Assembly (NCBI GenBank): GCA_020628145.1
Contig: JAHDFN010000010.1
Coordinates: forward strand, 1 to 36,773
Reading direction: 5' to 3'
Length of the DNA stretch: 36,773 nucleotides
Source of the DNA: Saprospiraceae bacterium
GTDB taxonomy: Bacteria > Bacteroidota > Bacteroidia > Chitinophagales > Saprospiraceae
The notes beneath the pieces are model-generated. The model was not told the origin of the DNA. It was given only the letters and a program-made list of their open reading frames with translations, and searched no databases. Of the stretch, positions 1 to 36,773 are shown piece by piece (the first letter of the stretch is position 1; every line of letters begins with the position of its first letter). The translations under genes were made by a program, and so were the position numbers.

Positions 1-159
1 CGTAGCTAGGGCTACGCTTTTCGACGAATGCCTTGCCTATTTCCAAAATTCCTCATTGGTCTTACATAATAAACATTTCGGGATAACATCTAATACCCTT
101 ATTCAATATAACGTGAAAAATAGATTTTTCGCTTAAAAAATCTTGAAAAAGCTGTTCCG
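1..159. other. Left-edge stretch without a recognised gene
   Basis: A perfect 6-bp inverted repeat (CGTAGC, loop TAGG, GCTACG) occupies bases 1-16 and is followed by CTTTT, so it could be the end of a terminator for a gene left of the window. Frame 2 stays open from base 2 to a TAA at 134-136, but the predicted peptide is not recognisable. The rest is AT-rich and presumably holds the promoter and leader of the gene at 160. Confidence 0.35.
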
Positions 160-813
160 ATGACAAATGTGAAGAAATTCGTTTTCAGTCCGTTCCAAGA
201 AAACACATATGTTTTATATGATGACACCAAGGAATGTGTCATCATTGACCCCGGTTGTTATTCGGATAATGAAAGAAAACAATTGGAAACATTCATTTCA
301 GATAACGACCTGAAACCAGTCCGGTTGCTGAATACGCATTGTCATTTGGATCATGTTTTCGGCAATAAATTCGTAGCAGAAAAATATGGTCTTGACTTGG
401 AATGCCATGAAGGTGAATTGATTGTACTGAACTATGCAGCCCAAGCGGCAAAGATGTATGGCGTACAAATGGATCCTTCTCCATCTCCTAAACATTTTAT
501 CAAGGAAGGTGATATCATCCGATTTGGAAACACGGAATTGGAAAGCATCCTGACTCCCGGCCATTCGCCGGCCAGTTTATGCTTTTTGTGTAAGGCTTCC
601 AACTTCATCATAGCAGGAGATACATTGTTCAGGATGAGTATCGGGCGGACGGATTTACCGGGCGGCGATCACGAAACCCTCCTGAAGAGTATCAAGGAAA
701 AACTATTTCAATTGAATGATGATTTGGTTGTTTTTTCCGGACACATGGAAGAGACAACCATCGGATACGAAAAAATCCATAATCCCTTTGTAGGGGAAAG
801 GGCTGTTTATTAA
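160..813 (+). CDS. MBL-fold metallo-hydrolase (glyoxalase II / YcbL-like)
   Basis: A 217-residue cytoplasmic metallo-beta-lactamase-fold hydrolase. The zinc-binding motif THCHLDH follows the first beta-sheet. The other metal ligands are visible in 'TPGHSPAS', 'AGDTLF' and the C-terminal 'SGHMEETTIG'. The segment GDTLFRMSIGRTDLPGGD and the ending 'NPF' are typical of the YcbL-like branch of glyoxalase II relatives, which hydrolyse thioesters such as S-lactoylglutathione or related compounds. The true substrate cannot be told from sequence. The C-terminal helical glutathione-binding domain of classical GloB is absent, consistent with the short length. The stop lies 23 bases before thiL, so the two genes are probably co-transcribed. 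Confidence 0.88.
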   Translation: MTNVKKFVFSPFQENTYVLYDDTKECVIIDPGCYSDNERKQLETFISDNDLKPVRLLNTHCHLDHVFGNKFVAEKYGLDLECHEGELIVLNYAAQAAKMYGVQMDPSPSPKHFIKEGDIIRFGNTELESILTPGHSPASLCFLCKASNFIIAGDTLFRMSIGRTDLPGGDHETLLKSIKEKLFQLNDDLVVFSGHMEETTIGYEKIHNPFVGERAVY

Positions 814-836
814 AAAACATACTTAAAACACAATCC

Positions 837-1874
837 ATGTCAAAACGAACGGATGTCAACGAACTGGGGGAATTCGGCCTGATAGAACACCTAACCAAAG
901 ATTTCGGATTAAAAAACCCCTCTTCATTCAAGGGAATAGGAGACGATGCGGCCATTATCCGGAATGGAGATAAGTTGACTGTGATCTCTACCGATATTTT
1001 AGCTGAAGGTATTCATTTCGATTTGATGTACACCCCTTTGAAGCACCTTGGCTATAAGTCTGTCGTAGTTAATGTTTCCGACATATATGCCATGAATGCC
1101 ATCCCGAAACAGGTTACTGTTTCATTGGCATTTTCCAATAGGTTTTCAGTGGAGGCATTAGAAGAATTCTACCAAGGCGTAAAAGCCGCCTGTGATTTTC
1201 ACAATGTAGATTTGGTTGGAGGAGATACGACTTCATCCCTCAAGGGAATCTTCATCAGCATAACAGCCATCGGTGAAGGAGAAAAAGAAAAATTGACTTA
1301 TCGCAATGGAGCAAAAGAAGGGGACATCCTTTGTGTAACCGGTGACTTGGGTGCGGCTTTCCTCGGACTCCAGGTATTGGAAAGAGAAAAACAAATCTAT
1401 CTTTCAAGCCCGGGAGTACAACCCGACCTGGGAAGTAACGAGTATATCATAGGGCGGCAACTCAAGCCCGAAGCACGGAAGGATATGATAACGGATTTCT
1501 TTCCAAAGGCGAACCTGATTCCTACTTCTATGATAGACATCTCGGACGGCTTGGCTTCTGAATTATTCCATCTGTGTAAATCATCCGGATTAGGAGCCAT
1601 ATTGGAAGAAAGCGGTGTTCCCATCCGACCCGACGTGGAAGAACAGGCCATTAATTTCAAACTAGACCCGATTACATGTGCCTTGAGTGGGGGAGAAGAT
1701 TATGAACTCTTATTCACCGTTACTCCGTCCGATTTGGACAAAGTCAAGTATCTGCCCGACATCTATATTTGTGGGGAGATGGTCAAGGCCGAAGAAGGAA
1801 TCAAACTACATACCAAGGGAGGAAACATCCATCCGTTAAAAGCACAAGGGTGGGTTCATTTCGGAAATGATTAA
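837..1874 (+). CDS. thiL: Thiamine-phosphate kinase
   Basis: A 345-residue ThiL, which phosphorylates thiamine monophosphate to the cofactor thiamine diphosphate using ATP. It belongs to the PurM/SelD-like AIR synthase superfamily. The N-terminal domain carries the metal/ATP signatures FKGIGDDAAII, STDILAEGIHFDL and DLVGGDTTSS. The C-terminal domain carries VTGDLGAAFLGL and the Mg-binding MIDISDGLASELFHL, then SGGEDYELLF near residue 280. Length and motif order are normal for the family. It starts 23 bases after the MBL hydrolase gene and is followed after 52 bases by a DUF6508-like gene. No other thiamine gene and no TPP riboswitch was seen nearby, so here it is a salvage or final-step gene separated from the biosynthetic operon. 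Confidence 0.95.
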   Translation: MSKRTDVNELGEFGLIEHLTKDFGLKNPSSFKGIGDDAAIIRNGDKLTVISTDILAEGIHFDLMYTPLKHLGYKSVVVNVSDIYAMNAIPKQVTVSLAFSNRFSVEALEEFYQGVKAACDFHNVDLVGGDTTSSLKGIFISITAIGEGEKEKLTYRNGAKEGDILCVTGDLGAAFLGLQVLEREKQIYLSSPGVQPDLGSNEYIIGRQLKPEARKDMITDFFPKANLIPTSMIDISDGLASELFHLCKSSGLGAILEESGVPIRPDVEEQAINFKLDPITCALSGGEDYELLFTVTPSDLDKVKYLPDIYICGEMVKAEEGIKLHTKGGNIHPLKAQGWVHFGND

Positions 1875-1926
1875 CTTAGGGATGTCAACTATTAACAATA
1901 CTCAAAGCCAAATCTGAAATCCTCCT

Positions 1927-2349
1927 ATGATTCTGCTTGAAGAATTCGAACATCATCTGGAAAAAAAATCTTCCAAGGATTGGAATGAATTATTCGATTT
2001 CATACCGAAAATCGAATCGACTGAAAAATTCGGAGCCGTCATTTCGGAAAACAGTTTTATGCCCTATGTAAAAAAAGAACCCATCGTCGAAGCATTTCTT
2101 TCTTTCCTAATCCAATACCAATGGCTTCCCGTTTTCGAATGGATTTCATGGCAGGCAGGAAAGGAAATCCTCAATTCTCCTGATTTCGATTTGAATCGGA
2201 TTTCCATTAAAGAACTGTTCATGCTCTTCACTACTATTTACCGGTTAGATAGGTTCAATGAAGGATTCCTTGTCGGAAAATTCGAAGATGGAACCATACT
2301 TCTCATTTTATCATCGCTTAGAAAAAAGGTAACTCCGGAACTTCTCTAA
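1927..2349 (+). CDS. DUF6508-like protein
   Basis: A 140-residue soluble protein with no signal peptide or membrane segment. The second half resembles DUF6508: an aromatic 'FEWISWQAGKEIL' block, then 'LFTTIYRLDRFNEG' and 'FEDGTILLILSSLRK', matching the family pattern in which an R-x-[DE]-R-F-x-E-G motif precedes a short C-terminal G-x-I-x-x-I-L-x-x-L segment. The function of this family is unknown to me. The gene lies 52 bases after thiL and could be the last gene of that transcript. The assignment rests on remembered family motifs. The reading frame itself looks solid, with codon use like its neighbours. Confidence 0.65.
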   Translation: MILLEEFEHHLEKKSSKDWNELFDFIPKIESTEKFGAVISENSFMPYVKKEPIVEAFLSFLIQYQWLPVFEWISWQAGKEILNSPDFDLNRISIKELFMLFTTIYRLDRFNEGFLVGKFEDGTILLILSSLRKKVTPELL

Positions 2350-2394
2350 CTTTCCTTTAACATCCTATCCGTTTTTTTAACATTCCCCTGCTCG

Positions 2395-2790
2395 ACTCCG
2401 TAAAACGGATGCAATCCAAACCTGTCGGGGCATTTAGCCACAGAAAGGATTATGATTTCAAAGGAAAACTCGATATGAGTAAAACGCTCGGCCAGTACGA
2501 CTTCCTGCAAGATTATTATTGCCTTATGGGATGATGACGATTGGGGGGATGATTTCATCGATATCAATCCAAAGGAAAGAGCCAGATCGTTGGTTTTGCA
2601 TTCGGATAGGGTAAAATGGACAAAGCCTGGCAGTGCAATGACGGCGGCATCTATTATTTCCGGGAAACCGGTGTCGGAACCAGTTGGTATGGAGAAGGCG
2701 GTTTGGCTCAGAATGGGAAACCGGTGTTCGCCAATGTAGGTTTCGGTTTGAGGGATTCAAGGGATAGAACCAAAATCCACATAAATTCCA
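2395..2790 (+). pseudogene. Remnant of a C2-like / 'CNDGG-YY' secreted-protein gene
   Basis: No intact ORF spans this interval, but two family-like pieces lie in consecutive different frames. Piece one (frame of base 2512, about 2512-2610) reads IIIALWDDDDWGDDFIDINP, which resembles the end of a C2-like domain with its acidic 'WDDD...DDxIDINP' loop. Piece two (frame of base 2616, about 2628-2760) contains WQCNDGGIYYFRE, then WYGEGG and FANVGFG. That recalls a widespread module with W-x-CNDGG-x-YYxR-x(n)-WWYGE-x(n)-NVFxG. The first piece has a TGA at 2476-2478 just upstream and no start. Piece two runs without a stop into the next gene only by chance. I read this as a frameshifted and truncated gene, with the family assignment made from memory. 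Confidence 0.5.
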
Positions 2791-2864
2791 CTCGCATTAA
2801 AAAAAAGAATATTTATAATCCTACCTTTGCATTAGACATTCTTCTATTTCTAAAAATTTCCATC

Positions 2865-3524
2865 ATGAGGAATATTCCTTTCCATTTATTCGTCATTTTT
2901 TTTTCAGTTTGTTTTTTCTCCTGTGGAGTTCAGGAAGAGCAGCGCGATGTAGCAACAACCACTTCAGACAACAAAACGGAAAAACCTTCCGATTATAATG
3001 GGTCATTCCTTAAAGAAAATGCAATTATTCCTGTCAGTCTTCATGAAGGCATGAATATCATCCGCTTGGATGATTATTTCGCAGATCCCCTGAAGATTGA
3101 TTCCATTGCATTGGAATCGGATAAAATCACACACACTTTCTTCCTTGATGAGAAAAGGCTGCAACTGGATCTCGAAAAAGGAGCGGATTGGCTGACCAAT
3201 ATCGTCTTGAGAGCAGAAGGTACAGAATACCATCTCCCCTTATCCATCGAATCCAAGGTTGTTCCGAAAATATCTAAAAAACTGACGTTCCAGCGTCAGG
3301 ATGAAGAAGGTATCCATTTGGGATTCGATGCCCAACCTACAAGGGTCTTGGCTTATCTGGATCATACCATTGTTCCTGCAACTATTAGTGAGAAGGAAAT
3401 CATCGTCCGACTTCCAGAATCGGCAAAAGAGTCGGCCCAATCCAAATTGAAAGTATATTCCCATGATGGTGAATTTTATTTCACCCTATTGGAATTACAA
3501 TTAAAGAATGGTAAGAATAAATAA
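2865..3524 (+). CDS. Putative lipoprotein of unknown function
   Basis: A 219-residue protein. I place the start at the ATG at 2865. It opens with MRNIPFHLFVIFFSVCFFSC, a hydrophobic signal with a lipobox-like FFSC followed by Gly, so the mature protein is probably a lipoprotein anchored at Cys20. The reading frame is open further upstream to 2616, but that part belongs to the pseudogene remnant and would bury the signal peptide. The mature part has no motif I recognise. It is rich in alternating polar and hydrophobic residues suggestive of beta structure, perhaps Ig-like. It ends just before a strong bidirectional terminator. Function unknown. Confidence 0.75.
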   Translation: MRNIPFHLFVIFFSVCFFSCGVQEEQRDVATTTSDNKTEKPSDYNGSFLKENAIIPVSLHEGMNIIRLDDYFADPLKIDSIALESDKITHTFFLDEKRLQLDLEKGADWLTNIVLRAEGTEYHLPLSIESKVVPKISKKLTFQRQDEEGIHLGFDAQPTRVLAYLDHTIVPATISEKEIIVRLPESAKESAQSKLKVYSHDGEFYFTLLELQLKNGKNK

Positions 3525-3563
3525 AAAACGGACATGGATCCAATATCCATATCCGTTCTTTTC
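3521..3563. terminator. Bidirectional intrinsic terminator
   Basis: An inverted repeat, ACGGACATGGAT (3528-3539) with ATCCATATCCGT (3545-3556), has one G-U-type mismatch. It is preceded by an A-run and followed by TTCTTTTCTT. It sits between the convergent genes ending at 3524 (+) and 3588 (-), so it can serve both strands. Confidence 0.8.
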
Positions 3564-3587
3564 TTGGTTTAAATTATGCTGACAGGC

Positions 3588-4037
3588 TTATCCCATCAAG
3601 AGTTTTTTCACTAGTTGGGACACCGTTTTACCATCGGCCTTACCAGCCAATTGGGCTGTCGCCTTACCCATCACTTTCCCCATATCCTTCATAGAGGAAG
3701 CACCGGTTTCAGCAATGATCTTCTTTAGGAAAGTTTCCAAATCGGCTTCGTTCAACTGTTCCGGCAGGAATTTCTCAATCGTAGTGATTTCCTCTCTTTC
3801 CTTTTCTGCCAGATCCTCCCTGCCTTGTTCCATAAAAATAGCGAGGGAGTCCTTTCTTTGTTTGACCAGTTTCTGTACCAGTTTGATTTCTCCTGCTTCA
3901 TCCAATTCTTTACCACTACCGTCGGTTTTGGCTAGGAGGATGGCGGATTTAATTGCCCGGAGGCTTCTTTTGGCCGCATCGTCTTTGGCTTTCATGGCTT
4001 CTTTGAGGGCATCCATGACCCTTTTTTCCAAACTCAT
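3588..4037 (-). CDS. GatB/YqeY domain-containing protein
   Basis: A 149-residue YqeY-family protein. It begins with a helical segment (SLEKRVMDALKEAMKAKDDAAKRSLRAIKSAI) and contains the family hallmark EKFLPEQLNEADLETFLKKII. The C-terminal GKVMGKATAQLAGKADGKTVSQLVKKLL resembles the tRNA-binding C-terminal domain of the GatB subunit of Asp/Glu-tRNA amidotransferase. The role of stand-alone YqeY is poorly defined, with a link to tRNA-dependent amidation only inferred from the shared fold. Length is normal. A TAttTTTG element lies upstream on the minus strand (4093-4086). The gene is separated from the PorW-like gene by that gene's terminator. Confidence 0.92.
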   Translation of the reverse strand: MSLEKRVMDALKEAMKAKDDAAKRSLRAIKSAILLAKTDGSGKELDEAGEIKLVQKLVKQRKDSLAIFMEQGREDLAEKEREEITTIEKFLPEQLNEADLETFLKKIIAETGASSMKDMGKVMGKATAQLAGKADGKTVSQLVKKLLMG

Positions 4038-4133
4038 GTTCGAAAATTTTATATGATGATTAATACCCTATTAATGGGAATGTCCCAAAAATAGTTCATT
4101 TTCTATAGTTCCACATATAAAGGGCATAAAAAC

Positions 4134-4167
4134 AAAAAGCGGCTGCCTTAATAAGCAACCGCTTTTT
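4134..4167 (-). terminator. Intrinsic terminator of the PorW/SprE-like gene
   Basis: AAAAAGCGGCTGC (4134-4146) and GCAACCGCTTTTT (4155-4167) form a 13-bp stem with one mismatch. On the minus strand the run of A at the low-coordinate side becomes the U-tract, 19 bases after the stop of the gene ending at 4186. Confidence 0.8.
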
Positions 4168-4185
4168 GAAATACCCCAGTCGATA

Positions 4186-6960
4186 TCAATATTCGGAACG
4201 GTAAAAATCCAAATATCCCTCCATGCTTTTCACTTTGAGGACTTCTCTATAATTTGTCAGGGAGATAATCATCAGCTCGGCTTTCACGCCTTCTCCTAAA
4301 AATGCTTCTCCCGCTGCACTCACATCATTGAGGTATTCCATCGCCACGTCCTTGTTCTTAAACCGTCTTACAACTAATAAGGGGTTCTTCTTATCGGTAC
4401 TTAGATGGAGGCTATTGGCTCTCAAAGCCTTTTTGGCATGGTTGGCTTGATTATACTCATTCAATTTTTCCTTCGCCGACTTGAGTTGATTGGCGTCCTT
4501 GAGAAAAGCCACGAAATAATGTCCTTTTGCCGGTTCGAATTTGAAATTCCCTTTGGCCTTAGGTTTATCATCGTCTTTTCCTCCCTTATCATCGTCACTT
4601 TTTCCTTTCCCCTTGTCATCGTCGTCTTTTCCTTTGTCCTTGTCATCGTCGTCTTTTCCTTTGTCCTTATCATCATCGATATTGATGGGTTTGGGTTTGG
4701 GAACGGTTTTTCCTTCCAAATAAGCCAGGATTTCCCTAGCCCTGTTCTGCTCGTCGGTTTTAGGATATTTGGCAATAACCTCCTTCAGTGCCACGACATA
4801 GGCATCCTTTCCTTTCAGGCTTCCCGTACACATTGCCGAAAGCAATGCAAATTTGGGTTTGAACTTATTGGAATTCCCATATTTCTTATTGGCATTGCTG
4901 ATTCTATCTGCCACTTTCTTATACTGGCCTTTGGTAAACATGGCATAAGTGGCATCATAATATTGGGTCAATTCCTTATCCTTAGCTTGTGCTTCCTTCA
5001 GGAAATCGGGATCACTCAATACACGGGCATAAGTCGTATTCGGGAATTCCTTTACAATCTTATCGTAATAGAATTTGGCCTTGGTTCTATTTTTCAATTC
5101 CGTATGTGAAAGGTAGAGATTGTAATAGGTCTCCAATTTATCGGGTGTTTCTGGATAACGTTTCAAAAGTCCTCCTTCCAAGGTTTCCACTGATTTGGGG
5201 TAGTTCTGGATTTTATCCCGGAACAATGTTCCCAAGCGGAACATCGCCTTCATAATCTTATTATTGGCTGCAGCTATCTTAGCTGGAGAATTGGGAACGT
5301 CCTTGAAAACATCTTCGATCTGTTCATCTGTCAGAACTTCCGCAATTTCGGCATCGGAGGATTCTTCATTGAGGATATCGATATCCTTCCGGAGCGATCT
5401 TCTCCAGTCATCTTCCAAAGCCCTGTTTCCGAATCTTTTCTCAAAACTCTTCCTCCCCCTTTTAGTTGCTCTATCATTGTAAGCAAAGAATTTCGACTTG
5501 GAAGCTCCCAGAGAATTCGTTGCTCCCACCAAGGAAGGTTTAACATTGGAAATACCACCTACTGGTTTTTTGGCATTTTGTTCCCTTTCCTTTAATAATT
5601 TGGCCGCCAATTTTATTTTTTCGGTATCACTCATATCATTTATGGCCAGAAGGCTGTCCTGTAATTGGATAATTTGGATGTTCTCTGCAATTTCGATAAG
5701 GTTGTCGCTTCTATCCTGAATCCGATCCAATCTATCATCCGTCTTCGCCAAAGACAATAATGTACTATCATAATAATTTTTGGCATTCACGTATTCTTCC
5801 TCCTCATAATAAAGATCGCCTAATAAAAGATAGGATTCTGCCTTTTGGGATTTGTTATTGAGATTATTATCCAATGATTTCCTCAGAGCCGCTATTGCTT
5901 CCTGTTTCTCTCCTTCCTTCATATGTACTTGTGCCAGCGTATAATAAATCCTATCCTTATACTCTTTGTTTTTGGAATCCTTCAACATGCGGTTGAGTTT
6001 CCTTTTAATATCGGAAGAATTTTCCTTTCCGGCCAGCCAAGCATTGGTTACCATGCTCAAACGAGCATTGAATTCCATATCATAACTCGGCCCGTTTTTC
6101 AATACCTTGTCGAAGGCAGCGTAGGCTTTTTCTCCCCGACCTTCATTCTGGTGGATTTGAGCCATGATATAGGCATACCTCAGTTTCCTCTTTTTCTTAT
6201 TAGACAAATCGAAAGCTTCCTCCAGTTTAGGCAAAGCCCTTTCATACTCATTCTGTCTAAGGAAATTATATGCTTCCACTTCAGCTATATCATCGAAATT
6301 ATCCTTATGGGTTTTCTTATCGTTTTTCAAACGGGTCATCAACAAATCGGCATCATCATGAAGTCCTCTCTCCACATATGTACGAGCCATCCAGAGCATG
6401 GCCTCTTCATAGGCGGGTCTTTTTTCGAAAGGATATTTTTCCGGTTTTTCGTCTTTTTTCTTGGAGGATTTCTTCTTTTTCTTCTTCTTTTTCTTTTTTC
6501 CGATGTTCTTCTTTTTCTCCAAAGCTACCGGATTGTACTCTGCCAAAAGATAATCGAATGCTTCCTGGGCTCCTTCGTAATCTTTTTGTAGGTATCGGAA
6601 TTTCCCCAACAACAGGTAACAATCATCCGTCCAATCACTTCGTCTATGTAATTGTACAACAATGGATAATTTCTGGACTCCTGTTTCGACATCACCATCA
6701 ATAGATTTCTCCTGATCAGATGCGACATATTTATACATGGGAAGAACCTGGTTGTAGTTTTCCTGATACCCATCATTGAGTGTTGCTACTGATTGTTTGT
6801 AAATCTCATTCGCATTGAAATAACCATTGTAATGGGACGTGAGATTATGATAAGTCCTACTTGCCAGAGTAAGTTTCTTATTCTTTTTCTTTTGTGTCGC
6901 ACAAGAAGACAAAACGGCCAAAAACAATATTGTCCCAATAAATGCAGTATATTTTCTCAA
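4186..6960 (-). CDS. porW: T9SS-associated TPR lipoprotein, PorW/SprE-like
   Basis: A 924-residue TPR lipoprotein. The signal ends in the lipobox LSSC (Cys20). The following ASRTYHNLTSHYNGYFNANE and DDCYLLLGKFRYLQKDYEGAQ segments are characteristic of PorW/SprE, an outer-membrane lipoprotein needed for type IX secretion and gliding. Helical tetratricopeptide-like repeats fill roughly residues 100-420 and 580-720. Two low-complexity stretches stand out: a Lys run at residues 149-169 and an Asp/Lys/Gly block at residues 760-802 (DNA about 4555-4683, 27-bp repeats). A conserved-looking domain follows the block (about 803-924: GHYFVAFL, ELMIISLTNY). Long antisense frames here are by-products of the codon bias. 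PorX, the regulator of the same system, lies at 31990-33552. Confidence 0.85.
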   Translation of the reverse strand: MRKYTAFIGTILFLAVLSSCATQKKKNKKLTLASRTYHNLTSHYNGYFNANEIYKQSVATLNDGYQENYNQVLPMYKYVASDQEKSIDGDVETGVQKLSIVVQLHRRSDWTDDCYLLLGKFRYLQKDYEGAQEAFDYLLAEYNPVALEKKKNIGKKKKKKKKKKSSKKKDEKPEKYPFEKRPAYEEAMLWMARTYVERGLHDDADLLMTRLKNDKKTHKDNFDDIAEVEAYNFLRQNEYERALPKLEEAFDLSNKKKRKLRYAYIMAQIHQNEGRGEKAYAAFDKVLKNGPSYDMEFNARLSMVTNAWLAGKENSSDIKRKLNRMLKDSKNKEYKDRIYYTLAQVHMKEGEKQEAIAALRKSLDNNLNNKSQKAESYLLLGDLYYEEEEYVNAKNYYDSTLLSLAKTDDRLDRIQDRSDNLIEIAENIQIIQLQDSLLAINDMSDTEKIKLAAKLLKEREQNAKKPVGGISNVKPSLVGATNSLGASKSKFFAYNDRATKRGRKSFEKRFGNRALEDDWRRSLRKDIDILNEESSDAEIAEVLTDEQIEDVFKDVPNSPAKIAAANNKIMKAMFRLGTLFRDKIQNYPKSVETLEGGLLKRYPETPDKLETYYNLYLSHTELKNRTKAKFYYDKIVKEFPNTTYARVLSDPDFLKEAQAKDKELTQYYDATYAMFTKGQYKKVADRISNANKKYGNSNKFKPKFALLSAMCTGSLKGKDAYVVALKEVIAKYPKTDEQNRAREILAYLEGKTVPKPKPINIDDDKDKGKDDDDKDKGKDDDDKGKGKSDDDKGGKDDDKPKAKGNFKFEPAKGHYFVAFLKDANQLKSAKEKLNEYNQANHAKKALRANSLHLSTDKKNPLLVVRRFKNKDVAMEYLNDVSAAGEAFLGEGVKAELMIISLTNYREVLKVKSMEGYLDFYRSEY
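4612..4675. repeat. 27-bp tandem repeat encoding Asp/Lys/Gly block
   Basis: About two and a half copies of a 27-bp unit (core TCATCGTCGTCTTTTCCTTT on the plus strand) encode a repeated DDDDKDKGK-type block within the PorW/SprE-like protein. Copy number in such acidic linkers often varies between strains. Confidence 0.6.
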
Positions 6961-7072
6961 TTCTTATCGTTTTAATCAACTCGATACACAATCGGATCGT
7001 TGGATTAATAGTTTTAACCATATGATATGATTGCATCCAATTCCGTACCGAAAAAATATGATTACCGGATAA

Positions 7073-7105
7073 TTGTTTTTTATCCAATAAAGCAACGTAT
7101 TTTTG
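7073..7105 (+). promoter_or_regulatory. Putative Bacteroidota-type promoter for the M23 peptidase gene
   Basis: TTG (7073-7075), 22 bases, then TATTTTTG (7098-7105). Transcription would begin near 7112, giving a leader of about 115 bases. It would interlock with the divergent promoter at 7142-7173, so the 5' ends of the two transcripts would overlap. Confidence 0.4.
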
Positions 7106-7141
7106 CAAAGCAAATTATACTCCAAAATACCATTAATATCA

Positions 7142-7173
7142 CAAAAATATGAATGATGAGGGATTCCCTGCAA
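7142..7173 (-). promoter_or_regulatory. Putative Bacteroidota-type promoter for the PorW/SprE-like gene
   Basis: On the minus strand TTG (7173-7171), 21 bases, then TATTTTTG (7149-7142) match the TTG/TAnnTTTG consensus. Transcription would begin near 7135, about 175 bases before the ATG at 6960. Confidence 0.45.
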
Positions 7174-7228
7174 TATACCGGCAAGTATATTACGGAATGG
7201 GGTCTTAAAATCCGATAAAATCAGCGAT

Positions 7229-8137
7229 ATGTCAACCGAACATAACGAACAGGAAAGCTGGAGAGAGAAATTGGAGCATACCTATCGGCTGGTAGTGATG
7301 AAGGACGAATCTTTTGAAGAAGTCGGCTCCTATAGATTAACCCGGCTGAACATCTACCTTCTTGTTAGTACTTTGATTGTAGCTACTGCTTTTTTCGTAA
7401 TCCTTTTTATCATTTTCACGCCTGTAAAACAATGGATTCCCGGATATGGTGATGTAAACCTCAGAGACGATGCAGAAGAATTGGCACAGAAGATTCAGGA
7501 ATTGGAAGAGGTCAACAAAGCCAATACAACGTATATAGAAAGCGTACAACGGATTTTTGCTTCCGATTATGAAACGGAAGACGGTATTCCTACCATCGAC
7601 TCGTCTCAGGTGACACCGGATAGTTTATTAAAATTGGATAGGATTGAGGAAGATGAAGAATTGAGGATAGCCGTAGAAAGTGACGAACTCATCAAAATCC
7701 CCGAAATAATGGCTGCTGGAGATGAAAACAACAAATTTACCGGAAACCGGGGAGTTCCTTTGGAGCAATTATATCTTATCTCTCCTTTAAAAGGTGAAAT
7801 CAGTAATGGATTCCGGCAGGACAAAGGGCATTTCGGAACCGATATCCTAGCACCCAAAAACACCCCCATCAAATCCATTCTGAACGGAATTGTCATTCAA
7901 TCCGACTGGACACTGGAGACGGGAAAAACCATTGCCATACAACATCCTAACAATGTGGTTTCCTTCTACAAACACAATTCGGCCTTATTGAAAAAAGTAG
8001 GTGAAACGGTAAAAGCGGGAGAAGCCGTGGCTATCATCGGCAATACAGGAACCCTTTCAAGTGGACCCCATCTTCATTTCGAATTATGGTATAATGGGAA
8101 AGTCGTAGATCCTGAGGATTACATATCATTCAAGTAA
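7229..8137 (+). CDS. M23-family peptidoglycan endopeptidase, membrane-anchored
   Basis: A 302-residue inner-membrane protein with a cytoplasmic N-terminus, one transmembrane helix at about residues 41-64, a periplasmic coiled coil (about 80-112) and a C-terminal LytM/M23 domain. The zinc ligands are intact: H201-x3-D205 in GHFGTDILAP and H281-x-H283 in GPHLHFELW. An additional His lies in 'SFYKHNS'. It should cleave peptide cross-links of the cell wall. The next gene encodes a bactofilin, and M23-bactofilin pairs are known to steer local cell-wall cutting and cell shape (for example Helicobacter CcmA/Csd1). A functional link is therefore likely here, although a separate promoter lies between the two genes. 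Confidence 0.9.
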   Translation: MSTEHNEQESWREKLEHTYRLVVMKDESFEEVGSYRLTRLNIYLLVSTLIVATAFFVILFIIFTPVKQWIPGYGDVNLRDDAEELAQKIQELEEVNKANTTYIESVQRIFASDYETEDGIPTIDSSQVTPDSLLKLDRIEEDEELRIAVESDELIKIPEIMAAGDENNKFTGNRGVPLEQLYLISPLKGEISNGFRQDKGHFGTDILAPKNTPIKSILNGIVIQSDWTLETGKTIAIQHPNNVVSFYKHNSALLKKVGETVKAGEAVAIIGNTGTLSSGPHLHFELWYNGKVVDPEDYISFK

Positions 8138-8187
8138 TACCCTGTCACATATATCTGAACTTTATTATATATCGTCTTATATAAGGC

Positions 8188-8217
8188 TTGATAAAATTAG
8201 AAAAAATCCTATTTTTG
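8188..8217 (+). promoter_or_regulatory. Bacteroidota-type promoter for the bactofilin gene
   Basis: TTG (8188-8190), exactly 19 bases, then TATTTTTG (8210-8217): a full match to the TTG-N19-TAnnTTTG pattern. Predicted start near 8224, about 100 bases before the bactofilin ATG at 8323. Confidence 0.65.
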
Positions 8218-8322
8218 CTTTCTCCATTTGCTAGTTTATATATTAGTTTATTTTTGAATACCATACAATTCCAATGCAAAACAAGGAATACTATTTATAA
8301 CTAAGACATCAAACCATTCTTT

Positions 8323-8805
8323 ATGTTTGGAAATAATAAGAAAAAGGCAGATAATAACACCCCCGGGAAAAAAACAACTCCTTCTCCAACAAACGCCCTT
8401 AACAGCCTCGTAAAAGGTACGGTCATCGAAGGTAAAATCAATTCTGAAAGTGATCTTAGAATTGATGGAACCATCAAAGGCGAATTGGTTTGCAAAGCCA
8501 AAGTCATCATCGGACCCACCGGATATGTTCAAGGAGAAATCAAGTGTGCCAATGCTATCATTGAAGGTAGAATGGAAGGAACCATTCATGTATCGGAACT
8601 GCTTAATGTAAAGGAAACAGCCGATGTCAGTGGTGAAATCTATACCAACAAACTCATTGTACAAGCTGGTGCCATCTTCAATGTAGGTTGTAGAATGGGT
8701 ACTCAACATTCAAATGGATCAACAACAAAACCAAAAGCAGCAGCAAAAGAATTCAACCAACAAGGAGGAAGAAAACCTGCTACAGACGCGAAAAAAGCGA
8801 GTTGA
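8323..8805 (+). CDS. Bactofilin (polymer-forming cytoskeletal protein)
   Basis: A 160-residue bactofilin. A disordered, basic N-terminus (residues 1-25) precedes a right-handed beta-helix core from about residue 27 to 125 with the family's short repeated turns: GTVIEGKINSESDLRIDGTIKGEL, VIIGPTGYVQGEI, ANAIIEGRMEGTI and ADVSGEIYTNKLIVQAGAIF. These proteins polymerise without nucleotide into membrane-associated filaments and scaffold wall enzymes. The C-terminal tail (about 130-160) is Lys/Ala/Gln-rich and disordered, and its last 92 bases also encode the start of the AtpZ-like protein in another frame. The M23 peptidase gene directly upstream is its probable partner. Confidence 0.92.
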   Translation: MFGNNKKKADNNTPGKKTTPSPTNALNSLVKGTVIEGKINSESDLRIDGTIKGELVCKAKVIIGPTGYVQGEIKCANAIIEGRMEGTIHVSELLNVKETADVSGEIYTNKLIVQAGAIFNVGCRMGTQHSNGSTTKPKAAAKEFNQQGGRKPATDAKKAS

Positions 8806-9025
8806 TAATTACAAGTCTTATTCTTCTTACTCTGAATTCCTAGGGCTTGTCTTCCAAATGTTTTTCATTATCCTAGCGGGTACGTTTACCGGCCGGTTTT
8901 TGGATAAGCGTTTTCTTGCACCGGATTCATCGGCTTGGTTCACAATAACGTTAAGTATTGTCGCCCTATCCATAGCCATGTATTTGATGATTAGGAAATC
9001 TTCCAATAGGAAAGGAAATAAGTAG
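8714..9025 (+). CDS. atpZ: AtpZ/AtpI-family membrane protein
   Basis: A 103-residue protein with a Gln/Lys/Glu-rich N-terminus and two transmembrane helices: EFLGLVFQMFFIILAGTFTG (about 40-60) and FTITLSIVALSIAMYLMI (about 77-94), separated by RFLDKRF. This is the AtpZ/AtpI pattern, small proteins that accompany ATP synthase and are thought to aid c-ring assembly or Mg transport. The ATG at 8714 lies inside the bactofilin gene (overlap 92 bases, different frame). No other ATG, GTG or TTG between it and the first helix gives a sensible start, and no Shine-Dalgarno sequence precedes it. The atp operon I would expect to follow in relatives is absent: a minus-strand peptidase gene comes next. Confidence 0.8.
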   Translation: MDQQQNQKQQQKNSTNKEEENLLQTRKKRVDNYKSYSSYSEFLGLVFQMFFIILAGTFTGRFLDKRFLAPDSSAWFTITLSIVALSIAMYLMIRKSSNRKGNK

Positions 9026-9091
9026 TATTCGTATTTTCAGATGGGTATTATAACAATTCTTCTAATATATTAATTATCGGAATGCCTTTCC

Positions 9092-9194
9092 AGGAGGCTA
9101 AAAGATGTCACACTTAATTCGTTTTACACTTATAGCATCCGGGAGATTTAAATATTATAATCCAATTCTGAAATCGGATTATAGCCTATGTTAG
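9092..9194 (+). CDS. Possible 29-codon small ORF with a strong Shine-Dalgarno
   Basis: AGGAGG at 9092-9097, 7 bases, then ATG at 9105 opens a 29-codon frame ending at 9194 (starts MSHLIRFTLIASGRF). A perfect SD at ideal spacing is unusual in this window. No homology is recognised, and the frame contains an 8-bp hairpin (TATAATCC 9156-9163 / GGATTATA 9176-9183). It lies in the 231-base gap after the AtpZ-like gene and could be a real small protein, a leader or chance. Confidence 0.25.
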
Positions 9195-9256
9195 GTGTTT
9201 AGTTAAAACTACCTTAGAATTATCTTTTAATGGTATTGTTTTTCAGCACGGCATTT

Positions 9257-10534
9257 TTAAACATTCCCTCCCACCATTACCGTGAACATATTATCCAATT
9301 CCAGATATTTCCGTGCCAAGTTTGCCAGTTCCTCCTTATCAATGGATTTTATGGTCTCTACCAGGCGGTAAAAATGATTTTCGCCCACATCATCCAAATA
9401 AATCGATTTTATGATTTCAGAAGAATTAAAGGGTCCATCCAATGCTGCAAGCAGTGTCCCCAAGGTATAGTTACGGGCCATTTCCAACTCTTCACTGGGA
9501 ATCGGTTCGGTCTTGAGTTTGTCGAATTCTTGTCGGATTTCAGAAATAAGGGCCTCCCGATGTTCGCTGGTTGTTTCGGTAGCGATCATAAAAAGTCCGT
9601 CTTTTTTCATCATATCCAACATTGAATATATACTATAGGTATATCCCTTGTCTTCACGGATATTCATCATCAGACGGGAGCTGAAATAATCGCCAAGTAT
9701 TATATTCAGGAAATACATACCGAAAAAATCAGGGTGTTTCTTATCAAAGATTCGATTGCCTATCCGGATGGCCGTCTGAACGGAATCTTTCGGAGTAAAG
9801 GTATTCTTTTCATTTTCCGGCTGAATGGAAAAAGGAAGGGGGCTGGATTTTCCGGAAGGAAGTTTAGAGATGAATTCCTGTTCCAAATTATCTATCATCG
9901 AATGGGATACCTTACCACTAAGGACCAGGGTACAATTCCCGGCCTTATAATTTCTTTCGAAATGTTCCATGACTCCATCCCTCCCAATAACATCATATAA
10001 TTGATGATTGCTGTTATATCCATATGGATGGACGCTGCCATAAATCGCTTCTGTAATTTCCCTATAGGCCACAACATTGTTCTTAGACAAATCTACTTTG
10101 AGCCTTTGCTTACGCTCGCTGATGAAATTCGTTAACTCTTCTTTTGGGAAAGCAGGCTTCGTGATGACATCCCGGTAAAGGGGTATCAAATCAGGAAAAT
10201 GGGTATTCAGTCCATAAAGCGTAATATTCGAATAATCGAGATTGGTAGGTGTATAAAGACTGGCTCCATAAAAATCTACTTGCTCTGCAATTTGTTCTGC
10301 TGTAAAAAGTGAAGAACCTTCCTTCAACATCTGAAGTGTTGTTGAGGATAGCAATTTCTCTTTTTCGTAAAAACGACCTGCATCAAAAATACATTCAAGC
10401 TTGAATACATCGTGAATGCCTTCATTTACGATGATCAATCTAGCCCCGTTCGGATATTCCCTAAGGGTATGTTCAGGCAACCTCACGTCCTTTATCGGAC
10501 GGATCGCCGGTGGCTTAGTACGATGGTTTGTCAT
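9257..10534 (-). CDS. M16-family peptidase homologue lacking the catalytic motif
   Basis: A 425-residue M16 (insulinase/processing-peptidase-like) protein with the usual two M16 half-domains. The first begins LREYPNGARLIIV...FDAGRFYE. The second contains 'TAIRIGNRIFDKKHPDFFGMYFLNIILG' and 'SSRLMMNIREDKGYTYSIYS'. The zinc-binding HxxEH motif, expected where SSTTLQMLKEGSS stands, is missing, so this is the inactive partner subunit of a heterodimeric M16 protease. No signal peptide is evident. Its start codon overlaps the stop of the adenylyl cyclase gene (ATGA at 10534-10531), indicating translational coupling. The active HxxEH partner, often adjacent in other genomes, is not in this window. 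Confidence 0.85.
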   Translation of the reverse strand: MTNHRTKPPAIRPIKDVRLPEHTLREYPNGARLIIVNEGIHDVFKLECIFDAGRFYEKEKLLSSTTLQMLKEGSSLFTAEQIAEQVDFYGASLYTPTNLDYSNITLYGLNTHFPDLIPLYRDVITKPAFPKEELTNFISERKQRLKVDLSKNNVVAYREITEAIYGSVHPYGYNSNHQLYDVIGRDGVMEHFERNYKAGNCTLVLSGKVSHSMIDNLEQEFISKLPSGKSSPLPFSIQPENEKNTFTPKDSVQTAIRIGNRIFDKKHPDFFGMYFLNIILGDYFSSRLMMNIREDKGYTYSIYSMLDMMKKDGLFMIATETTSEHREALISEIRQEFDKLKTEPIPSEELEMARNYTLGTLLAALDGPFNSSEIIKSIYLDDVGENHFYRLVETIKSIDKEELANLARKYLELDNMFTVMVGGNV

Positions 10535-12240
10535 GAGTATTCCCTATCGACGAAGTACATTTCTATCATTCCCTTATTCTTTACGCTGATTTTACCTCTC
10601 GCATGACAAGAGAATTTCTGCCTTACCTTGTTGTAGGTATCATAGGAGATATTCACTTTACCGATATCCCCATTGGTTTCCATTCTGGAAGCAACATTTA
10701 CAGTATCTCCCCATACATCATAGGCAAATTTCTTATTCCCCACAACTCCCGAAACCACAGGCCCGGAATGTATTCCGATCCGTGCCTCGAAAAAGGGAAG
10801 GCTTTTGCTCTGCCTATCCGCTTTATAATCGTAAAGGAATTCCTGCATATCCATTGCGGCCTTCACCATATCTTCGGTAGCTTTAGGGTGTTTGCCCGAA
10901 AGCCCCGAACAACACATATAGGCATCACCGATGGTTTTGATTTTTTCAATACTGGGATATTGGGAAATGATATAATCGAATCCTTTGAAGCAGTAATCCA
11001 ATTCCTTAACCAATTGTTCAGGAGAAAGTCTTTCCGCAATCTTCGTGAAATTTTTGAAATCGGAAAATAGAACTGTTACATCATTATGTTTACGGGCTTG
11101 GGCTGCTCCTTTTTCCTTTAATTCCTTGGCGATATTTTCAGGAAGGATATTCAATAGTAATTCTTCAGAACGTTCCTGCTCTTTGGCAATGATTTCATTT
11201 TTGGCAGCAAGATTCTTACGGGCTTTGGTCTGTGTCCTGTATCCGAAGAATAAAGAGCCGAAAATCAATGCTGCGATAACCCCTCCGAGAGAAACCCCCA
11301 GTTTGAAGCGGTCGGCTTTAGCATTGGCCAATTCCACTTCGTTCTCTGCCGCCTGACGAGCTTCGATCAATTGGTATTCCTTACCCTTGTACTTGGTAAT
11401 CAGTCTTTGCTTTTCGAATTCCTTTTTCTCAATGATATCGGAAATTTCCTTTTGCTTCAATTCCAATGTCCTTCTTACCTCTTCCAAATCCTCTGCCGTG
11501 GCTCCACTAGCCGTAGCCTTCTTCAATTGTTTGTTCAAATCCAGGATAACGTCTTCCTGCTCACTGATTTTTTCTCTGAAGCCCTTGTTTTCCTTAATCA
11601 GTTCACGAGTAAATTTGTCATTATTGGCCGTAGCCGGTTTATCATTCCCTTCTTCGGGCTTGGGTTTAGGCGTAGAATCCTTTATCCTTACATTAGCCAC
11701 TGCTTCAGGAACATTGATATCCTTAATGTTTTTGGCACGGCTGATATATAATTTATAGTATTTGATTTCTTGGGCCGGATCCGGATTATGACGGCCTATT
11801 TTCTTTTTATTGATATAGGCCAGGTTTTCGATGTTATCCAATTCCAGTTCAGGATAATTCAGCCGTTTGGAGAGTTCCATACTCTTGATGAAAAGCTTCT
11901 TGGCATCATCATATTGGGTAGCCGAATTATTACTCGTTCGAGGCACATTTGTTCCTGGATAAAATGTACCTGCCGTTGCTTTAGCCTGATAATTTAAAGC
12001 TTCGGCCTGTATCCGTTCTATTTTAGTAGCCACTGCATACTTATGTGCATTTTTGGCAAAGCCCAGGGCCTTCACACCATCCTTAGTCAGATATGCCTTG
12101 GCCAATTGATTGGCATACTTAGCCTTATCCACCTGATTTTTGGAACGCTTGAAAGCATTTTCAATGTCCCTCAGACTTTGGGCGGAAAGTGTATTTCCTA
12201 AAAGAAATAATACGATAAAAAGACACAAGGCTTGCCTCAT
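10531..12240 (-). CDS. Membrane-bound class III adenylyl cyclase with TPR-like sensor region
   Basis: A 569-residue signalling enzyme. Signal peptide about 1-20 (cleavage near LSA-Q). Periplasmic helical, TPR-like region about 25-175. Pro/Lys linker, then a coiled coil about 210-310. One transmembrane helix about 314-334. Then the cytoplasmic signalling helix (LLLNILPENIAKELKE) and the cyclase domain (about 385-560). Metal-binding Asp394 (LFSDFKNF) and Asp439 (IGDAY) are present, as are transition-state Asn515 and Arg519 (NVASR). The purine-selecting positions are Lys435 (KTIGD) and Asp508 (YDVWG), the pair expected for ATP rather than GTP, so cAMP is the predicted product. The sensed ligand is unknown. 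It is coupled to the downstream M16 homologue. Confidence 0.88.
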   Translation of the reverse strand: MRQALCLFIVLFLLGNTLSAQSLRDIENAFKRSKNQVDKAKYANQLAKAYLTKDGVKALGFAKNAHKYAVATKIERIQAEALNYQAKATAGTFYPGTNVPRTSNNSATQYDDAKKLFIKSMELSKRLNYPELELDNIENLAYINKKKIGRHNPDPAQEIKYYKLYISRAKNIKDINVPEAVANVRIKDSTPKPKPEEGNDKPATANNDKFTRELIKENKGFREKISEQEDVILDLNKQLKKATASGATAEDLEEVRRTLELKQKEISDIIEKKEFEKQRLITKYKGKEYQLIEARQAAENEVELANAKADRFKLGVSLGGVIAALIFGSLFFGYRTQTKARKNLAAKNEIIAKEQERSEELLLNILPENIAKELKEKGAAQARKHNDVTVLFSDFKNFTKIAERLSPEQLVKELDYCFKGFDYIISQYPSIEKIKTIGDAYMCCSGLSGKHPKATEDMVKAAMDMQEFLYDYKADRQSKSLPFFEARIGIHSGPVVSGVVGNKKFAYDVWGDTVNVASRMETNGDIGKVNISYDTYNKVRQKFSCHARGKISVKNKGMIEMYFVDREYS

Positions 12241-12346
12241 GATATATAAGTTTAAGGAATTAGGTCAGCCAATGGAACATCCATGACTTCCAAACGCAAA
12301 ATAAAAGCGGAAAATTACAGAAATTAAAAATGATTGGGAAATGAAA

Positions 12347-13570
12347 TCAGGGCAGAATCGTTTCTTTGGCCACTTTCATAGGAATGCCGATACATTTTTT
12401 CTCCATATAGTCCATCATTCTCTCCATAAGAGCGCGGGTTTCATCATCCAAACCGTCTATTTCTTTTCTGAACACCTCATTGATGGCTTTGGATTTTACT
12501 GCTTTAATCCTTTTGGGCATATCGCCAAAAGCTCTTTCCAATAACCGTTCGGCATACAGGGATTTGAATTCTATGATGGATTCTTCAATTAACAGTTTGG
12601 CTTTTTCCACTTCGTTACTCCGGAATTGTAGATTTTTCTCTGCCAGTTTTTTAAGTCCTTCGATTTCGATATAATCTATTTCGAATGATTCAACAACTTC
12701 CTTTGCCACATTATTAGGAATAGCCAAATCAACTACAACCTTCTTGTCCTTTTCCCCTTTGAGCAATTGTTTATACAATTCGTGTGTGATGATGGCCTCG
12801 GTCGAAGCGGTACAGACTACCATCCCATCAAATCCTTTATCATATTCGGCCAAATTGGACAATGGCAATGCATTTCCGGCAACAACCGCAGCCACTTCTT
12901 CCGCCTTAGTCAAAGACCGATTGAATACTACGACATTCGTAAATCCGTATTTTTTAAGAAACTTACAGACCAACAGATTCGTCTGTCCTGCTCCGACAAT
13001 CAAAACCCTATCCGTTGGTGAAATACCTGCTTCCAATAGTTTTTTAATGGCCAAGGAAACAATGGAAACCGGTTTTTGTCCGATCCCGGTTGTTGCATAA
13101 ACAGATTTGGCCGTCCTAACCGTTGCATCCATTGCTAAACGGACAGAATCTCCGATAATGCCCATTTCCTGACATTTACGATATGATTCCCTCAATTGGC
13201 GAATGATTTCCCGTTCTCCAACCACTAGGGAGTCAACAGACGATGCCACTTCAAAAAGATGCCTGATCGCCTCTTCTCCTTCATAAAACATAAATTTCCC
13301 GATGGCTTTTCCGACCTTCCATTCGGGATAGAAAAAACGGGTGAATTCTTCTAGGAAACCTTGTTCGAACTCTCTTTCTGTTTGGAAAAAATACATCACC
13401 CTGTTACAGGTTGGGAGATATAGCAAATCGGAAATGGATAGCTGTTCCCTGGCTTTTTCTAAACGTATGGATAGGGGTACACCATTGGATTCGGGCAGAA
13501 CGAATTTCCCGATGTCCTTGATGGTAGAACTCTTGTGTGTAACCGTTATGATTTTATAATTCCCTATCAT
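12347..13570 (-). CDS. hemA: Glutamyl-tRNA reductase
   Basis: A 407-residue HemA, which reduces glutamyl-tRNA(Glu) to glutamate-1-semialdehyde, the first committed step of C5-pathway tetrapyrrole (haem) synthesis. The catalytic Cys55 lies in YLPTCNRVMYFF. The LFEVASSVDSLVVGEREIIRQ segment is the usual substrate/NADPH linker. VLIVGAGQTNLLVCKFL is the Rossmann NADPH site, and a C-terminal dimerisation helix follows. N-terminus and length agree with the family. No other hem gene is adjacent. A minus-strand TAatTTTG (13607-13600) about 30 bases upstream could be its promoter -7 element, though no well-spaced TTG accompanies it. It is divergent from the Omp85 gene. Confidence 0.95.
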   Translation of the reverse strand: MIGNYKIITVTHKSSTIKDIGKFVLPESNGVPLSIRLEKAREQLSISDLLYLPTCNRVMYFFQTEREFEQGFLEEFTRFFYPEWKVGKAIGKFMFYEGEEAIRHLFEVASSVDSLVVGEREIIRQLRESYRKCQEMGIIGDSVRLAMDATVRTAKSVYATTGIGQKPVSIVSLAIKKLLEAGISPTDRVLIVGAGQTNLLVCKFLKKYGFTNVVVFNRSLTKAEEVAAVVAGNALPLSNLAEYDKGFDGMVVCTASTEAIITHELYKQLLKGEKDKKVVVDLAIPNNVAKEVVESFEIDYIEIEGLKKLAEKNLQFRSNEVEKAKLLIEESIIEFKSLYAERLLERAFGDMPKRIKAVKSKAINEVFRKEIDGLDDETRALMERMMDYMEKKCIGIPMKVAKETILP

Positions 13571-13664
13571 AGTCTCATTTCCAACTCTTGGAAGGAATAC
13601 AAAATTACATTAGCTCCATCATAAAACTGTCATATTACTGTAAACACAAGGCTAAAATAACAAC

Positions 13665-13687
13665 TCATCCTACAAAATTTAGGATGA
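13665..13687. promoter_or_regulatory. Inverted repeat between divergent hemA and Omp85 genes
   Basis: TCATCCTA (13665-13672), 7-base spacer, TAGGATGA (13680-13687) is a perfect 8-bp palindrome 57-79 bases upstream of the plus-strand gene. It has no T-run, so an operator or RNA leader hairpin is more likely than a terminator. Inference only. Confidence 0.3.
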
Positions 13688-13743
13688 AAACCAAAATGGG
13701 GCTGTTTACTGCAAATCTTTAGTACCTTTCATTCGTTATCTAT

Positions 13744-15591
13744 TTGGATAAATCCGACAAATTGCAATTCCATATTCCAACATATCACCACCTGCTAATC
13801 ATCATATTCTTATTTCTTTCCCTATCGGGGGTTTCACAATCAGGAGAAGGCCTTATTCGATTAGATTTATTTGTTACGGACAGGGACTCTTCATTTCTGA
13901 AAAAAAACGGATTGGAAATTAATGGGACATTTACCAACCAATCGGAAGTGGAAAAGGAATTAGGACGGCTCAGGATGTCATTATCGCATCTTTCATACCT
14001 TGCCAATTCTATTGACAGCATCCATATCAAAGAGAATTCCACACAAGCGTTCCTTTCCGTTGGAGAAGCCTACAAATGGGCCGAACTCCAGCCAGGAAGT
14101 GTAGATCCACTGTTCCTTAGCAGAATAGGTTTCAGAGAAAGGCTCTACTCCAATAAGCCATTCTATTACAAGGAGTTATTAGATTTATTAGAAGAATTGC
14201 AAAGTTATGCCGAAAACCACGGACATCCATTTGCCATCGCCGGATTGGATAGTATCCAATTCTTGGGCAACCAATCCATATCGGCCAAACTATATCTCAA
14301 AAAGAATCTATTAATTACTTATGAAGGTGTCGATATTGTAGGAGAAGACGTTAAAATATCCCGCAAGTACCTTGAAAGATACCTCGGCATTAATAAGGGT
14401 GACATTTATGATTTGTCCGTCATTAAGAAAATTCCCGATCGTTTAAAGGAGTTACCATTCCTTAAAGAAACCCGCAAACCAGTTGTTACCTTTAGAGGCA
14501 ACAAAGCAACGGTAAACCTGTTTTTGGAAAAAAGGAAAGCCAGTAAGTTCGATTTCCTAGTTGGCGTCTTACCCAGGAACAATGTTACCCAGAGCCGTGT
14601 ATTGATCACCGTAGATGGAATGTTTGCCACTCAAAACCTCTTGGGTGCCGGTGAAAACATATTCGTTGAATTCAGGCAACCCAGACCCAGTACCCAGAAG
14701 TTGGATTTGGATTTGGGTTACCCCTATGCCTTTGGTTTACCCTTCGGGGCAGACTTTGATTTCTCATTATATAAAAGGGATTCTTCATTCCTAGACGTGG
14801 AATACGATGGAGGCCTTTCCTATTTGTTTACTGCAAGACATTACCTTAAGGTATTCGCCCATTCCAAAAGAACCATCCTCCTTGAAATAGATACGAATCG
14901 GGTTTTGTCCACCCGCCGCCTTCCGGACAACCTGGACACTAAAACAACTGACTTCGGGTTGGAATATCATTTATCTAACCTGGATTACAAATTCAATCCG
15001 AGAAGAGGGTTTTCTTCTACACTCCGTGGAGCTGCCGGCTTCAAATCCATTGATAAAAATAACGACATTACATTACTCAATGATCCAGACGAACCGGATT
15101 TCGATTTTGCTTCCCTTTACGACAGTCTTGGCACCCGTGCATTCCAATACCAGGTAGATGCTCTCATCGAAGGATATATTCCTTTTTTTCCCAGCCAACG
15201 GGGTGTGATCGTATTAAAAAACAATACAGGTGGCATCTTCTCCCCCAACCCTATTTACCTGAACGAACATTATCGTCTCGGAGGCACTAAAGTTATCCGT
15301 GGATTCGATGAAGAAGGAATCAATGCTTCCCTTTACTCAATTTTCACATGGGAGTACCGTTTTCTTATCGGAAAGAATTCCTACTTCAATCTATTTGTCG
15401 ATTATGGTTATGCCGAAAGTAAATTACCTTCCGGTAAGATCAAGGATTCCCCTCTTGGTTTTGGGGCAGGAATGACTTTCGATACCCAAGTAGGTGTTTT
15501 CGGCATCAATTATGCTTATGGCCGGCAGTTTGGAAATCCTATCGATTTTCGAGCTGCAAAAATACACTTCGGCTACATCAATTATTTCTAA
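13744..15591 (+). CDS. Omp85-family outer-membrane protein (BamA/TamA-like)
   Basis: A 615-residue outer-membrane protein: signal sequence (hydrophobic LLIIIFLFLSLSGVSQS), one or two POTRA-like domains (about 130-265, including GVDIVGEDVKISRKYLERYLGI), then a 16-strand Omp85 barrel. The barrel carries the VIRGFDEEG motif of loop 6 (about 517-525) and ends in an aromatic residue (NYF), the usual barrel-insertion signal. Omp85 proteins insert beta-barrels or export polypeptides. It is shorter than BamA (five POTRA), so it is probably an accessory member rather than the essential BamA. There is no ATG: the frame opens at TTG 13744, with a second TTG at 13762. Both precede the signal peptide, and I cannot choose between them. 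Confidence 0.82.
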   Translation: MDKSDKLQFHIPTYHHLLIIIFLFLSLSGVSQSGEGLIRLDLFVTDRDSSFLKKNGLEINGTFTNQSEVEKELGRLRMSLSHLSYLANSIDSIHIKENSTQAFLSVGEAYKWAELQPGSVDPLFLSRIGFRERLYSNKPFYYKELLDLLEELQSYAENHGHPFAIAGLDSIQFLGNQSISAKLYLKKNLLITYEGVDIVGEDVKISRKYLERYLGINKGDIYDLSVIKKIPDRLKELPFLKETRKPVVTFRGNKATVNLFLEKRKASKFDFLVGVLPRNNVTQSRVLITVDGMFATQNLLGAGENIFVEFRQPRPSTQKLDLDLGYPYAFGLPFGADFDFSLYKRDSSFLDVEYDGGLSYLFTARHYLKVFAHSKRTILLEIDTNRVLSTRRLPDNLDTKTTDFGLEYHLSNLDYKFNPRRGFSSTLRGAAGFKSIDKNNDITLLNDPDEPDFDFASLYDSLGTRAFQYQVDALIEGYIPFFPSQRGVIVLKNNTGGIFSPNPIYLNEHYRLGGTKVIRGFDEEGINASLYSIFTWEYRFLIGKNSYFNLFVDYGYAESKLPSGKIKDSPLGFGAGMTFDTQVGVFGINYAYGRQFGNPIDFRAAKIHFGYINYF

Positions 15592-15616
15592 ACTACTGAA
15601 AATCAATATATTTAAC

Positions 15617-15650
15617 AAGTGTTAAATATGCTTCTTAACACTTTTAATAT
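15617..15650 (+). terminator. Probable terminator of the Omp85-family gene
   Basis: AAGTGTTAA (15617-15625) and TTAACACTT (15635-15643) form a perfect 9-bp stem followed by TTAATATT. It is AT-rich, so a weak terminator, 25 bases after the stop. A further hairpin (TCCTTCC 15695-15701 / GGAAGGA 15709-15715) lies in the leader of the next gene. Confidence 0.5.
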
Positions 15651-15767
15651 TATTTCTACTGCGGTTTAATTTTTTTTAATTGAAATCATATTCCTCCTTC
15701 CCTATCTTGGAAGGAAATCGAGGCAATCCATTCCAACCGTTTTTTTAACCATTAAAATTTCATATTT

Positions 15768-16910
15768 ATGACTCATCACAAAATAAGGATAGTACTATTC
15801 TGTTTATCCTTCCTGTTTTTTTTATCCGGAAGTCTCTCAGCTCAAGGAGGAGACGACATTTATTTCGATCCTGAATTCGGAGATTGGGACGAATACGGTA
15901 ACGACGATGACATATTAGATGATGTCTTTGACGAAGGAGAGTATGATTTAACTATGAGAGAAATCCGACGTATCCGAAGGTTTTACCGTTCATTTTATGT
16001 TTCGGCCATTGTCCATTCCCAAATCTCCCGAATGATGGATGAATATTGGTATTGGAGGGAGTTCCGCCGTTATCATCGGCCATTCCGTTCTTGGATACAT
16101 TGGGGACACCATCATCATTGGGGACACCATCATCATTGGGGACACCATCATCATTGGGGACACCATCATCATTGGGGTTCTCCATATTGGACACATCATG
16201 GATATTATGGCTATGGCCATCATAATCCATATTACCACGGATATTCTCCTTATTGGCATCCCTATGGACGAATGGCTCAAGAAAACCAAAGCGTAAGGAC
16301 AATAGGAAGATCCTTGCCAGAGACACAGAAAGGAAAAACAGGCCGAGTCGTTTCTGTAGGAAAACCGAACTCATCAATATCGAAAGGTAATACATTTGTT
16401 CCTCGTCCCGGCTCAGATAAAGCAATTTCAAAAACTCCTATTGAAAATACCGATAGTAGAAATGAAGTCAATCTGATAAAAAACAACAATTCCACTTTTC
16501 CCACTAAGCCCGAAAGAGAAATTGTAAAAGTGGGCCCTCCAAAGGGAACAGGCAAACAACCTATTCAAAAAAGTGAAATAGCCCGACAACCGAGTTTACC
16601 CACTCCTTCAAAAGATGTGGGTAAACACAAAGTACCCAGCCGGGAGAAAACGCAACAAGACCGCCCTCGAAAACAACCTATTGCATCCCGTCCCTCCCGT
16701 TATTCACAAAGAGATTATTCAAAAAAAGGGGGAGTTGCAAAAAAACCTTCAAGGAATTATTCCAAGCCTAAAAGCAAGGGAAGTTCAGGAAGCAAATCCA
16801 AGTACGGTAGTAGTAGAAGTAAGTCCTACAAGGGGAACAATTCCAAAAAACAAACGAGTAAGCCTTACTCTTCTTCCCCTTCCGGTTCCCGAATGAAACA
16901 CAAAAGATAG
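15768..16910 (+). CDS. Secreted protein with GHHHHW repeats and basic C-terminal tail
   Basis: A 380-residue exported protein with no family I recognise. Signal peptide about 1-26 (ending LSAQ). A short acidic stretch follows (about 28-60, Asp/Glu-rich), then an Arg/Tyr/Trp-rich helix. Next come four exact copies of GHHHHW (residues about 112-135) in a wider His/Tyr/Gly/Trp-rich segment reaching residue 170. The remaining 200 residues are Lys/Arg/Ser/Pro-rich and disordered, ending in a Ser/Lys/Gly tail. The His cluster suggests binding of Ni, Zn or Cu in the periplasm or at the surface, but this is inference from composition. The acidic head and basic tail might also bind each other or other polymers. 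It ends before a clear terminator and appears monocistronic. Confidence 0.75.
   Translation: MTHHKIRIVLFCLSFLFFLSGSLSAQGGDDIYFDPEFGDWDEYGNDDDILDDVFDEGEYDLTMREIRRIRRFYRSFYVSAIVHSQISRMMDEYWYWREFRRYHRPFRSWIHWGHHHHWGHHHHWGHHHHWGHHHHWGSPYWTHHGYYGYGHHNPYYHGYSPYWHPYGRMAQENQSVRTIGRSLPETQKGKTGRVVSVGKPNSSISKGNTFVPRPGSDKAISKTPIENTDSRNEVNLIKNNNSTFPTKPEREIVKVGPPKGTGKQPIQKSEIARQPSLPTPSKDVGKHKVPSREKTQQDRPRKQPIASRPSRYSQRDYSKKGGVAKKPSRNYSKPKSKGSSGSKSKYGSSRSKSYKGNNSKKQTSKPYSSSPSGSRMKHKR
16101..16172 (+). repeat. Four perfect 18-bp tandem repeats (GHHHHW)
   Basis: Four identical copies of TGGGGACACCATCATCAT occupy 16101-16118, 16119-16136, 16137-16154 and 16155-16172, followed by a partial TGGGG. Identity at the DNA level, including synonymous positions, indicates recent slippage-type expansion within the secreted His-rich gene. 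Confidence 0.9.
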
Positions 16911-16938
16911 GCTATTGCAAAATCAACCTCATTTAAAG

Positions 16939-16972
16939 AAGGGGAGATGGTTCTACCATCTCCCTTTTCTTT
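16939..16972 (+). terminator. Intrinsic terminator after the His-repeat gene
   Basis: GGGAGATGG (16942-16950), loop TTCTA, CCATCTCCC (16956-16964), then TTTTCTTTTC. The stem extends by A-T pairs on the outside. It lies 30 bases after the stop at 16910. Confidence 0.85.
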
Positions 16973-17047
16973 TCTAAAATTACACTTATGAAAAAATAGG
17001 AATATTATTTGCAGTGGTTTTATCAGACAAAAACAAAACTGATTACA

Positions 17048-17425
17048 ATGAGAAAGCCATACCTGTTATTCATATTGATTTTATTTCCTTTTATCTTAAT
17101 TACAGATTCTTTCGCCCAGAATGGAAATGACAACCTGAAAAAGAATCACATCCATATCCCTTCACTGGAACAGGAAGCCGAAACATTTGCCAACAGAATA
17201 AGCAACCTTATCGATTTGTCGGAAGAACAAACTCAACAATTAAAAGATTTGAGATGGGAATATCTGAAACAACTTCGAAAAGTAACATATAAGAACAAAG
17301 CTACTGACGAAGAATTAAAAGAAAAGAAAAATTTACTCCAAGCAGAGTACGATAAGAACTTCAGCTTACTTTTAACCATCCAACAAAAAAATAAAATCAT
17401 GCGGAGGGAATTTGCACAAAGATAA
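17048..17425 (+). CDS. Small periplasmic helical protein
   Basis: A 125-residue exported protein starting at the ATG at 17048. The frame is open to 17009, but the later start places the signal peptide (MRKPYLLFILILFPFILITDSFAQ) at the N-terminus. The mature part is almost entirely helical and charged: LIDLSEEQTQQLKDLRWEYL followed by EELKEKKNLLQAEYDKNFSLLLTIQQKNKI. This resembles the Spy/CpxP-like LTxEQ hairpin proteins common in Bacteroidota as small periplasmic chaperone-like or stress proteins. The similarity is one of pattern only. It is followed after 76 bases by an M23 peptidase gene. Confidence 0.65.
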   Translation: MRKPYLLFILILFPFILITDSFAQNGNDNLKKNHIHIPSLEQEAETFANRISNLIDLSEEQTQQLKDLRWEYLKQLRKVTYKNKATDEELKEKKNLLQAEYDKNFSLLLTIQQKNKIMRREFAQR

Positions 17426-17501
17426 AATGTGGCGTCTCCCATATATCTTATATTTAGATTCTACGTTATATTTACCCCGGACTAATAAAACCGCCCGATA
17501 T

Positions 17502-19235
17502 ATGTCTAATCATACTTATTGGTTATTGTTTTTCGTTCTATTTGCTTTTTCTTTCTCCAATCCTCATTCTTCGGGAAAGGATTACCCTCAAGATTATTTC
17601 GGTTCTCCTGTCGGACATACCCCACTAATATCCGGCACCTTCGGAGAATTAAGACCCAACCATTTCCATTCGGGCATCGACATCAAATCCAAGCATGGAA
17701 AAATAGGTGATCCTCTTTATGCTACGGCAACAGGTACTGTTTCACGCCTGAAAGTGCAGGCGAGTGGTTACGGTAAAGCCATCTACTTGGATCATCCCAA
17801 CGGATATACGACGGTTTATGCACATCTGCATAAATTCCCTGATGAAATTGAAAAATACATCAAGGAAAAACAATATGAAAACGAATCTTTCTTTGTCGAT
17901 TTATACCCTCCTGCCGGCACCTTTGATTTTGACAAGGGAGATGTCGTAGGCATCATGGGAAATACGGGGAGGTCTTCAGGGCCTCATATTCATTATGAAA
18001 TCAGGAATACCGCAACAGAAGAACCCATTAATCCTCTTTTATTCGGCTTTCGTGTCAAGGACAACATCGCTCCCAAGATCCACCAGATTAAAGTCTATAG
18101 CTTGAATGACAAACATGAAGAACAACAAGGGATCATCAAGAATACCGTCAAAGGTAAAAGTGGCATTTATTATGTTGGTGGCGACACTTTGAAAATGGAT
18201 GCTTGGAGGATAGGAATAGGGGTCAAAACCTATGACCATATGAATGGGACTTCCAATTGGAATGGTGTTTATGCCATAGAAACCTATGTGGACGATGCCC
18301 TTTTCCATAAAACGGAATTCGAGAAATTTCATTTCGACAATACCCGTTATATCAATTCACATACTGACTATCGGGAAAAATTATTGAACAAGGCTTGGTT
18401 CAACAGATGTTACCGGATGCCGGGCAATGACATCCCCATGTATCCCACGATGGAGAATGATGGTGTTTTCCCCATCAGTTCAAAGGCTCGGAAAATAACC
18501 ATCAAGGTATTTGATGCGAATGGCAATGTTTCCGAATTGGTTTTTTGGGTAAAAAGAAAAGCAACCGAACAAGCAGCCGAAAATGATGACTTCTTTAATT
18601 ATTCACTGCCTCATCATCAAGAAAATTTCATTTCAAGGAATGATCTCATGCTCAATTTTCCAGAAGGGACTTTCTATGAAAACCTCTATTTGAAATATAG
18701 TTCTTCTCCGGATTCTTCCAGCAATACTTTTTCCAATGCCCATCATATCCACCATAAAAAGCTGCCGTTACATAAGTGGTATAAAATAGGAATACGGGCC
18801 AAAAACATTCCCGACAATAAAAAGGATAAAGCATTTATCGCTCTTTGCGATGGGAATAAAAAACCCATCAGTCATGGTGGAAGATGGGAAGGCGATTTAC
18901 TCGTAGCCAAATCCAGGGATTTGGGTGATTATTGTATCATGATAGATGAAACACCTCCTAAGATCACACCCTTGATTTTCAAAAAAAACATGAAGGGTTA
19001 CTCAAAAATGCAATTCAAAGTCAGCGATAATTTCAAGACCTCCAGAAATCTGGATGCCTATACTTGGAAAGGGTATATCGATGACAAATGGGTTCTCTTT
19101 GTTCCCAATTCCACAGAAACGGTCATTACCCACAGGTTTGAAAAAGACCTGCCTTCCGGCGAACATATTTTCAGACTCGAGCTCAGGGATGAACGTGGAA
19201 ATATTTCCATTTTCGAGCGAACCTTTCTCAGGTAA
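17502..19235 (+). CDS. Secreted M23-family endopeptidase with large C-terminal region
   Basis: A 577-residue protein from the ATG at 17502, chosen because it starts the signal peptide (SNHTYWLLFFVLFAFSFSNP). An in-frame ATG at 17412 would add 30 residues and overlap the previous gene. The M23/LytM domain comes first (about 35-190) with zinc ligands His56 and Asp60 (NHFHSGIDIK), His108/His110 in YAHLHKF and His162-x-His164 in GPHIHYEIRN, so it should be active on peptidoglycan or other peptides. The following 380 residues look like beta-sandwich repeats (for example IAPKIHQIKVYS, ITIKVFDANGNVSELVFWVK, TPPKITPLIFKK, LRDERGNISIFER), reminiscent of Ig/fibronectin-like modules. There is no T9SS C-terminal sorting domain. 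Confidence 0.85.
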   Translation: MSNHTYWLLFFVLFAFSFSNPHSSGKDYPQDYFGSPVGHTPLISGTFGELRPNHFHSGIDIKSKHGKIGDPLYATATGTVSRLKVQASGYGKAIYLDHPNGYTTVYAHLHKFPDEIEKYIKEKQYENESFFVDLYPPAGTFDFDKGDVVGIMGNTGRSSGPHIHYEIRNTATEEPINPLLFGFRVKDNIAPKIHQIKVYSLNDKHEEQQGIIKNTVKGKSGIYYVGGDTLKMDAWRIGIGVKTYDHMNGTSNWNGVYAIETYVDDALFHKTEFEKFHFDNTRYINSHTDYREKLLNKAWFNRCYRMPGNDIPMYPTMENDGVFPISSKARKITIKVFDANGNVSELVFWVKRKATEQAAENDDFFNYSLPHHQENFISRNDLMLNFPEGTFYENLYLKYSSSPDSSSNTFSNAHHIHHKKLPLHKWYKIGIRAKNIPDNKKDKAFIALCDGNKKPISHGGRWEGDLLVAKSRDLGDYCIMIDETPPKITPLIFKKNMKGYSKMQFKVSDNFKTSRNLDAYTWKGYIDDKWVLFVPNSTETVITHRFEKDLPSGEHIFRLELRDERGNISIFERTFLR

Positions 19236-19275
19236 GAATGTTCTATCCTTTTCGAAAAACTATTCTAATCTATTT

Positions 19276-19728
19276 ATGACGCACTTGAAAGAAGGAGATA
19301 AAGCACCCGATTTTTCCGGGTTGAATCAAGACGGGGAAACCGTTACACTTTCCGATTATAAAGGCAAGAAACTTATCCTGTATTTTTATCCCAAGGACAA
19401 TACGCCGGGTTGTACAGCACAAGCCTGTAACCTAAGGGATAATTACAAGCAAATGCTCAAACAAGGATATGAGATACTAGGCGTCAGTGCCGACAGTGTA
19501 AAGAAACATACCAATTTCATCAATAAATTCGACCTCCCTTTCGATCTCTTGGCAGATACGGAATTGGACACCATAAAAGCCTATGGTGTCTGGGGACCCA
19601 AAAAATTCATGGGAAGGGAATTCGATGGTATTCATCGTACCACTTTCGTAATTAATGGAAATGGAACCATCGAAGAAATCATTGCCAAAGTTAAAACGAA
19701 GGAACACGCTGATCAAATTCTAGGTTAA
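19276..19728 (+). CDS. bcp: Thioredoxin-dependent thiol peroxidase (Bcp/PrxQ)
   Basis: A 150-residue peroxiredoxin of the Bcp/PrxQ class, reducing hydrogen and organic peroxides with thioredoxin as electron donor, in the cytoplasm. The start is the ATG at 19276. The frame is open further upstream, but that part overlaps the M23 gene. The active-site segment YPKDNTPGCTAQACNLRD carries peroxidatic Cys46 and resolving Cys51 five residues apart, as in E. coli Bcp. The PxxxTPxC signature is intact and a C-terminal IHRTTFVINGNGTI segment completes the fold. It lies 40 bases after the M23 gene and 47 before the broken acyltransferase gene. Confidence 0.95.
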   Translation: MTHLKEGDKAPDFSGLNQDGETVTLSDYKGKKLILYFYPKDNTPGCTAQACNLRDNYKQMLKQGYEILGVSADSVKKHTNFINKFDLPFDLLADTELDTIKAYGVWGPKKFMGREFDGIHRTTFVINGNGTIEEIIAKVKTKEHADQILG

Positions 19729-19775
19729 TTCACAAAATGCTACATATTGTTTTTTAAAGTAACGATATTTGCAAC

Positions 19776-21094
19776 ATGACTCTGTTGCAAAAAATCATCT
19801 ATGTTTTCCTGAACAATCTGGCCAAATTCACCTTCTGGATTTATTTTCGGAAAATAACCATTAAGGGGATAGAAAATATTCCGAAAAACACTCCCACACT
19901 TATTTCTCCCAACCATCCCAACACAATGGTCGATCCCATCCTGATGGCGAGGGTATCACCGGGCTGGATTTATTTTCTGGCCAACTACAGTCTTTTCAAA
20001 CATCCGTTCAAGAAATTCCTGATGACACACTTCTTTTTTTCCATCCCGGTAAAAAGACCCAAGGATGTGGAAAAGGCGAAATCATCAACAATCTCACAAC
20101 GATAAAAATGTGCAGTCAGGTGATAGCCGACGGAGGAACCATTTTCATGGGACCGGAAGCCACCAGTTATACTTACAGGAGAATTCGCCCCTTGAAGGAT
20201 GGCATTGCCCGTATAGCATTAACAGCAGCCAGAAGACAGAAATTCGATTCGGGTTTGGTCATCATGCCGATGGGAAGCAATTATAGTAATCCGACCCGGT
20301 TCAGATCGGAAATCATCATGAATATCGGTCAACCGATCCATATTGATTCCTTCAAGGAGGATTACAAAAAAAACAAATCGCTTGCCGCCGATAAAATCAT
20401 CAATGCCCTTAGGAACCAACTGGAAATACTGACAATACATACTTCGGATGAAATAGAAAACCAATTACTCCGTTGGAATGAGGAACTCGCCCGAAACGAA
20501 AAAATATTTACATCTTTTCCCGAACAACTCGATTGGTCAAAAAAAACCATTCCCATTATCCGAAACATCAGACAGAGAATTCCCAAAGAGTTTGAATCCA
20601 TTTGGCATACGCACTATGATTATTTTAATGAATTGAAAGCGGCAGGGATAGATGACAAAACACTTATCAAAAATAATAAGGGAATTTCTATTTCCATGCA
20701 TTTGATTAGAATAGTCGGTTGGCCCATCCAACTGGTTGGAAAAATCCTGAATTTCATTTGGTATGTCCCACTTCTCTTATTCCAAAAGATGAAGCTTTAC
20801 GAAGGCTATGCTTCAATGGTCAAAATATTGACAAGCCTCGTCATTTTCCCTATTTTTTATCTAATGCTTTTTGCCACATTAGGATATTGGGGGATGAAGT
20901 ACTTAGTCGGTTATATTGTTGCCGCTTTAATTACAGGTTTATTCATCCGGCCTTATGAGCAATTCATGAAACAATACGACATGAAGAAGAATGCCTTAAG
21001 GGCAAATTGGGGTGGTTTACTTTCCAAGCGGAAAAAAGTGCTTGATCTCCAGAGAAAACACAAGTTGCTCCCGGCTTTATCTTTTCATACCTAA
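19776..21094 (+). pseudogene. Glycerolipid acyltransferase (PlsC-like), frameshifted
   Basis: Two adjacent frames together make one acyltransferase of about 439 residues. Part one (19776-20105) contains the N-terminal helix and the catalytic block SPNHPNTMVDP (His/Asp of the PlsC family) and reads on to 'SIPVKRPKDVEK'. It then goes out of frame and stops at 20103-20105. Part two continues in the -1 frame with GEIINNLTTIKMCSQVIADG and the conserved FMGPEATSYT and IALTAARR blocks. It ends after two or three transmembrane helices at 21094. The join is at AAG/GGC around 20073-20077, where one G appears to be missing. The ATG at 20108 is merely an internal Met. This is either a true inactivating mutation or a sequence error. 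The family adds an acyl chain to (lyso)glycerophospholipids. Confidence 0.8.
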
Positions 21095-21110
21095 TCATTC
21101 AAACAATCCA

Positions 21111-21131
21111 TCCTGTTTCCTGTTTCCTGTT
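21111..21131 (+). repeat. Three 7-bp tandem copies (TCCTGTT)
   Basis: TCCTGTT is repeated three times without interruption in the gap between the acyltransferase remnant and fni. Short and probably without function. Confidence 0.7.
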
Positions 21132-21226
21132 TCAGAAGAAAGGAATTTCCTCGGTTGTAAAAAAACAACATTAGCAACCTTATTCTTGATACTTATACTA
21201 ATTTTGTAACGAAATCTGGCGTTATC

Positions 21227-22285
21227 ATGAGCCGAGAACCAAAACAAAAAATCGTTTCCATGCCGTTCACAGACGATCCTAATGCCGCTTCAAGGAAAAA
21301 GGATCACATCAATCTGGCTTTCCAATCACAAATCGGCCAAGCTTCCTTGGACGACCGATTCTACTATGAACCTTTGTTAACGGCTCATCCTAAAAACCGG
21401 GAATCGGAAACATTCACATTCCTTGGCAAAAACATGAAGGCTCCACTCTGGGTATCCAGTATGACAGGAGGAACACTGATGGCCAATACCATCAACCACA
21501 ATCTGGCAAGGGTTTGTAAGGATTTTGGCTTAGGGATGGGCTTGGGTTCTTGTCGGCAGTTATTACGGAGTGACGAGTACCTCAAGGATTTCGATGTCAG
21601 GAACCAAATTGGGCAACAAGCCCCTCTTTTCGCCAATTTGGGCATCGCACAATTGGAACAACTGCTAGACAGCAAAGAGGAATACCTGATTGACAACCTC
21701 TTGGAGAAACTCAAAGCCGACGGCCTGATTATCCATATCAATCCTTTACAGGAATGGTTGCAACCCGAAGGGGATCGTTTCCAACACCCTCCAATAGAAA
21801 CCATTATGAGATTAATGGATAAGGCGGAGTATCCGATAGTCGTAAAAGAAGTAGGACAGGGGTTTGGATATCAGAGCTTGAGGACTCTATTGCAGCTTCC
21901 TTTGGCCGCAGTAGATTTTGCTGCGAACGGAGGGACTAATTTTGCCAAATTGGAATTACTTCGGAGTGATGCCCAAAAGCAGGAAATCTATGGTCAACTT
22001 GCACATGTAGGCCATTCTGCCGAAGAAATGGTGGACATGACCAATAAATTGGTCAGTGAATTGGGAGACAACATAAGATGTAAACAGATTATTATTTCAG
22101 GTGGAATCCAGACTTTTCTTGATGGTTATTACCTCATCAACAAATTGAACCTGGACGGCATTTATGGTCAGGCATCTGCCTTTCTGAAACATGCACGGGG
22201 CCATTATGAAGAATTATATCAACATGTGGAAACGCAAGTGAATGGCCTTGAATTAGCCAAAGCATTTTTGAAAGTCAAAGAATAG
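21227..22285 (+). CDS. fni: Type 2 isopentenyl-diphosphate delta-isomerase
   Basis: A 352-residue FMN- and NADPH-dependent isomerase interconverting IPP and DMAPP, the last step before polyprenyl synthesis. It is a TIM barrel related to lactate-type FMN enzymes. Landmarks are the N-terminal SRKKDHI, PLWVSSMTGGT (FMN phosphate site), GLGSCRQLL, HINPLQEWLQPEGDR (with catalytic Gln/Glu), VVKEVGQGFG, and ANGGTNFAKLE plus ISGGIQ near the C-terminus. Length is normal. A TAatTTTG element (21199-21206) lies 20 bases before the ATG, implying a very short leader. It begins a tight run of five plus-strand genes and sits beside HMG-CoA reductase, so this organism uses the mevalonate route to isoprenoids. 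Confidence 0.95.
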   Translation: MSREPKQKIVSMPFTDDPNAASRKKDHINLAFQSQIGQASLDDRFYYEPLLTAHPKNRESETFTFLGKNMKAPLWVSSMTGGTLMANTINHNLARVCKDFGLGMGLGSCRQLLRSDEYLKDFDVRNQIGQQAPLFANLGIAQLEQLLDSKEEYLIDNLLEKLKADGLIIHINPLQEWLQPEGDRFQHPPIETIMRLMDKAEYPIVVKEVGQGFGYQSLRTLLQLPLAAVDFAANGGTNFAKLELLRSDAQKQEIYGQLAHVGHSAEEMVDMTNKLVSELGDNIRCKQIIISGGIQTFLDGYYLINKLNLDGIYGQASAFLKHARGHYEELYQHVETQVNGLELAKAFLKVKE

Positions 22286-22304
22286 ACATATCTTTCCAGT
22301 TAGA

Positions 22305-23657
22305 ATGGGACAAAGTAACAACAAGTCTGTTTCAGGTTTTTCAAAACTATCCAAAGAAGATAAAATCCGTTGGATAGCGGATAATTTCTTCAAAGATCCC
22401 GAATTGGTCAAAAAGGAACTGACCAGTTTCTGGCATCCCAATGCGGATCAACAGAAAATCTTGGATGGATTCAGTGAAAACACCCTGAGTAATTTCGTTT
22501 TGCCTTATGGAGTAGCACCCAATTTCATTATCAATGGAAAAACCTATTGTGTACCAATGGTCATCGAGGAGAGTTCCGTTGTTGCTGCTGCTTCCAGTGC
22601 CGCTAAATTCTGGTCAACCAGAGGAGGGTTCAAAACAGAAATATTAGAAACAACTAAAGTCGGGCAAGTTCATTTTTCCTGGAAAGGCGATATTGAAAAA
22701 CTAAGGAGGCTGTTTCCCGATTTGAAAGGAAAACTGTTGGAAGACACCCAACATATCACAGCCAACATGAGGAAAAGAGGTGGTGGGATTCTGGATGTGG
22801 AATTATTGGACATGACACATTTGGAAGAAGATTACTACCAACTCAAGGCATCTTTTGAGACTTGTGATAGCATGGGTGCCAATTTCATCAATTCGAACCT
22901 CGAAGTTTTTGGAAAAACCCTTACAGCTTTTATGGCGTCCCATCCCGACTTGGATATCCAAGAAAGGGAAGTAACCATTATCATGGCGATTCTTTCCAAC
23001 TATACGCCGGATTGCGTGGTTAGGGCATCCGTAAGTTGTCGAATAGATGACTTAGGTTATTTTGAAGGAATGGATGCAGCGGTTTTTGCCGATAAATTCC
23101 GGAAAGCCGTTAGGATTGCCCACATAGACCCTTATAGGGCGACAACCCATAACAAAGGTATTTTCAATGGTATAGATGCCGTTGTCTTGGCTACGGCCAA
23201 TGACTTCCGGGCAGTAGAATCATGTGGACACACCTATGCCTGTAGGGACGGTCAATATAGAAGCCTGAGCCGATGTGAAATAAAGGATGGAAAATTCGAA
23301 TTCAGTTTGGAAATTCCCTTAGCTGTCGGCACAGTGGGTGGATTAACGAGATTGCATCCGATGGCGAACCGCTCCTTGGAATTACTGGGTTATCCGACGG
23401 CTAAAAAACTGATGTCCATCATGGCATCAGTGGGTTTGGCTCAGAATTTTGCCGCACTGAAATCATTGGTTACAACCGGTATCCAGAAGGGGCATATGAA
23501 AATGCATTTATTGAATATCCTCAACCATATGGAAGCAACCGATGAAGAAACCGGCGATGCTGTCCGACATTTTGAAAAGGAGATTGTTTCCTTTTCTTCT
23601 GTTAGAGATTTTATCGTAGCCTATCGGAAAGGCAACCCCATACCGTCGATTAAGTAA
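22305..23657 (+). CDS. mvaA: Hydroxymethylglutaryl-CoA reductase (class II-like)
   Basis: A 450-residue HMG-CoA reductase converting HMG-CoA to mevalonate, the committing step of the mevalonate pathway. Catalytic elements are visible: the Glu in VIEESSVVAAAS (about 88), Lys in THNKGIFNGIDAVVLATAND with its nearby Asp (about 280-298), and the C-terminal catalytic His in TGIQKGHMKMHL. There are no membrane segments, as in bacterial class II enzymes. The coenzyme-binding small domain is present. It starts 19 bases after fni and its stop is followed immediately by the damaged start of the GHMP kinase gene. The rest of the pathway (HMG-CoA synthase, mevalonate kinase, diphosphomevalonate decarboxylase) is not in the window. 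Confidence 0.95.
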   Translation: MGQSNNKSVSGFSKLSKEDKIRWIADNFFKDPELVKKELTSFWHPNADQQKILDGFSENTLSNFVLPYGVAPNFIINGKTYCVPMVIEESSVVAAASSAAKFWSTRGGFKTEILETTKVGQVHFSWKGDIEKLRRLFPDLKGKLLEDTQHITANMRKRGGGILDVELLDMTHLEEDYYQLKASFETCDSMGANFINSNLEVFGKTLTAFMASHPDLDIQEREVTIIMAILSNYTPDCVVRASVSCRIDDLGYFEGMDAAVFADKFRKAVRIAHIDPYRATTHNKGIFNGIDAVVLATANDFRAVESCGHTYACRDGQYRSLSRCEIKDGKFEFSLEIPLAVGTVGGLTRLHPMANRSLELLGYPTAKKLMSIMASVGLAQNFAALKSLVTTGIQKGHMKMHLLNILNHMEATDEETGDAVRHFEKEIVSFSSVRDFIVAYRKGNPIPSIK

Positions 23658-23704
23658 AATGTAAAAAACACAATATCAAAACTTACAGAGGAAACGGCAA
23701 GCTT

Positions 23705-24595
23705 TTGCTTTCGGGAGAATACTTCGTATTGGACGGAGCATCCGCATTGGCCCTACCTACCCATTACGGTCAGGACATGACCGTGACCAGAGGCCATCAT
23801 CAATCCGGAATGGTTTGGAAAAGTTTCGATCATCAAGGCTCTGTTTGGTTTGAAGGATTTTTCTCCTCCGAAGGAAAATTTACAGAAGGAACCGATGAAG
23901 ATGTAGGCCGAGGACTGGAAAAAATATTCGATTATATACTTTCGGTTCTTCCTGATTTCGGGAATGACAAAGATGGATTGCTGATAGAAACCCGTTTGGA
24001 TTTTCCTCGGGAATGGGGGCTAGGGAGTAGTTCTACCTTAATCCATAATCTAGCACAATGGACAGGTGTAAATGCCTACGATATATTATGGAATTCGATG
24101 GGCGGTTCCGGATATGATTTGGCTTGTGCCGAAAAAAACAAGCCGATTCTTTATCAGATTCAAAACGGAAGACCTTTTATCCAGTATGCAGGGTTCAATC
24201 CCCCCTTTAAGCAAAATCTTTTTTTCGTTTATTTAGAACAAAAGCAAAACAGTAGGGCAGGAATTAAATATTACAAAGAACAAAGCCAGAATAAAAACCC
24301 GGAAAAAATTCGAGACAACATCTCCATCCTTACCCGACGGATGATCAATGCAACGACAATCAACGAATTCGAAAACCTGGTCAGACATCACGAAGATCTC
24401 ATATCGGGGGAATTGAAATTACCCAAAGTAAAAAATGAAAGATTCCATGATTTTTGGGGAGAAGTCAAATCATTAGGGGCATGGGGCGGTGATTTTATTC
24501 TAGCTACCAGTAATCGCCCCTATCAGGAAACTGAAGAATATTTCAATTTGAAAGGCTATCCTATTTTCTTTTCCTACAATGAAATTATTTTATAA
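23705..24595 (+). CDS. GHMP kinase, GYDIA type (mevalonate pathway), damaged start
   Basis: At least 296 residues counted from the TTG at 23705. Homology-like sequence continues upstream in frame: the family start GNGKLLLSGEYFVLDG is coded from 23690, before any usual start codon. An ATG at 23659, one base after the HMG-CoA reductase stop, is followed by T and then AAAAAACAC in the correct frame. Removing T23662 would give MKKHNIKTYRGNGKLLL, so the start seems broken by one inserted base. Otherwise the protein is complete: GLGSSSTLIHN is the ATP-binding motif and GGSGYDLACA names this kinase subfamily. It phosphorylates a small alcohol or phosphate substrate, and its place beside HMG-CoA reductase suggests mevalonate or phosphomevalonate. 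The stop is 3 bases before the next gene. Confidence 0.8.
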   Translation: MLSGEYFVLDGASALALPTHYGQDMTVTRGHHQSGMVWKSFDHQGSVWFEGFFSSEGKFTEGTDEDVGRGLEKIFDYILSVLPDFGNDKDGLLIETRLDFPREWGLGSSSTLIHNLAQWTGVNAYDILWNSMGGSGYDLACAEKNKPILYQIQNGRPFIQYAGFNPPFKQNLFFVYLEQKQNSRAGIKYYKEQSQNKNPEKIRDNISILTRRMINATTINEFENLVRHHEDLISGELKLPKVKNERFHDFWGEVKSLGAWGGDFILATSNRPYQETEEYFNLKGYPIFFSYNEIIL

Positions 24596-24598
24596 ATA

Positions 24599-25318
24599 AT
24601 GCCCAAGTATCTAAATGGTCATATTATCGGTATAGAAAACGAGGCTCCTCAGACTAAGCGTTTTTTCGTAAAGGTCGAGGATGTGGAAAAAATAGAATTC
24701 AAGGCAGGGCAATTCGTAACAATGGAATTACCTATTCATGAAAAAAGGCTGAAAAGAATGCGGAGTTATTCTATCGCAAATGCTCCCGACGGAAGTAATA
24801 TTATTGAATTCTGTATCGTTTATTTAAATGGAGGCCTAGCAACAACATTTTTTTTTAAAGACGCAAAAGTAGGAACGGAATTAAAATTCAAATATCCTGC
24901 GGGGGTTTTCACCTTACCCTCCGTAATTGATCATGATTTGGTTTTCATTTGTACAGGCACAGGTGTTGCTCCTTTCAGAAGTATGATACAATATATTTTC
25001 AATAATGATATTCCACATAAAAACATCCACCTGATTTTTGGAACAAGGTATAAAGAAGGGATTCTTTATAAAAAAGAATTCGAAAATCTCACAAAAAAAC
25101 ATCCTGAATTCAAATACACCGTAACACTCTCTCGTGAAGAAGACTGGTCTGGAGAAAAAGGATACGTCCATGCCGTTTATAAAAAAGAGTATGCATCCCC
25201 ACGTTCTGACATCAGGTTCTATCTTTGTGGCTGGAGTATGATGGTTGATGAAGCTGTCGAACACTTAAAAAACATGGGATATGACGACAAACAAATCCGA
25301 CTGGAATTATACGGTTAA
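24599..25318 (+). CDS. FAD-dependent NAD(P)H oxidoreductase (ferredoxin reductase family)
   Basis: A 239-residue flavoprotein with the two-domain ferredoxin-NADP reductase fold. The FAD-binding motif RSYS (residues 55-58, in MRSYSIANAP) lies in the N-terminal barrel. GTGTGVAPFRSMI (about 118-130) is the NAD(P)-binding loop, and YLCGWSMMVDEAVEHLKNMG is the usual CG-x-x-x-M/V-D helix near the C-terminus. It has no iron-sulfur domain, so an external electron acceptor such as ferredoxin, flavodoxin or a direct substrate is expected. The spacing of 3 bases from the GHMP kinase gene shows operon membership. A role in supplying electrons to FMN-dependent IPP isomerase is possible but only a guess. 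Confidence 0.88.
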   Translation: MPKYLNGHIIGIENEAPQTKRFFVKVEDVEKIEFKAGQFVTMELPIHEKRLKRMRSYSIANAPDGSNIIEFCIVYLNGGLATTFFFKDAKVGTELKFKYPAGVFTLPSVIDHDLVFICTGTGVAPFRSMIQYIFNNDIPHKNIHLIFGTRYKEGILYKKEFENLTKKHPEFKYTVTLSREEDWSGEKGYVHAVYKKEYASPRSDIRFYLCGWSMMVDEAVEHLKNMGYDDKQIRLELYG

Positions 25319-25339
25319 ACATATAGTTGTTTTATTTTA

Positions 25340-25855
25340 ATGGCCGAAAGAAAAAAATTATATCGAAGTAAAATAAGTGAAACAGCGTTCAGAGAAAAAC
25401 TGACTTTTCTGATAGATGAGCAATCACAAGACAGGCTAAAGGGGCATGTGAAAAAATTCAATCCGCACCGTAGAGAAAAAATATTCGGAAGAATAGAAGA
25501 AGACAAATTCTGGATCTGGAAACACGGCTTATTATCCGGTGGAATTTTCTATCCTATTTTTTATGGTGAAATCATAAACAGGGATAACGGCCTCACGATA
25601 CAGATGAATTCAAAACCTAATTCCCTCGGAGGGATATTTTTTATTTTTATTTCCTTTTTGATAATCATAGGAGTTGCAATATGGCTCATTTATTTCAAGG
25701 AATTCGATTCCCGAAATGAAAAAATATTCTACCTCGCCTTAGCGATTATTATTTTTTTAGTCGTCCAAGCCATTCCAAACCTGACACACACATTAGGGAA
25801 GAGGGAATTCAGAAAATACTTGGAAGAAGAATTGAAAATGGAAAGGATTAACTGA
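25340..25855 (+). CDS. Two-TM membrane protein of unknown function
   Basis: A 171-residue protein. The first half is basic and soluble (residues 1-90, with GRIEEDKFWIWKHG and YPIFYGEI blocks). Two hydrophobic helices follow, LGGIFFIFISFLIIIGVAIWLIYF (about 95-118) and IFYLALAIIIFLVVQAIP (about 128-146), then a charged C-terminus. No motif is recognised. It could be a PH-like or DUF-type membrane protein. It lies 21 bases after the oxidoreductase gene and ends the mevalonate-linked operon, just ahead of a strong terminator. Confidence 0.75.
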   Translation: MAERKKLYRSKISETAFREKLTFLIDEQSQDRLKGHVKKFNPHRREKIFGRIEEDKFWIWKHGLLSGGIFYPIFYGEIINRDNGLTIQMNSKPNSLGGIFFIFISFLIIIGVAIWLIYFKEFDSRNEKIFYLALAIIIFLVVQAIPNLTHTLGKREFRKYLEEELKMERIN

Positions 25856-25880
25856 TGGCTATTCAAATTAACCCCTAGCA

Positions 25881-25911
25881 AAAAATGAAGGTGTAAACAC
25901 CTTCATTTTTT
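25881..25911. terminator. Bidirectional intrinsic terminator
   Basis: A perfect 14-bp inverted repeat: AAAAATGAAGGTGT (25881-25894), loop of 2 bases, ACACCTTCATTTTT (25897-25910). The A-run and T-run on either side serve both the operon ending at 25855 (+) and menB ending at 25923 (-). Confidence 0.92.
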
Positions 25912-25922
25912 CATCCAAATAC

Positions 25923-26762
25923 TTACGGGAATTTCGGAAACTTTTCCCAATTCGGTTTTCTTTTTTCCAAAAATGCATTCCGCCCTTCTTCCGCTTCATC
26001 TGTCATATATCCTAGGCGGGTCGCTTCTCCTGCAAAAATTTGCTGCCCCACCAAACCATCATCAATAAGATTGAAAGCGAACTTCAACATTTTAATCGCT
26101 GTCGGACTTTTACCTAAGATTTCCTGCCCCCAATTAAAAGCTTCTTCTTCCAATTTTTCATGCGGAACAACAGCATTGACCATACCCATCTCGAAGGCCT
26201 CCTGTGCAGAATAATTCCGCCCTAAGAAGAAAATCTCCCGAGCCCTTTTCTGCCCTACCTGCCTCGCTAAATAAGCAGAACCATATCCGGCATCGTAACT
26301 TGCCACATCCGCATCCGTCTGTTTGAAAACAGCATGTTCCTTGCTTGCCAAAGTCATATCACAAACCACATGAAGACTATGGCCTCCACCAACTGCCCAA
26401 CCGGGAACAACACAAATGACAACCTTATTCATAAAGCGGATAAGTCGCTGAACTTCCAGAATATTCAAGCGACCGATACCGTCACCTCCTTCATAGCCCC
26501 TTTTGCCCCGCACTCTTTGATCCCCTCCGGAGCAAAAAGCATACACCCCGTCCTTGGGTGAAGGCCCCTCTCCCGACAAAAGGATAACTCCGATATTCCG
26601 ATCCTGATGAGCGTCATGGAATGCATCCAATAATTCGCCAACGGTTTTGGGTCTAAATGCATTTCTAACTTCAGGGCGATTGAAAGCAATTCTTGCAACT
26701 CCTTTGCATTTTTTATAGGTAATATCTTCGTATTCCTTTGCTATCTGCCAATTGATTTCCAT
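25923..26762 (-). CDS. menB: 1,4-dihydroxy-2-naphthoyl-CoA synthase
   Basis: A 279-residue crotonase-fold enzyme that cyclises O-succinylbenzoyl-CoA in menaquinone synthesis. Landmarks are FNRPEVRNAFRPKTV, GVYAFCSGGDQRVRG, VPGWAVGGGHSLHVVCDMTLAS (oxyanion hole) and the C-terminal EEGRNAFLEKRKPNWEKFP. The segment FKQTDADVASYDAGYGS carries Asp150 where E. coli MenB has Gly. This is the type II pattern, in which the Asp carboxylate replaces the bicarbonate cofactor of type I enzymes. It is the last gene of the menF-menD-menB run, 12 bases after menD. Confidence 0.96.
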   Translation of the reverse strand: MEINWQIAKEYEDITYKKCKGVARIAFNRPEVRNAFRPKTVGELLDAFHDAHQDRNIGVILLSGEGPSPKDGVYAFCSGGDQRVRGKRGYEGGDGIGRLNILEVQRLIRFMNKVVICVVPGWAVGGGHSLHVVCDMTLASKEHAVFKQTDADVASYDAGYGSAYLARQVGQKRAREIFFLGRNYSAQEAFEMGMVNAVVPHEKLEEEAFNWGQEILGKSPTAIKMLKFAFNLIDDGLVGQQIFAGEATRLGYMTDEAEEGRNAFLEKRKPNWEKFPKFP

Positions 26763-26774
26763 TAATCTTCAATT

Positions 26775-28466
26775 TTATTTCGTTTTCAATAAATGACGGT
26801 ATCTATCAAATACAACGTCGTTATGTTCCCGAGGTGTTTTGATTTCCAAAACCGCAGGCCGATTTCCTTTTTGAGGAGCATAAAAATCCGGTAGGATTTT
26901 TTCCAATGATTCGGAATCGGATGCAAAATAATAATGTATTCCGAAAGTATTACAAATACCCTCGGCCCGAAAATCATGACGGGTTTCAAAAAATTGTTCG
27001 AATTGTTTTGTCGAAGGTGGTCCGGGTATCAAACTGAAAATACTCCCTCCTTCATTATTAATGAGAATAACCCTGAGGTTCCCACTTAAATGATGATTCC
27101 AGAAAGCATTCGAATCGTAAAAAAAAGCAATATCACCCGTAATGAGAATCGTCGGCCTTTGATTAACCAATGACGCACCAACAGCCGTAGAAGTACTACC
27201 ATCAATTCCACTTACGCCCCGATTACCATTGTATAAAACATCTCCCCTCAACGGGAACAATTGAATATATCTTACCGGGGAGGAATTCCCCATTTGCAAA
27301 TTGGCATTAAGAGGAAGTGACGGTAATATTTTTGAAAATGCAACCAAATCCGACCACGGACAATTCTTCAGAAAATCATTTAATATTTTTTTTCTGCGAA
27401 AATTCATCTCATGCCAAAGATCAATATATTCTCTTTTAGAATTTATTTTTAATCGGGCAATTAAATTTTCAAAAAAATATTCGGGAGAAATATTGATGGT
27501 TCGGGTCAACGATTGAAAAACATCCTGCACAGGTTTTCCTTCACCAATATGCCAATGCTCACGGGGTGGTTTTTCCCTTAACCATAATTTTATTTTTTTA
27601 GAAATAAAAGAATGCCCTATCGTCAACAATAAATCGGGGCGTGATTTTTCTTTATCGAACTGATGGAATAACGAATCCGTTAAGGTAATAATTTTGTCGC
27701 CTGTAATATTGGATGTCGATTCGGCAAGGATTACCGCCTTATCGGAAATATTGTCCAAAGCATTTTTTAATGCTTCATTTCTAGCGGGAGAAAGGCCACA
27801 AAGAATAATTATCTTATCTGTCTTATTTATTTTTTCAGCAAGAACATCCCATTCTTTTTCAGGAATTGATTTTTCAAGAATTGTCGAAGTAATTATTTTA
27901 GGAAGAGGAACACTCCCATATTCTCCCCTTTGATACAATGGTTCCCTAAACGGCATATTGATATGGACGGGGCCACTTTGTTCCAATGATTGATTAATCG
28001 CTTCATTAATCATCCTATCATTACTTTTCACAAAGTCCGAATCCTTTAAATCCAAATGCAGATGATAGCTTCCCAAAATAAAATCACGGTAAATATTTTT
28101 CTGCGGAATGGATTGCCCTTCCCCCTGATTGATCCATTCTTCAGGTCTATCCGCAGTAATGACAATCATCGGAATTTTTTGGTAGAACGCTTCACTTACA
28201 GCAGGAGCATAATTAAGGGAAGCACTTCCCGAAGTGCAGCAAATAATCGCCGGCTTTCCCGTTTGTTGGGCAATACCCAAGGCAACAAATGCGGCACACC
28301 TTTCATCCGGAATACTTAGACAATTAAATGTTCCATATTCATTAAATGTTATGGTAAGAGGTGCATTCCTCGACCCGGGAGAAAGGATGACATATTCTAT
28401 GCCTTTGGCCGCACAGATTTCTATTAAATTCCTTACGGAATGTTTATCTGACAAGTTCAGATCCAC
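26775..28466 (-). CDS. menD: SEPHCHC synthase (MenD)
   Basis: A 563-residue thiamine-diphosphate enzyme that joins 2-oxoglutarate and isochorismate to 2-succinyl-5-enolpyruvyl-6-hydroxy-3-cyclohexene-1-carboxylate. The N-terminal pyrimidine-binding domain has LSPGSRNAPLTI and CCTSGSASLNYAPAVSEAF. The C-terminal domain has NRGVSGIDGSTSTAVGASL and ITGDIAFFYDSNAFWN, the GD-x(n)-N diphosphate/Mg motif. Length is normal. Its start overlaps the end of menF by 23 bases (28444-28466), consistent with translational coupling. It needs ThDP, the product of the ThiL encoded at 837-1874. Confidence 0.96.
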   Translation of the reverse strand: MDLNLSDKHSVRNLIEICAAKGIEYVILSPGSRNAPLTITFNEYGTFNCLSIPDERCAAFVALGIAQQTGKPAIICCTSGSASLNYAPAVSEAFYQKIPMIVITADRPEEWINQGEGQSIPQKNIYRDFILGSYHLHLDLKDSDFVKSNDRMINEAINQSLEQSGPVHINMPFREPLYQRGEYGSVPLPKIITSTILEKSIPEKEWDVLAEKINKTDKIIILCGLSPARNEALKNALDNISDKAVILAESTSNITGDKIITLTDSLFHQFDKEKSRPDLLLTIGHSFISKKIKLWLREKPPREHWHIGEGKPVQDVFQSLTRTINISPEYFFENLIARLKINSKREYIDLWHEMNFRRKKILNDFLKNCPWSDLVAFSKILPSLPLNANLQMGNSSPVRYIQLFPLRGDVLYNGNRGVSGIDGSTSTAVGASLVNQRPTILITGDIAFFYDSNAFWNHHLSGNLRVILINNEGGSIFSLIPGPPSTKQFEQFFETRHDFRAEGICNTFGIHYYFASDSESLEKILPDFYAPQKGNRPAVLEIKTPREHNDVVFDRYRHLLKTK

Positions 28467-29484
28467 AATATACTAATTCGATGATGTCAGATAGCGTTCG
28501 GGATTTCCAACGGGTTTCCTCCAATTCTTTTTCCGGTTCCGAATCCCGGGTAATCCCTCCTCCGACGTACAATGCAAATTGGTTTTCAAAAACCTGCATA
28601 CAACGCAGATTGACAAAAAGATTGGTTTGTCCATGTAAATTGACAGGGCCTAGGAATCCGCAATAATATCCTCGCTGATGTGGTTCATTTTCCAAAATGA
28701 AATTCCATGCTTCGACTTTAGGTAAACCACAAATGGCCGGGGTAGGATGGATATCCATTGCCACATCCTTCCAATGGCTTTCCATAGGAAAACGGAAACG
28801 GGTCTTCAGATGCATCACATGCCCTGCATTGACCGTGAACGGGCCATTTTTATGAAAACTTTTTTTCCTTTTTATCAATACATCCGCAATATAACTTTCA
28901 ACCATTTGCTGCTCTATGATTTCTTTGCGGGTCCAATCCTCCGAGCTGCTCAGGGGACGGGTGCCGGCAAGGGCCACCGTTTCTCCTATGCCATTGTTTT
29001 CCGTAAGAAGGACTTCAGGAGTAGCCCCCATCCAACAACCGATACCGGGCACATTAACCAAATAAACGAAAGCAAATGGATATTTTTTCTTGAGTTCTAT
29101 GTATAACGGATATAAATCGCCCGTAGGCATTTCTTTTTGTATGACCCTGGAACAAATCGCTTTATGGAAACAGTTGGATTTGATCTTATCTACATACTTT
29201 TCCAAAAGCGGAATATAATCTCCTTCTGCAATGAACACAGGATTGCCATTATGATAACTCTTGAAAGAGAATTCGGCATTAAAAGTGATTTTTTCGGGAA
29301 TAAAAGCCAATGCAGGATATTCTTCCGATTCCATGAAAGGATGGAATACGAAAGCTGATTCGTTGGTATCTAAATTTTCCAAACGGATAGTTTGATTACC
29401 CTTCGGCCTGATGAGATAATGATTATCCTCATTAGGTAGCCGATATACGGCAAAAGCATCTTCTATCCCTAGTTCATGTCTCAT
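28444..29484 (-). CDS. menF: Isochorismate synthase
   Basis: A 346-residue chorismate-utilising enzyme converting chorismate to isochorismate, the entry step of menaquinone synthesis. Family landmarks are KAICSRVIQKE, LVNVPGIGCWMGATPEVLL, ALAGTRPLSS, EQQMVESYIADVL, HPTPAICGLPK and RGYYCGFLGPV, including the metal-binding glutamates. It is shorter at the N-terminus than E. coli MenF, as is usual for Bacteroidota. It is the first gene of the men run with a matching promoter just upstream. menC, menE, menA and menH are not in the window. Confidence 0.93.
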   Translation of the reverse strand: MRHELGIEDAFAVYRLPNEDNHYLIRPKGNQTIRLENLDTNESAFVFHPFMESEEYPALAFIPEKITFNAEFSFKSYHNGNPVFIAEGDYIPLLEKYVDKIKSNCFHKAICSRVIQKEMPTGDLYPLYIELKKKYPFAFVYLVNVPGIGCWMGATPEVLLTENNGIGETVALAGTRPLSSSEDWTRKEIIEQQMVESYIADVLIKRKKSFHKNGPFTVNAGHVMHLKTRFRFPMESHWKDVAMDIHPTPAICGLPKVEAWNFILENEPHQRGYYCGFLGPVNLHGQTNLFVNLRCMQVFENQFALYVGGGITRDSEPEKELEETRWKSRTLSDIIELVYCGSELVR

Positions 29485-29520
29485 AAGAAACGGCTATTTA
29501 ACCAATTCCATATACAATGA

Positions 29521-29551
29521 CAAATATAAGGGGCAAAATTCAAACTTTCAA
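29521..29551 (-). promoter_or_regulatory. Bacteroidota-type promoter of menF-menD-menB
   Basis: On the minus strand TTG (29551-29549), 20 bases, TATATTTG (29528-29521): a full match to TTG-N(17-23)-TAnnTTTG. Start predicted near 29514, giving a leader of about 30 bases before the menF ATG at 29484. Confidence 0.65.
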
Positions 29552-29581
29552 TATTTTTTGAAAATATTATATAAAAAATAT

Positions 29582-30124
29582 TTAAAAGAGGGGGCGACTA
29601 TCTCCCACCAAAGCATTTACTATTTCCACAATGGCTTTTGTGTCTTTTTTTTCCAAATGTCTGATCTTCATAAAGATGGTATTTTCCCGTAGCCCCCATC
29701 TTTCGAATAAAAACGAACTTGCCAACCTTTTATCCATTTTCCCAGCAAGGTTTGTTCCTCTGGTGGTATTTTCAGGAAAAGGTACATCCCACTCTCTTTT
29801 TCCCAACCGATCCAAACATTCCTCAAGTCCCACGCTCAACACAATGACGATGAGTTCGCCTTCGTATTTCATCATCCTTCTAAAAACAGAACTCCCCAAT
29901 CTTCCGAAACCGGAACATTCTATAATCTGGCAAGGAGAATTTTCATGGGAAATTTTTTTCACGAACGCACTTTTGGCCAAAGCATCCCCCTTCAAGGTAC
30001 CGTCACTCAAAGATCTTCTGAAATCGTCCACAGCGATATAATCCCATTCCGGAAAATGGTTGGATAATGCTTTACAACAGGTCGTTTTCCCCGAACCGAT
30101 ATTACCTAAAACAAGGATTTTCAT
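29582..30124 (-). CDS. P-loop NTPase, nucleotide/shikimate-kinase-like
   Basis: A 180-residue P-loop protein. The Walker A motif GNIGSGKTT spans residues 7-15. VDDFRRS (about 37-43) follows as in adenylate/shikimate/gluconate-kinase-like AAA_18-type proteins, CQIIECSGFG (about 64-73) resembles a Walker B strand, and a basic lid region (about 104-135: RLGKREWDVPFPENTTRG) follows. The substrate is not evident. It is a single gene 97 bases before the menF start, with its own upstream gap of 241 bases. Confidence 0.75.
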   Translation of the reverse strand: MKILVLGNIGSGKTTCCKALSNHFPEWDYIAVDDFRRSLSDGTLKGDALAKSAFVKKISHENSPCQIIECSGFGRLGSSVFRRMMKYEGELIVIVLSVGLEECLDRLGKREWDVPFPENTTRGTNLAGKMDKRLASSFLFERWGLRENTIFMKIRHLEKKDTKAIVEIVNALVGDSRPLF

Positions 30125-30202
30125 AGTTGGTTTATCATCCCATATCGATGTTCGATATTGGTAGTGTATGCTTTATATATAAATGTAAAAAGGAATGGGT
30201 AA

Positions 30203-30237
30203 TAAAAAAGAGAGAGAATCTTTTTCAAGATTCTCTC
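30203..30237 (-). terminator. Intrinsic terminator of the LamG/T9SS-cargo gene
   Basis: GAGAGAATCTT (30212-30222), 4-base loop, AAGATTCTCTC (30227-30237) is a perfect 11-bp stem. The A-run at 30203-30209 becomes the U-tract on the minus strand, after the gene ending at 30366. Confidence 0.85.
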
Positions 30238-30365
30238 ATAAGTAAAAAACCCAAATGAATCACCCTTAAATAAAACTGATGGATTGTTGACAACAACAAC
30301 CCTTTGATACTACTAATATATGTTTTTTTTTAAAATTAACAAAATCGGAATATAAAATAACCGGA

Positions 30366-31610
30366 TTACCTGATAAGGGTTATACTCCCAAATTGCTTAC
30401 GTTCACTACCATTACAGATGTATTTCATTTTGTAAAGAAATACTCCGGGGTTGAGCATCTTACCCCCAAGCGAACCATCCCATTGGTCAAACGGGCTATC
30501 TGTATGGAATACCCGACCACCCCAACGATCATAAATTTCAAACGAAATGAGTTCTTCCATCGCAAATGGATTACTGACCCCTACCGTTTCATTGGATGCA
30601 GGGCCTGTTCCATTCGGCGTAAAGGCTCTGGGAACGAAAACCTTTTCACAATCCAGTGAAGCAGGATCTATGACCGTAACAACTATCGAATCCCTTGCTC
30701 TACAACCATTATCATCAATCATTTCCAAAGTATATGTCGTCGATAAGGTAGGGGATAAGGTAGGGGTTCCCGAACTGGGGTCATCTACTCCGTCAGTCGG
30801 CGTCCATGAAAAATTGGTAACACAGGTATTTGGAAGAAAAACATCCAAGGTTTGACCTAAGTATAATAAGGTATCCCTATTCCCAATTCGATCCGGTGCG
30901 AAGTATAATTGCTCTACTTCGTCTTCTAATAAATCCCGGCTATATACAATCAATTCATCGATATAACCTTTGAAGCGATTGACATTAGACCCTACACAAG
31001 GGCTATCCGCCAATGCCAAAACAGCATTGTTTTCCAAGTCTATTCTAGAAATAGCAGTTCCCACCGCTTCTTCTATTCCATTCAAATAAAGCCTGGTTCT
31101 CCCTGCTTTCCGTACAATCACTACATGATGCCAACAATTATCAAAATTAAGATTACCGATGGCTGATGAATTCTTATCAAAATCTTCACTCAGGTCGGCA
31201 GAAAGAGTACCGAAATTGGGACGGTAATCCACACTGAAGGAATTGTCCGGCCCACAATCTTCCCTTTTGGAAAGGATGTCCTGCGGAAGCGGAGATCCAA
31301 ACGGTTTGAAATAAAAGCTCACTGTAAAATTATCCGTTCCAAAGTAATTGTTAACCAAACCGAGAAAAAGGATATGATCATTCAAACCATCAAATTCCAA
31401 TGCATTACCCGAAACACCGCAAACACAATCCGGCGTACCGACGATAACTCCGTCCGAGCCATTACCCGAATCGTCAAAGGCATCACAATTATCAAAAGAA
31501 TAATAGGCAATCAATCCGTCCGTCACGGGTGGTTGTGTCCAACCCTGCGAATAGCAAACCCACAACAGGAAAAATGTCAGTATTGTCTTATTGTTCATTC
31601 TTGTATTCAT
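30366..31610 (-). CDS. Secreted LamG-domain protein with T9SS type B sorting domain
   Basis: About 414 residues from the ATG at 31610. A nearby ATG at 31598 is also possible, and one at 31634 would overlap the previous gene. Signal peptide NNKTILTFFLLWVCYSQGWTQ. A concanavalin-A-like LamG domain follows (about 30-235: GLIAYYSFDNCDAFDDSGNG, ALEFDGLNDHI, FTVSFYFKP, WHHVVIVRKAGRTRLYLNG, GYIDELIVYSRDLLEDEVEQLY). Next is a short PKD/Ig-like stretch (FSWTPTDGVDDPSSG, YTLEMIDDNGC). The gliding-motility-type C-terminal domain starts with FVPRAFTPNG and runs through YDRWGGRVF and WDG to the C-terminal GSITLIR. That domain marks it as cargo of the T9SS, placed on the cell surface. Carbohydrate or protein binding is likely for the LamG part. 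Confidence 0.88.
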   Translation of the reverse strand: MNTRMNNKTILTFFLLWVCYSQGWTQPPVTDGLIAYYSFDNCDAFDDSGNGSDGVIVGTPDCVCGVSGNALEFDGLNDHILFLGLVNNYFGTDNFTVSFYFKPFGSPLPQDILSKREDCGPDNSFSVDYRPNFGTLSADLSEDFDKNSSAIGNLNFDNCWHHVVIVRKAGRTRLYLNGIEEAVGTAISRIDLENNAVLALADSPCVGSNVNRFKGYIDELIVYSRDLLEDEVEQLYFAPDRIGNRDTLLYLGQTLDVFLPNTCVTNFSWTPTDGVDDPSSGTPTLSPTLSTTYTLEMIDDNGCRARDSIVVTVIDPASLDCEKVFVPRAFTPNGTGPASNETVGVSNPFAMEELISFEIYDRWGGRVFHTDSPFDQWDGSLGGKMLNPGVFLYKMKYICNGSERKQFGSITLIR

Positions 31611-31620
31611 TAGCATCTTG

Positions 31621-31935
31621 TCACATTCCTCCAAAAAGATTCCCTAATCCGGGAGGGAGCAAATCGTTGACCATTTTCTGTGATTCTTCGGCTTCTTTTT
31701 CCGCCGCCTTATCCAGTGCTCGATTGAGTACCGTCAAAAGAAGATCTTCTAATTCTTCATTATCCCCCGAAGACATCTTATCAGGATTAATCGAAATATT
31801 GAGGATCTGCCTATTGGCATTAACCGTCACGGAAACGGCACCACCTGAAATAGTATCCTGTATCTCCATCTTAGAGAGTTTTTCATGGATTTCGGCTTTC
31901 TTGGATTCCATGTTCCCCATCAAATCTCCGAACAT
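31621..31935 (-). CDS. ybaB: YbaB/EbfC nucleoid-associated protein
   Basis: A 104-residue small DNA-binding dimer of the YbaB/EbfC family, which coats and shapes the nucleoid. The helix-strand-helix layout is visible: a charged N-terminal helix, GAVSVTVNANRQILNISINPD in the strands, then EELEDLLLTVLNRALDKAAEKEAEESQKMVNDL. The C-terminus PPGLGNLFGGM is typical. In many bacteria ybaB follows dnaX and precedes recR, but here it stands between porX and a cargo gene. A TAttTTTG element on the minus strand (31992-31985) just after the PorX stop could drive it. Confidence 0.92.
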   Translation of the reverse strand: MFGDLMGNMESKKAEIHEKLSKMEIQDTISGGAVSVTVNANRQILNISINPDKMSSGDNEELEDLLLTVLNRALDKAAEKEAEESQKMVNDLLPPGLGNLFGGM

Positions 31936-31989
31936 AATTCTTTTGTTTTACATATATCAAGAAAACAACATACAAACTAAGTACCAAAT

Positions 31990-33552
31990 TTACTTGGGAC
32001 TCAACTTTATAAAAGGACAAATGATTTCTTCTAATGAAATCCCACCATGTTGGAAGGTGTCCCGGTAATAATTATTATAATAATTATAGTTATTAGGATA
32101 GAGGAAAAACTTATCCTCTTTGGCAAAAATAAATCTTGAACTCACATTTGGACTGGGAAGCAAAGCTTCCTTCGGATTCTTTATTGCCAACACATCCTTA
32201 TTTTCATATTTGAGGTTCTTCCCTACTTTATACCTTAGATTGGTCGTTGTCTCCCTATCTCCCACCACTTTTGACGGCTGCTTGACCCTTATTGTACCAT
32301 GATCGGTTGTAATAATGAGTTTTATATTCTTTCTTGATATTTCTTTGAGTGCTTCCCATAGAGGGGAATGCAAGAACCATGAACGGGTCAAGGAGCGGTA
32401 AGCTCTCTCGTCTCCGGCCAACTGCTTCAGAACTTCCATCTCAGTACGGGCATGGGACAACATATCTATAAAATTATAAACGATGACACTAAGGTCATTG
32501 TTGAGGCTATTGTGGATATTATCCCTCAAGGTCGTGGCATGTGTAGAATTGACGACCTTCGTATAATCAAACTTAGGGGCATTGCGAAAAGTCCTTCTCA
32601 ACTGTTCTCGAAGCAAATCCTCTTCATGAAGGTTCTTACCTCCTTTCTCATTATCATTTTTCCACCAATCGGGATAATATTCCTCAATCTCAGAAGGCAT
32701 TAATCCAGAAAAAATCGCATTCCGACTGTATTGAGTAGCCGTTGGCAAAATAGAAAAGAAGAAATTTTCCTCATCCACCCTGTAATATTCGGAGATAATG
32801 GGTTCAATCACCTTCCATTGATCGTACCTGAGATTATCTAACAAAAGGAAAATAGTAGGGGTTTCTTCATTGATATCCTCAAATACCTTCTCCCTCATTA
32901 GATTATGGGAAAATACAGGAGCCCGGTCGGTCTCGTCATACAACCAATCCACATAGCTTTTTTCTATGAATTTAGAAAATTCGATGTTGGCTTCACTTTT
33001 TTGCATCGAAAGGATATTGGCCATTTCCGAAGTATCCGAATTATCGATTTTGATTTCCCAATTGATAATCTTCTTATATATATCTGCCCATTCCAGATAA
33101 TTCAATCCGCTATTGATCTTTGAGAAAATTTCCCCGAACTGTTCCCTATAATCCGATGAGGTTTTTTCTTTGACCAACTCCTTCTTATCTATAATCTTCT
33201 TGAGGGTTAGCAATATCTGGTTGGGATTGACCGGCTTAATCAGATAATCCGTAATCTGGGCGCCGATAGCCTCTTCCATCACATTTTCCGCCTCGTTTTT
33301 AGTTATCATTACAACCGGCAAATGTGGGTTGATTTGTTTGATCTTGTTCAATGTTTCCAATCCTGTAAGCCCCGGCATGCTTTCATCCAGAAAAACAACA
33401 TCGATATCATTGTATTCCTCACACTCTTCAACCGCATCATGTCCATTGGTAACTGTGATCACGTCATATCCTTTTTTTTCAAGGAACATGACTTGGGGTT
33501 TCAACAAGTCGATTTCATCATCCGCCCAAAGGATCGTTATTTGATTACTCAT
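31990..33552 (-). CDS. porX: T9SS response regulator PorX (REC + PglZ)
   Basis: A 520-residue orphan response regulator. An N-terminal receiver domain (1-120) has the acidic pair Asp11/Asp12, phospho-acceptor Asp56 (VFLDESMPG), Thr84 and Lys107. A helical linker follows. The C-terminal PglZ domain of the alkaline-phosphatase superfamily (about 200-520) has IFLLLDNLRYDQW, TQYSRNAIFSGLMP and the metal-binding TTDHGT. There is no DNA-binding domain. In Porphyromonas gingivalis and flavobacteria PorX pairs with histidine kinase PorY and controls type IX secretion, and its PglZ domain has been shown to act as a zinc phosphodiesterase on oligonucleotides. A TAttTTTG (33652-33645) lies upstream on the minus strand. 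Confidence 0.94.
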   Translation of the reverse strand: MSNQITILWADDEIDLLKPQVMFLEKKGYDVITVTNGHDAVEECEEYNDIDVVFLDESMPGLTGLETLNKIKQINPHLPVVMITKNEAENVMEEAIGAQITDYLIKPVNPNQILLTLKKIIDKKELVKEKTSSDYREQFGEIFSKINSGLNYLEWADIYKKIINWEIKIDNSDTSEMANILSMQKSEANIEFSKFIEKSYVDWLYDETDRAPVFSHNLMREKVFEDINEETPTIFLLLDNLRYDQWKVIEPIISEYYRVDEENFFFSILPTATQYSRNAIFSGLMPSEIEEYYPDWWKNDNEKGGKNLHEEDLLREQLRRTFRNAPKFDYTKVVNSTHATTLRDNIHNSLNNDLSVIVYNFIDMLSHARTEMEVLKQLAGDERAYRSLTRSWFLHSPLWEALKEISRKNIKLIITTDHGTIRVKQPSKVVGDRETTTNLRYKVGKNLKYENKDVLAIKNPKEALLPSPNVSSRFIFAKEDKFFLYPNNYNYYNNYYRDTFQHGGISLEEIICPFIKLSPK

Positions 33553-33691
33553 TATACTGACTTCATTTTATGAATATTACCGACAGAATCGTCCGGCATC
33601 ATAGTATATACGACCAAACACATCGTTTTATGATTGCAAAGGCACAAAAATATTGATAATAGTTCATAATTGCTTCTTCCTTGGCCGTTTT

Positions 33692-33725
33692 GACAAGTGG
33701 TATTGTCCACTTACCCCTATCTTTG
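33692..33725 (+). promoter_or_regulatory. Overlapping palindromes next to a TAnnTTTG element
   Basis: GACAA-N6-TTGTC (33692-33707) overlaps AAGTGG-N6-CCACTT (33695-33712), and TATCTTTG follows at 33718-33725. The layout suggests an operator beside the -7 element of a promoter for the HD-domain gene (no good -33 TTG at proper spacing). This and the small ORF below account for the 326-base gap between porX and the HD gene. CAACCCTTT (33759-33767) and AAAGGGTTG (33837-33845) could pair in the leader RNA. Confidence 0.35.
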
Positions 33726-33748
33726 TGTAAAAATCCGAAAAAAATTAA

Positions 33749-33886
33749 ATGGGCAAAGCAACCCTTTTACCGTTTCCACAGTCTTGTTTGTGCATATTTT
33801 ATGGGAAAAAAGATTCCCTGTTGGCTTTGAAAACAGAAAGGGTTGTATCTCAGCAAGGTTTACAATTAAATTTTCTTAATGAATAA
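33749..33886 (+). CDS. Possible 45-residue leader ORF overlapping the HD-domain gene
   Basis: ATG at 33749 opens a 45-codon frame whose stop (33884-33886) overlaps the start of the HD-domain gene by 8 bases (ATGAATAA). The peptide (starts MGKATLLPFPQSCLCIFYG) matches nothing I know. The end-to-start overlap is what a translationally coupled leader would show. It could equally be chance. Confidence 0.28.
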   Translation: MGKATLLPFPQSCLCIFYGKKDSLLALKTERVVSQQGLQLNFLNE

Positions 33887-35096
33887 ACGTAAAATCATTA
33901 ATGATCCGGTTTACGGATTTGTAACCATCCCCTTCGATATCATTTATGATTTGATGGAACACAAATGGTTCCAACGATTACGAAGGATTAAGCAACTTGC
34001 ATTAACCCACTATGTTTATCCCGGTGCATTGCACACCCGATTCCATCATGCTTTGGGTGCCTTACATCTAACCGGTCAAGCTATTGACGTATTACGTTCA
34101 AAAGGAACGATGATTTCAGAAGAAGAAGCAGAAGCAGTATCCATAGCGATTTTGCTTCATGACATAGGACACGGCCCTTTTTCACATGCCCTCGAACATA
34201 CCTTGATGAATATCCACCATGAAGAACTTTCTGTTCTTTTCATGGAAAAGCTCAATAAGGAATTCAATGGACGGTTGGACATGGCCATTTCTATTTTCAA
34301 CAATCAATATCCTAAGAAATTCCTTTACCAATTGGTTTCAGGCCAATTGGATATGGACAGAATGGATTATCTCAATAGGGATAGTTTTTTCACAGGAGTC
34401 CATGAAGGAGTAATCGGATATCACCGCATCATCAAGATGTTGGTTGTTCAGGATAATGAATTGGTTGTGGAAGAGAAGGGACTTTATTCCATAGAAAGGT
34501 TTCTTACTGCAAGGAGATTGATGTATTGGCAGGTTTACTTACATAAAACCACTCTTGTTGCCGAACAGATGCTCATCAAAACATTGAATCGAGCAAAATA
34601 TCTGGCTACAAAGAAAAAAATAGTTACGCCTTCATCTCATCTCAACTTCTTCCTGAATAGCAATCTTAGTTCAAATGATTTGGAAAGAATCGGTGATGAA
34701 ATCATTTACCACTATTCCAATTTAGATGATACGGACATTGTCATCGCCCTCAAAATGTTTGCAAAAAATGATGATTTCCTATTGTCTTTTTTAGCCAATG
34801 GGCTACTCTATAGGAAATTATTTAGAATTGAAATACAAAACACCCCTTTTGGCAGTGACTACATCGCCAAAATCCGTCAAAAAACCACTAATGCATATCA
34901 ACATAAAGATGTTGATGCCAACGATTTGATTTCCATCGGACAGGAAAGCAATACGACATACTCCACAAAAAAGGATGAAATAAAAATCCTATTGAAAAAT
35001 GGAACTGTCAAACCGATGTCTGAAGTGGATACACTTAACATTCCACAGGAAATAATCACCAAGCATTATTTATGCTATCCGAAAACAAAATCGTAA
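33879..35096 (+). CDS. HD-domain phosphohydrolase
   Basis: A 405-residue cytoplasmic protein of the dGTPase-related HD family. The N-terminus has the conserved INDPVYGFVTIPFDIIYDLMEHKWFQRLRRIKQLALTHYVYPGA block. The metal-binding H...HD...D set is in TRFHHALGALH and LLHDIGHGPFSHALEHTL, with a later Asp in SGQLDMDRMDYLNRD. These enzymes hydrolyse dNTPs or similar nucleotides. The substrate is not determined. The C-terminal 150 residues are mostly helical. In several Bacteroidota I recall such a gene lying next to porX, as here, where it is divergent from porX. The gene is followed by a 273-base leader and the repeat-protein gene. Confidence 0.9.
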   Translation: MNKRKIINDPVYGFVTIPFDIIYDLMEHKWFQRLRRIKQLALTHYVYPGALHTRFHHALGALHLTGQAIDVLRSKGTMISEEEAEAVSIAILLHDIGHGPFSHALEHTLMNIHHEELSVLFMEKLNKEFNGRLDMAISIFNNQYPKKFLYQLVSGQLDMDRMDYLNRDSFFTGVHEGVIGYHRIIKMLVVQDNELVVEEKGLYSIERFLTARRLMYWQVYLHKTTLVAEQMLIKTLNRAKYLATKKKIVTPSSHLNFFLNSNLSSNDLERIGDEIIYHYSNLDDTDIVIALKMFAKNDDFLLSFLANGLLYRKLFRIEIQNTPFGSDYIAKIRQKTTNAYQHKDVDANDLISIGQESNTTYSTKKDEIKILLKNGTVKPMSEVDTLNIPQEIITKHYLCYPKTKS

Positions 35097-35369
35097 CTTT
35101 GTGCCACCAAAATGGAAACCACTGGTTTTCAGTGGCATTCAAAAAATAAACAAATGTTCTTTGACATATCGGGTTAGACTTTTTTATTATGAAAATATGT
35201 TTTCACATTCTAAATGTCCAATCATATTTTCAAAAAGGTAAAACTCGAGGCTGCTTCAAGTAAAGTATGATACAAGAGGTTTTTTTCCTCTTCTATTATA
35301 TTATTCATTGGTAATAATTTTAATTAGTTATAAACCTTATTTCATTAATTCAAAATCTGTTGTTTCGCT
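35094..35369 (+). promoter_or_regulatory. Long leader region of the repeat-protein gene, with boxA-like site
   Basis: TAACTTTG (35094-35101), at the stop of the HD gene, fits the TAnnTTTG -7 element, though no clear TTG stands at the right distance. A hairpin follows (CCACTG 35119-35124, GTTTT loop, CAGTGG 35130-35135) without a T-run. TGTTCTTTGACA at 35155-35166 agrees with the rRNA antitermination boxA consensus TGYTCTTTNACA. A second small hairpin (AAGAGG 35274-35279 / CCTCTT 35287-35292, T-rich loop) lies nearer the ATG at 35370. Transcription from the -7 element would give a leader of about 260 bases. Confidence 0.4.
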
Positions 35370-36773
35370 ATGAAAAAATTGAACCTGATTCTTGGAGTAG
35401 TTTTCGTGCTTTTTGCCGTAGCTGCTACAGCTCAGCCAGGTATCGATGCACCAATCGAACGTGAACCCGGAAAATGCTACGCTAAGTGTATGATCCAGGA
35501 CCGTTATGATACAGTGTCCGAGACTGTTGAGACCAAGGGAGCTTCTTCTCGTACAGAAGTTGTTCCAGGTGAGTATGAAACCGTAACCGAACAAGTTGTG
35601 GTTGCTGAAGAAAGCCGTCGTCTCATTCCTGTGCCTGCTGAGTATGAAACTGTTTCCGAACAGTATGAAAGTGCTCCTGCAAGTTCTACATTAAGAGTTG
35701 TTCCTGCTCAATATGAGACAGTAACTGAGCAAGTATTGGTGGCTGATGAAAGCCGTCGCTTAATTGCCGTTCCTGCTGAATATGAGACAGTAAGTGAACA
35801 AGTCGTAACTGCCGAAGCTAGTAGCCGTCTTGTTGCCGTTCCTGCACAATACGAAACAGTAACCGAGCAAGTAATGACTGCTGATGAAAGCCGTCGTTTA
35901 ATTGCCGTTCCTGCCGAGTATGAAACAGTAACTGAGCAAGTAATGACTAAAGATGCTTCTTCTACACTTGTTGCCGTTCCTGCTCAATATGAGACAGTAA
36001 CCGAGCAAGTAGAAACTCAACCTGCTTCTTCACGTTTGATCGCCGTTCCTGCTCAATTCGAGACAGTAACCGAGCAAGTGATGACCAAGGATGCTTCTTC
36101 TACACTTGTGGCTGTTCCTGCTCAATATGAGACAGTGACCGAGCAAGTAGAAACCCAACCGGCTTCTACACGTTTGATCGCTGTTCCTGCTGAGTATGAG
36201 ACAGTAACTGAACAAGTAATGGTTAAGCCTGAGTCTCGCCGTTTAATTGTTGTTCCTGCTCAATTCGAGACAGTAACTGAACAAGTAATGACTAAAGCTG
36301 AGTCACGTCGTCTAATAGCTGTTCCTGCTCAATATGAGACAGTAACTGAAACTGTTGGAGGTGATGATGCCGGTTCAAGACTTGAAGTTGTTCCTGCTCA
36401 ATATGAGACAGTAACCGAACAAGTAATGGTTAAGCCTGAATCTCGTCGTCTAATAGCTGTTCCTGCTCAATTCGAGACAGTAACTGAAACTGTTGGAGGT
36501 GATGATGCCGGTTCAAGACTTGAAGTTGTTCCTGCTCAATACGAGACAGTAACCGAACAAGTAATGGTGGCTGAAGAAAGCCGTCGTTTGATTGCCGTTC
36601 CTGCCGAGTATGAAACAGTAACTGAACAAGTAATGGTAGCTGAAGAAAGCCGTCGTTTGATTGTTGTTCCTGCTGAGTACGAAACCGTAACTGAACAAGT
36701 AGAGGGCTCTCAAGCTTCTACACGTTTGATTGCTGTTCCTGCTCAATATGAGACAGTAACTGAACAAGTAATG
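35370..36773 (+). CDS. Secreted repeat protein of 23-residue VPAxYETVTEQ units (partial)
   Basis: 468 codons, open at the right edge. Signal peptide about 1-22 (KKLNLILGVVFVLFAVAATAQ). A short linker holds two Cys in GKCYAKC (36 and 40). From residue 42 the protein consists only of 23-residue units: one degenerate unit (42-64), then 18 units whose VP lies at residue 65+23k (65 to 456, last one cut), with no indel. Core: VPA[QE][YF]ETVTEQV, then a variable decapeptide such as MVKPESRRLIA or GGDDAGSRLEV. Hydrophobic and polar residues alternate, suggesting beta strands in a rod. CYAKC followed by a few YETVTEQV-type units occurs, as I recall, in OmpA-family proteins, where an OmpA peptidoglycan-binding domain follows, but the end is not visible. 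Arginine codons are nearly all CGT, unlike neighbouring genes, suggesting high expression. Confidence 0.85.
   Translation, partial: MKKLNLILGVVFVLFAVAATAQPGIDAPIEREPGKCYAKCMIQDRYDTVSETVETKGASSRTEVVPGEYETVTEQVVVAEESRRLIPVPAEYETVSEQYESAPASSTLRVVPAQYETVTEQVLVADESRRLIAVPAEYETVSEQVVTAEASSRLVAVPAQYETVTEQVMTADESRRLIAVPAEYETVTEQVMTKDASSTLVAVPAQYETVTEQVETQPASSRLIAVPAQFETVTEQVMTKDASSTLVAVPAQYETVTEQVETQPASTRLIAVPAEYETVTEQVMVKPESRRLIVVPAQFETVTEQVMTKAESRRLIAVPAQYETVTETVGGDDAGSRLEVVPAQYETVTEQVMVKPESRRLIAVPAQFETVTETVGGDDAGSRLEVVPAQYETVTEQVMVAEESRRLIAVPAEYETVTEQVMVAEESRRLIVVPAEYETVTEQVEGSQASTRLIAVPAQYETVTEQVM
35493..36773 (+). repeat. 69-bp tandem repeats, 19 units, continuing past the window
   Basis: Units are exactly 69 bp: a degenerate one at 35493-35561, then regular units starting at 35562 and every 69 bp to 36735. 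Pairs have been duplicated as 138-bp blocks: 35907-36044 with 36045-36182, and 36321-36458 with 36459-36596 encode nearly identical two-unit segments. All units keep the frame. Confidence 0.95.

Follow-up and report, generated by a model that had tools for sequence, protein, structure and literature searches.

A 23-residue repeat array at a Saprospiraceae contig end as the probable first arm of a self-pairing beta hairpin of variable length

Long arms that pair within one polypeptide are known from the SMC and Rad50 proteins, in which antiparallel coiled-coil arms of one chain, far apart in the sequence, pair with each other and therefore must match in length. The peptidoglycan-binding domain PG_binding_1 is known from SltB3 and SleB, where it is found beside an enzyme. 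The literature that was searched, with partial coverage, gave no account of the two-arm repeat family described here. Here we examine a gene at the edge of a 36,773-nucleotide stretch of Saprospiraceae DNA (the window), which is the entire contig C158 of an assembly of 340 contigs that is 92% complete. Quite likely, its product is the N-terminal half of a secreted hairpin protein, probably anchored on peptidoglycan, whose two arms zip together as a length-setting beta ribbon.

The open reading frame at the end of the window was translated and its features are collected in Table 1. An earlier sequence-only reading of 35370..36773 had described a signal peptide, a CYAKC segment and regular 23-residue units running off the edge, and all of these were seen. 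No lipobox cysteine was seen by eye in the signal-peptide-like start. The first unit starts at residue 43 and a new one follows every 23 residues, with no insertion or deletion across the 18 full units and the 12 residues of the 19th, which bears out the strict unit length that had been claimed. The 18 VP positions reported earlier (65+23k) fit this register, and one further, less regular unit (residues 43 to 65) precedes them. TRF detected the array at periods of 69, 138 and 207. Among the 153 pairs of full units the mean pS was 0.57 and the mean pN was 0.27, a ratio of 0.48. The high divergence at silent sites indicates an old array kept by purifying selection, not an assembly stutter, and relatives were found at 79 loci elsewhere (from the best 80 of 122 matching stretches); the possibility of an assembly artefact, raised by the sequence-only reading, was checked on both of these grounds. 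A two-unit block at 36255, with 92% identity to the next 138 bases, is more recent than the rest of the array. The description as a secreted, probably elongated repeat protein is upheld, and the signal peptide, CYxxC start and acidic N-arm of 23-residue units place the gene in the two-arm family described below.

Table 1. Features of the window, with positions counted from its first nucleotide
Feature	Position	Strand	Remark
Open reading frame	35370..36773	+	468 amino acids; 3' end open
Signal peptide	35370..35435	+	residues 1-22, ends in AQ; translation judged by eye
CYAKC, start of the N-arm and base of the putative hairpin	35475..35489	+	residue 36; conserved in the family
N-arm, 18 full 23-residue units and a cut 19th	35496..36773	+	array cut by the contig end
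HD-domain gene	33879..35096	+	upstream; this kind of gene is upstream in 70 of 79 loci (best 80 of 122 stretches)
Response regulator with PglZ domain	31990..33552	-	upstream on the other strand in 59 of 79 loci (best 80 of 122 stretches)
Laminin_G_3 protein with CHU_C type IX secretion domain	30366..31634	-	side observation
Perfect 18-base tandem repeat, 4.4 copies	16098..16177		side observation

The reading frame stops because the contig ends there. Searches with the array DNA, the array protein and the second half of a close relative found no continuation on the other contigs of the assembly, the last of these matching paralogues on contigs C130, C295 and C69; the tip, C-arm and PG-binding domain of the window protein were not found in this assembly. 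OmpA fragments at the starts of contigs C225, C282 and C5 were considered as the missing 3' end and rejected, as their frames are without units or tip. In the 4.3 Mb genome as a whole the OmpA domain search gave 40 matches, of which 38 are over the family cut-off. The window shows one arm only, and we infer its tip, C-arm and anchor from the sequences of relatives. The cut 19th unit reads EQVM at its positions 9 to 12, and none of the tip-adjacent units seen in 75 of 82 complete relatives does so. Being unlike these units, the 19th suggests that each arm of the window protein probably comprises at least 20 units.

When GTDB genomes were scanned for relatives, 122 stretches matched; the analysis uses the best 80 of these (79 loci), most of them labelled Saprospiraceae. 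The neighbourhood of the window gene is similar to that of its relatives; domain names were taken from the window genes, and the match between cluster representative and window gene was judged by eye. The order read from the complete relatives is a signal peptide, CYAKC, an acidic N-arm, a Cys-rich tip, a basic C-arm, WREVxC and PF01471. The consensus unit is PATYETVTEQVLVKEASTRLiVV in the N-arm and PAEYtTRTKRVLKTPATTREEdI in the C-arm. An example of the conserved tip is STKWVKKKADRNCLSADPNDCLVWCLVE, and in an alignment of the tip half from 59 sequences, 12 of the 18 invariant columns fall in the tip. The first unit lies 28 and 17 residues from the tip on the two sides in nearly all rows. PF01471 is over the cut-off in L042, L119, L090, L002, L123 and L182, and L135 scores 19.7 bits, under the 23-bit cut-off; the C-terminal position of PF01471 was shown for L042, L119 and L090 and judged from sequence ends in the other relatives. 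Neither Pfam nor NCBIfam has a credible model for the arms. DUF5372 on the window array and Mrr_cat, HTH_57 and DUF1659 on the L090 arms passed the whole-protein cut-off with no single stretch passing, and these, like the weaker arm matches Tli3 and Dna2_Rift, were taken as repeat-driven noise.

The number of N-arm units was compared across the complete relatives, as the sequence-only reading had proposed, and varies widely, from 4 to 28. An array of 18 or more had been regarded as a large expansion; it is not exceptional, as 19 of the 82 complete relatives have at least that many units in the N-arm. The same reading took the array for a rod or ruler that positions an OmpA-type domain. No PF00691 was reported in the window reading frame, where the C-terminus is missing, and the close complete relatives L042 and L119 have a tip, a second arm and then PF01471, with PF00691 absent. 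In more distant homologues the C-terminal domain is OmpA (demonstrated in L127 and L125, and judged from the sequence end in the rest), with arms of 104/106 residues in L127 and L129, 103/107 in L128, 102/107 in L133 and 265/274 in L125 and L126; L128 and L133 belong to the window's own organism family. Large members, which reach 1712 residues, also carry OmpA domains inserted inside the arms, including two PF00691 domains in L090. Both observations lend something to an OmpA-anchored surface or periplasmic ruler built from a single array, but given the ends of the close relatives this explanation is highly improbable. A T9SS sorting domain, also sought, was not reported in the four complete relatives scanned (L042, L119, L127 and L090). 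An elongated shape is probable, as the rod proposal had it, but the array would be one of two arms and not the whole rod.

The two arms were found to match in length. Complete proteins were obtained from 69 of the 79 loci (best 80 of 122 stretches), and ten loci that were open, masked or missing a motif were set aside (L041, L048, L057, L060, L072, L077, L089, L100, L114 and L117). The N-arm ranges from 127 to 812 residues in these 69 proteins and the arms lie within 12 residues of each other in 57, of which 4 differ by -12 residues and are really one unit apart. In this count a GYTD pattern gave false OmpA calls at +34, and two later analyses are the better guide to inserts. Further genomes were added to give 82 distinct complete proteins, with identical ones counted once (L173 is identical to L047). 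The two arms have equal unit counts in 65 of these; the mismatch is one unit in 13 proteins, two units in 3 and nine units in L079, so that 78 of 82 agree within one unit. Part of the 17 inexact matches may come from assembly or automatic parsing, and the counts of L155 and L164 are wrong because of their Cys loops. Loci L134-L149 were omitted from the length-shuffle set as second views of the same genes. The OmpA pattern used here recognised no insert in 62 of the 82 proteins; it overlooked real inserts in L074, in L097 and in one arm of several others. In 56 of these 62 the arms agree to within 14 residues, compared to a mean of 14.2 and a maximum of 27 proteins over 20,000 shuffles of arms among proteins. 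In 45 of the 62 the arms differ by 10 or 11 residues, reflecting a small Cys loop that the C-arm carries close to the tip; the rest comprise 8 that are off by a unit or two (-12, 34, 56), 7 at 2 to 12 residues and 2 with a hidden OmpA insert.

Arm lengths also change together. Phylogenetic contrasts gave r=0.935 for all proteins (81 contrasts) and r=0.981 for insert-free proteins (53 contrasts), on a tree that was built from the non-array parts, has long branches and contains a possibly false join of L119 and L122. The N-arm differs by at least one unit in 14 of 31 sister pairs. Seven of these 14 show an equal unit change in both arms (one of them being the doubtful pair L119/L122), 5 are one unit apart and 2 are confounded by inserted domains. 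The sisters L076 and L042 differ by 253 residues, or 11 units, in each arm. In the other 17 pairs the C-arm changed by at most one residue in 15, and the C-arm alone changed in L082/L079 and L091/L086. Since the two arms differ in sequence, exchange between them is unlikely to be the equaliser, and the equal lengths are taken to point to physical pairing. If each arm instead formed a single-chain solenoid, such as a beta-helix-like rod, equal arm lengths would be a by-product of history. A strict period of 23 residues falls in the range usual for beta-solenoid coils, but the equal change in 7 of the 14 sister pairs, with 5 more one unit apart, argues against this explanation.

Additional features are mirrored between the arms. 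Extra GCPxGY...C loops are present in five proteins (L101, L102, L116, L155 and L164), and in all five there is one loop per arm, both four units from the tip, as expected if the arms pair. The OmpA inserts are only roughly mirrored: thirteen proteins carry an insert in both arms, and in 12 of them the C-arm insert is more distant from the tip by 0 to 3 units, whereas in L079 it is 5 units nearer the tip than the N-arm insert. In nine proteins (L070, L074, L097, L104, L108, L109, L156, L163 and L172) a C-arm OmpA insert occurs without one in the N-arm, which suggests that the domain can bulge from a single arm.

Covariation between the arms was determined from 401 unit pairs in 49 of the 82 proteins (those with no inserts and standard spacing; effective number about 21.5), with N-unit k compared to C-unit k counted from the tip. 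Mutual information was compared to a null in which the unit order was shuffled within each protein. The antiparallel diagonal i+j=17 was the top diagonal with z=17.6, a value that was reached by 0 of 200 shuffles, and was followed by diagonals 16, 15, 18 and 19; the largest shuffle z was 3.5. The neighbouring diagonals 14-21 also exceed the shuffles, as do some parallel diagonals, with z up to 7.2. When the test was repeated with 60 shuffles, diagonal 17 gave z=20.6 in register and z of -1.2 to 2.0 when the partner was shifted by 1 to 3 units, and the best diagonal at any other shift gave z of 3.4. Opposite charge is enriched on diagonal 17 (net z=10.5 over the shuffles). For N14-C3 the pair KE occurs 142 times and the swap EK 21 times, but KK occurs 19 times; N21-C19 has IR 153 times, ER 45 times and the swap RE 15 times, and N19-C21 has RE 204 times. 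That the signal disappears at neighbouring shifts speaks against coils in which one arm stacks on the next unit of the other arm, and a solenoid of that kind, one form of the solenoid idea in the sequence-only reading, finds no support in the covariation. The parallel diagonals that beat the shuffles and the two-residue breaks between strands in the models described below would suit a solenoid, but the strongest covariation is antiparallel, between the arms and in register only, and a solenoid is very unlikely.

The fold was predicted with AlphaFold2, with a single chain modelled in each case. The tip half of L042 (59 sequences) gave a pLDDT of 89.7, mostly 90 to 95 in the arms, and a pTM of 0.38; full-length L065, for which the alignment comprised 11 sequences, few and similar, gave a pLDDT of 63.2 and a pTM of 0.28. 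Strand pairing was read from strand boundaries in both models. In L065 the boundaries sum to 430 in 12 of 12 strand pairs outside a bulge at the tip and to 420-422 inside it, and in the L042 tip half the sums are 162 in 4 of 4 pairs outside the bulge and 154 in 2 of 2 inside. The sums 430, 162 and 154 all convert to i+j=17 modulo 23. Each unit is predicted to form a 12-residue and a 7-residue strand segment with two-residue breaks in both strands. The prediction of several units, which the sequence-only reading had proposed, favours the pairing of a ribbon. The full-length confidence is weak, and with pTM values this low the ribbon may be straight or coiled. Three lines of evidence carry the pairing claim, and two of these are partly dependent, as the tip-half model shares the family alignment with the covariation test.

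The arms could also pair between molecules, with the N-arm of one chain lying along the C-arm of another to give a fibre or a domain-swapped dimer. Covariation and length matching would look identical in this case, and the models contain one chain. However, the short Cys-rich tip with its near-constant spacings of 28 and 17 residues and the repeat-free form L135, with arms of 55/55, suit a tight turn, and pairing between molecules is considered unlikely. A long antiparallel two-stranded beta ribbon within one chain, closed at the conserved tip and with a wall-binding domain at its open end, is very probably the correct description.

Searches of both models with Foldseek gave no match at E<=0.001, and the confident-looking partial matches of the full-length model were PG-binding domains (SltB3, SleB and similar). 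The best VIA-align result (Z 3.5 over 72 residues at 9.7 A) was to the long hairpins of pore stems. A sequence profile compared to the PDB gave no solved relative (lowest E 0.56). That no fold matched does not establish the fold as new. We lean slightly towards a new fibrous class, a self-zippering beta ribbon with co-evolving, countable units that would serve as a length-tunable tether from peptidoglycan to tip.

In the proposed mechanism, the acidic N-arm and the basic C-arm would pair antiparallel along their whole length in the register i+j=17 modulo 23, and the conserved Cys-rich loop would close the far end of the ribbon. The CYAKC segment and the C-terminal PG-binding domain would lie together at the open end, presumably on peptidoglycan, and the invariant tip may be the end that does the work, at a distance from the wall that would differ between species. 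The arms would act as a spacer with the unit number setting the length, and because they must stay in register both would change together. With the textbook rise per residue, a straight ribbon has an upper bound of about 7.6 nm per unit, so that the window member, if straight, would exceed 130 nm and 19 units would span about 140 nm. As this far exceeds the periplasm, the ribbon must coil, lie flat along the wall or project from the cell. A bare two-stranded ribbon of such length would be unusual.

The family extends beyond the close relatives. Of 100 genomes sampled in the window's family the tip model matches 69, counting short and paralogous forms and the window's own genome; it matches 14 of 395 in the phylum, and a longer model matches 7 of 295 in the class, own genome again included. 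A genus mate (G425; L173) has arms of 219/229 residues with 9 units each, compared to at least 19 in the N-arm of the window protein. The less well matched L123 has arms of 87/73, and the paralogue on contig C130 of the window's own genome has 104/106; these arm lengths of the wider family exclude L130, L131 and L132. On contig C295 (L182:1495-3012:-), a BlaR1-type M56 peptidase protein (PF05569) ends in a repeat-free mini module of CYARC, KWVKKK...CLAKDPKDCEVWCLVE, DWTEVIC and PF01471, and is a possible wall sensor. On contig C69 (L186:1153-2091:+) a degenerate relative of 312 residues (E 1.1e-4) begins like a signal peptide and matches nothing in Pfam at E 0.001. Outside the phylum, the one match among plasmids was to Methylobacterium bullatum plasmid 1 (L187:1309-2022:+), a short protein of this alphaproteobacterium with a GETIGCWVE tip flanked on either side by about two units, at a place with no annotated feature. 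L131 (G275:C48), which comes from a different family of the phylum, is very large: its open frame runs to 1251 aa, its N-arm measures 516 residues and its tip differs (DCPSANKEDCMTACY).

These proteins are of an uncharacterised kind and may set the distance from wall to surface. With a similar base and tip and nearly equal arms, from no repeats in L135 to 28 units per arm, the family is a natural length experiment, and it offers a direct test of how tandem repeats at two places in one gene stay matched. The charge swaps and fixed register form a readable pairing code that could serve the design of beta fibres.

Among known proteins, the Bacteroidota CYVRC and CYIKC proteins with a C-terminal OmpA domain share the signal-peptide-like start, CYxxC, repeats, Cys-rich tip and matched arms, but the close relatives of the window gene have PG_binding_1 at the C-terminus, and the measured arms of the OmpA proteins are 102-107 or 265-274 residues. 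PF01471, the C-terminal domain of the window gene's relatives, is shared with SltB3 and SleB, but in these relatives it comes after a repeat hairpin, and no enzyme is recognised beside it. The pore stems of anthrax protective antigen and lysenin resemble the models weakly as long two-stranded hairpins; this likeness is far too weak for kinship, and nothing in the hairpin family points to a pore. The SMC and Rad50 arms are helical and without discrete units, whereas the arms of the hairpin family are predicted to be beta and are built from units that can be counted.
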